Assembly: GCA_016223245.1 (NCBI GenBank)
Contig: JACRPL010000006.1
Span: 147,417-211,416 of the forward strand
DNA from: Candidatus Saganbacteria bacterium
Lineage (GTDB): Bacteria > Margulisbacteria > WOR-1 > XYC2-FULL-46-14 > XYC2-FULL-37-10
Direction of reading: 5' to 3'
DNA: 64,000 nt
The notes below the pieces were generated by a model. The model was given only the letters and a program-made list of their open reading frames with translations, was not told where the DNA came from and did no database searches. Below, piece by piece: positions 1-64,000 of this stretch (position 1 is the first letter of the stretch; the number at the start of each line of letters is the position of its first letter). The position numbers were made by a program, and so were the translations under genes.

Positions 1-28
1 GGTCATTGGGATTTGGGATTTTATATAT

Positions 29-1024
29 ATGGACTTTATCTCCGATATTTGGAACAAAGCAAAAAAACTGAACAAACGGATCGTTCTGCCAGAAACTAAC
101 GATATCCGCGTACTAAAAGCCACAGAGTTCATAATAAAAAGCAAACTAGCGCAAGTTATCCTTATTGGGAACGAAAACGATATTGCAAGGCTTGCTCAAA
201 TGCACAGCATTAATCTAACCGGCTCAGCTATAATCGATCCAAAGAAATCGCCGCAGTTGCCGGAATTCGCTCAAAGCTTTAAGGTTAAACGCGAAAAAAA
301 AGGAATGGTCTACGAAAAAGCACTCGAAATATTGACCACAAATTATCTTTTCTTCGGCGCTATGCTTGTTGACTCGGGAAATGCAGACGGAATGGTATCA
401 GGTGCTGTACATACCACAGCCGGCACTATGAGAGCTCTTTTGCAGTGTGTTGGAGTCGCGGACGGCGCATCTATTGTTTCAAGCTTCTTTGCTATGATAA
501 GCCCTAAAAAAGAATTTGGCGAAGAAGGGCTGATATTTTTCGCCGATTGTGCGGTAAACCCGAATCCGACATCGGAACAGCTAGCACAGATCGCTATTCA
601 AACTTCTGATTCTTTCTCTCGCCTAACATCAAAGTCGCCCAGGGTCGCAATGCTTTCGTTCTCTACAAAAGGATCGGCTTCGCACCCTGATGTTGCAAAA
701 GTTACGAATGCGGTTGAGATCGCAAAAAAAATGAGGCCAAATCTTGTCGTGGACGGTGAAATGCAATTGGACGCGGCTATTATCCCAATTATCGGGAACA
801 GGAAAGCGCCAGGGAGCGAGGTCGCGGGCTACGCAAATATATTGATCTTCCCTACCCTTGATGCCGGAAATATCGGATATAAATTGACCGAAAGATTAGG
901 TGGCGCACTTGCCTTGGGTCCGATCCTCCAAGGCGCGAAAAAACCGATAAATGACCTCTCTCGCGGATGTTCGGTCGATGACATAGTAAACGTTTCAGCC
1001 ATAACCGCGATACAAGCATCGTAG
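29..1024 (+). CDS. pta: phosphate acetyltransferase
   Basis: Pta interconverts acetyl-CoA and acetyl phosphate in the cytoplasm, linking acetyl-CoA to acetate and ATP. At 331 residues it has the length of the short single-domain form. Family sequence is recognisable throughout, for example IVLPE near residue 18, SGAVHTTAGTMRALLQ near 124-139 and FFADCAVNPNPTSEQLA near 177-193. No acetate kinase gene lies in the window; it could be just upstream. pmbA follows after 4 bases, so the two are probably co-transcribed. No Shine-Dalgarno is visible before the ATG; the 28 bases upstream contain GGGATTT-type repeat sequence and the AT-rich TTTATATAT. A phosphate butyryltransferase is less likely given the overall pattern. 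Confidence 0.93.
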   Translation: MDFISDIWNKAKKLNKRIVLPETNDIRVLKATEFIIKSKLAQVILIGNENDIARLAQMHSINLTGSAIIDPKKSPQLPEFAQSFKVKREKKGMVYEKALEILTTNYLFFGAMLVDSGNADGMVSGAVHTTAGTMRALLQCVGVADGASIVSSFFAMISPKKEFGEEGLIFFADCAVNPNPTSEQLAQIAIQTSDSFSRLTSKSPRVAMLSFSTKGSASHPDVAKVTNAVEIAKKMRPNLVVDGEMQLDAAIIPIIGNRKAPGSEVAGYANILIFPTLDAGNIGYKLTERLGGALALGPILQGAKKPINDLSRGCSVDDIVNVSAITAIQAS

Positions 1025-1028
1025 AGAC

Positions 1029-2348
1029 ATGAAAAAACTGCTAGATATTGCAAAACAAAATAACGCTGAAATAGAGATCTACAAGATTATTTCTAATTCC
1101 ACAACGGTCGATGTTAGAAACAAAGAAGTAGAATCGATCGACGCAGTCCAAGAAGGCGGCCTATCTATTAAGGTCATCAAAGACCACAAGCTCGGTTTTG
1201 CGTATACAACCGATTTTGAAGATGAAGCATTGGAATTATCTTTTCAAAAAGCACTGGATAGTTCAAAATATACAATAGAAGACCCAAATTATTCTATTCC
1301 TACCTCCGAAAAATACGAACCACTCGCAACTTTTGACAGGGAAATTCTTGATCTTTCGATCGAGAAAAAAATAGATTATGCAAAACAAATGGAATCGGCG
1401 GCATACTCGGCGGATAATAGAGTTAAAAAGACAGAGAAGATATCTTTCTCAACTTCAGAAACAAAGATCACTATCCTAAATTCCAATGGTATCGACATCA
1501 CATATCATGCAAACCATTGCGGGGGGATATGCGAAGTGATTGCCGAAGCCGGATCAGAGCAGGAAAGCGGATTTGGAATGAGCTTTGTGACGAGGCTTTG
1601 GGATTTCAACAGCAATAATGTCGGCATCGAATCCGCGCAGCGCGCGAGCGAATTGCTGCTATCAAAACCAATATCGCCAAAAATCATGCCATTAATTTTG
1701 GACCCATACGTTGGGGCCCAATTGCTAGGCGCGATATCAAATCTTTTTTCTTCGGATGCCGTCCAAAAAAATAAATCCCTTTTTGCGCATAAAATAGGAC
1801 AAACGGTCGCTTCGAGCTGTATTAATATTATTGACGATGGCAGGCTAAAGAATGGGGTATCGAGCTCGCCTGTCGACGATGAAGGCGTTCCAACAAAAAA
1901 AACGACGCTTATTGAAAAGGGAAAGCTCATGAATTATCTCTATAATACATACACTGCAAAAAAAGAAGGAAAGCCATCAACTGGCAGCGGAAGAAGGGCT
2001 TCTTATAAATCTCTCCCTGAAGTGTCTCCGAGCAATCTTTTTTTTGAACCGGGGATCAATTCAAAAGATAACCTGATCTCAAAAGTTAAAAGTGGATTAT
2101 ATGTTAAAAGAGTAATGGGAATGCACACAGTAAACCCAATTTCCGGCGATTTTTCAATTGGCGCCGCGGGGATCATGGTCGAAAACGGAAATATTGCATA
2201 TCCTGTTCGCGGAATAACAATTTCCGGGAATTTGATCGACTTTTTGCAAGCAATCGATGAAGTCGGGTCAGACCTAAGATTTTTTCCGATGTCTGCCAAT
2301 CTGGGAAGCCCTACTTTGCTTGTATCAAATATTGCCGTCAGCGGATAA
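1029..2348 (+). CDS. pmbA: TldD/PmbA family protein, PmbA (TldE) type
   Basis: TldD/PmbA proteins form a heterodimeric metallopeptidase that processes small peptides such as microcin precursors and unfolded substrates. This 439-residue protein has the family N-terminal domain (about 1-190) and the C-terminal beta-rich domain, with a glycine-rich stretch STGSGRR near residue 317 and a family-like C-terminus ending in [22 protein letters not shown] see no HExxxH zinc motif, which points to the catalytically silent PmbA/TldE partner and not TldD. No TldD gene is present here. It sits 4 bases after pta and 19 bases before the chosen leuA start; the leuA promoter appears to lie inside its last codons. 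Function in a bacterium with no visible microcin locus is unknown. Confidence 0.85.
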
Positions 2349-2360
2349 TAGTGATAAAAT
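2332..2360 (+). promoter_or_regulatory. sigma70-like promoter for leuA (leaderless)
   Basis: TTGCCG (2332-2337), 17-base spacer, TAAAAT (2355-2360). The leuA ATG is only 7 bases after the -10, so the transcript would have almost no 5' leader. The promoter overlaps the 3' end of pmbA. Confidence 0.5.
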
Positions 2361-2367
2361 TAATATC

Positions 2368-3909
2368 ATGGCAAGAAAAATTAAAATATTCGATACCACC
2401 CTTCGCGACGGCGAACAATGCCCCGGCGCATCGCTTAACCCCGAAGAAAAATTAGAGATCGCCCGCCAGCTTGCCCGCCTCAATGTTGATGTGATAGAAG
2501 CGGGTTTCGCGATCGCATCTCCTGGTGATTTTGAATCTGTAAAAGCTATAGCCCAGCAGATAAAAGGGCCTATTATTTGCAGTTTGGCGCGGGCTGTAAA
2601 AAAAGATATCCAAGCGGCTTTTGACGCGGTAAAATTCTCCGATAAGCCAAGGATACATACTTTTATTGCAACATCCCCAATCCATATGGAAAAGAAACTG
2701 GAAATGTCCCCGGATAAAGTATATGAACGCGCCGTTGAAATGGTAAAGTTCGCGCGAACACTTTGCCCCGATATCGAATTTTCACCTGAAGACGCGGGAC
2801 GATCCGACCCTCTCTTTCTGTACAGGATAATCGCAGGAGTAATTGAAGCCGGAGCTGCAACGATCAATGTACCCGATACTGTGGGATATACGACCCCATG
2901 GGAATTTGGCGCATTGATAGAGGGCATAATAAAGAACGTCCCGCAAATCAAAGAAAAAAATATCACAATAAGCGTCCATTGCCACAATGACCTTGGGCTC
3001 GCAACAATAAACTCGCTTGCGGCCGTGCGCGCAGGCGCAAACCAAGTTGAATGCACAATAAATGGTATAGGCGAGCGTGCCGGCAACGCATCTCTTGAAG
3101 AAGTCGTTATGACAATTAAGACCAGAAAAGATTATTTTGATTGCGAAACAAACATCAACACGAAAGAAATATATCGATCCAGCAGATTGGTATCAAATCT
3201 TACAGGACTCATGGTCCAGCCAAATAAGGCAATTGTGGGCGGCAATGCCTTCGCGCATGAAGCAGGCATCCATCAAGCGGGAATGCTTAAAGCCCGCGAA
3301 ACTTACGAAATTATGGCGCCTGAAGATATTGGCCTTACTGAAACCCGTCTTGTGCTTGGAAAGCATTCTGGGCGCCATGCTTTTGCCGACAAGCTTAAAG
3401 ATATGGGATACGCCCTATCCGAAGAAAATCTTGAAAAAGCTTTTGCCAAGTTCAAAGAATTGGCAGATAAGAAAAAAGATGTTTCGGAAAGGGATCTTGA
3501 AGCGATCGTCGCGGAAGAAGTTTATGTCGTGCCGGAAGTCTATAGTATAGAAAAGATAGATATTTCATCCGGAACACATAAGCAGCCAACCGCAACAGTT
3601 TCTTTGAATTTCAAAGGCAAAACCCACGCCATAACCGAAAAAGGCGCAGGCCCCGTCGATGCGGTTTATCTTGCCATAGATAAGATCACAAAGATCAGAT
3701 CACAACTTGTCGATTATTCGATCCAGGCGATAACAGGCGGAACAGACGCGCAAGGTGAAGTTACGGTAAGAATTAAAGATAATAATATTATATATGTAGG
3801 CCATGGGGCTTCAACTGACATCATAATCGCGTCAGCAAAAGCATATCTTAGCGCGATAAATAGGCTGATTTTTGCCAAAAGCGAGAACTTGGGCCGCGGG
3901 CTTGAATAA
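2368..3909 (+). CDS. leuA: 2-isopropylmalate synthase
   Basis: LeuA condenses acetyl-CoA with 2-oxoisovalerate, the first committed step of leucine synthesis. The TIM-barrel HMGL-like domain starts with [13 protein letters not shown] (about residues 9-21), and the metal-binding HxHND appears as VHCHNDLG near 203-210. The C-terminal region (about 370-513) matches the LeuA allosteric dimer domain, giving the standard length of 513 residues. An upstream in-frame start at 2320 exists, but the ATG at 2368 begins exactly at the conserved [11 protein letters not shown] and has a -10 box 7 bases before it. Other leu genes are not in the window. Citramalate or homocitrate synthase are alternatives that sequence by eye cannot fully exclude. 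The stop codon abuts the stop of the convergent AsnC-domain gene with no gap. Confidence 0.9.
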
Positions 3910-4152
3910 TTAGGCCTGTTCAACGGTAACGCAGGTTAAAGTCCGGGCTACAAGACCCGAAGATTGGATCTTTTTTACTATTAATTCACCCATAGATTTT
4001 AGATCTGACGCCTCAACAAAAACGATTATATCGTACGGTCCCGTTACAAGGTGGAGAGTTTTAACGCCTTTGATGTCTTTTATGATATTTATCAGGTCTA
4101 TCGCTTTTCCTGGAAGCGCCTCAATCAATATATATGCTGTCGTTGCCGCCAT
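3910..4152 (-). CDS. stand-alone Lrp/AsnC ligand-binding (RAM) domain protein
   Basis: This 80-residue protein is one alpha/beta RAM-like domain, as found at the C-terminus of Lrp/AsnC regulators: AYILIEALPGKAIDLINIIK at the start, then VTGPYDIIVFVEA in the middle. It has no DNA-binding helix-turn-helix. Such stand-alone domains bind amino acids or modulate full Lrp proteins; the specific role here is unknown. I chose the ATG at 4152 over a longer start at 4197 because AAGAGGTGG lies a few bases upstream and the family sequence starts there. It converges on leuA with zero intergenic bases, so regulation of leucine metabolism is an attractive but untested idea. Confidence 0.8.
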   Translation of the reverse strand: MAATTAYILIEALPGKAIDLINIIKDIKGVKTLHLVTGPYDIIVFVEASDLKSMGELIVKKIQSSGLVARTLTCVTVEQA

Positions 4153-4182
4153 AATTCCACCTCTTACAAGATAGTCTAATCG

Positions 4183-4212
4183 GTTGAAGTAAGCCATGTC
4201 AAGTAGTATAAT
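4183..4212 (+). promoter_or_regulatory. promoter before DUF502 gene
   Basis: TTGAAG (4183-4188), 18-base spacer, TATAAT (4207-4212). The ATG of the DUF502 gene is 9 bases further on with no Shine-Dalgarno, so the mRNA is probably leaderless. Confidence 0.55.
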
Positions 4213-4221
4213 GAAAACAAG

Positions 4222-4845
4222 ATGTGGAATAGATTGAGTAATTACTTTTTAAGAGGGCTCATCACCCTATTGCCTCTTTTGGTCACATTATGGCTATTAT
4301 GGTTCATGTTCTCGTTTTTAGACGGTATCTTGGGGAATATCATCGCCTTATTTACAGGCCACCCGCTCCCCGGGCTTGGATTCATAATAACTGTCGGCTT
4401 GATCCTAGTAACCGGATATTTTGCAACCCATGTCTTTAGCGCGAAAATATTCCAGGTCGGCGAAGAGTTATTATACCATGTCCCGATAGTAAAAAGCATT
4501 TATACTTCGGCAAAACAGATGAATGATGTGCTTTTTATACATAAAGGCAACGATGAGTTCAGGAGAGCATGTATCGTTGAATATCCAAGAAAGGGGATCT
4601 ATTCAGTTGGTTTTATTACATCGGATGCGGCTTCCGAAATTGAAGCTAAAGTCAAGAGTAAGCTTATTAACGTATTTATCGCCAATACACCTACTCCCGC
4701 CACAGGATTCTTGATCATGGTCCCGGCTCAAGAAGTGATATTACTTGATATGCATATAGACGCGGCATTCAAATATGTGATTTCCGGCGGCGTTTTGAAG
4801 CCGGAACGCGCGGAGATCGCAGCAAACGATGACGAGCCTTCGTAA
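4222..4845 (+). CDS. DUF502 family membrane protein
   Basis: A 207-residue inner-membrane protein of the DUF502 family (COG2928). Two hydrophobic segments are clear: about residues 11-35 (GLITLLPLLVTLWLLWFMF) and about 52-75 (GLGFIITVGLILVTGYFATH). They are followed by the family stretch VPIVKSIYTSAKQ near residue 90 and a soluble C-terminal region. The biochemical role of DUF502 is not established. The gene is transcribed alone from its own promoter and its stop abuts the stop of the convergent radical SAM gene with no spacer. No link to either neighbour is evident. Confidence 0.85.
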   Translation: MWNRLSNYFLRGLITLLPLLVTLWLLWFMFSFLDGILGNIIALFTGHPLPGLGFIITVGLILVTGYFATHVFSAKIFQVGEELLYHVPIVKSIYTSAKQMNDVLFIHKGNDEFRRACIVEYPRKGIYSVGFITSDAASEIEAKVKSKLINVFIANTPTPATGFLIMVPAQEVILLDMHIDAAFKYVISGGVLKPERAEIAANDDEPS

Positions 4846-5724
4846 TTAAACGTTCCCTATATGGACAAATTTTAGTCCCGCATCTATCCCTATTTGTTTA
4901 GCCCTCTCAAGGGTTTCAATTGGTGTCGGATAAAGATGTGCATATTCGAGGTATGGGAAAAATCTCGTCACATGCCACGGGATATCTTCTCCTAATTCGG
5001 TTTTTATCCAATTAGCTATCCCGTTTAGCTGTTTGTCGCCATCATTCATAGTTGGAATAATATTCGTAATGATCTCAACGTGCATTTTTAATACTTTCTT
5101 GGCATGGATTGTCGCCTTTAAGATAGGCTCAAAATCGCGGATTTTTGCAAGTTTACCGTAGAAGTTGTTATTAAAACCTTTTATATCTACGCGGTATGCG
5201 TCCAAATACGGTCCTATCATATCCAAGGGCTCGATGTTTATATATCCATTTGTGACCCAAACGGTATAAAGGTTATTTTTCTTTGCCAATTTGGCCCCTT
5301 CAAGGCAATATTCAAACCAAATCGTCGGCTCATTATATGTCCAAGCAATGCCCTGAGAATTATATTCTTTCGCCAAGCTTATTAGTTTTTCGGGTGTTAT
5401 TTCCTCAATTGTAACTTTGTCTTTTTTTAAGTTGACATGCGATATCTGCCAGTTTTGGCAATGCCCGCACCGCATGTTGCAGCCAAAAGTACCAACAGAC
5501 AATACCTTCGTCCCGGGGTGGAAGTGATAAAGAGGTTTTTTTTCTATCGGATCTAGCGCTATAGATGAAACGACATTGTAGATCAGGGAAAAAAGCTTGT
5601 CGCCCAAATTTTGCCTGACACCGCAAAACCCGACTTGGTCCGGAGCTATCTTGCATTCCCATGGACACAAGGAACAATGGACCATATTATTTTCGATTTG
5701 CCTATAGAACAATGCTTCTTTCAT
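4846..5724 (-). CDS. amrS: AmmeMemoRadiSam-type radical SAM enzyme (AmrS-like)
   Basis: A 292-residue radical SAM protein close to the AmmeMemoRadiSam system enzyme (COG1180 type). The N-terminal cysteine module reads CSLCPWECKI...GFCGVR (residues about 17-36) and the [4Fe-4S]/SAM motif is CNMRCGHC near residue 81, followed by QNWQISH. AGGAGC lies shortly before the ATG. The partner genes amrA and amrB are not in the window, so assignment to that system is by sequence family only. It is the last gene of an operon running lipoate ligase, secreted protease, AmrS. Substrate is unknown for the family. Glycyl-radical-enzyme activase is the other possible reading. Confidence 0.8.
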   Translation of the reverse strand: MKEALFYRQIENNMVHCSLCPWECKIAPDQVGFCGVRQNLGDKLFSLIYNVVSSIALDPIEKKPLYHFHPGTKVLSVGTFGCNMRCGHCQNWQISHVNLKKDKVTIEEITPEKLISLAKEYNSQGIAWTYNEPTIWFEYCLEGAKLAKKNNLYTVWVTNGYINIEPLDMIGPYLDAYRVDIKGFNNNFYGKLAKIRDFEPILKATIHAKKVLKMHVEIITNIIPTMNDGDKQLNGIANWIKTELGEDIPWHVTRFFPYLEYAHLYPTPIETLERAKQIGIDAGLKFVHIGNV

Positions 5725-5733
5725 AGATTGCTC

Positions 5734-8679
5734 CTAAAGGCTAATATTGAAATATATCTGCTCTTCACCGCCTGCATCGATCCCCTTGGCGTATCCGAGC
5801 TTTAGAACAACCGGGAACATTCCCCACCCATTAATTGTCTGAAGATTTAATTCGGCGCCGCAGCTTCGCTTCCATAATATATCTTTTAGAGCCCCTAATG
5901 AAGCGCCCCCGGAATCAAAAAACATTTCCATCCAAAGCCTGTCAAAGAACAAGTATCCGTACCCGAAACCGCTTTCGGGATAAGATACAGGAAATAAGTA
6001 TTTTACGGACCCAAGCGCTGATTTTGTTCCAGATATCAAATTATAAGGATACCCTCTTAGAGATAGGAATTTATAATTAAATCCGCTTTGGACAAAGCTA
6101 TCGCCATAGCTTAGGCTTCCGGTTGCAGAAACACCCAATATATTATGCGGAATTGCGGTTTTAAAATACTGTGTTCCCGAAACAAGGTAATTTATCAAAT
6201 TAAAATCAGATCCGGTAGTCCTTGAAAAACTCTTAAAAAATACCGCCAGAGAAAATCCTTCTTCGGGAGAAATCGAATATCCGTACGCCCTTAAATTGGA
6301 ATATGAATATCCGACAAATAAGCCTGAAAGGTTCCCGAGGCTTGGTTTAGTCGTCAGTATTTCAAGGCTTGTGATGTTTGAAAGATTGATGGCTTGGTAT
6401 CCCAATGTAAAATTCTGCCTGTCATAGTATGAAAATACGCTATTGTCGTAAAAAGTCATCGATAGCGCTCCATATTTTTCTCTTTCCCAATATAGCTTGG
6501 ATGCAAAATCCCAAGAATATGCGTACGCCGTATCTCCAAGAATAAGCCTGATTTGTGGCAGGAATTGGTCATTATAGTAATTAAAGAAATAAAAAGAACG
6601 TTTGGCCCTCCAATCGTATCCGCCTTGAAGTGTAAAATATTGCTGGCTTAGAGCATCAAGGCCGACCGTTGATCCAAGAAGATGGCTTCCGTTCTCATTA
6701 TAATAGGAATATGGGTACCAAAACTTAGGTATAAGGGTTGGTATCGGGTTGTAATCGTATTTATTGACGATCACATCCGATGCATCCATGGATCCTTGAG
6801 AGCTAACAAGGCTAACAGGTTTATTTTTAATTTTTGCGCTGACCTCGGTCCAAGATCTTGGATCAAGATCGATCACGGCGATATCGAAACCACGGGACGT
6901 ATAATTAGAATATGCAATCTTTTTACCGTCTTTTGAAACATCGGGCATCAAAGCCATCCCCAAGACATTTGTAACTTTGAATATCTTATTTGAAGCATAC
7001 TCAAAAGCATAGATATTAGGCACGCCGGAGAGTTCTGAATCAAATAATATATATTTACCGTTTGGCGTAAAGCAGGGGTTGGCTTCAAGCGAAAGGTCTT
7101 GCGTTGTCATGGGACTTTCTGCTCCTGTTTTAATATCGATAATATTTATCTTTTGTCCGCCAGGCGACCATTTGGCAACAGCAAGCTTTGTAGAATCTGG
7201 TGAAAATTGCGGAGAGAAATATTGGACCCCCTCAAACGTTGCCCCAAGACGCAAAAGTCCTGTCCCATCGATATTTGAAAACCATAACGTTCGGTTCCCG
7301 TTCTTATTTCTTGTATAAACGATCTTCGACCCGTCTTTTGATACTGCCGGGTCAGAGGCCCTAAATCCCGTTGTCAGCCTTTTTATATTTTTTGTCTTAG
7401 TTTCAAGCGAATATATATCCTTAAAATAATAAAAATTATTATATATATCGCCCTTGGAAAAATATAAAGTATCGTTAACAATATTCAAATTATCGTCGAT
7501 CATGATGCCATCGCATATTTTAACATCGTCTTTTGTTTTAATATTGATCCTCCTTATTTGCGACGCATCATCTTGATTGCTTTGTATATAATAAATAGAT
7601 TCGGGATCTTGTCCCCATTTAGGCTTTAATAAAGAATAACCTTTATAAGTTATTATTTGAGGTTTGGTCAATTTACTTTTGATGATCTTTTCTTTTTGGG
7701 CTTTTGACTTATCAACCACCTCTTCCTGCCAATCTCGCCATAAGACCCAAAGGCTTTTGCCGTATACTTGCTGGAAAGCGCCATCAATCCCATAAGCGTA
7801 GAAATAATCCCCGTATTCTTGGCTTAACTTGAACAGTTTGTCTTCGCCGTATATTTGGGATAAATATTCCAAGAAAGAAACTCCGTACAAATAAGAGATA
7901 TTCCCCATAGGCCACCTGGCGGTATCAACAGATGCCTGGTCGATGCTTTTAAAATTGTCGTCAAGGGCGTCCATGCGCAGCATTGAGAGGAATCGCATAT
8001 CCTGCCCTCGCCCGCCTTTTGAATAATTAGTTTCCATATATGTTGCGAGCCCTTCGATGATGAATTTTGGGCTTAGAGCATTGGGGAATATATCCCTTCC
8101 AAATAGGAACTTGAAAAGCTTAAAGCTTCCTTCAACAGTATCAAGATGGAGGAGATGGGTATATTCATGCGTAAAAACATATCTTAACCAATCATCATAT
8201 GAAGTCGGCCTTTGGTTTGAGCCGATATCTGCCATATACAATGTGATAACAGGGTTCGGGATTACGCTAGTGAAGCCGTTCGAATAATCTGTCGTATCCA
8301 TAAGCACAATATCAGTTTTAAGATCGGGAATATGTTTGAATAATGGAGAGAGCCTTGAATGCACCTCTTCTGCAATAGATGCCATTTTTATAGCTTTATC
8401 CTCGATCTGCGGATAATAGTTTATCTTGAAATGCAAGGTCTCGAGCGTCTTCCATTTGAGGCTGGGGTCAAAATAAGTGGCGGCGTGAGCTGGAATGATA
8501 AATATAGAGCAAATAACCAGTAAGAAAATAACTGCCCTCACCCATCGGCTTCTTATTTGAGTACTTTTTTCAATTAACCCCTCTCCCAGTGGGACCTTGC
8601 CTGCCGGCAGGCAGGGAGGGGAAAAACCTTTAAGTTTACATAAATGGAAAATATGGGTGAGGGCAGTTAGCTTATCCAT
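5734..8679 (-). CDS. secreted zinc protease-like / TolB-propeller / outer-membrane barrel protein
   Basis: A very long exported protein (about 981 residues from this ATG). After a hydrophobic signal segment ending AHA (about residues 49-66) comes a peptidase-MA-like domain with HEYTHLLH at about 171-178 and EGLATYMET about 35 residues later, a gluzincin-type zinc site. The middle (about 330-600) has repeated PD40/TolB-type blades such as DPAVSKDGSKIVYTRN. The last 350 residues are rich in alternating aromatic/polar beta strands, as in a BamA-like outer-membrane barrel. The start is uncertain: ATG 8679 overlaps the lipoate-ligase stop, but the first 45 residues are encoded by a palindromic repeat element. 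A GTG at 8541, just before the signal peptide, is a credible alternative, and an in-frame start exists at 8709. Confidence 0.75.
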   Translation of the reverse strand: MDKLTALTHIFHLCKLKGFSPPCLPAGKVPLGEGLIEKSTQIRSRWVRAVIFLLVICSIFIIPAHAATYFDPSLKWKTLETLHFKINYYPQIEDKAIKMASIAEEVHSRLSPLFKHIPDLKTDIVLMDTTDYSNGFTSVIPNPVITLYMADIGSNQRPTSYDDWLRYVFTHEYTHLLHLDTVEGSFKLFKFLFGRDIFPNALSPKFIIEGLATYMETNYSKGGRGQDMRFLSMLRMDALDDNFKSIDQASVDTARWPMGNISYLYGVSFLEYLSQIYGEDKLFKLSQEYGDYFYAYGIDGAFQQVYGKSLWVLWRDWQEEVVDKSKAQKEKIIKSKLTKPQIITYKGYSLLKPKWGQDPESIYYIQSNQDDASQIRRINIKTKDDVKICDGIMIDDNLNIVNDTLYFSKGDIYNNFYYFKDIYSLETKTKNIKRLTTGFRASDPAVSKDGSKIVYTRNKNGNRTLWFSNIDGTGLLRLGATFEGVQYFSPQFSPDSTKLAVAKWSPGGQKINIIDIKTGAESPMTTQDLSLEANPCFTPNGKYILFDSELSGVPNIYAFEYASNKIFKVTNVLGMALMPDVSKDGKKIAYSNYTSRGFDIAVIDLDPRSWTEVSAKIKNKPVSLVSSQGSMDASDVIVNKYDYNPIPTLIPKFWYPYSYYNENGSHLLGSTVGLDALSQQYFTLQGGYDWRAKRSFYFFNYYNDQFLPQIRLILGDTAYAYSWDFASKLYWEREKYGALSMTFYDNSVFSYYDRQNFTLGYQAINLSNITSLEILTTKPSLGNLSGLFVGYSYSNLRAYGYSISPEEGFSLAVFFKSFSRTTGSDFNLINYLVSGTQYFKTAIPHNILGVSATGSLSYGDSFVQSGFNYKFLSLRGYPYNLISGTKSALGSVKYLFPVSYPESGFGYGYLFFDRLWMEMFFDSGGASLGALKDILWKRSCGAELNLQTINGWGMFPVVLKLGYAKGIDAGGEEQIYFNISL
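8529..8670. repeat. MITE-like element A with 15-bp inverted ends
   Basis: AACTGCCCTCACCCA near 8530 and its perfect inverse TGGGTGAGGGCAGTT ending near 8668 bracket about 140 bp. Inside are nested palindromes: CCCCTCTCCC...GGGAGGGG and TGCCTGCCGGCAGGCA (8598-8613). The right end touches the lipoate-ligase stop codon and the element forms the N-terminal coding region of the next gene. Confidence 0.7.
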
Positions 8680-9478
8680 ATTGAATCCCCAAAATCTTCT
8701 GAAATCCACTCTCTAACGGTTCAGCCATCTCATCAAACACTACTTTTCTTCCAAGTACTTCTTCAACACTCACGGCATTATGCCCGTGATAAGGCTTCTT
8801 TAATACTGAAAATATCTTTTCATCGATCGGGCTCATAAAGATCGATCCTTGCTGCAGCAATGCCTTTTTCCCGCGCTTTTGCGCCGATCCAACAATCTTT
8901 TTGCCATCGACGACTATCTCATATTCTGCTGGATAAGAGAAACATAATGACCCCCTCTGCCCCTTCGGGACATCTCCCCCTTGATAAGGGGGAGAATGAG
9001 AGGGGGTAGTTGATTTCTTATTTAGGATTTCGGATTTAGCGCTTAGGATTTGTGATTGAATGCCAATTTTCGCTAAAGCAATCACAACAGCCTCGGATAT
9101 TTTCATATACGACGGCACAAGTCCTTTAGGAAGTATTGGATTATCGATCGAGGTAACGATCGAATAAGTGACCTCTGCCTCATTATGGAATACGATCCCT
9201 CCTCCTGTTGGACGCATAACAACATCCCACTCTATTTCTTTTGCTTTCTTCTCGTCGATCTCCTCATCTATTTTTTGTGAATAACCAAGAGATATACAAG
9301 GTTTAGACCAGGAGTAAATTCGAAGAATTGAGGAACCCGATGTGGCTTCAGTATTATTAAAAAGCTCGATATCCCTTTTCATGTTCTTTAGGCCATTGGC
9401 TTTTTCATTTAATAGCATCCAATTTTGCATAAGATAATTATACATCTTTTCTATAAATGCATCATTGCCCTCATCCAT
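8672..9478 (-). CDS. lplA: lipoate-protein ligase A family protein
   Basis: A BPL/LplA/LipB-fold ligase (268 residues) that would attach lipoate or octanoate to lipoyl domains such as GcvH. Recognisable family segments are ILRIYSWSKPCISLGYSQ (near 44-61), the catalytic-type RPTGGGIVFH (near 84-93) and VDGKKIVGSAQKR near the middle, where the conserved lysine binds the acyl adenylate. Between residues about 140 and 180 the protein carries an insertion made of a GGATTT-type repeat and a 58-bp palindromic repeat, both in frame. It lies downstream of gcvPB, fitting a role in glycine cleavage lipoylation. Whether it uses free lipoate or acts as an octanoyltransferase is unclear. Starts downstream of 9478 are possible. 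Confidence 0.8.
   Translation of the reverse strand: MDEGNDAFIEKMYNYLMQNWMLLNEKANGLKNMKRDIELFNNTEATSGSSILRIYSWSKPCISLGYSQKIDEEIDEKKAKEIEWDVVMRPTGGGIVFHNEAEVTYSIVTSIDNPILPKGLVPSYMKISEAVVIALAKIGIQSQILSAKSEILNKKSTTPSHSPPYQGGDVPKGQRGSLCFSYPAEYEIVVDGKKIVGSAQKRGKKALLQQGSIFMSPIDEKIFSVLKKPYHGHNAVSVEEVLGRKVVFDEMAEPLESGFQKILGIQYG
8950..9007 (+). repeat. 58-bp in-frame palindromic repeat within lplA
   Basis: Reads ACCCCCTCTGCC... to ...GAGAGGGGGT with an internal CTCCCCCTTgataAGGGGGAG hairpin. A near-identical copy lies within ygiQ at 58498-58556. In lplA it encodes TTPSHSPPYQGGDVPKGQRG without a stop or frameshift. Confidence 0.85.
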
Positions 9479-9496
9479 ATTCTTCTAAACAATACC

Positions 9497-9643
9497 CTTA
9501 ACCTCACCACCTTCTCCCAGAGGGAGAAGGACTTGAATAGTTATTGTCACCTAATATTTTTCAATAGCAAGAATCTCTCTCCCTCTGGGAGAGAGTGATA
9601 AGGATATGAAACCAAAAAGAAAGGAATGAGTGAGGGCTGTTAG
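9497..9643. repeat. MITE-like element B between gcvPB and lplA
   Basis: The right end GAGTGAGGGCTGTTAG (9628-9643) is a variant of element A's terminus and overlaps the gcvPB stop; the left end (CTTAACCTCACC near 9497) is degenerate. Two hairpins lie inside: CCTTCTCCCAGAGGGAGAAGG split as CCTTCTCCC/GGGAGAAGG (9508-9528) and CTCTCTCCC/GGGAGAGAG (9574-9594). No gene is visible in this gap. Confidence 0.55.
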
Positions 9644-11091
9644 ATCTTATATCTAAGATCAGGATGTCTTGCGGCTAATGTTTCGTCAGGCCTTGATATC
9701 TCGGTCGTATACGGAGCATGTTTTACAAGATCAGGGTTTTCTTCGCATTCCCTCGCGATCTTGATCATTGCATCACAGAATGCATCAAGTGTTTCAATGG
9801 ATTCCGATTCCGTAGGCTCTATCATCATCGCCTCTTCAACGATCAATGGAAAATATATCGTAGGAGGATGGAAGCCATAATCGATCAATCGTTTTGCGAT
9901 ATCCAAAGCTTTCACGCCATATTTTTCTTTTTGCCATTTGGCCGATAATACGAACTCATGCTGGCACTTTCTGTCATAAGGCAGATAATAATACTCTTTT
10001 AATTTATTCACCATATAATTCGCATTGCTTACCGCTTTCTCGGATGCTTCTTTTAATCCCTTAGGCCCTAACGATAGAATATAAGAATATGCTCGAAGAA
10101 GTATTGCAACGTTCCCGTTGAATGAATGAACGCGGCCGATCGATTTTGGATAGCCGTCAGCTGTTAGCTCAAAGCCGTTTGCAGCCCTAATAACCCTTGG
10201 TGCAGGCAAAAAAGGAACGAGTTTCTCGTTGACGCCAACTGGCCCGGCTCCAGGTCCGCCTCCCCCATGAGGCGTCGAAAATGTTTTATGTAAATTAAAA
10301 TGTGCGACATCGAACCCAAAATCCGCCGGCCTGCAAACGCCTAAGATCGCATTTGCATTCGCACCATCATAGTAAAGAAGCCCTCCAGCTTTATGTATGA
10401 TTTGGGCAACGTCCAAAATATGCTCGTCAAAGAGCCCAAGCGTATTTGGATTTGTAAGCATAAGCCCTGCGGTATCATCAGAAACTACCGCCCTTAGTGA
10501 ATCAAGATCCACATTCCCGTGTTTATCCGATTTGATAACAATTGGCGCATAACCAACCATGGTGACAGATGCCGGATTTGTACCGTGAGAAGAATCAGGT
10601 ATGATCACCTTGCCCCTTGTCCCTTGCCCTTTGTCTTCATGATAAGCTTTGATCATAAGAAGCGCAGTAAGTTCGCCATGGGCGCCTGCAGCGGGCTGGA
10701 ACGTGAACGCTTTATACCCGAATATAGAACACAAATATTGTTCCAGGTTGAATAAGAGCTCAAGAGTTCCTTGCGCATTGATCTCGTCAGTTAACGGATG
10801 AAGGGAAGTAAACCCAGGAAATGAAGATATCTCCTCGTTAACCTTGGGGTTAAATTTCATAGTGCACGATCCCAGCGGATAGAAGTGGGTATCTACAGAG
10901 AAATTTTTTTGCGAGAGCCTTGTAAAATGCCTGACAACTTCAAGTTCCGATAATTGCGGCAAGGGCAGATCTTTTCTTAATAAGTCTTTTGGTATAAGAG
11001 CCTCGAGCGGTTCTTGCGGAACATCCGGTACGCCGATATTTATGCCATTATTAACTAAACTATTATATTCAAAAATTAATTTTTCTTGCAT
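9640..11091 (-). CDS. gcvPB: glycine dehydrogenase (decarboxylating) subunit 2
   Basis: GcvPB is the PLP-binding subunit of the two-subunit P protein of the glycine cleavage system. The 483-residue length is typical. The PLP lysine region is FNLHKTFSTPHGGGGPGAGP (near residues 265-284), preceded by YDGANANAIL. The C-terminal AAP YTTEISRPDE-type ending is also typical. ATG at 11091 is preferred over the TTG two codons upstream. gcvPA, gcvH and gcvT are absent from the window, so the system is split or partly elsewhere. The lipoate ligase gene downstream supports a working glycine cleavage system. The 5' end is preceded by an 89-bp repeat, and no Shine-Dalgarno is obvious. Confidence 0.95.
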   Translation of the reverse strand: MQEKLIFEYNSLVNNGINIGVPDVPQEPLEALIPKDLLRKDLPLPQLSELEVVRHFTRLSQKNFSVDTHFYPLGSCTMKFNPKVNEEISSFPGFTSLHPLTDEINAQGTLELLFNLEQYLCSIFGYKAFTFQPAAGAHGELTALLMIKAYHEDKGQGTRGKVIIPDSSHGTNPASVTMVGYAPIVIKSDKHGNVDLDSLRAVVSDDTAGLMLTNPNTLGLFDEHILDVAQIIHKAGGLLYYDGANANAILGVCRPADFGFDVAHFNLHKTFSTPHGGGGPGAGPVGVNEKLVPFLPAPRVIRAANGFELTADGYPKSIGRVHSFNGNVAILLRAYSYILSLGPKGLKEASEKAVSNANYMVNKLKEYYYLPYDRKCQHEFVLSAKWQKEKYGVKALDIAKRLIDYGFHPPTIYFPLIVEEAMMIEPTESESIETLDAFCDAMIKIARECEENPDLVKHAPYTTEISRPDETLAARHPDLRYKI

Positions 11092-11112
11092 AAACAAACT
11101 AACCAGCTAGTA

Positions 11113-11201
11113 AACCCTGCCTGCCGGCAGGCACGGCTCGCGGTTCCTAAAATCTACGAGGAAACCGCGACGCTTGTCCCGATTCCCACATCGGGATTTA
11201 G
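11113..11201. repeat. 89-bp dispersed repeat, copy 1
   Basis: Identical base for base to 21802-21890. It contains three hairpins: CCTGCCTGCC/GGCAGGCA, CTCGCGGTT.../AACCGCGA, and CCCGAT/ATCGGG. It fills the gap between the ABC ATPase gene and gcvPB; nothing coding is visible there. Confidence 0.9.
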
Positions 11202-11226
11202 CCGCAGGTTCAAGAGTTTCCTCATT

Positions 11227-12333
11227 TTAGATGATCGCTTTCTGCGATTCCATATCAAAAAGATGCATCTTTCTTAAATTAATGACCACGGTAAATTTGC
11301 TTCCCGACTGCGCATCATTCATTGCTCCGACCCTCGCGACAAGCGGAGTATCCCCGATCTTTAAGTATACATAAGTTTCTGAGCCCATTAATTCACGGAA
11401 CTCGACTTTTGCATCTATCGTGTATTTTTTGTCGATCCAGGCCGACGACGGCACATCCCAAATATTTTCCGGACGAATGCCGAACAATACGCTCCTGCCT
11501 TGATTCCCTTCGAGGTATTCGGAAAGCCCCAGATCATTTGGAATATCTATCTTAAAGCTATGCGCTTCAAAACTGAAATTCACGTCATGCTTCTTTAGTT
11601 CTCCCTTAACAAAGTTCATAGGAGGAGATCCTATAAATCCCGCGACAAACCTATTAACGGGCTTTCCGTAAACTACAAGCGGAGAATCGACTTGTTGGAG
11701 CTCGCCATTTAATATTACTGCGATCCTCTGGCCCAAAGTCATCGCTTCAACCTGGTCATGGGTAACATATATCATCGTAGTTTGAAGCCTATTATGGAGC
11801 TTTTGCAATTCCGCCCGCATCTGAACGCGGAGCTTCGCGTCAAGGTTTGAAAGCGGCTCATCCATCAAAAACACTTGAGGGTTCCTTACTATCGCCCGCC
11901 CAAGAGCTACCCTTTGCCTTTGTCCGCCCGAAAGCTGTTTTGGAAGCCTGTCCAATAGGTTTGTGATATCAAGAACTTCAGCAGCTTCGGCGACCCTTGT
12001 ATCTATTTCTTTCCTTGGGATGCCGCGAAGCTTCAATCCAAAAGCCATATTGTCATAAACTGTCATGTGAGGATACAGTGCATATGATTGGAAAACCATG
12101 GCAATATTGCGGTCTTTCGGAGGGACATCGTTTATAAGCTTGTCGCCGATGTATATCTTCCCATTGGTTATTTCTTCGAGACCTGCTACCATCCGGAGGG
12201 TTGTAGTCTTTCCGCATCCTGATGGTCCGACAAAAACAATGAATTCCTTATCGGCGATCTCGAGGCTGATATTTTTTACCGCAACAACTTCATTGAACTT
12301 TTTGGTAACATTCTGGATGGAAACACGAGCCAT
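11227..12333 (-). CDS. sugar ABC transporter ATP-binding protein (MalK/UgpC/MsmX type)
   Basis: A 368-residue ATPase of the carbohydrate-uptake CUT1 class. Walker A is GPSGCGKTTT (near 37-46), the signature LSGGQRQRVALGRAI (near 134-148), Walker B VFLMDEPLSNLDA (near 154-166) and H-loop YVTHDQVEA (near 188). The remaining C-terminal third is the regulatory TOBE/OB region typical of MalK, with FIGSPPMNFVKGEL at its start. No permease or binding protein genes are adjacent, so it may be a shared, multitasking ATPase that energises several sugar transporters, as MsmX does. A strong AAAGGGG lies before the ATG. It is 15 bases downstream of ribH on the same strand and could be read with the rib operon. 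Confidence 0.92.
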   Translation of the reverse strand: MARVSIQNVTKKFNEVVAVKNISLEIADKEFIVFVGPSGCGKTTTLRMVAGLEEITNGKIYIGDKLINDVPPKDRNIAMVFQSYALYPHMTVYDNMAFGLKLRGIPRKEIDTRVAEAAEVLDITNLLDRLPKQLSGGQRQRVALGRAIVRNPQVFLMDEPLSNLDAKLRVQMRAELQKLHNRLQTTMIYVTHDQVEAMTLGQRIAVILNGELQQVDSPLVVYGKPVNRFVAGFIGSPPMNFVKGELKKHDVNFSFEAHSFKIDIPNDLGLSEYLEGNQGRSVLFGIRPENIWDVPSSAWIDKKYTIDAKVEFRELMGSETYVYLKIGDTPLVARVGAMNDAQSGSKFTVVINLRKMHLFDMESQKAII

Positions 12334-12348
12334 GTTTTACCCCTTTCC

Positions 12349-12813
12349 CTAGATCTGCTTATCTATGTTGGCAAGTTCTATAGCGGACAATGCGGCTGAA
12401 AACCCCTTATTGCCAGGTTTTGCTCCAGCCCTCTCCAATGCTTGCTCAAGCGTATCGCAGGTCAATATCCCGAATATTACCGGAACCCCGCTGTCGAGCG
12501 AAACTTTTGCGATCCCTTTTGATGCTTCCGCCGCCACATATTCAAAATGTGATGTCGCACCGCGTATTACGGCTCCCAAACAAATTATAGCATCATATTT
12601 TTTTGCTGCCGCAAGTTTTTTTGCGATCAGAGGAGCCTCAAAAGATCCAGGCACCCATACGACATCAACGGCATTTTCTTTTGCCCCGTGCCTTTTTAAG
12701 CAGTCCGTTGCGCCGTCAAGCAGTCCTTTTGACACTAGATCATTGAATCTTGAAACTATGATCGCAACCTTCAAACCTGAAGCGTCCAAATTTCCCTCAA
12801 TTATTTTCGCCAT
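12349..12813 (-). CDS. ribH: 6,7-dimethyl-8-ribityllumazine synthase
   Basis: Lumazine synthase condenses 3,4-dihydroxybutanone 4-phosphate with the ribitylaminopyrimidine, the penultimate step of riboflavin synthesis. The 154-residue length is standard. Typical segments: IVSRFND (near 19), VPGSFEAPL (near 54), [22 protein letters not shown] (near 81-102; catalytic His in this stretch) and [23 protein letters not shown] precedes the ATG. The start overlaps the end of ribBA by 13 bases. It is the last rib gene of ribE-ribBA-ribH. Confidence 0.97.
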
Positions 12814-14027
12814 TTTTGCTTACCTCCCGTAAAAATATGACCTAATTTCTTAGATTTGGTCTTAAGATATCTAATATTATGCTCGTTAGGCAATATCTCT
12901 AACGGCACGCGCTCAACAACTTTTAAGCCATAGCCTTCAAGGCCCACGATCTTTCTAGGGTTATTGGTCAACAGCCTGATAGATGTCAGCCCAAGATCGC
13001 GTAATATTTGGGCGCCTGCCCCGTAATCCCTAAGGTCAGGGGCAAACCCAAGCTTTTTATTTGCTTCGACAGTATCAAACCCCTTATCTTGGAGCTCGTA
13101 TGCCCTCAACTTGTTTAAAAGCCCGATCCCACGGCCTTCCTGCCTCATATATAATACAACCCCGCGGCCGCAAAATTCAATTTTTTTCAGGGCTTCTTCG
13201 AGCTGTTCGCCGCAATCGCACCTCTTGGACCCGAATACATCGCCGGTCAAACATTCGGAATGGACCCTTACGAGAACATCTTTTTCGCCGGAAACTTTTC
13301 CTTTTATAATAGCCAAATGGTGTTCGCCGGAGACCATGTCCTCATATGTTGTAACATTAAATATCCCGAAATTTGTCGGGAGTTTAGCGGTTGAAACCTT
13401 CTGTACAAAATTTTCACGGTTAACCCTGTATTTGATCAGGTCGGCAATCGTTATTATTTTAAGGCCGTGCTTTTTGGCGAATTTGAACAGGTCGCCAACC
13501 CTTGCCATTGCGCCGTCATCTTTAATGATCTCGCAGATAACCCCGGCGGGATACAGGGAAGAAAGCTTGGAAAGGTCGACAGCGGCTTCGGTATGGCCGG
13601 CCCGTTTTAAGACTCCGCCCGCGGCAGCGCGCAATGGGAATATATGGCCCGGGAATGAAATGTCTTCACATTTCGTTTTCGGGTTGATCAAGACCTCGAT
13701 TGTTTTAGCCCTGTCCCGCGGCGATATGCCGGTTGTTACGCCGTGTTTTGAGGAAGCATCGACAGACACGGTAAATGCGGTCTTAAGCTTGTCGGTATTA
13801 TTGCCGGCCATAGGGTAAAGTTTTAATTCATCGATCCGCTCCTCTGCAAGTGGAACACAAACGAGACCCCTCCCGAAAGTTATCATAAAATTTATCGCGT
13901 CAGGAGTTACCTTTTCCGCCGCCATGGCAAGGTCGCCTTCGTTCTCGCGGTCATGGTCATCGATAACAATTACCATGCGGCCATTTTCAATATCTTTTAG
14001 CGCTTCTTGAATTGAGTTGAATTTCAT
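12801..14027 (-). CDS. ribBA: bifunctional DHBP synthase / GTP cyclohydrolase II
   Basis: The 408-residue fusion supplies both riboflavin precursors. The N-terminal half (about 1-200) is Rib[12 protein letters not shown] near 23-33 holds the acidic metal/substrate residues, and [12 protein letters not shown] and GHTEAAVDL follow. The C-terminal half (about 205-400) is Rib[25 protein letters not shown] with zinc cysteines (about 254-277), [10 protein letters not shown] and LTNNPRK. Both active sites look intact. It overlaps ribE by one base and ribH by 13, so it is translationally coupled in one operon. ribD is not in the window. Confidence 0.97.
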
Positions 14028-14683
14028 CAGTTATCGATAATCCCTATCGGCAGGAAGCCGGCATTTAAAAAAACCTTCTCGGTCTGGTTTGGCGCATCAT
14101 TATGAAGAAGGCCTTCCAAATATTTGGCAAGCACATCGGCTTCAAAATTTAATTTATCGCCGATCTGTTTTTGTCCGAGCGTCGTTGTCTTTGTTGTATG
14201 CGGGATGATCGTTGCCATAAACCCATCCTGGGTTAGTTTTGCGACAGTAAGGCTAACCCCATCCAAGCCGACAGATCCCTTTTCAATGATATATTTTCTT
14301 AAATTATCAGGAGTCTTGAACAATATTTCATATCCGTCATCTTTTGCGATCTTGCCTTTCATTTCAACGATACCGTCAATATGGCCTGTCATTATGTGGC
14401 CGCCAATACGCGTGGATAAAGTCAATGCGCGCTCAAGATTAACTTTTGAACCGATTTTAAGAGAATATATGTTCGATATTCGAAGGCTTTCCTCTGAAAC
14501 ATCAAAAGTCAAAGCATTACGGTTTATCGAAGCAACAGTGAGGCAAACGCCATTTACGGCAATACTGTTCCCGATCTCAATATCGCTAAAAGGCCTTTTC
14601 TGCGAAATCGAAAGGCTTGCATTATTCCCTTTGCGCACGAACAGGTAAACTGTCCCGATCTCTTCGATAATGCCTGTAAACAT
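14027..14683 (-). CDS. ribE: riboflavin synthase, alpha subunit
   Basis: Riboflavin synthase dismutates two lumazines to riboflavin. The 218-residue protein has the two-barrel repeat: [10 protein letters not shown] at the N-terminus, VNGVCLTVA (near 44-52), [10 protein letters not shown] (near 92-101) and, in the second repeat, [13 protein letters not shown] (near 136). The last ~25 residues, ending [10 protein letters not shown], extend past the usual end. It heads the operon ribE-ribBA-ribH and has its own promoter 7 bases upstream of ATG, so the mRNA is likely leaderless. That leaves no room for an FMN riboswitch in front of it. Confidence 0.95.
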
Positions 14684-14690
14684 TGGTGTT

Positions 14691-14719
14691 ATTTTAGCAT
14701 AGGTTTAGATTAGAATCAA
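14691..14719 (-). promoter_or_regulatory. promoter for ribE-ribBA-ribH (leaderless)
   Basis: On the minus strand: TTGATT (14719-14714), 17-base spacer, TAAAAT (14696-14691), 7 bases, ATG (14683). One of the best-formed promoters in the window. The -35 overlaps the 3' end of the preceding small gene. Confidence 0.65.
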
Positions 14720-15075
14720 TTAATAGTTACCACAAAATAACCAAGTTCCTTAAGAATTTGCATGATGTCTACAGCCGTCATAACTTTTGAGCTGTATTGG
14801 ACCTGTATCGAATTTTGGATGACGTCGAATTTTATCGAATTTGCACCCTTTTCTTTTAATATGGATTCGATTTTCGGCATATCAGCTTGGGAAATTTTTG
14901 GGGATAGCGCCAATTCCTGATAAAGTTTTAAGGTTTTTGGCTTGTAGTAATATAGGCCTTTTTTCCTGTAAGTCTTCTTATATTTCTTTTTAGCGAAAGA
15001 TTGGGAGCAAAAAGATATCAGCAATAAAACGACCAACAAAAGAATGAGAATGCGCTTATTTCTTAAGCTCAGCAT
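14716..15075 (-). CDS. small secreted protein with HMA-like C-terminal domain
   Basis: A 119-residue protein with an N-terminal signal/anchor (about residues 6-27, RILILLLVVLLLISFCSQSFA), a very basic Tyr/Lys stretch (KKKYKKTYRKKGLYYYKPK) and a C-terminal ferredoxin-like domain resembling heavy-metal-associated domains: KIESILKEKGANSIKFDV, then VMTAVDIMQILKELGY. It lacks the CxxC metal motif, so metal binding is doubtful. I chose ATG 15075 because the signal peptide starts there; a longer frame to 15159 runs inside nusB. It overlaps nusB by 20 bases and precedes ribE. Function unknown. Confidence 0.65.
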   Translation of the reverse strand: MLSLRNKRILILLLVVLLLISFCSQSFAKKKYKKTYRKKGLYYYKPKTLKLYQELALSPKISQADMPKIESILKEKGANSIKFDVIQNSIQVQYSSKVMTAVDIMQILKELGYFVVTIN

Positions 15076-15466
15076 CTTTAATATACGCCCCCAAGATCCC
15101 GTTAATAAATTTTGAAGCTTCGATAGTTGAGAATTCCTTGGCAAGTTCAAGCGCCTCATTTATGACTATTTGGAACGGAGTTTCCTTTTCATTTATCTCA
15201 AAGATCGCAAGCCTTAAAATATTGCGGTCGACGCCGCCGATCCTTTCGACTCTCCAGCCTTTTGAATACTTTTTTATGACCGAATCGGCTATTTCCTTGT
15301 TGTCCCAGGAGCCTTCGGCTAAATATTTTATAAATTCCCTGGAATCCGTACTTATGTTCTTCTCTTCGAGCACATGTTCAATGGCATCTAAAATAGCGGT
15401 ATTCCCGTGTTCTGCTTCGTATAATGCCTGCATCGAGAGCCGCCGGGCAGTCGTTCGCTTGCCCAT
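15056..15466 (-). CDS. nusB: transcription antitermination factor NusB
   Basis: NusB (136 residues) binds boxA RNA with NusE and supports rRNA antitermination. The N-terminal RRLSMQALYEAEHG, the central WRVERIGGVDRNILRLAIFE (near 71-90) and the C-terminal PFQIVINEALELAKEFS...FINGILGAY are all family signatures. Its ATG overlaps the accC stop by one base (TAATG), so it is translationally coupled to accC. The combination accC-nusB is common in bacteria. Confidence 0.96.
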   Translation of the reverse strand: MGKRTTARRLSMQALYEAEHGNTAILDAIEHVLEEKNISTDSREFIKYLAEGSWDNKEIADSVIKKYSKGWRVERIGGVDRNILRLAIFEINEKETPFQIVINEALELAKEFSTIEASKFINGILGAYIKDAELKK

Positions 15467-16812
15467 TACGCTTTCGGGAATTCTTTTTCGATGAAGTGGG
15501 TTGAGAATTTCCCCGACCTGAAGGCCGCGTTGTCCATAACTTTCTGGTGAAAGGGTATCGTAGTGTGTATCCCGTCTATCACAAATTCGTCCAGCGCCCT
15601 TTTCATGCGCTCGATAGCTTCAGCTCTCGTCTTCCCCCAAACAAGAAGTTTGGCGATAAGCGAGTCATAGTGGGGAAGTATCTTATATCCCGAATATGCA
15701 TGGCTGTCCACCCTGACGCCAATGCCTCCCGGCGGCAAATAAATATTAATTTCTCCCGGGCTAGGCATAAAATTCTTGTCGGGGTTTTCCGCATTGATCC
15801 TGCATTCTATTGCATGGCCGTTCAGGCGGACGTCCCTTTGGCTTATAGTCAGCTTCTCGCCAGCCGCGGCCATGATCTGCTCTTTAATAATGTCGACATT
15901 TGATACAAGCTCCGTAACCGGATGCTCAACCTGCACCCTGGTATTCATTTCCATAAAATAAAAACGGCCTTTCCCGTCGAAAATGAATTCTATGGTGCCT
16001 GCGCTCGAATATTTTACCGCGCGTGCGGCTTTGACTGCAGCAGAGCCAAGCTTTTCCCTAAGCCTTTGATCGACGACGGGCGACAATGCTTCTTCCACCA
16101 ATTTTTGGTGGCGCCTCTGGATCGAACAATCCCGCTCTCCCAAATGGATAATATTGCCGTGCTCGTCACCTAATATCTGGACTTCGATATGGCGCGGCTC
16201 GTCGATATACTTTTCAAGGTATACCTCTTTGTTGCCAAAAGCGGCTTCAGCTTCGGTGCTCGCCATTTTGAAAGCATGGGCCAATTCGCTCTCTTGCCTT
16301 ACGATCCTCATGCCCTTCCCGCCGCCGCCGGCTGTAGCTTTGATAAGAACCGGATATCCGATGCTGTTAGCAACTTTTATGGCCTCGTTTTCATCCTTAA
16401 GGTTGCCGTCGGATCCCGGCACAACAGGAACCCCCGCTCTTTGAACGGTCTTTTTGGCGGTGCTCTTGTCGCCCATTTTTTCCATGGCTTCTTTTGTAGG
16501 TCCGATGAATTTTATCTTATGCTCGGAACAAATTTCAGTAAACTTTCCGTTTTCTGCCAAAAAGCCGTACCCGGGATGGATAGCTTCTGCCCCGGATATT
16601 TCAGCAGCTGCAATGATACTTGCAATATTCAAGTAGCTCTTTTGCGGCTGTGCAGGGCCTATGCAAAATGACTCGTCGGCCAATTTTACGTGAAGCGAAT
16701 CTTGATCGGCTTCCGAATAGACCGCGACTGATCTGATGCCAAGCTCCCGGAGAGTCCTGATGATCCTGACTGCTATCTCCCCGCGGTTGGCTATCAATAC
16801 TTTTTTAAAAAT
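15466..16812 (-). CDS. accC: biotin carboxylase subunit of acetyl-CoA carboxylase
   Basis: AccC carboxylates biotin on AccB using ATP and bicarbonate. ATP-grasp motifs are intact: [14 protein letters not shown] (near 160-173), [35 protein letters not shown]-like sequence, and [15 protein letters not shown]. The total is 448 residues. The track-style TTG start at 16797 would cut off FKKVL before the universal [11 protein letters not shown]. Five codons upstream an ATT at 16812 follows GGAG with a 6-base spacer and gives [16 protein letters not shown], the normal N-terminus; I therefore propose an ATT start. accB is not adjacent. A hairpin precedes the ribosome site in the leader. Confidence 0.93.
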
Positions 16813-16824
16813 AAAATACTCCTT

Positions 16825-16865
16825 GCCCCGATTCTCTATTTAATATAGAATAAAAACATCGGGGC
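16825..16865 (-). promoter_or_regulatory. leader hairpin before accC
   Basis: Inverted repeat GCCCCGAT (16825-16832) / ATCGGGGC (16858-16865), with a loop that can itself pair (ATTCT...AGAAT). It lies between the predicted accC promoter and the GGAG/ATT start, so it could attenuate or stabilise the transcript. Confidence 0.45.
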
Positions 16866-16866
16866 C

Positions 16867-16910
16867 TTGCAATAAGAAATAAGTATACTATAATAATAAT
16901 CAAAAGACAA
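16867..16910. promoter_or_regulatory. divergent overlapping promoters, half-SWIB gene (+) and accC (-)
   Basis: Plus strand: TTGCAA (16867-16872), 16 bases, TATAAT (16889-16894), serving the small gene at 16940. Minus strand: TTGTCT (16910-16905), 17 bases, TATACT (16887-16882), serving accC. The two -10 boxes are adjacent, so simultaneous use is probably excluded. Confidence 0.55.
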
Positions 16911-16939
16911 TTTTTACAAAAAGCGAGGTGAAATAAGCA

Positions 16940-17092
16940 ATGGCAAAAGGTGGATTAAAGAACATGACTGTGAATTTCAAGGGCCGCTTAGAAACTTTGG
17001 AAAAAGTTTTCGGCGCAAAGCCAATCCCGGTCACCCAAATGACAAAAAAGATATGGGATGTGATCAAAAAGCACAGATTGTTGAAAAAATAA
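16940..17092 (+). CDS. small half-SWIB-domain protein
   Basis: A 50-residue protein, too short for most gene finders. Residues about 22-50 (VFGAKPIPVTQMTKKIWDVI, then KKHRLLKK) match the first half of the bacterial SWIB/MDM2 domain found in DNA topology proteins of Chlamydia and others. The second half of the domain is missing and a stop follows directly. AGGTG sits 9 bases before ATG, a TATAAT promoter lies upstream and a terminator hairpin follows, so it is a complete monocistronic unit and not a fragment of a longer frame. Basic charge (many Lys) fits nucleic-acid binding. Function unknown. Confidence 0.7.
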   Translation: MAKGGLKNMTVNFKGRLETLEKVFGAKPIPVTQMTKKIWDVIKKHRLLKK

Positions 17093-17108
17093 TTTTTTTG
17101 TCCCTTAT

Positions 17109-17158
17109 AAAAGTCCCTCGAATGGTGAGCGTATCGAACCATCGCGGGACTTTTGTTT
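17109..17158 (+). terminator. rho-independent terminator after half-SWIB gene
   Basis: Stem AAAAGTCCCTCGAATGGT (17109-17126) pairs with ACCATCGCGGGACTTTT (17138-17154) with minor mismatches, followed by T-rich TTTTGTTTT. In the other direction it can also serve the NRAMP gene end, since the A-rich side lies at 17109. Confidence 0.75.
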
Positions 17159-17171
17159 TAGTTATTTCCCG

Positions 17172-18425
17172 CTAGAAGAACATCAGGTAAAGCATAACAA
17201 AAGAAATGATCGTAAAGCACGCGATAGTTATCCACGCCAGCAGGTTATAGAATTTTCCGTTAGTATGGTTGCCCATCAATTTCTTATCGTTTATAAGCCT
17301 TAACATAATGTAGAGAATGAACGGCAAGATCAGTGTATTCAGCGCTTGTGAAGCGACCAAGATGAATATGATCGGCAAATTCGGGATCAGAACAAGGATC
17401 GCGCTGAAAAACAAACAAAACCCGATTATCGAATAGAACACGGGGGCTTCCCTAAAAATAGCGTTGACTTTCCTCTCTGTGCCCAAAACTTCGGTTAAGG
17501 CATAAGCCGTACCCATAGATATTATGCAGGTGCCAAGAAGAGAAGCGTTCAATAGCCCCCATGCAAAAAGATGTTTTGACAGGTCGCCGAGCAATGGGCC
17601 TAGAGCCATGGCCGCATCGACAGCGTTCTGGATCCTTATCCCCTTCATATATAATGTCGCCGCAGCGGAAATAATTATGAAATACGCTACAAAGTCCGTC
17701 CAAAATGACCCCAAAAAAACATCAAGCCGAGCGCTTTTGATCTGCTTTTTTGTTACGCCTTTGTCGACAAAATAAGACTGAATAAAAAATTGCCCCCATA
17801 CCGTCAAAGTAGTACCGATCAAAGCGGTGGCAGTAAAAATATAATCGCGGTTCAAAGGCAAATACGGGACAAAACTTCCTCTTGCCATAGCAACAAGGTC
17901 GGGCTTTGCGATAAACCCGTTAACTATATAGCAGAAGAACAAGATGCATGACGTCAGGAAGATATTTTGGACAAAATTAAAACTTCCTTTTAAGATTATA
18001 TACCAGATCAGGATGACAAAGACCGTAACGAAAACGACTCGGGGAATATGGTAAATATCGGCTACAGACGCGATCCCTGCAACATCGGCAAGTATATTCG
18101 AAAAATTAGCGATGAAAACAAGCGATATGATGAACAAAGCGGATTTAAGCCCGAATTTTTCGCGTATAAGGTCTCCCAATCCCTTCCCTGTCACAACACC
18201 GAGCCTCATTCCCATTTCTTGGGTAACATAGAGCATAAATGTGATCAAAATAAGGATCCAAAGCATTTTGTAGCCGTAATGCGCTCCGGCTATCGAATAA
18301 GTTGCAACACCACCCGCATCATTGTCGGCTGTCCCGGTAATAATTCCCGGGCCTACGACCGATAAAAAGATCATCAGCCGCAATCTCCAATAATTCCAAT
18401 TTTTTCCGGTCAAGAATTTGATCAT
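17172..18425 (-). CDS. NRAMP-family divalent metal transporter (possibly Mg2+)
   Basis: A 417-residue polytopic membrane protein with about 11 hydrophobic segments and the NRAMP fold. TM1 reads VVGPGIITGTADNDAGGVATY (near 23-43), where canonical NRAMPs have DPGN. TM6 reads LIGTTLTVWGQFFIQSYFV, where canonical Mn/Fe transporters have MPH. Both metal-site motifs therefore differ from true Mn2+/Fe2+ NRAMPs and place it in an atypical branch. Mg2+ transport is known for NRAMP-related proteins (NRMTs); this and the MgtE-like partner encoded 5 bases upstream make Mg2+ a reasonable inference. Substrate is not proven. The two genes are clearly co-transcribed. Confidence 0.88.
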   Translation of the reverse strand: MIKFLTGKNWNYWRLRLMIFLSVVGPGIITGTADNDAGGVATYSIAGAHYGYKMLWILILITFMLYVTQEMGMRLGVVTGKGLGDLIREKFGLKSALFIISLVFIANFSNILADVAGIASVADIYHIPRVVFVTVFVILIWYIILKGSFNFVQNIFLTSCILFFCYIVNGFIAKPDLVAMARGSFVPYLPLNRDYIFTATALIGTTLTVWGQFFIQSYFVDKGVTKKQIKSARLDVFLGSFWTDFVAYFIIISAAATLYMKGIRIQNAVDAAMALGPLLGDLSKHLFAWGLLNASLLGTCIISMGTAYALTEVLGTERKVNAIFREAPVFYSIIGFCLFFSAILVLIPNLPIIFILVASQALNTLILPFILYIMLRLINDKKLMGNHTNGKFYNLLAWITIACFTIISFVMLYLMFF

Positions 18426-18430
18426 GTTAT

Positions 18431-19693
18431 TTAGCCCAGCATTTGCCTTTTTCTTCTGGAAAATGGAGGAAGGATAAAATCAATAACGTCGTCAACCGTC
18501 ACGATCCCGAGCATCTTTTTATCGTGGTCAATTACGGGAACGGCAAGAAGATTATATTTAGATATCAAACCCGCGACTTCGCGCTGGTTCATTTCAGGCG
18601 AAACTGTTATCGGATCTTTGATCATTATTTCGGATATTACCGTTTTCGGGCTGGAAACAAGAAGGTTCCTTAACGTCAAAACACCTGCGAGACGATCAGT
18701 ATTATCTATTATATACAAGTAATAGATCGTTTCGGCGCCTGGAGCTGTTCCCCTCAATTTTTCTATGACCTCTTCGACAGTCAAATTTTGGGAAAGGGAT
18801 AAAAATTCGGTCGTCATGAGCCCGCCGGCCGTTTCATCTTTATGCTTAAGGAGAGCTTTGATCTGTTCCGCTTTTTTTACGCGCATCAATCGGAGAAGCT
18901 CTTGCGACTTTTCTAGTGAAAGGTCGCCCAAAACATCAGCGGTCTCGTCTATCGGCATCTTTTCCAATATCCCAAGAGCTTTTTTTGTATCCAGATTAGC
19001 TATAAGGACCGCGGCAAGCATTGGTTCCAGTTCGTGCAAAGCTTCAGACGCCGCTTTTTCTGATAATGTAGAAAATACTGCCGCGCGGTCTTCAGTTCGT
19101 ATCTGCGATATTATTTGTGCGACATCGGATGGATGCAAATTGGTGATATTTTTTGTAGGCACTTTTACTTCACCTTTAGAAAGGCTTTGCACATGGTCCC
19201 AGCCGATCAGATTATCGCGCATTTTGATCTTGAAAATAGAGAGGAACCAGGATACGGATCTTTCGATGCCCAACCTGCGAAGCATTCCCTTAAAACCGAT
19301 ATCGACAGCGATCAATCGTATGTCTTGCTCAACCTTTGCAAGCTTTAGATCGTTCACCCTTATTACGCGCGCGCCGTCAAGATCGACTATCTGCTGGTCT
19401 ATAATGTCTCGCATCAGCATAATGTCGCCTTCACGAAGGTTCGCCCATGCTATCCTATCTTTTTCGGTCTTTGTTGCTATAAATTGGGTGCCAACAAGGT
19501 CAATTTCGGCGATAAGAAGGACTTTTACTTGGTTTTTATCTCCTGATCGCTTGACCAGTAATCCTACGACCTGAGGAAAAGTCTGGTTCAGGTCGACAAT
19601 AATATCTTTAACGCGACCTATATTTTCCTGGTTCCTGTCCACAACAGGGCCATTAAATAGTTCTGATGCGAACATTTCGGTGAATGAGATCAT
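18431..19693 (-). CDS. PRC-barrel / MgtE_N / CBS-pair regulatory protein
   Basis: A soluble 420-residue protein with no membrane segment. Domains in order: a PRC-barrel-like region (about 10-85, GPVVDRNQENIGRVKDIIVD), a second PRC-like repeat (about 100-170), an MgtE N-terminal helical superhelix (about 190-300, LHPSDVAQIISQIRTEDRA ... LEPMLAAVLIANLDTKKA), and two CBS domains (about 300-415). This is the cytosolic Mg2+ sensor of MgtE without its channel. The channel-like partner is the NRAMP gene 5 bases downstream. I infer a two-protein Mg2+-gated system in which the sensor acts in trans. A leaderless promoter lies just upstream. Confidence 0.85.
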   Translation of the reverse strand: MISFTEMFASELFNGPVVDRNQENIGRVKDIIVDLNQTFPQVVGLLVKRSGDKNQVKVLLIAEIDLVGTQFIATKTEKDRIAWANLREGDIMLMRDIIDQQIVDLDGARVIRVNDLKLAKVEQDIRLIAVDIGFKGMLRRLGIERSVSWFLSIFKIKMRDNLIGWDHVQSLSKGEVKVPTKNITNLHPSDVAQIISQIRTEDRAAVFSTLSEKAASEALHELEPMLAAVLIANLDTKKALGILEKMPIDETADVLGDLSLEKSQELLRLMRVKKAEQIKALLKHKDETAGGLMTTEFLSLSQNLTVEEVIEKLRGTAPGAETIYYLYIIDNTDRLAGVLTLRNLLVSSPKTVISEIMIKDPITVSPEMNQREVAGLISKYNLLAVPVIDHDKKMLGIVTVDDVIDFILPPFSRRKRQMLG

Positions 19694-19702
19694 GATAATG
19701 TT

Positions 19703-19731
19703 ATTCTAACCCGATATGATTTATATGACAA
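19703..19731 (-). promoter_or_regulatory. promoter for PRC/MgtE_N/CBS-NRAMP operon
   Basis: Minus strand TTGTCA (19731-19726), 17 bases, TAGAAT (19708-19703), then 9 bases to ATG at 19693. The -35 lies inside the 3' end of dprA. No Shine-Dalgarno, so probably leaderless. Confidence 0.6.
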
Positions 19732-20605
19732 CAAATAATTTGCCGGGTAATTGCCTTATAATGCCCTTTATCTCCAATTGTGAAAGCAGGACTAATACTT
19801 GTGAAGTATTTAGGTTGGAATTATGAACAATTGAATCTATTTGTACGGGTATTTTGGAAACTTCTTTTAATATCAGATTTTCTTCAAATGAAAGCTGTGA
19901 ATGGTCGATTTGTATGATCGGTCCATCATTTTCTTTTTGCCTTTCAATTCCTATAATATGAGAAAGCTCATCTAATATATCATCAATATTCTCAACAAGT
20001 TTTGCACCTTGTTTTATTAGCCAATGAGGGCCTTTTGACAACTCCGATTCAATATTACCTGGTACTGCAAAAACTTCACGGCCTTGGTCGAGCGCTAATT
20101 TTGCGGTTATCATTGCGCCACTTTTATATCCGCCCTCGATGACGATCGTTCCAAGAGAAAGTCCCGAAATAATTCTGTTCCTTCTCGGGAATGTCCAGTT
20201 GGCAGGTTTTTGATCGACTTGAAGTTCGGAAACCACTGCTCCCGACTCGATAATCTTTTGATAGAGTTCTTTGTTTTCATATGGATAAATAACACTAATA
20301 CCGGTACCAAGAACGGCTATTGTGCGGCCTTTTGCCTCGAGAGCTCCATTGTGCGCAGTAGTATCAATTCCAACAGCCAGGCCCGAGACGATCGTGATTC
20401 CCAAATTTGAAAGTTCATACGCGAATCTTTTTGCAATTGATAAACCGTAATGGCTAGGCTTTCTTGTACCAACGATCGCGATCGATCTTTCGTCTTGCGG
20501 TAATAGATTGCCTTTTAGATATAATTTCTTGGGAGGATCGTGGATCTCTTTCAAGAGTTTTGGAAAATTATCGTCATCTAATCCTATTAACGAAAATTCA
20601 TTCAT
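19721..20605 (-). CDS. dprA: DNA-processing protein DprA
   Basis: DprA loads RecA on incoming single-stranded DNA during natural transformation. The Rossmann-like core is clear: AIVGTRKPSHYGLSIAKRFAYEL (near 43-65), GITIVSGLAVGIDTTAHNGAL (near 72-92), FPRRNRIISGLSLGTIVIEGG (near 143-163) and SGAMITAKLALDQGREVFAVPG. The C-terminal ~60 residues form a DprA winged-helix (DML1-like) domain. At 294 residues it lacks the N-terminal SAM-like extension of some DprAs. It overlaps the S23 gene upstream by 8 bases. No other competence gene is in the window. Confidence 0.94.
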   Translation of the reverse strand: MNEFSLIGLDDDNFPKLLKEIHDPPKKLYLKGNLLPQDERSIAIVGTRKPSHYGLSIAKRFAYELSNLGITIVSGLAVGIDTTAHNGALEAKGRTIAVLGTGISVIYPYENKELYQKIIESGAVVSELQVDQKPANWTFPRRNRIISGLSLGTIVIEGGYKSGAMITAKLALDQGREVFAVPGNIESELSKGPHWLIKQGAKLVENIDDILDELSHIIGIERQKENDGPIIQIDHSQLSFEENLILKEVSKIPVQIDSIVHNSNLNTSQVLVLLSQLEIKGIIRQLPGKLFVVI

Positions 20606-21107
20606 AACTCTCGTTTTTCGGTTGCGCGGCTAGAATCGTCTGGGGTTGTTCGGTTGCGGAGATCTTTTTAAGTGTGAACCTTTGCCATGAAATAGATAAT
20701 TTATATAATTGTCTGCTAATTTTGTCGTACAGATCGATCAACTCTTCGCAAATCAATAGATCAACATATTGTCCGCATAAGTCTCTAACTTGGCACAATG
20801 ACACTGTTGTTTCATTTGATTCGGCCATTGCATCATCAATATATTTCTGGAAACCTTTGAGCTGATGCCTTTTTGAATGGCCTTCCGCAATTAATCTTGG
20901 GACAGCTTTACATGAACGTTTTATTTGGTCGATTAGATCATATTCTGAACGAGGAAGCTTTGGCAAAATAATTTTATAGATCTGGAGCATCGCCCTATAT
21001 GAATCGTTGTAAACATTTAAATCTTGATACCCTCTGATAAATCTTTTCGACGAATTCCTATCAACGTTTCCAGTCGCGCAACCGCAACCGATTTCATCTT
21101 TTTCCAT
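20598..21107 (-). CDS. four-helix-bundle protein (23S rRNA IVS / S23 family)
   Basis: A 169-residue protein of the S23/IVS four-helix-bundle family: FIRGYQDLNVYNDSYRAMLQ, LPRSEYDLIDQIKRSCKAVPRLIAEG and the conserved QYVDLLICEELID-type helices. In some bacteria such proteins are encoded by intervening sequences within 23S rRNA; here no rRNA is nearby and the gene lies upstream of dprA with an 8-base overlap. GAGGTGATCC before the ATG is a strong ribosome site. The N-terminal ~15 and C-terminal ~20 residues fall outside the usual domain and are encoded by inverted-repeat sequence. Biochemical function of the family is not established. Confidence 0.87.
   Translation of the reverse strand: MEKDEIGCGCATGNVDRNSSKRFIRGYQDLNVYNDSYRAMLQIYKIILPKLPRSEYDLIDQIKRSCKAVPRLIAEGHSKRHQLKGFQKYIDDAMAESNETTVSLCQVRDLCGQYVDLLICEELIDLYDKISRQLYKLSISWQRFTLKKISATEQPQTILAAQPKNESYE
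20619..21090. repeat. inverted repeats bracketing the S23 gene
   Basis: CGGTTGCGCGGCTAGA (20619-20634) is matched 14 of 16 by the complement of 21069-21084; CGGTTGCGG (20651-20659) is perfectly complementary to 21082-21090. The arms lie at both ends of the S23 coding region, resembling the flanks of rRNA intervening sequences. Confidence 0.55.
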
Positions 21108-21186
21108 TGGATCACCTCAAAAGAGATATAGCAATTCTCATACCAAGAAATATCATTAAATTAGATGAAGATTCGTCAGAAGAAGA

Positions 21187-21771
21187 CTAAGATTTAATCA
21201 AAGATAGAGCTTCCGCTCTTGTAGTTGCATTACTCTTAAAAACACCGCGAACGGCAGATGTGACGGTCATTGATCCAGGTTTTTTTACTCCGCGCATTGA
21301 CAGGCATAAGTGCTCGGCTTCGATAACGACTAATACGCCATGAGGATCAAGCTTCTTCATCATAGTATCTGCAATTTGAGAAACCAAATTCTCTTGCACT
21401 TGAGGACGCTTGGCGAACCCATCAACAACTTTAACTAACTTTGAAAGTCCCGTCACCCTTCCCTTTTTTGGGATGTAAACAACATGTGCTTTTCCGAAGA
21501 ATGGGATTAGATGATGCTCGCAGATCGAATAGAACGGAATATCCTTAACGATTATCATCTCTTCGTGCTGTTCTTGTTTGAAAATGGTCAAATTCTTGGA
21601 TGGATCATCGTTTAATCCTGAAAAAACCTCTTCATACATTTCAGCGACCCGTTTCGGGGTATCTTTTATTCCTGAACGGTTTACGTCCTCGCCAATTGCT
21701 AAAAGTATGTCTTTTACTGCTTTTTCGATCTTTTTCTTGTTGATTAAAATATTTTTGTGTTTATCGTTCAT
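21187..21771 (-). CDS. folE: GTP cyclohydrolase I
   Basis: FolE converts GTP to dihydroneopterin triphosphate for folate synthesis. The 194-residue protein has the zinc site [20 protein letters not shown] (near 87-106), the substrate loop [19 protein letters not shown], and [17 protein letters not shown] with the second zinc cysteine (near 153). Length and ending are normal. The gene stands alone; upstream is a repeat copy, and no Shine-Dalgarno is evident before the ATG. Confidence 0.97.
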
Positions 21772-21801
21772 ATATTGAGACTAGTTAGGAACCTGCGAGT
21801 G

Positions 21802-21890
21802 AACCCTGCCTGCCGGCAGGCACGGCTCGCGGTTCCTAAAATCTACGAGGAAACCGCGACGCTTGTCCCGATTCCCACATCGGGATTTAG
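21802..21890. repeat. 89-bp dispersed repeat, copy 2
   Basis: Identical to 11113-11201. Outside the core this copy is bracketed by GGAACCTGCGAG (from 21788) and TCGCTGGTTTCC (to about 21902), the REP-like arms seen elsewhere. It separates folE from the TGA-interrupted gene and supplies that gene's stop codon. Confidence 0.9.
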
Positions 21891-22216
21891 TCGCTGGTTT
21901 CCGAGTTGCTAACTGGGAATTCTTTTAGATAATCAATCATGGCAGGCATTATAAGATTATTACCAAATGCATCAAGGCCGCTGCCAAGATTTAGATATAA
22001 TATTGGTTTAAATGATGGAGAAAGAAAAGATGTTTTAGCGCTTCCAGAACTAAAAAGATATTTAGGTAAAATGCATGACCTGGAAAGTTCGCTTTGGGCT
22101 AAAATACTCCAATGCAATGATTCACAATGCCTGCAGCCGCAATCAGCTCCTCAAAATGCTTTTGCCTGAATGAAATCGTCAAAGAATGTTTTTTCTTTAG
22201 CAGGCGTTTTAAGCAT
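21887..22216 (-). pseudogene. small unrecognised gene interrupted by one in-frame TGA
   Basis: An ATG at 22216 with a strong AGGAGGG opens a frame MLKTPAKEKTFFDDFIQAKAF, then TGA (22153-22151), and then the same frame stays open for 87 codons: GADCGCRHCESLHWSILAQS ... YLNLGSGLDAFGNN ... PAMIDYLKEF, ending within repeat copy 2. Codon use looks coding-like on both sides, and a Cys-rich CGCRHC follows the TGA. The simplest reading is a nonsense mutation in a decaying gene truncated by the repeat; TGA recoding is an alternative. I do not recognise the family. The remaining stretch 22217-22472 shows no gene; a TAGGGG/CCCCTA hairpin lies at 22426-22444. Confidence 0.4.
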
Positions 22217-22472
22217 TATATCCCTCCTGTGTCAATAGTTTACTACTTCAAGAGAATATGTCAAAAGCGGATCTCTCTGTATTCCTTGTGCATCAAAGGA
22301 TTGCGGGCATAAAAAATAGTTTACTCCATAGTGAAATCTTCGGTGGGGCTGTCGATATATATGTGAGGCCAAAGAGAAAAAGATAATCTATGGGAAAATG
22401 GGTTGATTTTTCAGGGGTCTCATTGTAGGGGTTTTAATCCCCTAAGTAAAGCAAGATCAGGAGGGAAACAAA

Positions 22473-24320
22473 ATGAAGCCAGGTGGAATAAGCGGAAGAG
22501 GATTAAGCGTATCAAGAGACTTGCGAGTACCTATGCAAATAGGCAAGCCATTTTCTTTGCCTCATGAAAGTCAAGTCAAAATTATGCTCAAGTTATTAAT
22601 GGAAACAACTGATGAAAAAAAAGCGCGAATAGCTGTGAATTTCTTCGTTCAAGCGGGGGATGCGGTAGTTTCGATGTTAAAAGATAAGCTTTATCTTGTT
22701 GATGATGTAGATGAGACTGTTAGGGACAGACTAATTGCCGCTCTAACAAAGATAGGAGGCGAGCCAGTATTAAAATTTATCCCGGAATTGCTTGTCCCCC
22801 TGTGGTATAAGGGGGGCAAAGAAATCCTAGAGCGTCTTCCCCAGGCAAGTGAAAAGATAGCTCAAGAGATTAGAAATTTTAATATAGATGCAATTCGCCC
22901 GGATGAAGAACGCTCCTTTGTTGCCCCAGCATTGCGTCTTTCTTTTCCAATTGTAATGCGGGCGCTTAAATTTTTTGAAGACCATCAACCCCCAGCAGAT
23001 ATTCTCGATCTGGTTTATGCGATTTATAAAAGAGCTTCCATTCAAGATATGAAAAACCAGCATGATCCTTCCGATTGCATGATAGTAATAAGTCTTGCTT
23101 GCGAATTCAAGTGTTATGCAGAAGAAGTTCTCATTAGATATGGCGGGCCTGCCATGGCCCTTAAAATCGTTTCGGACCCAGAAATTCCCGTAGGCACCCG
23201 TTGCTCGCTTACCCAGGAATGTTTTTGGCTAAATAAACCAAGACATATATATACAGAAGAGATAGTGGAGCCGCTGAAAGCGGCAATTCTTGATCCGGGA
23301 CTCAAAGAATTCCGCGATTATTTTTGTGTGGCATTGGGACGCACAAGAAGCCCAAAAGCTCTTCCAGCCATTATCGCGGCAATGAGAGGTCCTGATCCTA
23401 TTTTGCAAGACCACGCCATAGAGGCGCTTAGCTGGCTGCCAGGCAAAGAAGCAACACAACAAATAATTGACATTTTTTTAGAGAAAAATACTGGACGAGA
23501 GGAAGTTATTGGAAGAGTCAGAGCAAAAAGCGCGAGTGTTGTTCCGATGCTTATTTCTTCCGCTCTTGCCCAGCAAGCCAAAAATGGTCTTTCCGAGGAG
23601 GTTTGGATTGATATCGCAAAGATTTTGGGCCGGGGAGCAGACCACGAAGTCTTGGCTTCTATGCTAAGATCAATTATCTACACATTTGACAGAGAAGCAG
23701 AGTATTATACCATTTTGTTCCATCGGCTGATAAGAAGGGAATTAAGTCATCGCGAAGCTTTTGTCCCCATCCTGCAAAAAATTCTGAACGATTCTTCCAT
23801 CCCTTTAGCGCTTCGCAAAGATTGTCTTTGCTATTTTTCCGAGGCCAGTTCCATCCCGGAAGCGGCTTTGGCACTCGTCTCGGCTATTGAAATGAAAGAA
23901 CCTGAATTGCGTTCGGAGGCAATTTATTTTATTTTTGAACACTCATTTTTAGAAGGCCTAGAGCAGTTGTTTAACTCCCAATCCGGAGCAATCCATCGCC
24001 TCCTGGAAGGATTGAGGATAAGTCTAAGGCTTCTAACTGCAAATGGAAGCGAATCAGAACCAGTAAAACTGGATACCATCCCTCCAATGGACGCCACTCA
24101 AAAGAAATTGACCGTTAGCAACATTGGAGATATTTGTTTGCACTTAATCGTGGCCTTCCCCACATTCCCCAAAACAACTAAAAAATTAGCTAAATATTTT
24201 ATCCAAGAGAGTTTAGAATTTTTTTGCGCAATAATTCGATCTGAAAGCAGCTTAAATGATAAACCGTTTACATATCTCGCAGAGAACTGTATCGCGAAAA
24301 TTGCAGATGCCATGAAATAA
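22473..24320 (+). CDS. large HEAT-like alpha-solenoid protein, function unknown
   Basis: A 615-residue protein, mostly alpha-helical, with degenerate HEAT/armadillo-like repeats: RDRLIAALTKIGGEPVLKFI (near 90), RDYFCVALGRTRSPKALPAI (near 285-304) and PDPILQDHAIEALSWLPGKE (near 310-329). No catalytic motif, signal peptide or membrane segment is visible. The N-terminal ~25 residues (MKPGGISGRGLSVSRDLRVP) are low-complexity. CAGGAGGG gives a strong ribosome site, and a short hairpin lies in the leader. It is the only plus-strand gene in this part of the window and is isolated from its neighbours. Its architecture recalls the HEAT-type genes at 47-52 kb, although I could not align them by eye. 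HEAT scaffolds usually mediate protein contacts; nothing more can be claimed. Confidence 0.7.
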   Translation: MKPGGISGRGLSVSRDLRVPMQIGKPFSLPHESQVKIMLKLLMETTDEKKARIAVNFFVQAGDAVVSMLKDKLYLVDDVDETVRDRLIAALTKIGGEPVLKFIPELLVPLWYKGGKEILERLPQASEKIAQEIRNFNIDAIRPDEERSFVAPALRLSFPIVMRALKFFEDHQPPADILDLVYAIYKRASIQDMKNQHDPSDCMIVISLACEFKCYAEEVLIRYGGPAMALKIVSDPEIPVGTRCSLTQECFWLNKPRHIYTEEIVEPLKAAILDPGLKEFRDYFCVALGRTRSPKALPAIIAAMRGPDPILQDHAIEALSWLPGKEATQQIIDIFLEKNTGREEVIGRVRAKSASVVPMLISSALAQQAKNGLSEEVWIDIAKILGRGADHEVLASMLRSIIYTFDREAEYYTILFHRLIRRELSHREAFVPILQKILNDSSIPLALRKDCLCYFSEASSIPEAALALVSAIEMKEPELRSEAIYFIFEHSFLEGLEQLFNSQSGAIHRLLEGLRISLRLLTANGSESEPVKLDTIPPMDATQKKLTVSNIGDICLHLIVAFPTFPKTTKKLAKYFIQESLEFFCAIIRSESSLNDKPFTYLAENCIAKIADAMK

Positions 24321-24399
24321 ATACAGCGCCAGCTTATTATCCTTTGGCGTTCCAAGAGAAACTATAATAGGTATTGGAGAAGGACAACATAAAAAGCGC

Positions 24400-24449
24400 T
24401 AAAACAACCCCGTAATCTTACCGTCGTCTGTAATATCCATATTTCCCGA
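24400..24449 (-). repeat. degenerate duplicate of the fhs 3' end
   Basis: 43 of 50 bases match 25102-25151, the end of fhs. The minus strand still reads NMDITDDGKITGLF then stop, against NMDITDDGKIAGLF in Fhs. It lies 8 bases beyond the stop of the two-gene cassette that follows fhs, so cassette and repeat together look like an insertion that duplicated or displaced the fhs tail. Confidence 0.75.
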
Positions 24450-24457
24450 TTTTGAAA

Positions 24458-24646
24458 CTACCAACCTTCTCCAGCCAATATTTCTCTAAGTTTCTTTGTC
24501 TTTTTAGGTGTAATTTTTGAAAAGAACTGCCTGGCTTCTTCCAACCATTTTAAAGTGCTTTTAAGTGAGACGTGCAAAGAGCTTCCCAACTCTTCATCCG
24601 AATAATAAGATTCCATGACTTTTTTCTTTGTAATTTTATGTTTCAT
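24458..24646 (-). CDS. small helical protein paired with nucleotidyltransferase
   Basis: A 62-residue basic protein (MKHKITKKKVMESYYSDEEL ...) with a probable helical segment LKSTLKWLEEARQFFSKITP and no recognised domain. It overlaps the nucleotidyltransferase gene by 4 bases (ATGA), so the two are translated together. Size and pairing resemble toxin-antitoxin or MNT/HEPN-like modules, but it does not show an HEPN RxxxxH motif. A partner or regulator role is inference. Confidence 0.5.
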   Translation of the reverse strand: MKHKITKKKVMESYYSDEELGSSLHVSLKSTLKWLEEARQFFSKITPKKTKKLREILAGEGW

Positions 24647-25101
24647 TTTTTATCTTTCAATTCCTGAATTCGCTTTAAAGAACCAATATCTATCCAATCT
24701 CGCACCCTGTCAGCCTTATTTTTCATCGCGATCAGATCATCCAAGCCAACACACGAAATTCGAAGCTTATCCGCACTAAAGACTTTTCGTTTCTTATACG
24801 CGCGATCAAAGTCAATAGGATTTTCCAGGAATATATCAATTCGCTTGTCTTCATCTTCTTTTGTCCTAAAAGCAATTGCCGAATGCTTATTCCATTCACG
24901 TTTAGGAACTTTTGTTTCATAGCCGATATGATGCATTATTTCAATAAACTTTGCGAAATTTTCTTCTGAAAGGTCTATCATTAAATCCAGATCCATCGTC
25001 ATTCGATGCAATCCATGTAAATTTACAGCCAATCCGCCGACAACTAAATACTTTATTTTACTTTTATTTAAAGTTTTCAATTCTTTTTCGTAAAAAACCA
25101 T
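24643..25101 (-). CDS. AbiEii/MNT-like nucleotidyltransferase
   Basis: A 152-residue pol-beta-superfamily nucleotidyltransferase. The motif LVVGGLAVNLHGLHRMTMDL (near 19-38) followed by DLMID gives the GG...DxD catalytic pattern, and a later acidic residue may be RIDIFLE (near 89-95). Such proteins are typical of abortive-infection AbiEii toxins and of NTase antitoxins. The ATG overlaps the fhs stop (TAATG), so its translation is coupled to fhs. With the 62-residue partner it forms a compact two-gene cassette inserted exactly at the fhs 3' end. Defence or toxin activity is inference from family and context. Confidence 0.75.
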   Translation of the reverse strand: MVFYEKELKTLNKSKIKYLVVGGLAVNLHGLHRMTMDLDLMIDLSEENFAKFIEIMHHIGYETKVPKREWNKHSAIAFRTKEDEDKRIDIFLENPIDFDRAYKKRKVFSADKLRISCVGLDDLIAMKNKADRVRDWIDIGSLKRIQELKDKK

Positions 25102-26687
25102 TAAAACAACCCCGCGATCTTGCCATCGTCTGTAATATCCATATTCTCCGCAGCTGGATGTTTTGGAAGTCCAGGCATTGTCATAATGTCGCCGGCATAG
25201 GCAACAATAAAGCCAGCTCCAGCCGAAGGTTTTAATTCCCTGATAGTTATCTTAAATCCCTTTGGCCTGCCGAATGCTTTAGGATCATCGGATAAAGAAT
25301 ATTGGGTCTTTGCGATACAAATCGGAACTTCAGATATTCCAATATTATTTAACAACTCAATATCAGCCAAAGCCTTATCGGAATAATTAACCCCATCCGC
25401 TCCATAGATCTTTGTCGCGATCGTATTTATCTTTTCTTTAATAGGTTTATTTGTTTCATATAAAGGCTTGAAGGTGGACTTTTTGTCGGCCGCGTCAACA
25501 ACAGCCTTAGCAAGATTCTTACCACCATTGCCGCCCTTTTCCCAAATGTTTGACGTTAAGGCAGGAACACCGAGCTTTGAACACTGAAAACAGATCTCAG
25601 CAATTTCCTGATCAGAATCGTTAGTTTTTTTGTTGATAGCAACAACAACCGGAATGCCAAACAATTCAATATTTTCGATATGCTTTTTGACATTGTCATA
25701 TCCATGGCGATCGATCGCTTGTTTTGTGACAACAAGAACCGCAGCAGATGGAGTTAAACCTGCGATTCTGCATTTTATATCAAAGAATTTTTCAGCGCCA
25801 AGGTCTGTCGCAAAGCCGGCTTCAGTAATTACGTAATCGGATAATTTAAGTGCAAGACGAGTAGCTAGAATAGAATTGCATCCATGGGCAATGTTGCCAA
25901 ACGGCCCGCCATGAACAAAAGCAGGCCCACTCTCGATCGTTTGAACAAGTGTAGGTTTTAGGGCATCATACATCAGAAGCGCCATTGCTCCATTTGCTTT
26001 AAGATCGGATGCGGTAATCGGTTTTATATTTTTATCATAGGCTACAATTATTTTTCCAAGTCGTTCCTTCATATCTGTCACACTTTTTGATAAACACAAG
26101 ATTGCCATAACTTCGGAAGCGGCTGTTATATCAAACATCCCGCGAAGCGCCCTATCGTTCATGTCCATCGCGCGTTTCCAAACTATTTTATTTTCATCGA
26201 TATTTAGCGCGTTTCCTTGATAGATATGGTTGTAAAGCATTGCAGCGAGCAAATTATGGGAAGAATTTATCATGTGCATATCGCCAGTTAGGTGAAGATT
26301 GATATCTTCCATTGGAAGGACTTGCGAATATCCGCCTCCGGCCGCCCCGCCCTTCATTCCCATGACAGGACCAAGTGATGGCTCGCGAATGCAAACAAAT
26401 GATCTCTTTCTAATTTTTGCCATTGCTTGGGACAATCCGATAGTTGTTGTAGTTTTTCCTTCACCTTGAGGAGTTGGAGACATTGCGGTTACAAGTATCA
26501 GTTTGCCGCCGTGCCTGCCGGCAGGCAGGTCTTTTTTCTTTTGATTTCTTTTTAGAGCATTCAAATTGATCTTTGCTTTATAGCATCCGTGGAGCTCGAC
26601 ATCGTTTAGATCAATGCCTGCATGCTTTGCAACTTCTACGATAAGTTTAAGTTTTGCGCTTTGTGCTATTTCAATGTCGGTTTTCAT
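25101..26687 (-). CDS. fhs: formate-tetrahydrofolate ligase
   Basis: Fhs makes 10-formyl-THF from formate, ATP and THF, the entry to the methyl branch of acetogenic C1 metabolism and a purine C1 source. The P-loop is TPQGEGKTTTTIG (near 72-84), followed by REPSLGPVMGMKGGAAGGGYSQVLPMEDINLH. Length is 528 residues; bacterial enzymes are about 555. Residues about 52-59 (DLPAGRHG) are an in-frame insertion from a GCCTGCCGGCAGGC palindrome, between a tract of lysines and KLILVTAMSPT. The stop overlaps the nucleotidyltransferase ATG, and the start overlaps the dxs stop by 4 bases. Confidence 0.96.
   Translation of the reverse strand: MKTDIEIAQSAKLKLIVEVAKHAGIDLNDVELHGCYKAKINLNALKRNQKKKDLPAGRHGGKLILVTAMSPTPQGEGKTTTTIGLSQAMAKIRKRSFVCIREPSLGPVMGMKGGAAGGGYSQVLPMEDINLHLTGDMHMINSSHNLLAAMLYNHIYQGNALNIDENKIVWKRAMDMNDRALRGMFDITAASEVMAILCLSKSVTDMKERLGKIIVAYDKNIKPITASDLKANGAMALLMYDALKPTLVQTIESGPAFVHGGPFGNIAHGCNSILATRLALKLSDYVITEAGFATDLGAEKFFDIKCRIAGLTPSAAVLVVTKQAIDRHGYDNVKKHIENIELFGIPVVVAINKKTNDSDQEIAEICFQCSKLGVPALTSNIWEKGGNGGKNLAKAVVDAADKKSTFKPLYETNKPIKEKINTIATKIYGADGVNYSDKALADIELLNNIGISEVPICIAKTQYSLSDDPKAFGRPKGFKITIRELKPSAGAGFIVAYAGDIMTMPGLPKHPAAENMDITDDGKIAGLF
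26512..26527. repeat. in-frame CCTGCCGGCAGG palindrome inside fhs
   Basis: TGCCTGCCGGCAGGCA, the same core as at 8598-8613, 11118-11133 and in the 21.8-kb repeat copy. Here it lies in frame within fhs and is translated. Confidence 0.85.
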
Positions 26688-28618
26688 AATGCCTTGATCC
26701 CTTCAAAAATGCTTTTATATATCCCTTGCGCTGTAAGCCCTAGATTTTCTAAAATAATACTTCTCTTCCCATGTTCAATGAATTTATCAGGAATGCCTAT
26801 TCGCATGGCTGGAATATTTATCTTATTATCCGAAAGCAGATCCAAGATCGATGACCCAAATCCACCGATTAGAACGCCCTCTTCGACAGTGACAACCTTA
26901 TCGGATAATTTGATCGTTTTTAAGATCAATTTTTCATCGAGAGGTTTAATAAACCTTGCATTGATGACAGTGCAATCAATGTCATCTTTTTCCAAAAGTT
27001 TAGCGGCTTCAATCGAAGGATACACCATCGATCCGATTGCAATTATACAAATTTTGGATTTAGTCTTTTGGTGATTCGAATTTGTTTCGGATTTCGAATT
27101 TTGGATTTTGGATATAAATGAAATTTCTCCTTTTCCAATTTCAATAGATTTCAATTCTGAATCTAGTTTAACTCCAACACTTTCTCCTCGAGGATATCTT
27201 ATACTTACGGGACCATTAATTTGGAAAGCGGTAAAAAGCATGTGCTGTAATTCATTTTCGTCGGAAGGAGCCATCATTGTGAGATTTGGGACCGTTTTTA
27301 AAAATGCCATATCAAATACTCCGTTATGCGTCGCCCCATCATCGCCGACGATCCCCGCGCGATCGATCGCAAACACAACAGGCGCTTTTTGCAGGCAAAC
27401 GTCATGGATCATTTCATCATATGCCCTCTGTAAAAAAGTTGAATAGATCGCGACAACCGGCTTTTGGCCGCCGCGAGCAAGCGCGCCGCAAAATGTTACT
27501 GCATGCTCTTCGGCAATTCCCACGTCAAAAAATCTTTTTGGAAATTTTCCGGCAAACTCGTCAAGCCCCGTACCATCGATCATCGCCGCTGTGACAGCTG
27601 CGATCTTTGGATCTTTTTCGGCAAGTTTTGTTACTGTTTGCCCAAATATTTGAGTATAAGTTGGGGCATTCGTTTTTCCATTGACAGGTTTTCCGGTCAA
27701 TATATCAAACGGCCCCGTCCCATGGAAACGTGTTGGATCGTCTTCCGCCGGCTTATATCCTTTACCCTTTTTTGTAAGTACATGGATTAAAACAGGGCCT
27801 TTGATCTCTCTGGCGTGATGAAAAGTGCTCAAAAGAAGAGGGATATTATGGCCATCGATCGGTCCGAAATAATTAAAACCAAGCTCCTCAAATATAACAT
27901 CAACTTTGAAGCTCATAACAATATGCCGTGTGCGGTCAATTAATTTTCTAGTAGCATCGATCAAAGAACCGCCTTTCGGAAGCCTTTTAACAACTTTTTC
28001 AATGCGGTCTCTTAGATCAATATATATATCTGAAGTTTTAACGGCGACTAAATAATTCGATAAAGCGCCGACATTTTTTGAGATAGACATAGCATTGTCG
28101 TTTAAGATCACGATCATATTTGTTTTAAGGGCGCCTGCGTTGTTCATCCCTTCAAAAGCGAGCCCGCCCGAAAGCGAACCGTCGCCTATTACAGCTACGA
28201 CAGAATTGTTTTCATTATTTAGATCGCGGGCGTGAGCTAAACCTAATGCTTGTGATATCGAAGTTGAAGCATGGCCAACCGTAAAAATATCATGAGGGCT
28301 TTCATCGATATTGGGGAAACCGCTTATTCCCTTATATTGGCGCAGAGTATTAAAATTATCTTTGCGGCCGGTTAATATTTTATGGGCATAAGCTTGATGC
28401 CCGACATCCCAAATTATCTTATCGCGCGGCGATTCAAACGATGCATGGAGAGCTACCGCGAGCTCAACTGCTCCCAAACTTCCGGCTACATGCCCTCCTG
28501 CTTTAGATGTAACATCTATTATGAGAGATCTGACGTCTTGTGAAACTTGCTCCAGCTGTTTTGCGGAAAGTTGTTTTAAGGCGTCTGGTAATTTAATTTC
28601 ATCGATTAATCTATCCAT
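26684..28618 (-). CDS. dxs: 1-deoxy-D-xylulose-5-phosphate synthase
   Basis: Dxs condenses pyruvate and glyceraldehyde-3-phosphate using thiamine diphosphate, the first step of the MEP isoprenoid pathway. TPP-binding GDGSLSGGLAFEGMNNAG (near 145-162), the catalytic-Glu motif DVGIAEEHAVTFCGALA (near 366) and YPRGESVGV are all present; length 644. Between residues about 500 and 523 lies a Lys/Ser/Asn-rich insertion (KIQNSKSETNSNHQKTKSK) encoded by a GGATTT/GAATTT repeat, in the loop between domains II and III. AGGA precedes the start. It is followed by fhs and preceded by the DUF212 and ispA genes, so an isoprenoid gene group is apparent. Confidence 0.97.
   Translation of the reverse strand: MDRLIDEIKLPDALKQLSAKQLEQVSQDVRSLIIDVTSKAGGHVAGSLGAVELAVALHASFESPRDKIIWDVGHQAYAHKILTGRKDNFNTLRQYKGISGFPNIDESPHDIFTVGHASTSISQALGLAHARDLNNENNSVVAVIGDGSLSGGLAFEGMNNAGALKTNMIVILNDNAMSISKNVGALSNYLVAVKTSDIYIDLRDRIEKVVKRLPKGGSLIDATRKLIDRTRHIVMSFKVDVIFEELGFNYFGPIDGHNIPLLLSTFHHAREIKGPVLIHVLTKKGKGYKPAEDDPTRFHGTGPFDILTGKPVNGKTNAPTYTQIFGQTVTKLAEKDPKIAAVTAAMIDGTGLDEFAGKFPKRFFDVGIAEEHAVTFCGALARGGQKPVVAIYSTFLQRAYDEMIHDVCLQKAPVVFAIDRAGIVGDDGATHNGVFDMAFLKTVPNLTMMAPSDENELQHMLFTAFQINGPVSIRYPRGESVGVKLDSELKSIEIGKGEISFISKIQNSKSETNSNHQKTKSKICIIAIGSMVYPSIEAAKLLEKDDIDCTVINARFIKPLDEKLILKTIKLSDKVVTVEEGVLIGGFGSSILDLLSDNKINIPAMRIGIPDKFIEHGKRSIILENLGLTAQGIYKSIFEGIKAL
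27051..27116. repeat. in-frame GGATTT/GAATTT-type repeat in dxs
   Basis: Repeats of ATTTTGGATTT, TTTCGGATTTCGAATTTTGG. A related tract (TTTAGGATTTCGGATTTAG) is inserted in lplA at 9008-9060, and GGGATTTGGGATTTT occurs at the start of the window. Confidence 0.6.
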
Positions 28619-28624
28619 TTATTC

Positions 28625-29080
28625 CTAATAGACGATAAAATACACGATCGTCGCGGTCAATATCCCGACCACAAAACCGGCAAATACTTCGGTCGGCGTA
28701 TGGCCTATCAATTCTTTCATCTTTTCTTTTTCGGATACTTTTTCGGAATAAATATCTTCAATTATTTTATTTAAAACAACGGCCTGTTGGCCTGCGGCAA
28801 AACGTACCCCCATCGCGTCGTACATGACAATGATCGTAAAAACAACGGCAACAGCAAAAAGCGAAGACGAAAATCCTTCGGTCAACCCTATCATTAAGGT
28901 CATTGAAGCGGACATCGCCGAATGCGTCGATGGCATTCCAGCCGCTTCAAAAAGATGGATCAGATTAAATTGTTTTTCTTTGATAAAATAATAAACGACC
29001 TTGAACGTTTGCGATAGCAGAAATGCAATCCCACCCGTTACCAATGGAACATTTGATACTAATGACGTTACAATATTCAT
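28625..29080 (-). CDS. divergent PAP2-family membrane protein (DUF212)
   Basis: A 151-residue membrane protein of the DUF212/COG1963 family. The motif EAAGMPSTHSAMSASMTLMI (near 45-64) and HTPTEVFAGFVVGILTATI at the C-terminus match divergent PAP2 phosphatases, with about four membrane helices. It sits between dxs and ispA and overlaps ispA by 4 bases. A role as a polyprenyl- or lipid-diphosphate phosphatase is therefore plausible; it is not demonstrated for this family. Confidence 0.88.
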   Translation of the reverse strand: MNIVTSLVSNVPLVTGGIAFLLSQTFKVVYYFIKEKQFNLIHLFEAAGMPSTHSAMSASMTLMIGLTEGFSSSLFAVAVVFTIIVMYDAMGVRFAAGQQAVVLNKIIEDIYSEKVSEKEKMKELIGHTPTEVFAGFVVGILTATIVYFIVY

Positions 29081-29910
29081 GCGGTTCTCCTTAAAACGAA
29101 ATCAGCGATATTGATCAAATTCTTCGACCTATTGCCGAATATCTTTAATTCATTTATTGCCAATTTGTAATGCTTTTTTGCGATTATTTTAGCCTCGCTT
29201 AACCCTAGCAGAGACACATATGTCGACTTATTATTAACAACATCCTGTCCAGCGGGTTTACCCAAAGATTTGGTCTTAGACGTTGCGTCAAGTATATCAT
29301 CGGTGATTTGGAAAGCCAATCCCAAATGTCGCCCATATTTTGCCAATGCGGAAATTTGTCTTTTGGACGCTCCCGCAAGAATAGCTCCGATCTTTAGAGA
29401 AGCTTCGATAAGAGATGATGTCTTTAAGAGATGCATTTCTTCGAGTTTCTTATAACTTATAATTTTATCTTCAGATTCAAGATCGATAGCCTGGCCTTCG
29501 ACCACTCTTATAAGTGCAACTCCTAATTCTTCGCTTACTTTTGATGCTTTTTTCGGATCACAATTTTGAGCGATGACAACAAAAGCAAGAGTATTCAAAG
29601 CGTCTCCCGCCAAGATCGCAATATCTTCTCCGAAAACTTTGTGGCAAGTAGGTTTACCGCGCCGAAGATCCGAATCATCCATTGCGGGCAGGTCATCATG
29701 TATCAAAGTGAAAGTATGTATCATCTCGATCGCGGCAGCAGCCGGAATTATCTTCTTTAGATCCGATCCAAATAGCTTTGCCGCTTCCAAACATAAGATC
29801 GGGCGAAAGCGCTTCCCTCCCGCCATCGTCGAATACCTCATGGCTTTTGAAAGTGACGACTTGTCTTTTGGAAGATATTTTAGAAGTGCTTTATTTATTT
29901 GATTTTTCAT
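29077..29910 (-). CDS. ispA: polyprenyl synthetase (farnesyl/geranylgeranyl diphosphate synthase type)
   Basis: A short-chain trans-prenyl diphosphate synthase of 277 residues. First aspartate-rich motif: [20 protein letters not shown] (near 72-91); second: [11 protein letters not shown] (near 201-211). GGKRFRP near 32 binds diphosphate. Product length cannot be set by eye, but the -4/-5 positions before the first DDxxxxD ([10 protein letters not shown]) contain aromatic Phe, which fits FPP or GGPP. Coupled by 4-base overlaps to hisF upstream and DUF212 downstream. Confidence 0.93.
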
Positions 29911-30671
29911 CTTCTCACCACTATTCCCTTATTCTGTAAAAAATCTTTGATCTGTTTGATCGATAATTCTTTATAGTGCAGAAGTGACGCGAGCAGCGCC
30001 GCATCGGCATGGCCTTTAGTAAATGCCTCATGAATTTGGTCAAGTGTTCCAGCGCCACCGGAAGCAATAACCGGAATCTGTACCGCGTCAGCTATTGCTG
30101 CAGTTAATTCGGTATCATATCCGATCTTTGTCCCATCGCGATCCATTGAGGTTAAAAGTATTTCCCCGGCACCCAACCCCTCACCCTTTTTCGCCCACAA
30201 AACTGCGTCAATTCCTGTAGGCGTTCTTCCTCCATGAGTATAGACTTCCCAATCCAATTTCAAACCTCCAACTCTTTTTGCGTCGATAGCAAGGACAATA
30301 CATTGCGCGCCGAAAATATCCGAAGCTTCTTTAATAAAATTTGGATTTTTGACGGCCGCCGTATTTATCGAAACCTTATCGGCACCCGAAGAAATTATTT
30401 CCCTGATTGTATTGATATCGTAGATCCCGCCGCCGACCGTGAATGGAATATAAATAGTTTCGGAAACTTTTTTAACTACCTCAAGCATGATATATCTTTT
30501 TTCATGCGAAGCTGTTATATCAAGAAATACAAGCTCATCCGCGCCTTCTTTGTCATATAAGGCCGCCAACTCGACCGGATCTCCTGCATCTTTTAGATCG
30601 ATGAATTTTGTACCTTTAACGACACGGCCTTCTTTTACATCGAGACAAGGGATTATTCGTTTGCTAAGCAT
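29907..30671 (-). CDS. hisF: imidazole glycerol phosphate synthase, cyclase subunit
   Basis: HisF closes the imidazole ring in histidine synthesis. Both catalytic aspartates are in place: [20 protein letters not shown] (Asp near 11) and [11 protein letters not shown] (Asp near 130). The beta-alpha barrel phosphate sites [14 protein letters not shown] and FTVGGGIY are intact; 254 residues is standard. HisH and other his genes are not here, so hisF has been recruited into a mixed operon between PHP and ispA, overlapping both. Confidence 0.97.
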
Positions 30672-31396
30672 TATTTTCTCTCCAAAACATATTTCTTGAT
30701 CAGATATTCCGAAGTATTAATAATATCATCAGGACCAAGCCCTGCTTCTTTACAAAGTTTAAGAGCTAAATCGAACTTTCCTACCATGCTTGCAATATGG
30801 GAATCACTACCCAAAATAACCTTCCAGCCGGCTCTTTTTACTTCTTTCGCGAATTCCAAACACTTATCGGAACTGCCCGGCCGTGAATGGTCGGAACTGT
30901 TATTGATCTCGATCAAGACGCCATGCTCTTTTGCCGCGGCAACCATCTCTTTGACTTTGATCGGATATTTGGGATTTCCGGGATGGGCAATAATATTTAT
31001 ACGTTTGGTTTTAAGAGCTTTTATCAAGACTTTAGTATTTTTTTCTTCGCCCTGGTGCTCATAACCTAAATACGGATGCAGCGCGACCATTACAATTTGC
31101 AAGCCCCCATAATCGATATCGGCTTCAGTAAGATCGATATCTCCATTATCATTTACTATATTCGCTTCTACCCCGCGCAACACTTTGATGCCATCAATTT
31201 CTTTTGGTATCATTTTCATGTTGTTGAAATGGTAAATATGTGGGCCTCCCGGCATTGCAGGCCCATGATCCGTGATCGCGATATATCGAAGCCCTATCTT
31301 TTTTGCCTGGTCTACATATTCTTGAAGGGTCGAATAAGCATGGCCCGAAGATATTGTGTGGACATGGAAGTCTGCAATTATTGGAAGTTTTTTCAC
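30671..31396 (-). CDS. PHP-domain phosphoesterase (YcdX family)
   Basis: A 241-residue PHP hydrolase. Metal-binding motifs: [16 protein letters not shown] (near 8-23), [17 protein letters not shown] (near 40), and [13 protein letters not shown] near 195. These match the YcdX-type trinuclear-zinc phosphatases. The substrate is unknown; histidinol phosphatase is a possibility given hisF 1 base downstream, but YcdX-type sequence is distinct from HisK. GTG start with a 4-base overlap to yebC (GTGA). Confidence 0.87.
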
Positions 31397-32139
31397 TTTG
31401 CTTCTTGCTGTATTATCTCGTCCGGGATATCGAAGTTTGAATGAACCGTTTGGACGTCGCCCAAGTCTTCCAAGGCTTCAACCAATTTCATAAGCTTATG
31501 TGCTTCGTCGCCTGTAACCTTGACGGTCGTTGACGGGACCATTGTGATCTCGGCGTTTAATGGTTCAAACCCTTTGGCTTTCAGCGCATCCCTAACTTTT
31601 TCAAAGTTTTCAGGGGAAGTTACAATTTCTATTTCACTTTCTTCGGATTTAATATCATCGGCTCCGGCATCGATCGCTTCCATGGAAATGGCATCCTCAT
31701 CAACTTTTGACTTATCATATGTAATAGAACCTGATCTCTTAAATATATATGAAACCGACCCGGAACCGCCTAAATTGCCCCCGCCTTTTGTAAAAGCGTT
31801 CCTTATTTCCCCTATTGTCCTGTTCTTGTTATCGGTAAGAGTCTCAACGAGGATAGCGACACCGGCTGGCCCATAGCCTTCATAAGTAATTTCTTCCATT
31901 GCAATGGCATCAGGCCCAGCAGCCTTATCGATCGCCCTTTTGATGTTATCATTCGGCATATTGGCGGCTTTTGCTTTTTCAACTGCAAGCCTCAAACGCG
32001 GATTACCTTTAGGGTCAGGCCCGCTGATCTTGGCGGCAGTTGTAATCTCACGGATGATCTTTGTGAAGACTTTCCCTCGCGCCGCATCAGTTTTAGCTTT
32101 AGCACGCTTAATTGTGGCCCATTTACTGTGTCCTGACAT
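31393..32139 (-). CDS. yebC: YebC/PmpR-family protein
   Basis: A 248-residue YebC/PmpR-type protein, starting MSGHSKWATIKRAKAKTDAA, the invariant N-terminus, with RNAFTKGGGNLGGSGSVSYIF near 130-150. Members are described both as DNA-binding regulators and as translation factors that relieve ribosome stalling at proline stretches. It heads the run yebC-PHP-hisF-ispA-DUF212-dxs-fhs, whose genes all overlap or nearly overlap, and has a leaderless promoter inside the 3' end of the radical SAM gene. Confidence 0.96.
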   Translation of the reverse strand: MSGHSKWATIKRAKAKTDAARGKVFTKIIREITTAAKISGPDPKGNPRLRLAVEKAKAANMPNDNIKRAIDKAAGPDAIAMEEITYEGYGPAGVAILVETLTDNKNRTIGEIRNAFTKGGGNLGGSGSVSYIFKRSGSITYDKSKVDEDAISMEAIDAGADDIKSEESEIEIVTSPENFEKVRDALKAKGFEPLNAEITMVPSTTVKVTGDEAHKLMKLVEALEDLGDVQTVHSNFDIPDEIIQQEAK

Positions 32140-32148
32140 TATGCGTCA

Positions 32149-32177
32149 ATTTTATCAAATATCGGAACTAGATTCAA
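32149..32177 (-). promoter_or_regulatory. promoter for yebC operon (leaderless)
   Basis: Minus strand TTGAAT (32177-32172), 17 bases, TAAAAT (32154-32149), then 9 bases to ATG. It overlaps the last codons of the upstream gene. Confidence 0.65.
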
Positions 32178-33045
32178 ACGGCTTGTTTTTGTTAAAATCT
32201 GGTAAATAAATTTCTGCACTCTCATGCTCCTGCGCCATGACATTTTCAAAACCAAGTTCTTCCGCCCAATTTAATACTTGTTGATACTCCTGTGTTGTAA
32301 TTCGCCGTCCCAATAGAGGATGCCCTACTGCTTTATTGCATGGATTGTATTGCGCCATGATAGAGAGCCAGATGTCTTTTGAGATCGATGCAATGAATTT
32401 AAGAGAGTCAAAACTTCCCGCAATTCCGTTAGGCAGAACTAGGTGACGAATCAAAAGTCCCTTTGTAGCTATGCCTGCCTGCCGATCCGTCCTCCGTAGC
32501 AGTGCTACTGCGGAGGATGGAAGCTTAAGCGAAGGCAGGTCGCTATCGTCTAGAACTAGGTTCCCCACTTGCCTATACATTTCAATTATTGCTTCGTGAT
32601 TGCGCTCAACATAATTTTTCACACCGGAGTAATCGTCACCCATCTGATCGTTTGAATATTTAATATCGGGTAAATAAATATCAACCAAGCCGTCAAACAT
32701 CTTAAGAACTGAAACCTTATCGTACCCATTCGTGTTATAAACTATTGGGATTTTGAGCCCGCGGCTCTTAGCAATCTCTAAGCTTTCGGCTATTTGTTTC
32801 GCATATTGTGTTGGAGAAACTAAATTTATATTGTGGGTGCCTACGTCCTGAAGCTTAATCATCTCATCAGCCAATTCTACAGTATCCAGCATCGAGTATC
32901 CTGTATCCTGCCCTTGCGATATCTGATAGTTCTGACAATAAACGCACCTCATAGTGCAGCCTGAAAAGAAAATTGTCCCGGAACCTTTTGTTCCCGAGAT
33001 CATCGGCTCTTCGCCAAAGTGAGGACAGATAGAAGATATCTTCAC
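32155..33045 (-). CDS. PflA-like radical SAM protein (COG1313 type)
   Basis: A 296-residue radical SAM protein resembling COG1313. It starts ISSICPHFGEEPMISGTKGS and carries FFSGCTMRCVYCQNYQISQG, with the CxxxCxxC cluster motif near residues 30-37. Relatives usually have a further Cys-rich N-terminal segment that is absent here. NINLVSPTQY, DIYLPDIKY and HPLLGRRITTQEYQQVLNWA follow the family. Two in-frame repeat insertions occur: DTGYSMLDT (GGATACT-type) and about 23 residues DSDLPSLKLPSSAVALLRRT... from a palindromic element. GTG start overlaps the STAS gene (GTGA). Substrate unknown. Confidence 0.8.
   Translation of the reverse strand: MKISSICPHFGEEPMISGTKGSGTIFFSGCTMRCVYCQNYQISQGQDTGYSMLDTVELADEMIKLQDVGTHNINLVSPTQYAKQIAESLEIAKSRGLKIPIVYNTNGYDKVSVLKMFDGLVDIYLPDIKYSNDQMGDDYSGVKNYVERNHEAIIEMYRQVGNLVLDDSDLPSLKLPSSAVALLRRTDRQAGIATKGLLIRHLVLPNGIAGSFDSLKFIASISKDIWLSIMAQYNPCNKAVGHPLLGRRITTQEYQQVLNWAEELGFENVMAQEHESAEIYLPDFNKNKPFESSSDI
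32474..32541. repeat. in-frame palindromic element in radical SAM gene
   Basis: CCTGCCTGCC ... GGCAGG outer arms, with inner TCCTCCGTAGCAGTGCT/ACTGCGGAGGA (32489-32516). The core AGCAGTGCT recurs in the intergenic element at 55313-55378. Confidence 0.75.
32881..32911. repeat. in-frame GGATACT-type tandem repeat
   Basis: On the minus strand GGATACAGGATACTCGATGC followed by TGGATACTG: about four units of an 8-mer, translated as part of the same radical SAM protein. Confidence 0.55.
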
Positions 33046-33308
33046 TTGGATAAAATATTCAATGTTTCTTCAACCGAAGGATTCTTTGTATTTACAAATG
33101 AAACAATAACACCAGGATATAGGTTCCTTATGCCTGAAATAAACTCATCTGCCCATGATGGGGACAGGACATCTACTCCGGAAAAATCCAAAACAATCTC
33201 TTTTTCAGCTGTTTTTGGCAATACGTACGCTTTTGCAGCTGCAAGAGCTTCTTTTCCTGCAGGCCTTGACATTAACATTTTTCCGAACTTACTGATTAGA
33301 AGCTTCAT
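33042..33308 (-). CDS. STAS-like DUF4325 protein
   Basis: An 88-residue protein of the DUF4325 (STAS-like) family, KEIVLDFSGVDVLSPSWADE being the core near 36-55. STAS-like proteins act in anti-anti-sigma switches, usually with a GHKL kinase; the ATPase encoded immediately upstream (4-base overlap) fits that. Ser in LSPSWADEF is the position where anti-anti-sigma factors are phosphorylated, but that is only suggestive. Also overlaps the radical SAM gene downstream. Confidence 0.8.
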   Translation of the reverse strand: MKLLISKFGKMLMSRPAGKEALAAAKAYVLPKTAEKEIVLDFSGVDVLSPSWADEFISGIRNLYPGVIVSFVNTKNPSVEETLNILSK

Positions 33309-33880
33309 ACATTATCACCTCGATTAATTTTAATGACTGCTACGCATCCATTAACAATATTATTAGCTGCTAAGAAATTCATCTCGCCTTTGTTTAAATG
33401 CACCGCGCCATTTCCGGATTGAAAATACAATTCCCAATTATTTTTTTGGACTGCAGATGCCACAAACTTCAAGCCATTGCCTCGTTGTTCAGGGCTTCTG
33501 CCGGATATTTTTTGGGTAAATGCAATTTTAACAGCTGCCAGATCATCTTTTATATCAGGAAGTATTTTACTTAATGTTTTTCTAACCCCCTGCCCTCGAT
33601 CTGCAAGAACAACTAAATCTTTCTCATTAATAAAAATAATACCAGAGATATCCCTCCAATTACCCAAATTATGATCAAACGAATTGTTGCCGATCTCTCC
33701 AATAACTGCTGTTAGTAAAGAATTCTGGCTTTCGTTGTAAAAAGTGTCGAGCTTTGCTTGAAAAATATCTCTGCTTTCGCATTGAGCTTTTTCGTCAAAG
33801 CTATTATCGGCAACGGGATTTATCAGCCAATCCATCAATTTATCGATTTGTGGATCAGATAAAAAACTTAATTTGCCCAT
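33305..33880 (-). CDS. GHKL-type ATPase-like protein paired with DUF4325
   Basis: A 191-residue protein with HATPase features: N-box EIGNNSFDHNLG (near 66-77), G1-box LADRGQGVRK (near 92-101) and G2-box RSPEQRGNGLKFVASA (near 128-143). No histidine-kinase dimerisation domain, receiver, or membrane segment is present, matching small sensor-less ATPases of the anti-sigma type. With the STAS-like gene it forms a probable partner-switch pair. TATAAT lies 10 bases before ATG, no Shine-Dalgarno. No sigma-factor gene is nearby. Confidence 0.75.
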   Translation of the reverse strand: MGKLSFLSDPQIDKLMDWLINPVADNSFDEKAQCESRDIFQAKLDTFYNESQNSLLTAVIGEIGNNSFDHNLGNWRDISGIIFINEKDLVVLADRGQGVRKTLSKILPDIKDDLAAVKIAFTQKISGRSPEQRGNGLKFVASAVQKNNWELYFQSGNGAVHLNKGEMNFLAANNIVNGCVAVIKINRGDNV

Positions 33881-33890
33881 TTCAAAGAAT

Positions 33891-33896
33891 ATTATA
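33891..33896 (-). promoter_or_regulatory. -10 box before ATPase/STAS/radical SAM operon
   Basis: TATAAT on the minus strand (33896-33891), 10 bases before the ATG at 33880; the -35 is poorly conserved. The 89-base gap to glgA shows nothing else. Confidence 0.4.
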
Positions 33897-33969
33897 ACAT
33901 TTAAGATGAAATTTATCTTCGATTTATCGGCAGCAACCCACCCACAAAACCCGCATCCTCACCCTCACC

Positions 33970-35412
33970 TTATCTCTTCTCAAACGCAAGCCTATATAAC
34001 TCAACATATTTTTTGGCGGAGGTCTCCCACGAATAATCATAACCCATTACGGTTTCAATAAGCTCGAGCCATTGCTTCTTCTTCTTGAATGCATTTATTG
34101 CACGGGTAACTGCATCGAGCAAAACCTCTGCCTTGTATTCTTCGAAAACAAACCCGTCACCCGAATCTTTTTTTGGATTAAAATTATGTACCGTATCGGC
34201 AAGGCCGCCGGTTTTTCGCACGATCGGTATCGTTCCATATTTAAATGATATTAGCTGCCCTAACCCACACGGTTCATAATGTGAAGGCATAAGAAACATG
34301 TCCGAGCCCGCATAAATGAGTTGTGCAAGAGCCGAATCAAATCCCAAATTTAATCCGATATGTTCGGGATATTGCAATTTGATCTTTTTTAAGAGCTCAT
34401 GATATTTCGGCTCACCGGTTCCCAATATTACGATCTGACAATTTAAATGCATGATCTTCTCAAGAGCTTGGGAAAATATATCAAAACCCTTCTGGTCGGC
34501 TAATCTTGTTATCATTCCAATGACCGGGACAAAAGCTTTTATTGGCAGTTTATTTGCCTTCTGCAAAGCCTTTTTGTTTTCATATTTGAGTTTTATCGAC
34601 TTGATCCCATATCTTTTCGCAATAAATTTATCTTTTACCGGATTCCAAAGGTCATAATCGATCCCATTAAGAATGCCATAGACATCATTTTTCCTGAATC
34701 GTAGGAGTCCATCCAGCCCATATCCAAATTCAGGGGTCTGTATTTCTCTTGCATAAGTTTCCGATACAGTACTAATAACATCGGCATAAACAAATCCAGC
34801 TTTCGCAAGCGAGAGCTTGTCGAAGAACTCAAGCTTTTCTGGTGTAAACATTTCCCATCCAAAACCCGTCAAGAATATTTGATCCTTAGGAAAAAGGCCA
34901 AGATAACCCATGTTATGCACGGAATAAATAGTTTTAATATCGTGCCATTGGTATTTTATCTTTATAAGAGGAATGACAAGCGCCGTTTGCCAATCGTTGC
35001 AGTGAACAATTTCCGGTTTCCAAGAATAATTATTTATGAACTCGCATACTGCGCGGCAGAAAAATGAAAATCTTTCGCAATTATCAGGGTAATCGGCGTC
35101 TTTATCTTGATACAGCCCGTCCCTATCGAAATATTTGTCGTTCGCGATAAAGTAGACTGTAACTTTTGAATCCGGTATCTTTGTCTCAAAAACCGTGCAC
35201 TTTTCGACGCTGTTCAAAACGGGTACAGCAAGGTCGAAAACGATCTTTTTCAATCCAAACTTCTTGGCATCGATCATTTTATACTTTGGCATTACAACGC
35301 GGGCATCATTGCCGAGTTTTTCCAACGACTTTGGCAGTGCTCCGGCTACATCAGCCAAGCCGCCTGTCTTTGCGAATGGGACAACTTCAGAGGACGCATA
35401 TAGTATTTTCAT
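33970..35412 (-). CDS. glgA: glycogen synthase (ADP-glucose type)
   Basis: GlgA (GT5) extends alpha-1,4-glucan from a sugar nucleotide. The N-terminal SSEVVPFAKTGGLADVAGALP (near 7-27; KTGGL binds ADP-glucose) and C-terminal GSDMFLMPSHYEPCGLGQLI (near 365-384) and RKTGGLADTV are intact; length 480 is standard. It overlaps the upstream NTP-transferase/PMM gene by 4 bases (ATGA). No glgC or glgP is in the window. The donor could be ADP- or UDP-glucose. Confidence 0.95.
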   Translation of the reverse strand: MKILYASSEVVPFAKTGGLADVAGALPKSLEKLGNDARVVMPKYKMIDAKKFGLKKIVFDLAVPVLNSVEKCTVFETKIPDSKVTVYFIANDKYFDRDGLYQDKDADYPDNCERFSFFCRAVCEFINNYSWKPEIVHCNDWQTALVIPLIKIKYQWHDIKTIYSVHNMGYLGLFPKDQIFLTGFGWEMFTPEKLEFFDKLSLAKAGFVYADVISTVSETYAREIQTPEFGYGLDGLLRFRKNDVYGILNGIDYDLWNPVKDKFIAKRYGIKSIKLKYENKKALQKANKLPIKAFVPVIGMITRLADQKGFDIFSQALEKIMHLNCQIVILGTGEPKYHELLKKIKLQYPEHIGLNLGFDSALAQLIYAGSDMFLMPSHYEPCGLGQLISFKYGTIPIVRKTGGLADTVHNFNPKKDSGDGFVFEEYKAEVLLDAVTRAINAFKKKKQWLELIETVMGYDYSWETSAKKYVELYRLAFEKR

Positions 35413-37865
35413 GTGATGATATCGTCTATTTTTTTTGTATATTCATGGAGCAAGCGCTCGGCATCCTTCTCTTTGGGAGCTTCAGCAAAAAGTTCGATCA
35501 CAGGCCTCAATGGATGAGGAAGGATCAATATCCATGAGTCGCCATAATTGACCCTTATCCCATCAACGAGATCAACTTCTTCATCTTTTAACTCTTCTGA
35601 AAGCGTTCTTATTACTTTCCCCTTTAGTTCCGGTAAGCAGGAAATATCGCGGCGCAAAACACGGCTATCAGGGACCTCAGAGGCTATTTTTGATAAAGTT
35701 GTATCTGATTGGTTTAAAAATTCAATAAGTTTACACGTAGCGAACATCGCATCAAATGAGGGCTGGAATTGGGGAAAAATAAATCCACCCGTCCTCTCCC
35801 CTACGAATTTAACGCCATCTTTTAGCGCTGCTTCCATCATATCCCTTGGCGTCGATTTTGTTCTTATAAGCTTTGAGCCAAATTGCTTTGCTATCTTGTC
35901 AATAACGGAACTGGTATTGATAGGGACAGCAATCGTTGCTTTTTTTTCATGGCCAAGAAGCAGATGGGTTACAACAACCAATGCTTTATCGGACGAATAT
36001 ACTCTCCCTTTCTCATCGCATAAGAACAGCTTTTCGGCTCCGGCATCGAACATTATCCCCATATCGGCTTCGACAGATTTTACGATCTGGGATAAACGAA
36101 CAAGAGATCTTTCGAATTCTTCTTTTGATTTTGTGATCTTACTTTCGTCGACATGCGCGTTAAGGGCGACCACATCGCACTCAAGCTCACCCAAGATATT
36201 CGGGAATAGCTGTGAAGCGGCGCCGTATGCATAATCGATAACTATGCGACAGCTTTTTCTTTTAATGACGTCGAGGTTCAATTGCGATAATATGCCTTCT
36301 TTATATTGCTCCGAAACCCTATGGAACGGGAAAGTCAGCTCGCCAACATCCGAAACCGATATTTTCTTGAATTCCTCCCCAAAGAACAAGCGTTCGATCT
36401 TTTTCTCTTTGGTTGAGGTAATATCCATTCCGCTCTCGTCAAAGAACTTGATATCGATGACTTCAGAATCAAAAGGCGATTTTCTAACATGGAAACCGCC
36501 CAAGCTCCTTGAACTTCTAAGATCATATCTTGTTACAGGAATGGGGACATTTTCCAAGTTAAAGATGTTTACGCCGGCTGAAAGCACGCCGGAAATAAAA
36601 GCCCTGTATAACATTCGGGAAGCTTTGTGCGCGTCGCGGGATGCCGTAATATGCGCGCCTTTCCCGAGAAAATTCCCGTATGCGACACCAAGATTTGATA
36701 CGAATTCGGGCGTCAATTCGACATTCACGATCCCTGTAACGCCAAACGGCCCGAAAATGGTTTTTGGATATCTCTCGCGCAGGACCATAGTTCGCGACAC
36801 CACCGATCCCTCTTCTATCACTTTGCTTGGCCAGATTTTTACTCTTGGTTTTATTACGGCATCTTTACCTATTCTGACATCATCAGATACTACTACTTCA
36901 TCTTCGAGCCTAACCCTATCGTCTATATTACAGTTATTCCCGATTATTACCCTTTCAAATGAAACATTGGAGCCAATAATAGCGTTATCCCAGATTATGC
37001 TGTCGCGTATGCGGGCGCCGCGGCCTATTTGGCAGTTCGCACCGACAATGCTGTTTGTAATAGCCGCATCATCGGCGATAAAAGTATTAACGCCTACCAT
37101 GCCATAGCCTTCCATGCGAGAATTTTTTGAGACCTTAGCTTTTGCGTCGATTATGGGTGAAAGATCTTTCAGCAATTCGGAATGCACCCTTCCGTATTCT
37201 TCGAGGCTTCCGATATCTTTCCACATTCCTTCCATTACATATCCGAACAGTTTTTCTTTCTTATCCAAAAGCTGGGGAAAAAGATCGTGGCTGAAATCAA
37301 AATTTTTTTCTTTCGGTATATATTCCATGACTTTGGGATCGACAATATAGATCCCGGTATTTATAGTATCGGAGAAAACTTCGCTCCAAGAAGGCTTTTC
37401 CAAAAATCTTTTAATCTTGCCATCTTTATTTGTGATCACGATACCATAAGGGAGTGGATTGCTTGCTCTAGTTAAAACGATTGTTAAAGCGGCTTCTTTG
37501 GCTTTATGGTTTTCAATTGCGGATTTCAAATCGAAATCCGTTATAAGATCGGCGCTAATTACAATGAACGGCTCCTTAAAATTATCCGCGGCAAACTTCA
37601 CCGCTCCAGCCGTGCCGTAATCCTGCGTCGCTTCTACATATGACATTTTAACGCCAAACTTTTTGCCATCGCCAAAATGATTCTTGATTATGTGCGGCTT
37701 ATGGAAAAGAAGCGCCGTAACATCTTTGATGCCATGCTTGACCAACAGTTCGATCGTATATTCCATTAGAGGCCGGTTAGCGACCGGAGCCATTGGTTTT
37801 GGGACATTTATTGTTAATGGGTGGAGCCTAGTGCCTAAGCCTCCGGCTAAAACGATTGCTTTCAT
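35409..37865 (-). CDS. sugar nucleotidyltransferase / LbH / degenerate phosphomannomutase fusion
   Basis: An 818-residue three-part protein. Residues about 1-235 are an NTP_transferase domain (KAIVLAGGLGTRLHPLTINVPKPMAPVANRP); about 250-370 are hexapeptide repeats (left-handed beta helix, NSIVGANCQIGRGARIRDSIIWDN-type); about 375-818 resemble the phosphoglucomutase/PMM superfamily. The nucleotidyltransferase active site looks intact. In the PMM part, GAHITASRDAHKAS keeps a serine, but the metal-binding DxDxD loop reads MFDAGAEKLFL and GxESGH reads GERTGGF, so mutase catalysis is doubtful. Fusions of this type occur in cyanobacteria and others. GGAGGAT before ATG. Next to glgA, it may supply or sense hexose phosphates. 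Confidence 0.87.
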   Translation of the reverse strand: MKAIVLAGGLGTRLHPLTINVPKPMAPVANRPLMEYTIELLVKHGIKDVTALLFHKPHIIKNHFGDGKKFGVKMSYVEATQDYGTAGAVKFAADNFKEPFIVISADLITDFDLKSAIENHKAKEAALTIVLTRASNPLPYGIVITNKDGKIKRFLEKPSWSEVFSDTINTGIYIVDPKVMEYIPKEKNFDFSHDLFPQLLDKKEKLFGYVMEGMWKDIGSLEEYGRVHSELLKDLSPIIDAKAKVSKNSRMEGYGMVGVNTFIADDAAITNSIVGANCQIGRGARIRDSIIWDNAIIGSNVSFERVIIGNNCNIDDRVRLEDEVVVSDDVRIGKDAVIKPRVKIWPSKVIEEGSVVSRTMVLRERYPKTIFGPFGVTGIVNVELTPEFVSNLGVAYGNFLGKGAHITASRDAHKASRMLYRAFISGVLSAGVNIFNLENVPIPVTRYDLRSSRSLGGFHVRKSPFDSEVIDIKFFDESGMDITSTKEKKIERLFFGEEFKKISVSDVGELTFPFHRVSEQYKEGILSQLNLDVIKRKSCRIVIDYAYGAASQLFPNILGELECDVVALNAHVDESKITKSKEEFERSLVRLSQIVKSVEADMGIMFDAGAEKLFLCDEKGRVYSSDKALVVVTHLLLGHEKKATIAVPINTSSVIDKIAKQFGSKLIRTKSTPRDMMEAALKDGVKFVGERTGGFIFPQFQPSFDAMFATCKLIEFLNQSDTTLSKIASEVPDSRVLRRDISCLPELKGKVIRTLSEELKDEEVDLVDGIRVNYGDSWILILPHPLRPVIELFAEAPKEKDAERLLHEYTKKIDDIIT

Positions 37866-37882
37866 GACACGCTATATCCTCC

Positions 37883-37945
37883 GGAACCTGCGAATAAATT
37901 CGCGGTTCCTTAATGGGGTTCCGCGAGAATAAATTCTCGCACCCC
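37883..37945. repeat. two REP-like hairpins downstream of RAYT
   Basis: GGAACCTGCGAAT/AATTCGCGGTTCC (37883-37909) and GGGGTTCCGCGAGAAT/ATTCTCGCACCCC (37915-37945). Confidence 0.8.
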
Positions 37946-37947
37946 TG

Positions 37948-38328
37948 TTAAAATCTTTTATCAATCCCATTTTCATCTCTTTGCCCTATTATATAACTTA
38001 TTACGCTATCTTTTTCATCGGCGCCAATCTTTCGAGCGTGAAAAGATCGGCCCCACAACTTTCTGATATCAAATCTATTAGTTGGATATTTTTGAAACAA
38101 CCTTCGCGCTGAAATACCTTTTAAGTTCTTCATTACCAAAGAAGAACTTAGTATATAATTATGTTCGATTAATGCATGGACATGATCACATAATATTTCA
38201 CACTCAACTATTTTAAACCCCTTCTCGTTCCCAATTTCGTGAAAAGTGTTCATGAGAAACCCTATTAGCTTTTTGTCCTCGAGCAAAGGCAATCCCTTAT
38301 AAGTTCTAAAAGTATAATGATAGAGCAT
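37948..38328 (-). CDS. REP-associated tyrosine transposase (Y1_Tnp, RAYT/IS200-like)
   Basis: A 126-residue HUH single-strand transposase of the RAYT group. The HxH metal motif is CDHVHALIE (near 50), the N-terminal YHYTFRTYKGLPLLE matches, and the catalytic tyrosine is in VISYIIGQR near the C-terminus. The ATG at 38328 with AGGA upstream is preferred to the longer frame to 38382, whose first residues are encoded by a REP hairpin. It is flanked on each side by a pair of hairpins with matching stems and interrupts the glucan locus. RAYTs mobilise REP/REPIN elements; whether this one is active is unknown. Confidence 0.85.
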   Translation of the reverse strand: MLYHYTFRTYKGLPLLEDKKLIGFLMNTFHEIGNEKGFKIVECEILCDHVHALIEHNYILSSSLVMKNLKGISARRLFQKYPTNRFDIRKLWGRSFHARKIGADEKDSVISYIIGQRDENGIDKRF

Positions 38329-38346
38329 ATCTTCTATCCTAATTTC

Positions 38347-38404
38347 AACCTGCGAATAAATTCGCGGTAAATAAGCGTTCAAAGAGAATAAATTCTCTTT
38401 GAAC
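38347..38404. repeat. two REP-like hairpins upstream of RAYT
   Basis: AACCTGCGAAT/AATTCGCGGT (38347-38368) and GTTCAAAGAGAAT/ATTCTCTTTGAAC (38377-38404, 13-bp perfect arms). Confidence 0.8.
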
Positions 38405-38444
38405 TTTCTGCTTGAGAATCTCTTCTCAGACCTTCGTAGTCGTC

Positions 38445-39083
38445 CTATTTATCAACGACAATTCCCGAAAGGAACGGATTGGTCAAGTGAAAAGCAAACC
38501 CATCCCCATCTTTATCCGCTAAGAGAAATAAATCCTTTGCGCCCTTCATAAAATTCACATACCAGCCCTTCGGTAATAATTCAATTTTTGAGGCGATAAA
38601 CTGATCGGTTTTGCTATCATAGATGTAATTCAATGCAAATAAAGAATCTTTTGCGCTTCTATCTTTCCCACCAATGTTCAAGATTATTTTGTAGAAGTCT
38701 GAGCCATTGTCTTTCTTGTGAACAATGTCCGCTTGTCTTGGGTCGGCGTGGGAAGCATAGGCAAACTCCAGTATTGTTTCATAAGACAATTTTTTGCCTA
38801 TGACATCAATAGTCGGCTTATTCTTATCAGCTTTTGTTCGTTTGTAGACATCATCCATCTCTTTTGTTAGTTGATCCATCTTTACGAGAGCAATGCTTGC
38901 TCTCAATTCCCAAAGTGAAGCAGTTGTCTTGTATTTGCCGAGAGAAGATTGAAGAACATTGGCAAACATTGCCGCCCCACTCTTCCTAGAAACATCCTTT
39001 TTAGATTCGCCAGCAAACGAGGTCAGGAAAAGAATGGAAAGGAACAAAATAAAAACGAAACACCCGACAAAACTTTTTTTCAT
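38445..39083 (-). CDS. secreted protein of unknown function
   Basis: A 212-residue protein with a clear signal peptide (residues 1-24, FVFILFLSILFLTSFA then G) and a mixed hydrophilic body. A short acidic DKDGDGF near residue 193 looks like a calcium-type loop but is single. I recognise no domain. It lies between a RAYT and a GH57 gene, amid repeat hairpins, and may be part of an inserted segment in the glucan locus. No catalytic motif visible. Confidence 0.55.
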   Translation of the reverse strand: MKKSFVGCFVFILFLSILFLTSFAGESKKDVSRKSGAAMFANVLQSSLGKYKTTASLWELRASIALVKMDQLTKEMDDVYKRTKADKNKPTIDVIGKKLSYETILEFAYASHADPRQADIVHKKDNGSDFYKIILNIGGKDRSAKDSLFALNYIYDSKTDQFIASKIELLPKGWYVNFMKGAKDLFLLADKDGDGFAFHLTNPFLSGIVVDK

Positions 39084-39164
39084 AATACTCCCCTATAATG
39101 CCCCCTACTTAACAAGTAGTAGAATTCAAACTACTAATCCCCATCTAAGAATTCAATTACACAG

Positions 39165-39275
39165 AGGGGATGCGAAAATTTATTTTTGCATCCCTGATAT
39201 AAAACCGCGAATTTATTCGCAGGTTTTATATTGCATCCCACAAAACGAAACCGAGAATTCATTCTCAGGTTCCAT
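39165..39275. repeat. cluster of three hairpins before the secreted-protein gene
   Basis: GGGATGC/GCATCCC (39167-39195), AAACCGCGAAT/ATTCGCAGGTTT (39200-39228), AAACCGAGAAT/ATTCTCAGGTTCC (about 39246-39275). The second and third share the REP arm seen around the RAYT. No gene in 39084-39290. Confidence 0.75.
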
Positions 39276-39290
39276 TCTCCAGTTCCACGC

Positions 39291-40871
39291 TCATGATTGG
39301 TATACCTTGTAATCAATTATTGGAAAAATATTATCCTTATATTCAATATCTCTCAAGAAATTTTCATCAATATTATTGGACCGAATACTTTCGTATAGTT
39401 TTGTAAATCTTTCGATATGGTCTTTAAATCGTTTGATAGCATAAGGTACAACAGTTCCTGTTTTCATAATAAATGCCCAGTCTGATGATTGAGCCAGCAA
39501 TAATTCTCGAGCTAACTGATTGAGCGCCCGAAGCTGTAAGCCGTCTGCCGATCTTATGCTGTTAGCCAATTCTACCATTCGGTCTTCAGCTTTGTGCATA
39601 TGCCTGTATATCCAATCATTGCTCCCCTCAAGCCAAACTTCCGCGTATCCTTTATGTCCCCATGAAGACATTGAAGGAGTCGAAATTTGGTTCTTTGGAT
39701 TTTCTCTCAAGTATTCTCCCGGAGTTGTCATGCGAAAAGCATCCTGATCGAAATGAGCTTTTCTTAAGACATAATTTATCCAATCCGGGCCCTCATACCA
39801 CCAATGGCCGAAAAGTTCTGCATCATACGGAGATACAATAATAGGTTTCTTCCCAAGCCATGATTCTATATGCTCGATCTGCTTTGACCGATTGAAAACA
39901 AAATTTCCCGCGTGGTCCGCCGCACGAGACATTGCCCATTCAGGATTATACGGTTCTTTATGGTTACCGGGACCTGTTATCCTATAATATTTTATCCCTG
40001 TATTAACCCTGGTCCCATCTACGCTCACATATTTCCTGATGTAATCGAAATCGAGGTCGAATCCGATATCCCTATAAAATTCCCGATAAACATAATCTCC
40101 GGGATAACCTTCTTCGGCGCTCCAGACAGCTTTCCCCGTTTCCATATCGCGCCCGAACGCCGCGACTCCGCTCTTGCAATAAACCGGGGCAAATACTCCA
40201 TATTTAGGCCGTGGCGACCCATGGAGTATCCCATGAGTATCAAGAATAAAATATCTGATCCCCTCATCTTTTAAAATTTGATCATGCCCCGGATGATAAC
40301 CGCATTCGGGAAGCCATATCCCTTGTGGACGCCTCCCGAAATGCCTTTCATAATCAGCTGCGGCAACTTTGATCTGCGCTCGAACAGCCGTAGGATTTTT
40401 TTCCATAAGCGGCAAAAACCCGTGTGTCGCGCCGCAGGTTATTATTTCCAGTTTTCCGAGATCTTGGAATTTCTTAAAACCATTTATCAAATTGCGGTTA
40501 TATCTTTCGACATACGCAACGCGCGCTTCGATGAATTTATTATTGTACATATGCGCCAAATAATTGAAAGCCGGTTCCCATCTTGTTCGCTCTATTTCTT
40601 TATACGAAAGCTCAATTAGTGATTCGATATGTTTGATGTAGCGATTCTGGAGCAATTCATCCGATAACATCGCAGCTAAAGTCGGGGTAACAGACATGGT
40701 TATCCTGAAATCGACATTATCGCGCAACAAGCCTTCGAATGCGTTCAAGATCGGTATATATGTTTCGGTTATCGCTTCATATAGCCAGTCTTCCTCAAGG
40801 AAATCATCATACTCGGGATGCCTAACGAATGGCAAGTGGGCGTGCAAAATTAAAGCGAAGTATCCTTTCAA
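39291..40871 (-). CDS. GH57 1,4-alpha-glucan branching enzyme
   Basis: A 526-residue GH57 enzyme of the DUF1957-containing TT1467/branching type. The N-terminal FALILHAHLPFVRHPE, the nucleophile region GIWLPECGYHPGHD (Glu near 187) and the second acid region VSPYDAELFGHWWYEGP (near 345) are typical. It would create alpha-1,6 branches in the product of GlgA. Start is a TTG at 40871, four bases after the DUF4912 stop, with AGAAGG upstream. Part of the operon GH57-GH57-galT-DUF4912-GH57. Confidence 0.92.
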   Translation of the reverse strand: MKGYFALILHAHLPFVRHPEYDDFLEEDWLYEAITETYIPILNAFEGLLRDNVDFRITMSVTPTLAAMLSDELLQNRYIKHIESLIELSYKEIERTRWEPAFNYLAHMYNNKFIEARVAYVERYNRNLINGFKKFQDLGKLEIITCGATHGFLPLMEKNPTAVRAQIKVAAADYERHFGRRPQGIWLPECGYHPGHDQILKDEGIRYFILDTHGILHGSPRPKYGVFAPVYCKSGVAAFGRDMETGKAVWSAEEGYPGDYVYREFYRDIGFDLDFDYIRKYVSVDGTRVNTGIKYYRITGPGNHKEPYNPEWAMSRAADHAGNFVFNRSKQIEHIESWLGKKPIIVSPYDAELFGHWWYEGPDWINYVLRKAHFDQDAFRMTTPGEYLRENPKNQISTPSMSSWGHKGYAEVWLEGSNDWIYRHMHKAEDRMVELANSIRSADGLQLRALNQLARELLLAQSSDWAFIMKTGTVVPYAIKRFKDHIERFTKLYESIRSNNIDENFLRDIEYKDNIFPIIDYKVYQS

Positions 40872-40875
40872 GCGA

Positions 40876-41538
40876 CTATAACCTTCTTCGCAAGGATGAT
40901 GTTATCCACGAAGACGGGGCATGCCCGCCGGACAGCTTATACATCCGCTCCCAATCGGGGATCATCCATTCTTCGTCTATAACTTCGGACATCCTATCGC
41001 GCGGCGTCACAACTATATTGCTCCTCGCTGCGCAAATAAAATATCCATCGGGCGTTAAAAAGCCTATATCTACCAAGAAAGAAGTATTTGGACGGCCAAC
41101 ATTGATATGCCAGTTGCCTGTATATCCATAGATATTTATATCGAAAAAATTCCATTTTGACGCATCGTAAACTCGCAGTATCAAAGCCGCTCGCGAAAAT
41201 TTATTTCCCAATTCGTTCTTTATCTCATCAATGCGCTTATTGTTCAATTCCCAATAAGAATAGAGCCAATAAGGGTCCCTGATCATCAATACGATCTGGT
41301 TGTCGTTATATCCTTGTGGAAATTCAAATCCCTTCTCCTGTTCGAATTTTTGGATGACGGGGCTTAAGCTCGGTATATATTTACTTTCTTCTATTCTCTG
41401 TTCAGGAATAGTCGAAATCGAGATAGGGAAAGCCTTTTTCTTAGCTTGTTTTTTTACGGCAGGTTTTACTTTTCCCTTAAAAGTTTTTGGGCTTTTTTTT
41501 GCCTTTGGCGATCTTGTCGCTTTCTTTTTGATACGCAT
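40876..41538 (-). CDS. DUF4912 domain protein
   Basis: A 220-residue protein with a Lys/Pro-rich basic N-terminus (about 1-40) and a DUF4912 domain, IVLMIRDPYWLYSYWELNNK (near 80-99). DUF4912 is often found next to GH57 branching enzymes and is thought to be glycan-related; biochemical function is not known. GAGG precedes the ATG; the GH57 start follows its stop by 4 bases. Confidence 0.85.
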   Translation of the reverse strand: MRIKKKATRSPKAKKSPKTFKGKVKPAVKKQAKKKAFPISISTIPEQRIEESKYIPSLSPVIQKFEQEKGFEFPQGYNDNQIVLMIRDPYWLYSYWELNNKRIDEIKNELGNKFSRAALILRVYDASKWNFFDINIYGYTGNWHINVGRPNTSFLVDIGFLTPDGYFICAARSNIVVTPRDRMSEVIDEEWMIPDWERMYKLSGGHAPSSWITSSLRRRL

Positions 41539-41551
41539 AAAACAATCCTCT

Positions 41552-42586
41552 TTAAATTATTTCTCTTAAATATTTTGCGGCCTCTTCGGGTGATGTCGGG
41601 TTGATATAAAGTCCGGATCCCCATTCAAAACCTGCTTGTTTGGTGAGCCTTGGTATCACTTCTATATGCCAGTGGAAATCGTATTCTATCGTTCCCCAAT
41701 AATCCGGTTTTCCCGGGCGCAACACTGGATTTGGAGAAGTATGCAATACATAATTATACGGGGGGTCGTTCAAGGTCTTTTTGAGCCTTGATAAAATATC
41801 TTTCAAACAACGGGCAAGCTGCATCCTTTCTTCGTCAGACTGTGCTTGGAAGCTTGAGTGGTGGCGCCTTGGCAAGATCCATGTTTCGAAAGGGAATCTT
41901 GAAGCGAACGGCGCAAAACCTACGAAGTATTCATTCTCGTAAATAAGCCTTTCACCCGATCCAAGTTCTTGCCTTATAAGATCGCAGAATAAGCATCTTT
42001 CTTTTTCATGGAAATACACCCTTGCATTATGCAATTCCAATTTCACATATCGAGGAGTGATAGGAGTAGCGATCAATTGCGAATGAGGATGATTTAGTGA
42101 CGCACCGGCCGCACTCCCATAGTTTTTAAATATGAGCATATATCGGAATCTTTGGTCTTTGCCAAGGTCAACTAATCTCTGTTTGTACGCCCACAATACT
42201 TTTTCGATATTTGATTCTTCCATATCCGCCAAAGACAAATGATGTTTTGTGGTTTCAATAAGTACTTCATGCGCGCCGATGCCGGACATCATGTCATAGA
42301 TGCCTATGCCGGAACGGTTAACATCACCTTCGATCACTAAAGCAGGGAATTTATTAGGGACAACCCTTACCTGCCATCCTGGAGTATTTGGGAGTGAGTC
42401 GCTTTTGCGCCAAGCAATAATTTCAGGCGGGGTTTTATCCTCGTGTCCTTCGCATAATGGGCACTTGCTCGAATCATCTACCGGCTCGCCAACTGAAACG
42501 CCTCCAAAATCTGAAGGCCTTCGCCCACGTTCGGTCGAAATCACGACCCACCTATCGGAAATCGGATCTTTGCGCAATTCAGGCAT
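41552..42586 (-). CDS. galT: galactose-1-phosphate uridylyltransferase
   Basis: GalT (344 residues) exchanges UMP between UDP-glucose and galactose-1-phosphate. Zinc motif CPLCEGHEDKTPPE (near 43-56), active-site NHPHSQLIATP (near 157-167) and DFHWHIEVIPRL near 312 are all present. GGAG before ATG. No galK or galE is seen. Related enzymes may act with ADP- or other sugar phosphates; in this glucan context that is an open question. Confidence 0.92.
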   Translation of the reverse strand: MPELRKDPISDRWVVISTERGRRPSDFGGVSVGEPVDDSSKCPLCEGHEDKTPPEIIAWRKSDSLPNTPGWQVRVVPNKFPALVIEGDVNRSGIGIYDMMSGIGAHEVLIETTKHHLSLADMEESNIEKVLWAYKQRLVDLGKDQRFRYMLIFKNYGSAAGASLNHPHSQLIATPITPRYVKLELHNARVYFHEKERCLFCDLIRQELGSGERLIYENEYFVGFAPFASRFPFETWILPRRHHSSFQAQSDEERMQLARCLKDILSRLKKTLNDPPYNYVLHTSPNPVLRPGKPDYWGTIEYDFHWHIEVIPRLTKQAGFEWGSGLYINPTSPEEAAKYLREII

Positions 42587-42601
42587 TTCTTTTCTCCTTA
42601 G

Positions 42602-44600
42602 TTAGGATTCCAATCTTATTGAGACCCTGTTCTTCCAATTTTTTTGAGGAGCCAAAGCTAAATTCCAAACCATTACCATGCATGTGCCCTGATAATTCCT
42701 TTCAAAACCGGATTCGGATTGTGACACGGTTTCGATCGGATATCTTATCAATTCACATTCTTTTTCAGACTCAAATGATACACTAAAACCTTTCCACTCG
42801 TCAACAAGCTTATATTCATTTATATTGTTGTCTGTCCCCTCGCTGTTCATCCTCTCTTTTCCATAAACTTTGATATACCTATCGGGTGCGTCAGACGCAA
42901 GCAATGTCATGTTAAATTCGGACCCATATGCAAATTCAAGCGATCCGTCAGATAGATTAATTATTTCGTAATCAATGTTGATGATGCTCTGACCCGATGA
43001 AATCAAAACCGTTTTTGTAAGTTTGACATGTTTGCCTAATATTTGGGCATTTCTTGAAAGACTGACCTGCGCTTCGTTTCCCTTTCTTAAAGGATAAAAA
43101 CTATATGGGCTGTCAACTCCATCGGAAAGTTCGGTGTATCTTTCGCCTTTTAACTCCTCAAGGCTTGTGCCAAGCTGGAAAAACCTGTCGCGCAGGGACG
43201 ATCTCCTGCAGGTATCATAGATGAGGAATTTATCGATATCTTTTTCTTTGATATTTACGATATCATGGATGCTTTGTGTCCCATGCGAGGCGGAAGTCCC
43301 CTGGACCTTGGCGTCCATTATTTTTTTGTGGTAAGCCTCTTCCCTTCTCGTCAAAACATTGGACAAATTGAAATCCGCCGGTTTGTAATCAAGTTCGAAA
43401 AGGGTTCCACCGTGATTCGGCGAGAAATAAAGGTTAAGATATGGGTTTGAAAGAATAACTTCCTCACTTCCATCTTTGTCAAAATCCGAAAGCAATAGTT
43501 CGGTGTACTTTTTATCCCCTCTTTGAAGTTTTTGAAGAGCATTTTCGGCTTTTATCAAATGCTCGTAGATACCATGCCTCAAGTTCGCAAGATATAGTCC
43601 GCCAAAAACCCCATGCCAATAAGCGCAATTGCATTGGCCCTTATAAAGGTCCATTTCGGCTTGAAGCAAAAGCTTATCGCGGTCTTCGGAGGTATGTCCC
43701 TTGAGCGCCCGCTTCCCTCATTATTTTTTCAAGGCGCGCGGTTGCTTTGGCTGGAAGCGCCCACTCCATCATTTCAAAATATGACGCCGTTGGAAGATAA
43801 ACTCTTCCTATCGGTTTATATTCTTCGGCGTATTCGGAGAACTTCATCGGCCTTATCCATTCAAGGTTTGCTTCAATTTCGGTCAATAGATTTTCAAGAT
43901 ATCCGTCATCGTAGACCCATTTTTTGGTGCCGGGCCAAACTCCGAATTTTTCCCCATCATCCGCTAAAATGGCTGCGACATCGCCCTTTTCCGTTGCTAT
44001 ATCCGCCATATATTTTATCGTTTCGTGCGGCATCCTGAATGGGACCAAATATCGAAGTTCTTTGTTGATCGGAAAAACATTGAGCGCGGCGCCTTGGTCT
44101 TCGGTCGAATAATATCCGAACAATTTATCTTTTTCGACGCCTGCCGAAATAAAATGATAATCATCTACGGTTAAATATTCGATCTGCGCGTCGTTCAATA
44201 TTTTTGGAAGATTTGGCTCCCAAATTCGCTCCGTCAGCCACATGCCTTGAGGGCTAGTCTTAAAATGCCTTTTGATAAAGATTGTTTCCATCGCGATCTG
44301 ACCGAGCTTATCCTCATCGGGAATTATGGGAATTATCGGTTCGTAATACCCTGCCGTCATAACTTCAACCTGGCCGCGCTTGACCAATTTCGCGATCAGT
44401 TCCAAAAACTCCGGATGTTTTTCCAAGAACCAATCGTAAAGGATCCCGCTGTAATGGACACTGAATTTTATCCTGGGATGCCGCTCCATAGTTTCAATAA
44501 ATGGAAGGTAACAATCCCCGTATGCTTGATCGAAAACATGATCGAAATTCCCGACAGGCTGATGGCAATGTATGCCGAATAAAAAATTCACTTTCTTCAT
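42602..44600 (-). pseudogene. GH57 alpha-glucanotransferase/amylase, split by a frameshift
   Basis: One GH57 gene read in two frames. The first part (44600 to 43674) holds the catalytic domain: NFLFGIHCHQPVGNFDHVF, WLTERIWEPNLPKIL with the nucleophile, and ADDGEKFGVWPGTKKW with the acid residue. It ends LEKIMREAGAQGTYLRRPR then stop. The C-terminal part, open from 43717, continues in the +1 frame: DKLLLQAEMDLYKGQCNCAYWHGVFGG, the conserved DUF1925/1926 start, through to SIRLES. The break lies in 43674-43717. Only one base separates the frames, so sequencing error, recent mutation or a programmed shift are possible. The ATG at 44600 overlaps the upstream GH57 stop (ATGA). Confidence 0.85.
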
Positions 44601-46786
44601 ATAGACCATTGCTCCATTTCGTAGCTTGGAGTCGGGACATTGACGGACAACATGCCCCCGCGCGGCCATCTTTCAAGTTCGTTGCCATTTTTCTCGATTA
44701 TTACCGAGAACTGGACCATATCTCCCGCTTTTGCTTCAATATCTGAAAAAGACACGCCAACCTCTATTATCTTGTTCATGCCAAAACTATCCATCTCTTT
44801 TATTTTTTCCCAAACTTCGTTTTCGTTCATTTTATATAGAGTAAGTTTGGGGCCGCAATCTTTTTCACCGCAATTAAGCTTCAACCTATATTCGACTGGA
44901 TGATAAATTAATATAGAGAATGAAAATCCTTGGCATTCATTTTTTTGTCCGCCAGAGGCGGATCCGCCTCCGGTGGAAAGATCAAGGGCGCAATCCAGCC
45001 TGAAAAACAGAGTTGATTTATTGAAACCATAGTAGAGAGCTTTAATTACGGTTTCGATCTGGTGCATGGCGCCTTTGCTTGATTCGATATCAAAACATCC
45101 TGCCGATAACCATTCATAATAATTTGTCACAACCCCGTCCAAAGCTGGTTCAATATAAAAAGCGGGTTCGCGCGTCGGCTTTAGCGCCCTTAGCTGTTTT
45201 ATCGGCTTATCCAAATATTGAGGCACAGTGTTACCTAATAGGTGATAAATGTTCTTCAAATGTTTTCTGAATAATGCATCGAATACTTCGTCGTTCTCCG
45301 ACGAGTGGTCGTCCCCGTACCACCAGTTCCAATCGGAACCTTCAGCTACATAAAGCTCTTGCCAAGCCAATTGGTTCTCCTGACCTTCGAGAGCAGCCCT
45401 TGCTCGTGACAGATAATCCCACGCGAGATTATCTTCTTCATGTCCGATCCAGATCTTAAAATTATTGTTGATCCACGAAGCAGGAAATAACCTATGGATC
45501 TTGGAATCCACCTGGTTTTCGGCAATAAAATCGCAAACCCTTGTTGGGATAATACTTTGGTCGGATGACAACCCTTGATATAGTCCTCTTAAGAATTCTT
45601 CTCCTCCATCGCGATAATATTCCCACGCGTTCTCCCCATCGAGAATGACAGAGACCAAATATTTTCTTCCATCATCCGGCAGAGCCGCACGGATGTTGTA
45701 TAAATGTTTCTTGAAATCGGCAACGGCTTCTTTAACTCTCCACCTCTGATAAACAAAGCCTATTTGGTCGGATAGAAAATGGTTCCTGAATATCATTGAG
45801 ACTTGGTTTCCGTCTTTTTCAACATGATATGGCTTATATAATTCGGACGCGGATGGAGATTTTGAAAGCGAACTCGATAAAATACTTTCATCGGTAGCAA
45901 TCCATTTTATCCCCGCTTTCCCAACTAATGGGATCATTTCTTCGCTGACGCTTCCTTCCGACGGCCACATTCCAAACGGAGGCTTTCCAAAATGCTGTTC
46001 GTGGAATTTTACGGCTTCCTGTATTTGGCTTTCGGCATCTTCAGGATGGCGGAATCGGACTGATGGAAGTTTCACATAAGGCATTGATTCATGCGCGACA
46101 TTTGTATCGCAAACCAAAGGAAGTATCGGGTGATAAAAAGGTGAAGTCGTGACCTCAATTTGAGACCTATCTTGAAGTTCGCGGCATTTCGGGATGATCT
46201 TTCCAAGCAATTCTATTTGTTTATTTAGCAATGCGAGCTTTTCTTCACGGGTAAAACCTTTCCCCTTTGCGATAAGCGCTGAAACGATCGGGTCGTGATT
46301 TCTATAATTAAACCCAAACCAAGTAAGGTTAAACCAAACTTGAAGATCCATAAATTCTTGTTTCGTAAATCTATTGGCAACTTTTTCCAATTCGAAGTTT
46401 GGGGCAAATCTTCCCCTCTTAAGCAAAAGATCATGATAATTTTTGTACGGTTTTATCATGACATCCCAATTAGCCATGAAGAAATTTTTCAGGATGTATA
46501 CTTTTTCTTCATCGGTTAAATGCATAGGATCTTTTTCGGAAAGAAGAAGACTTCGGTCTTTCGCGTTATTATTTACATAATCATCAATTTGAAGGACAAG
46601 AGACGGGACCATATTGAAAGTCGCTTTCATGTTGGGATAGTCGTCCAGAAGCGCGGCCATATCGTAATAGTCTTTGATACCATGAAGGCGCACCCAAGGA
46701 AGGATATATTCGTTTGTTACAAGGTCTTTATAGTAAGGCTGATGCATGTGCCATACTAGTGCAAGATAAATCGGCTGATGGGTCAT
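44597..46786 (-). CDS. GH57 family glycoside hydrolase (alpha-amylase/alpha-mannosidase type)
   Basis: A 729-residue GH57 protein of the COG1449 type. It begins PIYLALVWHMHQPYYKD, has MWPSEGSVSEEMI (nucleophile region near 265) and VILDGENAWEYYRDGG (acid region near 385), and a C-terminal ~200-residue beta-rich region. Near residue 610 is the insertion TGGGSASGGQKN from a palindrome. Heads the glucan operon with TATAAT 9 bases before ATG (46796-46801, minus strand). Whether it hydrolyses or transfers glucan is open. Confidence 0.9.
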   Translation of the reverse strand: MTHQPIYLALVWHMHQPYYKDLVTNEYILPWVRLHGIKDYYDMAALLDDYPNMKATFNMVPSLVLQIDDYVNNNAKDRSLLLSEKDPMHLTDEEKVYILKNFFMANWDVMIKPYKNYHDLLLKRGRFAPNFELEKVANRFTKQEFMDLQVWFNLTWFGFNYRNHDPIVSALIAKGKGFTREEKLALLNKQIELLGKIIPKCRELQDRSQIEVTTSPFYHPILPLVCDTNVAHESMPYVKLPSVRFRHPEDAESQIQEAVKFHEQHFGKPPFGMWPSEGSVSEEMIPLVGKAGIKWIATDESILSSSLSKSPSASELYKPYHVEKDGNQVSMIFRNHFLSDQIGFVYQRWRVKEAVADFKKHLYNIRAALPDDGRKYLVSVILDGENAWEYYRDGGEEFLRGLYQGLSSDQSIIPTRVCDFIAENQVDSKIHRLFPASWINNNFKIWIGHEEDNLAWDYLSRARAALEGQENQLAWQELYVAEGSDWNWWYGDDHSSENDEVFDALFRKHLKNIYHLLGNTVPQYLDKPIKQLRALKPTREPAFYIEPALDGVVTNYYEWLSAGCFDIESSKGAMHQIETVIKALYYGFNKSTLFFRLDCALDLSTGGGSASGGQKNECQGFSFSILIYHPVEYRLKLNCGEKDCGPKLTLYKMNENEVWEKIKEMDSFGMNKIIEVGVSFSDIEAKAGDMVQFSVIIEKNGNELERWPRGGMLSVNVPTPSYEMEQWSI
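44949..44976. repeat. in-frame palindrome in GH57 gene
   Basis: CCGCC-AGAGGCGGATCCGCCTCC-GGTGG; the central 16 bp GAGGCGGATCCGCCTC (44955-44970) are a perfect palindrome, translated in frame. Confidence 0.8.
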
Positions 46787-46795
46787 TATGAAGAG

Positions 46796-46801
46796 ATTAT
46801 A
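46796..46801 (-). promoter_or_regulatory. -10 box of the GH57 glucan operon
   Basis: TATAAT on the minus strand, 9 bases before the ATG at 46786; no Shine-Dalgarno, -35 weak. Probably leaderless. Confidence 0.45.
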
Positions 46802-46829
46802 CTACGAGAGAAATTAATTTACGAGATTA

Positions 46830-47051
46830 TTATCTTAATTGAATGAATTCTTCCCGGCTTAATCCTGACTGCTTAATTATGCTATGAAGCGTTCCCTTCT
46901 TAACTTCTTTTGGATGTGATGGAAGCGTAACTCGTTTTTGGGCCTTATCATTTAACAATGTAATATGCCCGCCGGATTGATGGTCAATATAAAATCCTGC
47001 TCTTTGCAATATTTTTATTATCTCTTTTGGTTTTATATTAGGAAGCTTCAT
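46830..47051 (-). CDS. hicA: HicA-family mRNA interferase toxin
   Basis: A 73-residue HicA: LPNIKPKEIIKILQRAGFYI, then HQSGGHITLLND with the catalytic His near residue 29, and VTLPSHPKEVKKGTLHSIIK. HicA toxins cleave mRNA and are double-stranded-RNA-binding-fold proteins. Overlaps hicB by 4 bases (ATGA); the order hicB-hicA with the antitoxin first is one of the known arrangements. Confidence 0.9.
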   Translation of the reverse strand: MKLPNIKPKEIIKILQRAGFYIDHQSGGHITLLNDKAQKRVTLPSHPKEVKKGTLHSIIKQSGLSREEFIQLR

Positions 47052-47302
47052 GCAGGAACAACCACCGGCACCTCAACGATGCCAATAAATTCTTCCTCCG
47101 GTTCCCTGGGGATCGATTCGCCATGCTTAATTAAACTTGCGCAGTAGCACTTTATGGCATCTTTGACCATATCCACGGCTTGTTCAAATGTATCCCCTTC
47201 TGAAACAACGCCTGGCAATGCTGGAACAGTAACAGTATATCCTCCCTCTTCGGCTGCTTCAAAAATTGCAGTATACTTTAAAATTTTTATTTTCTTTTTC
47301 AT
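47048..47302 (-). CDS. hicB: HicB-family antitoxin
   Basis: An 84-residue HicB: YTAIFEAAEEGGYTVTVPAL and PGVVSEGDTFEQAVDMVKDA form the pseudo-RNase-H fold. It lacks a C-terminal HTH or ribbon-helix-helix domain, so autoregulation would need another protein. GAGAGGT precedes the ATG. Expected to neutralise HicA. Confidence 0.9.
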   Translation of the reverse strand: MKKKIKILKYTAIFEAAEEGGYTVTVPALPGVVSEGDTFEQAVDMVKDAIKCYCASLIKHGESIPREPEEEFIGIVEVPVVVPA

Positions 47303-47386
47303 TTTTGTTTACCTCTCTTGAGGATAATTGTACCATGGGGCAAAGAGCTTCGCAATGCGCGCATGAGCTTTAAATGTATCTATTCC

Positions 47387-48921
47387 CTATTTTCGACCAA
47401 ATTTATATCTCATAAACTCCAACCAATTAGAAAATACTTTACCGCCATAATAAATCCTTTCAATGGCAGACCAACTGCCAGTATCGTTTTTATCTTCATG
47501 GGCAAGCCCTTCATTATTATAAATAGCGACACAACTTAACCGCTTCCCATTATAATTTTCTATTGAGAACTTAAGTATATTGGCATTTTCCCTTAATATT
47601 GTCTTTCGCTGATTGTCATCAAGGCCGAGAAGAAAATCAAGCAGTAAACGGACTGATTCTTCAATTTCTACCATATTCATCGGCGAAGAAATTTTCACTT
47701 TTATTTCTTTAATGCCTGCGGATTCCAGCGCCTCAATAATCTTCTTTTGCGTTTCGAGGCTAATATCATTTATAAAAGCGCCATTTTCAACATATCCTCT
47801 TGAGAATTTTGCAAGTTCACCCATAAAAGCGTTATGCCTTGCACTTTTTGCTTCCATTGCTTCCATTCTTTCCAGCACGTCCGCAATCTCCATTGCCAAA
47901 TCAAGCACTAATCCTCTTATTCGACTGCTTTGATGATTATCCACTAAATCCTGCAGGATCGGGATCATCTCGCGCACTTCCTCAACACTTGGGATTTCAA
48001 CCGTTTCATCAAGTATTTGCTCCATAAAACCAATTAATTTTGCATCATCCGCACAGACTGCTCGAAATTCTTCAATAAAAGTTCTTCCTGCCGGCAAAAT
48101 CATATCTTTTGCCGAATCCACCGGCTGTTGTTCGCGAGATAATGGCAATAATTTTTTGGATCCTTCGATAATATTTTGCAATGAAAGGTAAGATCTCGAA
48201 GAAGGAAGCAAGAAATCAAGAACTGCTTGAATCTGTTCAGCGGCATCTAAAGGCATAACTTGGGCACTTGGTGAGAGTTCATAGCTCATTAGCTCAGAGA
48301 TGATTGCTTCTCCGTCAGGAAAACCTGAAACGTACTGGCGCAGTTCTCTAAAATCTTCTTCTTTTAAGGTGCGTTTAGCTGAAAACTCGCCGCGCAAACG
48401 AAGCCCTCTCCATTCTTTTTCGTTTAAGGTATATTTAAGTGAAAATTCGCCATACAAAATATTTATCATATTTAATTTGCGGAATAAAAGTTTCCTTTCT
48501 TTTTTGGGAATACATCTAAATAAGGCTTTGATCTCTTGAGCCGATAAATTTTCTTCTCTTAGCAAATACGTCGCGACATCATCCGAATCGATTGGGAATC
48601 CACTGCGTATGAAAATTTTTGACACAGTAATTTTAGCTGATCTTGCTTTTGCTAATTCGGCGGCGACTTCGTCTGGAAGTGGATAATCATATGCGATATC
48701 CCTAAGCAATGAATTCAATAGCGGGAGATCGGTTTTTATGACATCATAACTATTGGAATCTGCAATCCGAAAAGCCCGGAAGGCGACATTGCCCTAATAT
48801 CCATCATTCTTCCTGGATCAAAGGTTTTCGCAATTTCAACTGCCCTAGTCCATAAGACCTTCGGAGTTATTCCTCTTGATGCCGCAATAACTCCCCTAGC
48901 CGGATTAAACATAATCAACAT
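47387..48921 (-). pseudogene. unknown gene of the HEAT cluster, split by a frameshift
   Basis: ATG 48921 follows AAGGAGG and opens MLIMFNPARGVIAASRGITP ... IAKTFDPGRMMDIRAMSPSG, ending at 48736. A second frame is open from 48793 and reads GNVAFRAFRIADSNSYDVIK ... to the C-terminus at 47387 (443 residues from its first TTG). The two are -1 relative to each other; the shift must lie in 48737-48793. Together they give about 510 residues, helical, with no recognised domain. Its start overlaps the end of the upstream HEAT gene by 7 bases. The shift could be a sequencing error. Confidence 0.6.
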
Positions 48922-50150
48922 TTTATAGCCTCCTTACATAAACTAACAGTGAGTTTGCCGCCCTTGATAGCCCCTTTGCCTTGCCTGCTGTTTTCCAGAA
49001 ATAATTGTGCGGTTGCCGCGCCTTTTGGAATTTCCCTAAAAATAAAAGTTGCGACATATTCATCTCCAGCCCTTTGGCAAAAGAGAGTTCGCGTCTTTCT
49101 CCAAATTGCGCTCCTTTCCTTGTCTGATTTAGCTTTTTCCAACAATCTAAGCGCCTCAGACAATTTCAAGCTTATTTTCCGAGGAGGCGCATAAAGTTCT
49201 TCTTCAATATCTTCTCCCGATATTTTTCCAAGGCTTTCTCTTGCGGCATGGCGAATTTCACTGTTTTTACTCTTTAATAACTCCAACAGACGCGATTTGG
49301 CGGCAATAATTTTAAGGTCCCCCAACGCATCAATAGCGGCAATCCGAATTTTAGGATCGTTATTTTTTAGGCATTCTATAAGGATTAAAGACAATGAATC
49401 GTCCCCCACTTCCCCCAAAGCCTCAATTATCAAAACTTTTTTTTCAGATTTTTTTTCTTTGGCCAGCAATCCGATAAGAGCAGGCTTTGCTTGCCCTTTA
49501 AAATATTTCAATCCTTCAACGACATCAAAATCATTAAGTAAAAGGCCAATTAAGATAGGGGCGACCGAGGCATCGCCAATCTTGCCGAGCGCTTCTGCAG
49601 ATACCTTAGAAAATGGCTTGGAATGCATATATCCTGTATATCCTGCAAATTTGAGCAATACTTGTGTCGCTTTTTTGTTTTTTGCATTACCCAAAGCAAC
49701 AATGATCTCTCTAATAAAATCATAATTATCCAAGAGATCTTTAGCATTGGATAATCTTTCGATAAAAGCGTCAATGATCCTTCCCTTAAGCATATCAGGG
49801 GTTTTGGCATCAATAAGCCATTCAATCAATCTAGGGAGAGCTTCTTCTGGCGCCTTATATTCACTGCTTGATAATTTCTCTATTTGGGCTTTGATATCTT
49901 TCTCTAAGGCATTATCCGCCGCGTCTATTTTGGCACGGATCTGCGGCAGGGCATATCCCGATCCTTCAAGAAACTCTAAAAATTCAGAACACCTTGGCCG
50001 ATCTTGGGAGCAGAAGTTCTCTGCCGCATTCAAGGCTTCGCTGTTGTCATTTATTTTCCCATCGTACCCTGTAAGCCCTTCATGGGCGTCGGCGATCCTC
50101 AAGAATTTCCTATATTTTTCCGGCGCGGTTTCAATTATTATTTCTGCCAT
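48915..50150 (-). CDS. HEAT-repeat protein of a paralogous pair (short form)
   Basis: A 411-residue protein. Residues about 1-60 are a shared N-terminal module, MAEIIIETAPEKYRKFLRIA then GYDGKINDNSEA; about 150-300 are HEAT/PBS-lyase-like repeats (EALGEVGDDSLSLILIECLK, DALGDLKIIAAKSRLLELLK); about 360-411 begin a C-terminal beta module (FIFREIPKGAATAQLF) that stops early compared with its 703-residue paralogue. No catalytic motif. TAATG overlap with the upstream paralogue; 7-base overlap downstream. Function unknown. Confidence 0.75.
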   Translation of the reverse strand: MAEIIIETAPEKYRKFLRIADAHEGLTGYDGKINDNSEALNAAENFCSQDRPRCSEFLEFLEGSGYALPQIRAKIDAADNALEKDIKAQIEKLSSSEYKAPEEALPRLIEWLIDAKTPDMLKGRIIDAFIERLSNAKDLLDNYDFIREIIVALGNAKNKKATQVLLKFAGYTGYMHSKPFSKVSAEALGKIGDASVAPILIGLLLNDFDVVEGLKYFKGQAKPALIGLLAKEKKSEKKVLIIEALGEVGDDSLSLILIECLKNNDPKIRIAAIDALGDLKIIAAKSRLLELLKSKNSEIRHAARESLGKISGEDIEEELYAPPRKISLKLSEALRLLEKAKSDKERSAIWRKTRTLFCQRAGDEYVATFIFREIPKGAATAQLFLENSRQGKGAIKGGKLTVSLCKEAIKC

Positions 50151-52261
50151 TATTTATTCTCCGGATTTTCCAATTCAAAATTTTCAGACATTCCAACATA
50201 TTTGCCCTTTGCATCAAAGAAAACAACAAAACAATTGATGGTCTCTGTCCTTTCATCCAGCCAAACAGGGATTGTTGCTTTGCCGTTTAATATTTTCCCT
50301 TTCCCCTGCGCCCACCCGTCAAAGTCCTCATTACTGCCTAATACTGCTTGCGCGAAAACTGCGCCTTTTGGAATATCACTAAATTCGAAAATGGCTAAAA
50401 ATTTAGCAGAACCGGCGCTTTTGCCTGCCACTCCTGTTTTTCTTACAGAAACAACTTCAGGAGCATCTAACCCATTCTTTATATCAAGTATCTTCTCTAT
50501 TGCTTTTTTATTTTTTGAAGAAACATCGGAAGCGCCAAGTTTCTCTTTTAAAGCTTTTTCCAAATCACTATATTCGATTTCCCAATTTGTGCCGCATAAA
50601 ATCGGAACAAAAATCGGATAAAACAGCTCTGATATTAATTCCGGCGAAAGATCGCGCAAAACATATTTAGTATGCAGATCTTTGCTCCAATTAAATCTTA
50701 AACTCCTGTTTATTAATACGAATCTATAAAGCGCGCCATTTATTTTATCCTGCAGTCCTTGGGGCAAATCTTCAGGGAGTTCGCTTTCTAAAAGTTTTGC
50801 AAAAACGCTAGCGGACAAAAACATGCGCAGCGCCTTTTTATAATCAGTGGCGGGAGGGTCTTTTATCGCCGGCCCATTTATATTTTTTAGGAGCAGCGCC
50901 GTATATTGTTTTCGATTATCTAACGGCATATCCGACGCGATCGCCGCGGATAGAATTCCTGCGATCATTTCTATGGAATACCTATTAAGATCAAGTTTTA
51001 AAGACCTTTTGACTATTTCCACTTTTAGCCCAACGGGGTTCTCGTTTTCAACAAAATCGGCCGCAATGGTTAAAATGCCGTAATCTTTATCGGAATAATC
51101 GTTATCTTTTTTTTCTAACGAGTCAAAAAATAATTTGACGATATCCTGTTTTTCATTTTTGGGAAATTCCTCGGATGTTAGAAGCTCCTTCAATACTTCT
51201 ACTGCTTTTTTACGGAATTCTTTATCGCCAAAAAGAGCTTTCGCGGCTCCATATATCTTCATCTTATCATGCGCTCCAACATCGAAAGAAGCGGCAAGCT
51301 TTGCCAATGAAAATATGCAAACATCTACAGCCTTCTTTTTCTGCAATATATTTATTATTGCACCGGCTAATTTGCCTTTTTCTTCTTTTGGCAGATTGGA
51401 GGCAATAAGCCGACCAAGAATCTTTTTCTCACTTTCAAAGCCGTAATCATGCTCTCGCGCATTCTCTAACACGTCAAAAACCGACTTAAGGATAATTGCT
51501 GTCAATTCCAATGCATTTGCGCTTCGAAAATCCAGTCCATCATATTTTTCAACCGCATAGCCAAAAAAGCCGACAATTTTCCCTCTTGTCTCCGCATCGG
51601 GATTTGCCTTGATTATCTTCAATGAAATCGATAATGATGTATCGAGGGCGCCATCTTTTAAGCTGTCCCTATCACCTCCAAACAATTCCTTATCGGCCTT
51701 TAACAATATAATATTTCTCCCGAAAGCGGATATTGCGTCAAATATTTGAGTTCCAAGCCTATTCGGTGATTGTTCATAATTTATATCCTCTAAAACCTGC
51801 AGTACGGTTTTTTGCACATTTTTGTCAACGCTTCCCAGTTTTTGAAGCAATGCAGTTATTATTGCTTTTTGCAGTTCTTCTTTAATACCAATCTTAAGAC
51901 CAATCTTAAGTATCTCCCGCAAATTCTTGATAGCATTCATTGCAATTTCGTTATTCTCGCTATTGAGGTCGGCAATGGCTTTTTTTGCTTTTTCTTCAAT
52001 AGTATCTGCAGCCGGCGTTTCGGCTGCCTTTTCAACAACTTTCTCTCTTAGATCAAGCAATGCATATCCGGATTTTTCAAAATAATCCAGTATATCCCTA
52101 TAATCGGATGGGGATTCTGCACGAAAGCAAGCGGCCGCTTTTCTCGCCTCATTTTCATCATTTATCTTTCCGTCATACCCCGTTTTACCATCGTGGGCAT
52201 CGCCGACCCTGAAGCATTTTCTGTATTTTTCCGGAGCCGAATCGATTATTATTTCCGCCAT
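50150..52261 (-). CDS. HEAT-like alpha-helical protein of a paralogous pair (long form)
   Basis: A 703-residue protein with the same N-terminal module as its neighbour (MAEIIIDSAPEKYRKCFRVG, then GYDGKINDENEA), a long helical solenoid (about 95-570) and a complete C-terminal beta domain (about 610-703, FEFSDIPKGAVFAQAVLGSN ... CFVVFFDAKGKYVGMSENFE). No signal peptide and no enzyme motif. DGKIND recalls half of an EF-hand/dockerin loop, but the remaining ligand spacing does not fit. AGGAGG before ATG. Gene order suggests a complex with the exported protein encoded upstream. Confidence 0.72.
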   Translation of the reverse strand: MAEIIIDSAPEKYRKCFRVGDAHDGKTGYDGKINDENEARKAAACFRAESPSDYRDILDYFEKSGYALLDLREKVVEKAAETPAADTIEEKAKKAIADLNSENNEIAMNAIKNLREILKIGLKIGIKEELQKAIITALLQKLGSVDKNVQKTVLQVLEDINYEQSPNRLGTQIFDAISAFGRNIILLKADKELFGGDRDSLKDGALDTSLSISLKIIKANPDAETRGKIVGFFGYAVEKYDGLDFRSANALELTAIILKSVFDVLENAREHDYGFESEKKILGRLIASNLPKEEKGKLAGAIINILQKKKAVDVCIFSLAKLAASFDVGAHDKMKIYGAAKALFGDKEFRKKAVEVLKELLTSEEFPKNEKQDIVKLFFDSLEKKDNDYSDKDYGILTIAADFVENENPVGLKVEIVKRSLKLDLNRYSIEMIAGILSAAIASDMPLDNRKQYTALLLKNINGPAIKDPPATDYKKALRMFLSASVFAKLLESELPEDLPQGLQDKINGALYRFVLINRSLRFNWSKDLHTKYVLRDLSPELISELFYPIFVPILCGTNWEIEYSDLEKALKEKLGASDVSSKNKKAIEKILDIKNGLDAPEVVSVRKTGVAGKSAGSAKFLAIFEFSDIPKGAVFAQAVLGSNEDFDGWAQGKGKILNGKATIPVWLDERTETINCFVVFFDAKGKYVGMSENFELENPENK

Positions 52262-52289
52262 CTTAACCGCCTCCTAAGTTTTTTTCATC

Positions 52290-53375
52290 CTACAAACTAC
52301 TTTGATAGTCGATCAACTTTTTTATCACTCTGATCAAATTTGTAAAATTAGTAAGCGGGATCGTTTTTTTCGCTTGTCCAGTTATAGAATCAATTAATTT
52401 TTGCACTTCTTGTTTAAACTTTGGATCGCCCTTAATAAGATCACAAGCTTTTTCACATTCTTGCCCTTCGCTTGGCGCAAATCCGTTGTGTATTTCCTGT
52501 ATTCCCCCGGAATACAGGCCAAAGCTAATAGTCCATCCCCCGCCGCCTGTCCCTCCCGATCCTCCCTGAAAAAAAGTAATTGAATTATTCTGAAATTTTG
52601 TTGCCACAGCATAGACGCCATACCCTGTGGTACAAATAAAATCTTCGAGGCAATCGGGGATCGCATCTTTTAGGGCGGCATTTATATCAAGATCGGTTTT
52701 AGGCTTGATCAACCATTCAAAACAATTATTTACTTTTCCAAGTAGGGCTTTTTTACTTGGATCAATTTCGGCTTCTCCATAAAGCCACAACAACAAACTA
52801 TTAGATACTTTGCCGGCAAAATCATTTTGGTTTGGCGTGTAAACAGCAGTAATTTTACCTTTCGAATCATAAATTGCGAGAGTTCCCGATGCAATATCAA
52901 AAACATATGAATTGCCAAGATTATCGATTTTTTCTATCGTTGAGCCATTATTATAAACTTTTGTATTAAGAGATGGCTTCCCGTCAAACATTGTTGTTAT
53001 ATCTATGCCATCGATATTTTGGCATTTGGGAGGGATGTACAAACTGCAGACAGGCGGATTTTCCGCATCACCTGAAGCATCAGCAATGCTGGCGTCTATT
53101 GGCATAGATATATCAGCTGGCACATCTGATCTGATATCAACAGGCGTAGGAATGTCCACTCCAGATATTTCCGGCTTAAAAATAATTGAATCTTGTGCGC
53201 GCAAAAGATCGCCCGCTTCAGCTTTTGCGTCAATTGTAGCTCTGGCAGAAATTCCGCTTATCGCCGAATTACCGCACCCAAAATGTGGAAGAAGAGTTGA
53301 CCCTGCTAGAGCAAGCCGTGGAAGAGCCATTCCAATCGATCGAACACTTCTCGTAAAATCCATTCGCATACCCAT
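52290..53375 (-). CDS. exported Asp/Pro-rich protein heading the HEAT cluster
   Basis: A 361-residue protein. Residues about 5-35 form a basic then hydrophobic export segment (VRSIGMALPRLALAGSTLLP) ending HFGCGNS, a weak lipobox candidate. Next is an Asp/Pro/Ile-rich low-complexity linker (VDIPTPVDIRSDVPADISMP) like those of surface lipoproteins, then a Cys-containing globular domain with a Gly-rich GGSGGTGGGGW stretch. ATG 53375 follows GAAGGTGG; a GTG at 53423 is an alternative start. It precedes the two HEAT genes by 28 bases. No recognised family. Confidence 0.6.
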   Translation of the reverse strand: MGMRMDFTRSVRSIGMALPRLALAGSTLLPHFGCGNSAISGISARATIDAKAEAGDLLRAQDSIIFKPEISGVDIPTPVDIRSDVPADISMPIDASIADASGDAENPPVCSLYIPPKCQNIDGIDITTMFDGKPSLNTKVYNNGSTIEKIDNLGNSYVFDIASGTLAIYDSKGKITAVYTPNQNDFAGKVSNSLLLWLYGEAEIDPSKKALLGKVNNCFEWLIKPKTDLDINAALKDAIPDCLEDFICTTGYGVYAVATKFQNNSITFFQGGSGGTGGGGWTISFGLYSGGIQEIHNGFAPSEGQECEKACDLIKGDPKFKQEVQKLIDSITGQAKKTIPLTNFTNLIRVIKKLIDYQSSL

Positions 53376-53453
53376 CGTTCCACCTTCTGCCAATATCTCG
53401 TGAGGTATTAGGGAAAATTTCACTTTTGAGGAATATTTATTTGAAGAGTAAAA

Positions 53454-53666
53454 TTACAAGATCTTTACCACTTTGAGGTTAGAGTGCAATCCGCGCATGA
53501 TCTTGATCCTGTTCTTTTTGACATTGTATTCTTCGGCAAGCATTTCGATCATGGCAACGTTTGCTTTGTTATCGACAGCGGGTGCTGTCGTGTACAACCT
53601 ATTGCCCTTGAGCTCATTTCGGCTCGCGTTCGCTATTACTTTAATTTCTAATGTTATTTCTGTCAT
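53454..53666 (-). CDS. DUF167/YggU family protein
   Basis: A 70-residue DUF167 protein: EIKVIANASRNELKG, RLYTTAPAVDNKANVAMIEM and NRIKIMRGLHSNLKVV match the family throughout. Function of DUF167 is not established. Start ATG 53666 overlaps the stop of the upstream protease-like gene (ATGA). Confidence 0.87.
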   Translation of the reverse strand: MTEITLEIKVIANASRNELKGNRLYTTAPAVDNKANVAMIEMLAEEYNVKKNRIKIMRGLHSNLKVVKIL

Positions 53667-54070
53667 GCTTTCCTTATAAAACAAGTATGTTTCTTTATAT
53701 TTTTGAATTGGATCTCAAAAAGATCAAATATTATTTTCCTGCCCAGAACATTTGGCACTTCATTGTTTTCAGCGATAGCAACATCCACCTCAATTTCATG
53801 CTTGCCAATTAACAGCTCCATTTTGTGGATATATGCATTTATATGGCCTGATCCGATCCCCTTTAATCTTATTTTCTTTCCCTTATTTATATCATGGCCA
53901 AACAATTCGCCATGATCTTTCGTCATTATGCTGATATCTGCGCCAGAATCCACATACATGTTGATCGCTCGCCAAACCTTCGACTTGTCTTTCATATAAA
54001 CTTCAGCGACAGGGCGATAAACCGATCCAAACGACTCAGAGTATTCTTCAAGCCAGCGGCATTCGATCAC
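53663..54070 (-). CDS. retropepsin-like aspartic protease domain protein
   Basis: A 135-residue single-domain protein with NMYVDSGADISIMTKDHGEL (near 37-56; DSGA active-site motif) and NVLGRKIIFDLFEIQF near the end, as in clan AA retropepsin-like proteins that act as dimers. Such short genes usually accompany DUF5678 genes, as here. Substrate unknown. Overlaps neighbours by 4 bases on both sides. Confidence 0.83.
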   Translation of the reverse strand: MIECRWLEEYSESFGSVYRPVAEVYMKDKSKVWRAINMYVDSGADISIMTKDHGELFGHDINKGKKIRLKGIGSGHINAYIHKMELLIGKHEIEVDVAIAENNEVPNVLGRKIIFDLFEIQFKNIKKHTCFIRKA

Positions 54071-54288
54071 AGTATCAAGGAATCCATCGTAGGGATCGTT
54101 CCCATTAGGGGCTCATTATCGGGGAATAACTTTTTTGATTTATTATATGCTTGAACCGCTGATTTTCCGACACTAACTTTTTCATTTACAATCGCATAAA
54201 ATAATCCGGCATATTTTTTTTGCAGCTTAACCATATTCTTGCTTAACCAAACAAAATCTTTATGTATCCTTTTTTGCTCTGGAACCAT
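54067..54288 (-). CDS. DUF5678 protein
   Basis: A 73-residue protein matching DUF5678: DFVWLSKNMVKLQKKYAGLF, then AIVNEKVSVGKSAVQAYNKS. AGGTGATAAAAA is the ribosome site. It is the standard partner of the aspartic-protease-like gene that follows with a 4-base overlap. Role unknown; an antitoxin-like or regulatory link to the protease is speculation. Confidence 0.78.
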   Translation of the reverse strand: MVPEQKRIHKDFVWLSKNMVKLQKKYAGLFYAIVNEKVSVGKSAVQAYNKSKKLFPDNEPLMGTIPTMDSLIL

Positions 54289-54326
54289 TTTTTATCACCT
54301 GTGTATATTATATCAAATTTATGGGC

Positions 54327-54697
54327 TTAAACAATAAAATTCGTCAGTTTTCCTATTTTTTCGATCTCAACAACAATAGTATCCCCAATTTGCATAGGCC
54401 CAACCCCGGGAGGGGTCCCGGTCAAAATTATATCTCCGGGCATTAATGTCATCACTTGGGAAATAAAAGATACCAAATGATCAACTTTATAGATCATATT
54501 TGAAGTGTTTGAACTCTGCTTCAACTCGCCATTCAAATATGACTTGATGGATAAATTATCGGATCTCCATCTTGAATAAGAGAAGTTGGCGGTTTCAAGA
54601 ATATTATCGGATCTTCAGGAAGCGTTTCTTTCATCTCATTGGCGTGATCGCTATAATTTAAACCTACGCAAATTATTTTTGATGGATTGAATTGCAT
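54327..54697 (-). pseudogene. fumarylacetoacetate hydrolase family pseudogene (internal deletion)
   Basis: The 5' part encodes KIICVGLNYSDHANEMKETL ... [20 protein letters not shown], the usual FAH N-terminus, and then stops. The 3' part, in another frame from about 54536, encodes [20 protein letters not shown] ... [20 protein letters not shown], the usual C-terminus. The central ~120 residues, including the metal-binding E-x-E region and the DVTARD segment, are missing. The two parts meet near 54530, so a deletion of several hundred bases with a frameshift is the likely history. TATAAT (54704-54709, minus) precedes ATG 54697. Confidence 0.85.
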
Positions 54698-54703
54698 CTT
54701 TAT

Positions 54704-54711
54704 ATTATAAT
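54704..54711. promoter_or_regulatory. overlapping divergent -10 boxes
   Basis: TATAAT on the plus strand (54706-54711), 8 bases before the MBL gene ATG at 54720, and TATAAT on the minus strand (54709-54704), 6 bases before the FAH ATG. No Shine-Dalgarno on either side. Confidence 0.45.
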
Positions 54712-54719
54712 TCAAACTT

Positions 54720-55286
54720 ATGGAAATAGAAACAATAAAAGTCGGACACCTGCAGACAAATTGTTATATCGTAAAAGACGGCAATGAGGCATTAGTCATT
54801 GACCCGGGATTTGAAGCGAAAGAAATTTTGCCTCATTTAGGCGATGTAAAAGTGTTGGCAATTATCTTAACCCACGGCCACTATGATCATGTTACAGAAG
54901 CCTTCAAGTTAAAAGAAGGCATCAACTTTCCCATCTATATTCACAAAGACGATGACGCCATGATGGCTTATACAACTGGACTTAGAGCGGACAAATTTTT
55001 GAAAGATAATTCGACATTTGTCATTGGAAATTTGACATTTGACATTATTCACACTCCCGGACACACTTTAGGCGGCATCTGCCTTTATAATAAAAAAGAA
55101 CATGTTTTATTTTCCGGCGATACACTTTTTAAAAATGATTATGGGAGAATCGATCTTCCCGGAAGTTCGCAAGATCAAATGGAAGAGTCGCTTAAGAAAT
55201 TACAAAAACTCCCGCCCGAAACCAGAGTTTATCCCGGGCACGGCGACCCCACAACAATTGGTGATGAAAAAGATTTAATCATCTGA
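54720..55286 (+). CDS. MBL-fold metallo-hydrolase (glyoxalase II-like)
   Basis: A 188-residue metallo-beta-lactamase-fold hydrolase. Metal motif LTHGHYDHVTEAF (HxHxDH, near 59-71), IHTPGHTLGGICLY (near 114), FSGDTLFKNDYGRIDLPGSS (near 136-155) and YPGHGDPTTIGDE near the end match the GloB-like group. Exact substrate (hydroxyacylglutathione, other thioesters) is unknown. Plus strand, divergent from the broken FAH gene, probably leaderless. Confidence 0.9.
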   Translation: MEIETIKVGHLQTNCYIVKDGNEALVIDPGFEAKEILPHLGDVKVLAIILTHGHYDHVTEAFKLKEGINFPIYIHKDDDAMMAYTTGLRADKFLKDNSTFVIGNLTFDIIHTPGHTLGGICLYNKKEHVLFSGDTLFKNDYGRIDLPGSSQDQMEESLKKLQKLPPETRVYPGHGDPTTIGDEKDLII

Positions 55287-55312
55287 TAGAATGGCTTGAG
55301 TTTAATAATCCG

Positions 55313-55378
55313 AGGAACCGCGAAGCCCGTTCTCCGCAGCAGTGCTGCTGCGAAGGGTGAATTCATGAGCAGGTTCCG
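55313..55378. repeat. intergenic palindromic element before thyX
   Basis: Arms GGAACCGC / GCAGGTTCC with an inner CGCAGCAGTGCT/GCTGCG hairpin. Shares the outer arm with the REP-like hairpins near the RAYT and the AGCAGTGCT core with the element inside the radical SAM gene. No gene in 55287-55401. Confidence 0.7.
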
Positions 55379-55401
55379 AGCATAAAAGAAAAAAATAACA
55401 T

Positions 55402-56808
55402 ATGAAGATATTATTAGCCGGATATAATTTGGATTCAACAGTTATCGAAGGATTAAAGAAAGGGGAAACGAACAGGTCGGATGTCACTCCTGAAGTTTTA
55501 TCCGCATCATACGCCAGAATTTCCCGCGATTCCCGCCCTATCGACGAATTACGCGCCGACGCAAGGCGAGAAGTTGAGAAAGCAAGGAAATCGAACTCCA
55601 CTATAATTTTCAAAATGGGACATCATTCAGTTGCAGAACATGCCGTATTCAATTTCGATATCATCGATGTAACCAGATTTTCTTTTGAAGAAATAGAAAA
55701 ATTCAGGCTGTGTTCTTATACGGAAAAATCTCAAAGGTACCAAAAGCTCGAAAACCATGATCTAGTACCGGAAGAAATAAAAGCTATCGGACTTGATGTT
55801 CTATTTACAAAAACGATCGAAGCGCAAAACAATTTCTATCAGGACATGGTTTCAAAAGAAATTCCGCCAGAAGACGCAAGATATATAACCTCCCTTGCGA
55901 CCCTTGGCCAAGTTGGAATGACCCTAAATGCGCGAAATCTGGAACTTCTATTTAGAAGATTTGCTTCTCATCCGCTCCAAGAGATCCAACAGATCGGACG
56001 CGGAATTTACGATCAAGTAAAGAACATCGCGCCATCGATCATCCTATTTACTGAAGCAACGCCGCTTGACAGGGATACATACAGGGAAATAGAAGGAGTA
56101 GCAGGGAGGAGCATGGAGAAGCAGGGATTTAAAAAACCAAAAAATGAAGTTTTGCTTGTTGATTTCAATAAGAGGTCTGATGAGTTAACTCTCGCCGCGA
56201 TGCTCCATACAACAACTTCAAACAATTTCAAACAGTGCCAAAAAATGGTTAAGTCAATGACGCCGGAACAGAAAGAAACATTGATCAAAACTTCTCTTAA
56301 AAATCTTGAATTCTACGATTCACCTATAAGGGAATTTGAATATGCGGATATGATTTTTGAGCTGACGATCTCCGCCGCGTGCTTCGGCCAGTTAAAAAGG
56401 CATAGGATAGCGACAACTACTTCTCAAGCATACGATCCAAAGCTTGGAGTGACTATTCCAAAGTCTATTATCGAAAAAGGCTTGAAGAAAGAATTTATGA
56501 AAGTTATCCGCCAAACAGAAAAAGCGTATGAAGAAATTTTAGCAAAAAATAAAATTGCAGCTCCATATGTTTTAACGAACGCTCATCGCAAGAGAGTATT
56601 GTTTAAATGCAATGCGCGAGAGCTCTATCATATAAGCCGCCTCCGCGAAGACGGGCACGCGCAATGGGACATACAAAACATCTCGCGAGAAATGTCGAGG
56701 CTCGCAAAAGAAATAATGCCTCTCACAATGCTAACTATCGGCGGGAAAGATTCATACCCGGAAATTTATGGAAAAGTTTTCGGCGTGAAGCCGGAGAAAA
56801 ATGCCTAA
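55402..56808 (+). CDS. thyX: FAD-dependent thymidylate synthase, long two-domain form
   Basis: ThyX makes dTMP from dUMP with CH2-THF and FAD. Here 468 residues, about double the usual ~230. The first half has MGHHSVAEHAVFNF (near 73-86) and FRLCSYTEKSQRY (near 101), fitting the ThyX motif with the leading RH changed. The second half is a degenerate ThyX-like repeat with GQLKRHRIATTTSQAYDP (near 332). Which half binds the substrates is unclear. No Shine-Dalgarno precedes the ATG. The downstream decarboxylase gene overlaps by 8 bases. Confidence 0.85.
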   Translation: MKILLAGYNLDSTVIEGLKKGETNRSDVTPEVLSASYARISRDSRPIDELRADARREVEKARKSNSTIIFKMGHHSVAEHAVFNFDIIDVTRFSFEEIEKFRLCSYTEKSQRYQKLENHDLVPEEIKAIGLDVLFTKTIEAQNNFYQDMVSKEIPPEDARYITSLATLGQVGMTLNARNLELLFRRFASHPLQEIQQIGRGIYDQVKNIAPSIILFTEATPLDRDTYREIEGVAGRSMEKQGFKKPKNEVLLVDFNKRSDELTLAAMLHTTTSNNFKQCQKMVKSMTPEQKETLIKTSLKNLEFYDSPIREFEYADMIFELTISAACFGQLKRHRIATTTSQAYDPKLGVTIPKSIIEKGLKKEFMKVIRQTEKAYEEILAKNKIAAPYVLTNAHRKRVLFKCNARELYHISRLREDGHAQWDIQNISREMSRLAKEIMPLTMLTIGGKDSYPEIYGKVFGVKPEKNA

Positions 56809-57928
56809 CTTAAAAAAACTCGCTAAAGAATTCGGGACCCCTCTTTTAATAATCGACCACAATATTATTCGCAGGCAATATAAGGCTTTGAGAAAGCATT
56901 TGCCTCGGATTGGTCTCTATTACGCGATAAAAGCGAATCCCGAAGTGGAAATAATACAAACCTTGGCGCCTATGAATTCCGGTTACGATGTCGCGTCATA
57001 TAATGAATTCCTCCAAGTGATAGATAACGTCCCCGACGAAGAAAAAAAGGATTACAAAAATTTTATTTACGACAAGATCATTCTCGCAAATACAATTAAG
57101 CCGATCGATACTTTGAAGAAATTGGCAAACCAGCAAACCCTCATGACGTTCGATAATCCGGAAGAACTAAGGAAAATCAAAAAATATTGCCCTGACGCGG
57201 GGCTCATTTGCCGAATAAAAGTCGCGAATGTCGGATCGGTCGTTGAATTATCGTCAAAATTCGGCGTTGAACCGGGAAATGCGGTAAATCTTATTTCATC
57301 CGCATTCAACATGGGGCTAAGCGTTGAAGGAATAAGTTTCCATGTAGGAAGCCAATGCCTGAATATCGATAATTATGTAAACGCGTTAAACGCATCGTCT
57401 GAAATATTCAAGGAGGTCGGCAAGCGCGAGCATCAGTTGAGATTATTGAATATCGGCGGCGGTTTCCCTGTCCCATATGATAGCGCAAATGTTTCATTTA
57501 AACAACTTGCCGAAAAACTTAGGAAAGAGATCGACCGCCTATTCCCGAAGAAAATCGAGATCGTCGCGGAACCCGGCCGATTTATGGTTGCAGAATCTGC
57601 AACGCTTGTTGTTGAAATAATCGGGAAATCGGATAGGGACGGAAAAACAGTATATTATGTAAACGACGGGGTTTACGGGACGTTATCGGGTGTAATTTTT
57701 GATCACATCCCCTATCATTTCAATTCATTCAAGCGAGGGGCAAGATCGGCATGCGCGGTCGTTGGCCCTACTTGCGACGCATTTGATTCGATCTCAACTT
57801 CCGAAATGCTGCCGAATTTAAGCATCGGCGATCTTCTTTATGTCAAGAACATCGGCGCATATTCAAGCGCATCAGCTACAAATTTCAACGGGTTCGATAA
57901 GGCGAAGATACTGCATATAAATACTTAA
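56801..57928 (+). CDS. ornithine/lysine decarboxylase, PLP fold III
   Basis: A 375-residue alanine-racemase-fold decarboxylase. PLP lysine in YYAIKANPEVE (Lys44), the phosphate loop LNIGGGFPVPY (near 218-228), AEPGRFMVAES (near 258-268) and the catalytic Cys motif VGPTCDAFDSIS (near 327) match eukaryotic-type ornithine decarboxylases. It would give putrescine or cadaverine. Diaminopimelate or carboxynorspermidine decarboxylases are less likely because of GPTCDA. 8-base overlap with thyX. Confidence 0.88.
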   Translation: MPNLKKLAKEFGTPLLIIDHNIIRRQYKALRKHLPRIGLYYAIKANPEVEIIQTLAPMNSGYDVASYNEFLQVIDNVPDEEKKDYKNFIYDKIILANTIKPIDTLKKLANQQTLMTFDNPEELRKIKKYCPDAGLICRIKVANVGSVVELSSKFGVEPGNAVNLISSAFNMGLSVEGISFHVGSQCLNIDNYVNALNASSEIFKEVGKREHQLRLLNIGGGFPVPYDSANVSFKQLAEKLRKEIDRLFPKKIEIVAEPGRFMVAESATLVVEIIGKSDRDGKTVYYVNDGVYGTLSGVIFDHIPYHFNSFKRGARSACAVVGPTCDAFDSISTSEMLPNLSIGDLLYVKNIGAYSSASATNFNGFDKAKILHINT

Positions 57929-57931
57929 TGC

Positions 57932-57937
57932 TATAAT
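57932..57937 (+). promoter_or_regulatory. -10 box before ygiQ
   Basis: TATAAT 5 bases before the ygiQ ATG, no Shine-Dalgarno, -35 weak. Confidence 0.4.
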
Positions 57938-57942
57938 TAATC

Positions 57943-59721
57943 ATGCCATTTCTTCCAATCAACAAATCGGAGATCAAAGAACCGCTCGATATTATCCTTG
58001 TATCAGGCGACGCGTATATTGACCACCCAAGCTTCGGTACTGCTTTAATCGGAAGATATCTGGAATCTCATGGATTTACGGTAGGCATTATCGCACAACC
58101 GGATTGGAAAAAAGACGAAGATTTTTTAAAACTCGGCAAACCCAAATTATTCTTTGGAATAGCAGCCGGAAATCTCGATTCCATGGTTGCGAATTACACA
58201 TCCGATAAAAAAGTCCGAAGGACCGATATGTATACCCCCGGCAACGAGCCTGGCCATAGGCCCGCCTCGGCGGGCAGGCCCGATCGCGCATCAATTGTTT
58301 ACACAAATAAGATAAAACAACTTTTTCCCGATTCTTTTATTGTATTGGGCGGGGTGGAAGCAAGCCTACGTCGTTTTTCTCATTATGATTATTGGGATAA
58401 TAAAATTAGACGATCGATACTATTCGACTCGAAAGCAGATATATTGGTTTATGGCATGGCGGAAAATGCGATCGTTCAAATTGCACGAAAACTTTCTACC
58501 CCCTCTGCCGCTTCGCGCCATCTCCCCCTTAACAAGGGGGAGATTATAGAGGGGGTAAACAACACCTGCGTCATATTGAAAGATATCTCTGCTCTAAAAA
58601 ACTACGTTATGCTCCCGTCGTTTGAAGAAGTATCGACCGATAAAAAGAAATTCGTTGAAGCGTTCAAACTTTATAGCAATGAGATCCAAAAGAAAGAACC
58701 AAAAATTACTATTGAGCCGTGCCAAGGACGATATCTCGTGGCATATCCTGCAAAGATGATGACGCAAGCAGATCTGGAAACTATTTTTAAACTTCCTTTT
58801 ATGAGGGAACCCCACCCTGTTTATAAAAAACCTATTCCCGCATGGGACTTCGTAAAGTTTTCAACAATCTCGCACCGCGGATGTTTTGGAGGATGCTCGT
58901 TTTGCGCAATAGCTTCGCATCAAGGAAAATATATCGTCAGCCGCAGCCAAAAATCGATCGAAGATGAAATAAAAAATATCATCATGAAGCAAAAAGGCTT
59001 TACCGGAAACATTTTAGATATTGGTGGGCCGTCGGCAAATATGTACCAGATGAAATGCAAAAAAGAAGATGGCTGCACAAGAATAAGCTGTATTTTTCCG
59101 ACTAAATGCCAAAATCTAGACGCTTCACACAAACCAGTCTTAAAGATGCTAAGAGCAATTAGGAATATTCCGGGAATAAAACACGTATTCTCAAATTCGG
59201 GGGTCAGATACGATCTAGCGCTCGAAGATCCTGAATACATAGAAGAACTTGCAAAATTCCATGTAAGCGGCCAATTATCGGTCGCGCCGGAACACATTTG
59301 CGAAGAAGTCTTGATGCTTATGAAAAAACCAAAGATCGGTGTATTTGAAAAGTTCAAGAACGAATTCCATAAACATTCCGAAGCCGCGGGCAAAGAACAA
59401 TATCTGATCCCTTACTTCATTTCATCTCATCCAGGATCAACATTGGAACATGCCTTAGAGTTAAGCCTCTTCCTAAAGAAAAATCACATGAAGATAGAGC
59501 AAGTGCAAAACTTTCTGCCATCCCCCATGACACCGTCAACATGCATGTATTATACCGGGATCGATCCTTTTACAGGGAAAGCAATCCATGTGCCAAAAGG
59601 CGAAGAACGCAGTTTCCAAAAGGCGCTTCTCCAGCCTCATTTGGAAAAGAATAAGAGGCAAGTTATCAAAGCGTTGACCGTCCTTGGAAAAAGGACATTA
59701 ATCAAGGCTTTACTAAATTAA
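57943..59721 (+). CDS. ygiQ: YgiQ family radical SAM protein
   Basis: A 592-residue YgiQ-type radical SAM protein (B12-binding-like N-terminus, DIILVSGDAYIDHPSFGTAL near 17-36). The cluster motif is GCFGGCSFCAIASHQGKYI (near 310), then DIGGPSANMYQMKC, and YFISSHPGSTLEHALELS near 482. Two in-frame repeat insertions are visible: NEPGHRPASAGRPD near residue 101 and TPSAASRHLPLNKGEIIEG near 186. Function of YgiQ is not established. Confidence 0.9.
   Translation: MPFLPINKSEIKEPLDIILVSGDAYIDHPSFGTALIGRYLESHGFTVGIIAQPDWKKDEDFLKLGKPKLFFGIAAGNLDSMVANYTSDKKVRRTDMYTPGNEPGHRPASAGRPDRASIVYTNKIKQLFPDSFIVLGGVEASLRRFSHYDYWDNKIRRSILFDSKADILVYGMAENAIVQIARKLSTPSAASRHLPLNKGEIIEGVNNTCVILKDISALKNYVMLPSFEEVSTDKKKFVEAFKLYSNEIQKKEPKITIEPCQGRYLVAYPAKMMTQADLETIFKLPFMREPHPVYKKPIPAWDFVKFSTISHRGCFGGCSFCAIASHQGKYIVSRSQKSIEDEIKNIIMKQKGFTGNILDIGGPSANMYQMKCKKEDGCTRISCIFPTKCQNLDASHKPVLKMLRAIRNIPGIKHVFSNSGVRYDLALEDPEYIEELAKFHVSGQLSVAPEHICEEVLMLMKKPKIGVFEKFKNEFHKHSEAAGKEQYLIPYFISSHPGSTLEHALELSLFLKKNHMKIEQVQNFLPSPMTPSTCMYYTGIDPFTGKAIHVPKGEERSFQKALLQPHLEKNKRQVIKALTVLGKRTLIKALLN
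58260..58276. repeat. in-frame GCCCGCC/GGCGGGC palindrome in ygiQ
   Basis: GCCCGCC-TC-GGCGGGC, flanked by CCTGGCC and GGCC; sits in the loop where the protein gains GHRPASAGRPD. Confidence 0.7.
58498..58556 (+). repeat. 59-bp in-frame palindromic repeat in ygiQ
   Basis: Same family as 8950-9007 in lplA, about 50 of 58 bases identical, with the CTCCCCCTT/AAGGGGGAG hairpin. Translated here from the opposite strand relative to lplA. Confidence 0.85.
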
Positions 59722-59733
59722 TTATTCGCCCTA

Positions 59734-59762
59734 TTGACAATAAAACCCAAAAGGTAAATAAT
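59734..59762 (+). promoter_or_regulatory. promoter for Thr-rich lipoprotein gene
   Basis: TTGACA (59734-59739), 17 bases, AATAAT (59757-59762). CAGGAGG lies 5-6 bases before the ATG at 59796, so this gene has a normal leader. Confidence 0.6.
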
Positions 59763-59795
59763 TGCATCAGTTTAGGATATTATCAGGAGGCTAAA

Positions 59796-60998
59796 ATGAA
59801 AAAGATGTTTGGAAATTGGTCTTTGGGTCTTGGAATTTATTTGGCCATTGGGATTTTGATTTTTGGATTTACCGCTCTTGCGGTCGGTTGCGGCCAAACG
59901 ACTACTTCGGCAACAACAACTACAACCAGTACGACAACAACTTCAACGTCGTCAACATCATCAACCACAACGACAACCACAACAACTACCACGGTTACAA
60001 TCAGCTCAACTCAAGTTAGCGCCGCGCGAGCAGCTTCTATTTTGGCGAACGGAGGATCATCTGCCGGGACATCAACAGGAACAGTTGGAAATGCTTCAGG
60101 AACATCCGTAGCAGTTTCATCTCTTTCAATTTTATCGATTAATTCAATCATGGCTCTTGCAGCCGGCGGCCCGCCAGATTCATTTTTTACACCGCTTCCT
60201 GCAGATGGTTATATTTCACCGACAACCGAAAGCCTTGGCGGGAATATGACTCCATATATAAAGTTGATCACAGTGGGCGGAACTACAATAGATGCTGCTT
60301 TTTTATCAGGAAAGAAAATTGCTATTATAGGAACGGTCGACGCGAAGAGCATTTTATCTGGAAGTCCAGGATCAATGCCTGCAGGTTTTAATGCTGGATT
60401 GATGAGTTTTATGGACAATTTTGAAGGTACAGCCAGTACACAAGAGGCTTATGCCAGCGCAAGCATTTTTCATGCAATAACAACAGAAGCGGAATATCTG
60501 TGCTGGGCGTTTATTTTTCCTTCGATGGAGTCCAGCATAATATCTGCAGGGGGGGGGGCGGCCACTAGTATGAACGGAAAACATCTTATAACTCCTGAAG
60601 TAACTGCATCCAATAAAATCGGATCAATGGCAGTTAAAATGGTTTTCTCAAAAACAGCGACAGGAGAAATAGTCGTTAATGTTAACACAGCTCCTACCGG
60701 CCGGCCGACTAGCGGCACATATTCGGGATCGGGCAAGCTGACCACTGCGGTAGCAACTCTTGATGCTGTAATGAGCATGGTATTTGGCTCGTCGGGGCCG
60801 CCAACCAGCGTTACGATCATTGCGACAACCGAAAGTTCACCGGCAATTACAGTTTCCGTCTCAATGAATCCCTCAACCGGAGGTCTGCCTTCCGGATCGC
60901 TATTCAACAGCGCTGGCACATTGATCGGAACTCTTGAGGCCACAAGTTCCGGCGGAAGAGTATATATTGGCAATACAAGCGAAGCCTTTAGCTTTTGA
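59796..60998 (+). CDS. Thr/Ser-rich lipoprotein of unknown function, with G10 tract
   Basis: A 400-residue probable lipoprotein. Signal segment at about residues 12-31 with the lipobox ALAVGC, followed by a Thr/Ser stretch (near 34-70) that looks like a flexible or glycosylated linker, then a Gly/Ser/Ala-rich beta domain. The poly-Thr is encoded by ACAACA/ACTACT-type repeats. At 60549-60558 a run of ten G falls within the frame (GGG GGG GGG G); it could slip and switch expression. The 3' end overlaps the antisense 3' end of menG by 99 bases. I recognise no family. Start supported by promoter and AGGAGG. Confidence 0.7.
   Translation: MKKMFGNWSLGLGIYLAIGILIFGFTALAVGCGQTTTSATTTTTSTTTTSTSSTSSTTTTTTTTTTVTISSTQVSAARAASILANGGSSAGTSTGTVGNASGTSVAVSSLSILSINSIMALAAGGPPDSFFTPLPADGYISPTTESLGGNMTPYIKLITVGGTTIDAAFLSGKKIAIIGTVDAKSILSGSPGSMPAGFNAGLMSFMDNFEGTASTQEAYASASIFHAITTEAEYLCWAFIFPSMESSIISAGGGAATSMNGKHLITPEVTASNKIGSMAVKMVFSKTATGEIVVNVNTAPTGRPTSGTYSGSGKLTTAVATLDAVMSMVFGSSGPPTSVTIIATTESSPAITVSVSMNPSTGGLPSGSLFNSAGTLIGTLEATSSGGRVYIGNTSEAFSF
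60549..60558 (+). repeat. G10 homopolymer inside lipoprotein gene
   Basis: Ten consecutive G between GCA and CGG; encodes AGGGA. Long G runs are typical slippage sites in phase-variable surface genes. Confidence 0.9.
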
Positions 60999-61778
60999 CA
61001 TAGTGGAAAGAAAGCAATGACGATGACGATTATGTTTATGCCCGGAGCATGCGCTGCAAGGTTTTATTCCGCAATAGGTCTTCGCAACGCCGAAAGTCAT
61101 AGGCCCCATCTCGACATCATTAAAACCCGAATCGCGCATCATTCCCATGAATATCTGTGGGCTCGGGAATGCATCAATGGAATCAATTAGATATTTATAA
61201 GGCTGATGTTTCGATAAGAATAGGCCTAGGAATGGGACAAGAAGCTTAGTTAATAACAAATATCCCAAAAGAAAAAAGACGTTGTCAGGTTTTGACAGTT
61301 CCAATATGACAACGCGCCCGCCCGGCTTTAACACACGAAACCATTCTTTTAGGGCCCCTATCCTGTCATCGATGTTTCTAATTACAAATCCGCTTATGAC
61401 CCCATCTACTGACCCCGATCCATTTGGCAATGTTAATGCATCTCCATGAACTAATGTAACTAAAGATGAAAGTTTTGCATCCGCAATTTTCGATTTTCCG
61501 ATAACAAGCATGTTCATGGAGTGGTCTACACCCAAAACTTTGCCGGACTTATTTTTAAATCGCCCGGCAATTTCGATCGACAAGTCGGCCGTTCCGCACC
61601 CTGCATCAACATACGATCCGCCATCTTTTATTCGCAGGAGATCGACAGCTTGCTCCCTCCAATATTTATCGCGGCCGAAAGATAGCAACTTATTTAAAAG
61701 ATCGTATCGTTTGGATATCTTGTCAAACATAGATATATTGCTCGCAGGCCGCATCAAGGCTTTATTGTGATTATTCAT
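60900..61778 (-). CDS. menG: demethylmenaquinone methyltransferase (MenG/UbiE), C-terminally extended
   Basis: The last step of menaquinone synthesis. Motifs: FDKISKRYDLLNKLLSFGRD (near 18-37), VDAGCGTADLS (SAM-binding GCG) and LKPGGRVVILELSKP (near 147). The usual protein ends at TFGVAKTYCGIKP, near residue 240, but this frame continues about 50 residues, Cys/His/Ser-rich, into the antisense of the lipoprotein gene. The normal stop seems lost. ATG 61778 overlaps the mqnA-mqnC stop by 8 bases, so it is coupled. Total 292 residues. Confidence 0.88.
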   Translation of the reverse strand: MNNHNKALMRPASNISMFDKISKRYDLLNKLLSFGRDKYWREQAVDLLRIKDGGSYVDAGCGTADLSIEIAGRFKNKSGKVLGVDHSMNMLVIGKSKIADAKLSSLVTLVHGDALTLPNGSGSVDGVISGFVIRNIDDRIGALKEWFRVLKPGGRVVILELSKPDNVFFLLGYLLLTKLLVPFLGLFLSKHQPYKYLIDSIDAFPSPQIFMGMMRDSGFNDVEMGPMTFGVAKTYCGIKPCSACSGHKHNRHRHCFLSTMSKAKGFACIANIYSSAGTCGLKSSDQCASAVE

Positions 61779-63723
61779 AAACTTCCACAATCTGATAATT
61801 GGAATCTCTTTTTGCAGGAGTAAAGCCGCTTTTTCTTATCAAAGTTTTTACCCGATCTTCGGTCGTTTTTCGCTCATGCCCGGCAGTTTTTAAAACACTT
61901 TCTTCAACCAATACGCCGCCAAAATCATCGGCACCCGATATCAGGCCCAAACACCCGGCATTTTCGCTTTCAGAGAACCAAGAAGATTGAATATGGTCAA
62001 AGTTATCGAGGATCAAACGAGATGCCGCGACCAATCGCACATAAAAAGCAGGATGAGCTTGGTTTTTAACCTGTTCACCTAACTTTGAATTACCGGATTT
62101 GAATGACCATGCAATGAAGGACGAATATCCCCCTGTCCTGTCTTGGGATTCCCTCAATGCCAATAGATGATCGACAATATTTTCGATCGTTTCAACATGC
62201 CCATACATCATGGTCGCTGTGGTTTTATATCCGATTTTATGCGCGATCTCCATTATTTCGATCCACCGGTCTGCACTGCATTTTCTCGGGCTTATTTGTT
62301 TTCGGACACTTGAAACTAAGATCTCCGCACCACCGCCAGGCATAGTGTGAATACCTTCATCCCAAATGGATTTTAAAATATATTCAGCCGATCTCCCTTC
62401 GAGCTTTCCCAAATAATCTATTTCTGACGGGCTTAATGGATGGATATGGATATTCGGAGATCTTTCTCTTATTGTCCTGATAAAAGATAATATTTGATCA
62501 AATTTTATTTTTGGATTCAATCCGCCCTGCAATAATACGGTCGAAGCTCCTTTTTCCTCCGCGACCTTTACTCGATCGGCAAGTTCACCAGGGGCCATCG
62601 TATAAGCATCTTTCTCGCCGGCTCTTTTATGGAAGGCGCAAAAACTGCACTCAACCGTACAGACATTCGTATAATTTAGATTTGTATCCATTACATATGT
62701 AACAAGTCGGCCCGGATGGCGCTTCATTCTTTCTTCATGCCCCATCCTCATAATCTCGCCTAGTGGGAGATCTTTTAACAAGCTTATACATTCAGCTTTT
62801 CTACGCGTAGGAGGGGCTTTAGCCCCGAACGACCCTAAAGGGCCTTCTACGCGGATACCAGAATCTCTCCACTTCTTAAATTGATCATCCACTTCTTTAA
62901 TTTTATTCATAAAGAAATCTTGGCCTTTAAGATCGGCTTCTGTCAATTTTCTTCTCATGCCTTTCAGATATTGGACCATTTCTTTTTTTTTGATATTCAA
63001 TCGACGAGCTTCAATTCCTGCCGAATTAAGGATCAATTCATCGTCTCGCAGATCGAGCTCTTTAAGCCAATTTGTAAGAGCATTTTTTTCGGGCCGCGAG
63101 GCGTCTGATCTTACGATCCATCTTGAAAAGACGAATGGAAGACCAAATGCATTATGCCAGAGAGTAACCAGATCGTAATGTTTTGAATAATTTTCTTTAT
63201 CTCTAAAAGTCAGTGCTTCATCACCTATTATCAAGACCGCATCGGCTTCGTTAATATTTTTGGTGACCTGCGGCAAATTAGAATAACAACGCGCAGCAGA
63301 GGCTTTAGCCTCTGTGCATAGCACCCCTAAAGGGGTGCCTACGCGATTTGGGGTGCCTACGCGATTTGGGGTGCCTAGCCGATTTATTAATAGAACAAAA
63401 AGAAGTTGAATAGATGTAGCCGATTGCCCTGTTAAATAGATCTTGGAACTTTTGTTTAACTCTTCAAATTTAATATTTGAATAAAACATTACTGACCCGA
63501 CTTTTTCACTGGCCGCAACACCGTATGTTCCCAAATATTCAAACTTAACCGTTAAGCCTGGCATTGCCCCGATAGGTACTGGAGCTGATACAACAATGTT
63601 ATTTTCAAATGCTTTTGCTGCTTCAAATGGATTTTGATATAGAAAATTGAATCCCTCGGGGCATCCAAGTTCTCTTACAGGCGATAGATTTGCGTAATGA
63701 TAGATAGATATATTATTGTTCAT
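61771..63723 (-). CDS. mqnA-mqnC: MqnA-MqnC fusion (chorismate dehydratase + cyclic dehypoxanthinyl futalosine synthase)
   Basis: A 650-residue fusion of two futalosine-pathway enzymes. Residues about 1-285 are MqnA (YHYANLSPVRELGCPEGFNF, ADAVLIIGDEAL, WHNAFGLPFVFSRW); about 310-650 are MqnC with the radical SAM motif CTVECSFCAFHKRAGEKDAY (near 355-374) and MPGGGAEIL. The linker near 292-312 (RVEGPLGSFGAKAPPTRRKA) is encoded by a palindromic repeat, and a second in-frame repeat of about 30 residues (NRLGTPNRVGTPNRVGTPLG ...) interrupts MqnA near 115-145. Separate genes are the usual form. The start overlaps mqnE by 11 bases. Confidence 0.9.
   Translation of the reverse strand: MNNNISIYHYANLSPVRELGCPEGFNFLYQNPFEAAKAFENNIVVSAPVPIGAMPGLTVKFEYLGTYGVAASEKVGSVMFYSNIKFEELNKSSKIYLTGQSATSIQLLFVLLINRLGTPNRVGTPNRVGTPLGVLCTEAKASAARCYSNLPQVTKNINEADAVLIIGDEALTFRDKENYSKHYDLVTLWHNAFGLPFVFSRWIVRSDASRPEKNALTNWLKELDLRDDELILNSAGIEARRLNIKKKEMVQYLKGMRRKLTEADLKGQDFFMNKIKEVDDQFKKWRDSGIRVEGPLGSFGAKAPPTRRKAECISLLKDLPLGEIMRMGHEERMKRHPGRLVTYVMDTNLNYTNVCTVECSFCAFHKRAGEKDAYTMAPGELADRVKVAEEKGASTVLLQGGLNPKIKFDQILSFIRTIRERSPNIHIHPLSPSEIDYLGKLEGRSAEYILKSIWDEGIHTMPGGGAEILVSSVRKQISPRKCSADRWIEIMEIAHKIGYKTTATMMYGHVETIENIVDHLLALRESQDRTGGYSSFIAWSFKSGNSKLGEQVKNQAHPAFYVRLVAASRLILDNFDHIQSSWFSESENAGCLGLISGADDFGGVLVEESVLKTAGHERKTTEDRVKTLIRKSGFTPAKRDSNYQIVEVYE
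62798..62855. repeat. in-frame palindromic element forming the mqnA-mqnC linker
   Basis: TCTACGCG flank, GGGGCTTTAGCCCC hairpin, CCCTAAAGGG hairpin, CTACGCG flank. Same layout as 63286-63385. Confidence 0.85.
63286..63385. repeat. in-frame palindromic element plus 18-bp triplet repeat in mqnA
   Basis: CAGAGGCTTTAGCCTCTG and CACCCCTAAAGGGGTG hairpins, then three tandem 18-bp units GGGGTGCCTACGCGATTT (63332-63349, 63350-63367; third unit 63368-63385 with GCCG change). Confidence 0.85.
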
Positions 63724-64000
63724 TGAAATTCCCGTCTCGCTCAGCAGGGATAAATCCCCCGAATTTTATAATATCGATCATCATGTTTCGGCTAAGAGAT
63801 TCAGGGCTTGATGCAAGGCCCGAATGCGCAATCCTCTCTTTCCCTAATGTCCCATCAAGATCATCCGCGCCCCATGACAATGCGGCAGCCGCAGTATCAA
63901 CCCCTATCATCGGCCAATATGCTTTAATATGTGCGAAATTATCAAGTAGCAATCGAGACAAAGCAACCATCCTCAAGTTTTCAAGCGGCGAAGGACCTGT
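63713..64000 (-). CDS. mqnE: aminofutalosine synthase, C-terminal part (cut by window edge)
   Basis: The frame runs to the window end and its last ~96 residues match MqnE: PSPLENLRMVALSRLLLDNF, YWPMIGVDTAAAALSWGADD, and DLDGTLGKERIAHSG. The 5' part, including the radical SAM cysteines, is outside. MqnE makes aminofutalosine from the MqnA product. It overlaps the mqnA-mqnC gene, giving the order mqnE, mqnA-mqnC, menG. Confidence 0.9.
   Translation of the reverse strand, partial: TGPSPLENLRMVALSRLLLDNFAHIKAYWPMIGVDTAAAALSWGADDLDGTLGKERIAHSGLASSPESLSRNMMIDIIKFGGFIPAERDGNFNEQ

Follow-up and report, generated by a model that had tools for sequence, protein, structure and literature searches.

Two adjacent genes in the window (the whole stretch of 64,000 nucleotides that was analyzed) encode proteins of 703 and 411 residues that begin with the same small domain, here called the N-module. 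Judged by Pfam and NCBIfam scans and by the open-access literature searched, the N-module is an undescribed domain family, and within the genomes searched it is restricted to this phylum. In alignments with related enzymes, it stands where those enzymes carry a lipoprotein-like signal. We place at about 0.5 the probability that the 703- and 411-residue proteins are extracytoplasmic solenoid proteins with a binding or scaffold role, brought or held there by the N-module and with a C-terminal module (C-module) providing accessory binding.

The genome that contains the window (1.65 Mb in 24 contigs) is the sole member of its genus among the genomes compared. The cluster comprises the following features, in window coordinates.

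52290..53375, minus strand: head gene, an orphan open reading frame of 361 aa with an Asp/Pro-rich stretch and a weakly hydrophobic N-terminus ending in Cys
50150..52261, minus strand: gene of the 703-aa protein, N-module plus alpha-solenoid plus C-module (open reading frame, paralogue alignment, predicted fold)
52067..52261, minus strand: N-module of the 703-aa protein (profile E 4.7e-24)
50474..52009, minus strand: predicted helical solenoid of the 703-aa protein, residues 85-596 (low-confidence AlphaFold2 model, Foldseek matches to ARM/HEAT chains)
50159..50473, minus strand: C-module (IPKGA) of the 703-aa protein, predicted all-beta (profile E 8.2e-47, this sequence being itself a row of the profile; model strands)
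48915..50150, minus strand: gene of the 411-aa protein, N-module plus HEAT repeats plus truncated C-module (open reading frame, Pfam, paralogue alignment)
49956..50150, minus strand: N-module of the 411-aa protein, with Cys47 and Cys54 (profile E 6.6e-25; model of residues 1-105; Cys count)
49221..49598, minus strand: HEAT repeats of the 411-aa protein (Pfam HEAT_2 E 1.6e-20, HEAT_PBS E 9.5e-8)
48939..49070, minus strand: truncated C-module of the 411-aa protein, profile positions 21-64 of 99 (E 3.3e-9)
48736..48921, minus strand: fourth gene, piece 1, 61 codons from ATG to TAA with an AAGGAGG site (open reading frame, coding potential)
47387..48718, minus strand: fourth gene, piece 2, a 443-aa open reading frame in another frame (open reading frame, coding potential)

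The initial annotation described four packed genes on this strand, and three of the frames stand: the head gene and the 703-residue gene are 28 bases apart, the 703- and 411-residue genes overlap by one base, and Shine-Dalgarno sequences precede the starts at 52261 and 48921. The gene starting at 48921, however, ends after 61 codons and continues elsewhere. Coding potential calculated from codon statistics trained on the window's genes lies in the first of these frames to approximately 48790 and in the second from approximately 48735 to 47387, and the second piece opens with a TTG that has no ribosome site. Because the coding potential passes from one frame to the other, the fourth gene is best regarded as a single coding sequence interrupted by a frameshift, which may be a mutation, an assembly error, or a case of recoding. 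A GH48-like enzyme in genome G046 is split over two open reading frames in different frames (L089:7608-9462, minus strand) and resembles the fourth gene of the window in this respect. Further genes flank the cluster on the same strand: just downstream is a HicAB pair (46831-47302), in which a HicB-like antitoxin gene (47048-47302; HicB_lk_antitox E 3.7e-12) is overlapped by a small open reading frame with an ATG at 47049 that appears HicA-like by eye, and just upstream of the head gene is a retropepsin-like aspartyl protease of 135 residues (53663-54070; Asp_protease E 2.9e-6).

The C-module of the 411-residue protein was reported to be cut at the ribosome site of the next gene, and this is borne out by the sequence, in which the last codons of the 411-residue gene read through the AAGGAGG of the fourth gene and its TGA overlaps the following ATG. 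We also considered, and rejected, an out-of-frame continuation of this C-module within the beginning of the fourth gene, as the joined sequence scored 40.3 bits, within the range of shuffled sequences (5 of 300 scored higher). The frameshifted fourth gene, a C-module that stops at position 64 of 99, and the single cysteine in the N-module of the 703-residue protein, which could be the remnant of a lost pair, are all features that might be expected of a cluster decaying under relaxed selection and leaving two large proteins without a current function. We consider such decay improbable: the frames of 703, 411, and 361 residues are long and uninterrupted, their codon usage is normal (0.19, 0.17, and 0.12 per codon, respectively, against 0.10-0.20 for genes of the window), and each large gene has a ribosome site or an overlapping start.

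No matches to the head protein were found in Pfam, NCBIfam, PADLOC, or PHROGs, and the fourth protein matched no known family and had no PADLOC match. Searches of the phylum's other 73 genomes gave no convincing relative of either (best E 0.015 for the head protein and 0.003 for the fourth); the four-gene order is therefore not conserved, and a conserved four-gene operon was rejected. The view of the cluster as one undescribed unit is thus not supported; two of its four genes are orphans, and one of its frames is broken. Analysis of gene neighborhoods shows instead that it is the tandem arrangement of N-module genes that recurs, in 7 of the 14 genomes with N-modules, as pairs involving a solenoid or C-module in this window and in G044 and other partners in G037, G039, G072, G073, and G046. 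A role in defense was also considered and set aside, since PADLOC and PHROGs yielded repeat-level or weak matches only; the PADLOC matches of the 411-residue protein fall mostly inside its HEAT repeats (best E 7e-12, residues 257-311). The most hydrophobic 11-residue stretch of the head protein scores 1.52 in a hydropathy scan, where clear signals in relatives score 2.3-3.2, so that export of this protein is a possible but weak prediction; a weak suggestion is that it may be a membrane-attached partner.

The proposal that the two large proteins have modules in common at both ends is confirmed by alignments showing identity of 39% over the first 144 residues (E 9e-23) and of 35% over 71 residues of the IPKGA region, which in the 703-residue protein falls in a final 100 residues predicted to be all-beta. 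The C-module has no Pfam, NCBIfam, or significant PDB match. In a profile search it was found to end proteins in G044, G072, G059, and G060; the G059 copy terminates a GH9, and the G060 protein, which begins in the manner of a lipoprotein, has two EF-hand loops of canonical appearance and, by eye, a helical middle region. In the searches made, the earlier statement that no known family is represented holds for both modules as well as for the head and fourth genes.

Between their shared ends, both proteins had been described as HEAT proteins. For the 411-residue protein this is well founded, with the Pfam matches listed above and designed alphaRep HEAT chains as its closest solved relatives (E 6e-35). 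The 703-residue protein, on the other hand, has no Pfam HEAT match, and its designation as an alpha-solenoid is a prediction from a low-confidence model (mean pLDDT 58) that is all-helical over residues 85-596 and matches ARM/HEAT proteins with a best E of 1e-7 and low TM-scores. A second HEAT-type gene reported at 22473 of the window is indeed of this type (HEAT_2 E 3e-11); neither the N-module nor the C-module search matched it.

The N-module comprises approximately 65 residues arranged as helix, loop, helix, helix, with a loop of the form [DNS]-G-x-I-[DN]-x-x-x-E that, compared with a canonical EF-hand loop, has one extra residue between Ile and Glu. The model of residues 1-105 of the 411-residue protein has a mean pLDDT of 82, with values of about 90 over most of the domain and 62 in the loop, and matches no PDB fold with an E below 5. 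The module also lacks Pfam, NCBIfam, or other significant sequence matches, and the open-access papers searched on this phylum and on signal-less enzymes with EF-hand- or dockerin-like domains describe neither it nor the C-module. Both window proteins have the module at residue 1, the loop motif, and no signal peptide by hydropathy (best hydrophobic windows of 0.55 and 0.56 for the 703- and 411-residue proteins). A pair of cysteines at like positions is present in 10 of the 33 modules, against 0.8 expected under a Poisson model, an excess that is a description rather than a probability because the modules are related to one another; 20 of the 33 have no cysteine and the 703-residue copy has only one. 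The simplest reading is that the pair forms a disulfide, which would fit an oxidising compartment. The short N-module proteins at L035, L037, L063, and L078 (122-185 aa) belong to one family, and several of them end in a CPxCxGS-like motif (CPICVGS, CPTCPGS, CPVCLGS).

At a cut-off of E<=1e-3, a 17-row profile recognized the N-module in 14 of the phylum's 74 genomes; among the 309 genomes searched from outside the phylum, there was no match. Contig scans with exact peptide patterns, which reach close relatives only, also found no relatives of the 703-residue protein or of the 411-residue N-module outside the phylum. The partner domains are diverse. The N-module is found on HEAT or helical proteins in this window, G044, and G047 and on an ankyrin protein in G063; it heads GH48-like enzymes in G072, G073, G032, and G046 (E 1e-11 to 1e-14) and both a GH9 with CelD_N (E 2.5e-77) and a GH8 (E 3.9e-16) in G039. 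It is also carried by small proteins whose remainder appears by eye to be a beta-sandwich and by two proteins that appear beta-barrel-like (G040, G042), readings without Pfam support. Two N-modules are frequent on the enzymes. We count partner domains of extracellular types (GH9, GH8, and GH48-like) in favor of an extracytoplasmic location.

In all 24 proteins examined, the N-module is located at residue 1, most with a Shine-Dalgarno sequence and little upstream frame, and none has a hydrophobic core: the best 11-residue Kyte-Doolittle means range from -0.32 to 1.17, whereas clear signals in these genomes score 2.3-3.2. These assignments are based on a hydropathy scan, not on a trained predictor. 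Signals are present elsewhere in the phylum, on the full GH48 enzymes of G031 and G034 and on the GH9 enzymes of G070, G048, and G032. The GH48-like enzymes of G067 and G068, which belong to the same order as the window's genome, have what by eye are lipoprotein-like signals at their N-termini, with a hydropathy maximum of 1.85, and the GH48-like enzymes of G073 and G072, whose catalytic parts align with those of G068 and G067 at 41% identity over 487 residues and 42% over 508 residues, start with N-modules. It is mainly this exchange that leads us to think that the N-module marks extracytoplasmic proteins, and it follows that a protein without a signal peptide need not be cytoplasmic. The distinction drawn in the initial annotation between an exported head protein and HEAT proteins that are not exported is accordingly doubtful. 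Some enzymes have neither a signal peptide nor an N-module, namely the GH9 enzymes of G059 and G047 and a GH48-like enzyme of G066 (L040:6333-8528, L117:4107-5946, and L116:2621-4609); signal-less enzymes are therefore not exclusive to the N-module, and the phylum has more than one class of them. Several further proteins without a signal, of envelope type or beta-rich, have in common a short "LAQA/LAQV" motif (IYLAQAVP, VLLAQAGG, VVLAQVAD) at the N-terminus (L011:6674, L012:4889, and L116:1714-2512, minus strand), which could be another sorting tag in this phylum.

The lack of a signal peptide in every N-module protein scanned would also be consistent with a cytoplasmic docking or oligomerisation domain, with the solenoids as intracellular scaffolds and the GH enzymes acting on intracellular or membrane-bound glucan. 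HEAT and ankyrin solenoids are commonly intracellular, the G073 pair has a GT2-type glycosyltransferase next to it, and the GH8 in G039 is similar to the cellulose-synthesis protein BcsZ. BcsZ itself is periplasmic, however, and GH9 and GH48-type enzymes are generally known to act on insoluble glucans outside cells; the lipoprotein-like signals on related GH48-like enzymes and the cysteine pairs of the N-modules also argue against a cytoplasmic setting, which we regard as rather unlikely.

The loop and the partner enzymes (GH48, GH9, and GH8) also invite comparison with the cellulosome, as the loop resembles an EF-hand loop and the only PDB matches of the triple module in G047 are dockerins, at non-significant E values of 0.17-0.42. 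Cohesin (PF00963), however, exceeds its cut-off in only two of the 74 genomes, G044 and G055, of which G044 alone has the N-module; profile comparison of the N-module with dockerin gave a probability of 0.1; no PDB fold matched the N-module model; and classical dockerin proteins have signal peptides. A cellulosome was thus rejected as unlikely, since cohesin does not track the N-module and profile comparison detects no dockerin similarity, and a dockerin-like role for the N-module is very unlikely. The N-module has no significant sequence similarity to EF-hands or dockerins (best E 0.17), but this test is weak, since the canonical-looking loops in the protein of G060 likewise go undetected by Pfam. 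A weak cohesin match was noted at G028:C3:97298-97600, inside an open frame of 16,989 codons that represents a giant protein of the phylum.

If the two window proteins are extracytoplasmic solenoid proteins, as we favor, the N-module would do the sorting or anchoring for which other proteins use a Sec or lipoprotein signal, the HEAT-like solenoid would provide a binding surface, and the C-terminal beta-sandwich could serve as an accessory binding domain. A broader and more tentative proposal, which we think has the lesser chance of being correct, is that the N-module is the recognition domain of a signal-peptide-independent export or surface-anchoring pathway of the phylum, with cellulase-type enzymes, beta-sandwich proteins, and HEAT or ankyrin solenoids as its cargos. 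Should the N-module direct export, it would show by what means polysaccharide-degrading enzymes that lack Sec signals are delivered in an uncultured phylum, would correct localization predictions that now call such proteins cytoplasmic, and would constitute a small portable tag. Even if it is not related to export, annotators can replace the labels "HEAT protein" and "hypothetical" with a defined domain.

A comparison with known systems shows partial likenesses to several. The repeat region of the 411-residue protein is like HEAT_2 and PBS-lyase-type HEAT repeats (PF13646, PF03130) and the 703-residue protein has a similar predicted solenoid, but the latter has no Pfam HEAT match, and the N- and C-modules of both are absent from all HEAT families in Pfam and NCBIfam. 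The catalytic part of several N-module proteins is like that of GH48 exoglucanases (PF02011), above the curated cut-off; these enzymes are distant from true GH48, however, scoring approximately 30-54 bits where the GH48 enzymes of G031 and G034 score 544 bits. Like dockerins and EF-hands, the N-module is a helix-loop-helix with a DG-x-I type loop, is found on enzymes of GH48, GH9, and GH8 type, and is sometimes doubled; unlike them, it is at residue 1 without a signal peptide, has a longer loop, gives no significant match, and is not accompanied by a corresponding distribution of cohesin. Lastly, as with the N-terminal sorting domains generally known from non-Sec secreted proteins, one N-terminal domain is found on unrelated Sec-less cargos, with the difference that the cargos of the N-module would be polysaccharide enzymes and solenoids.
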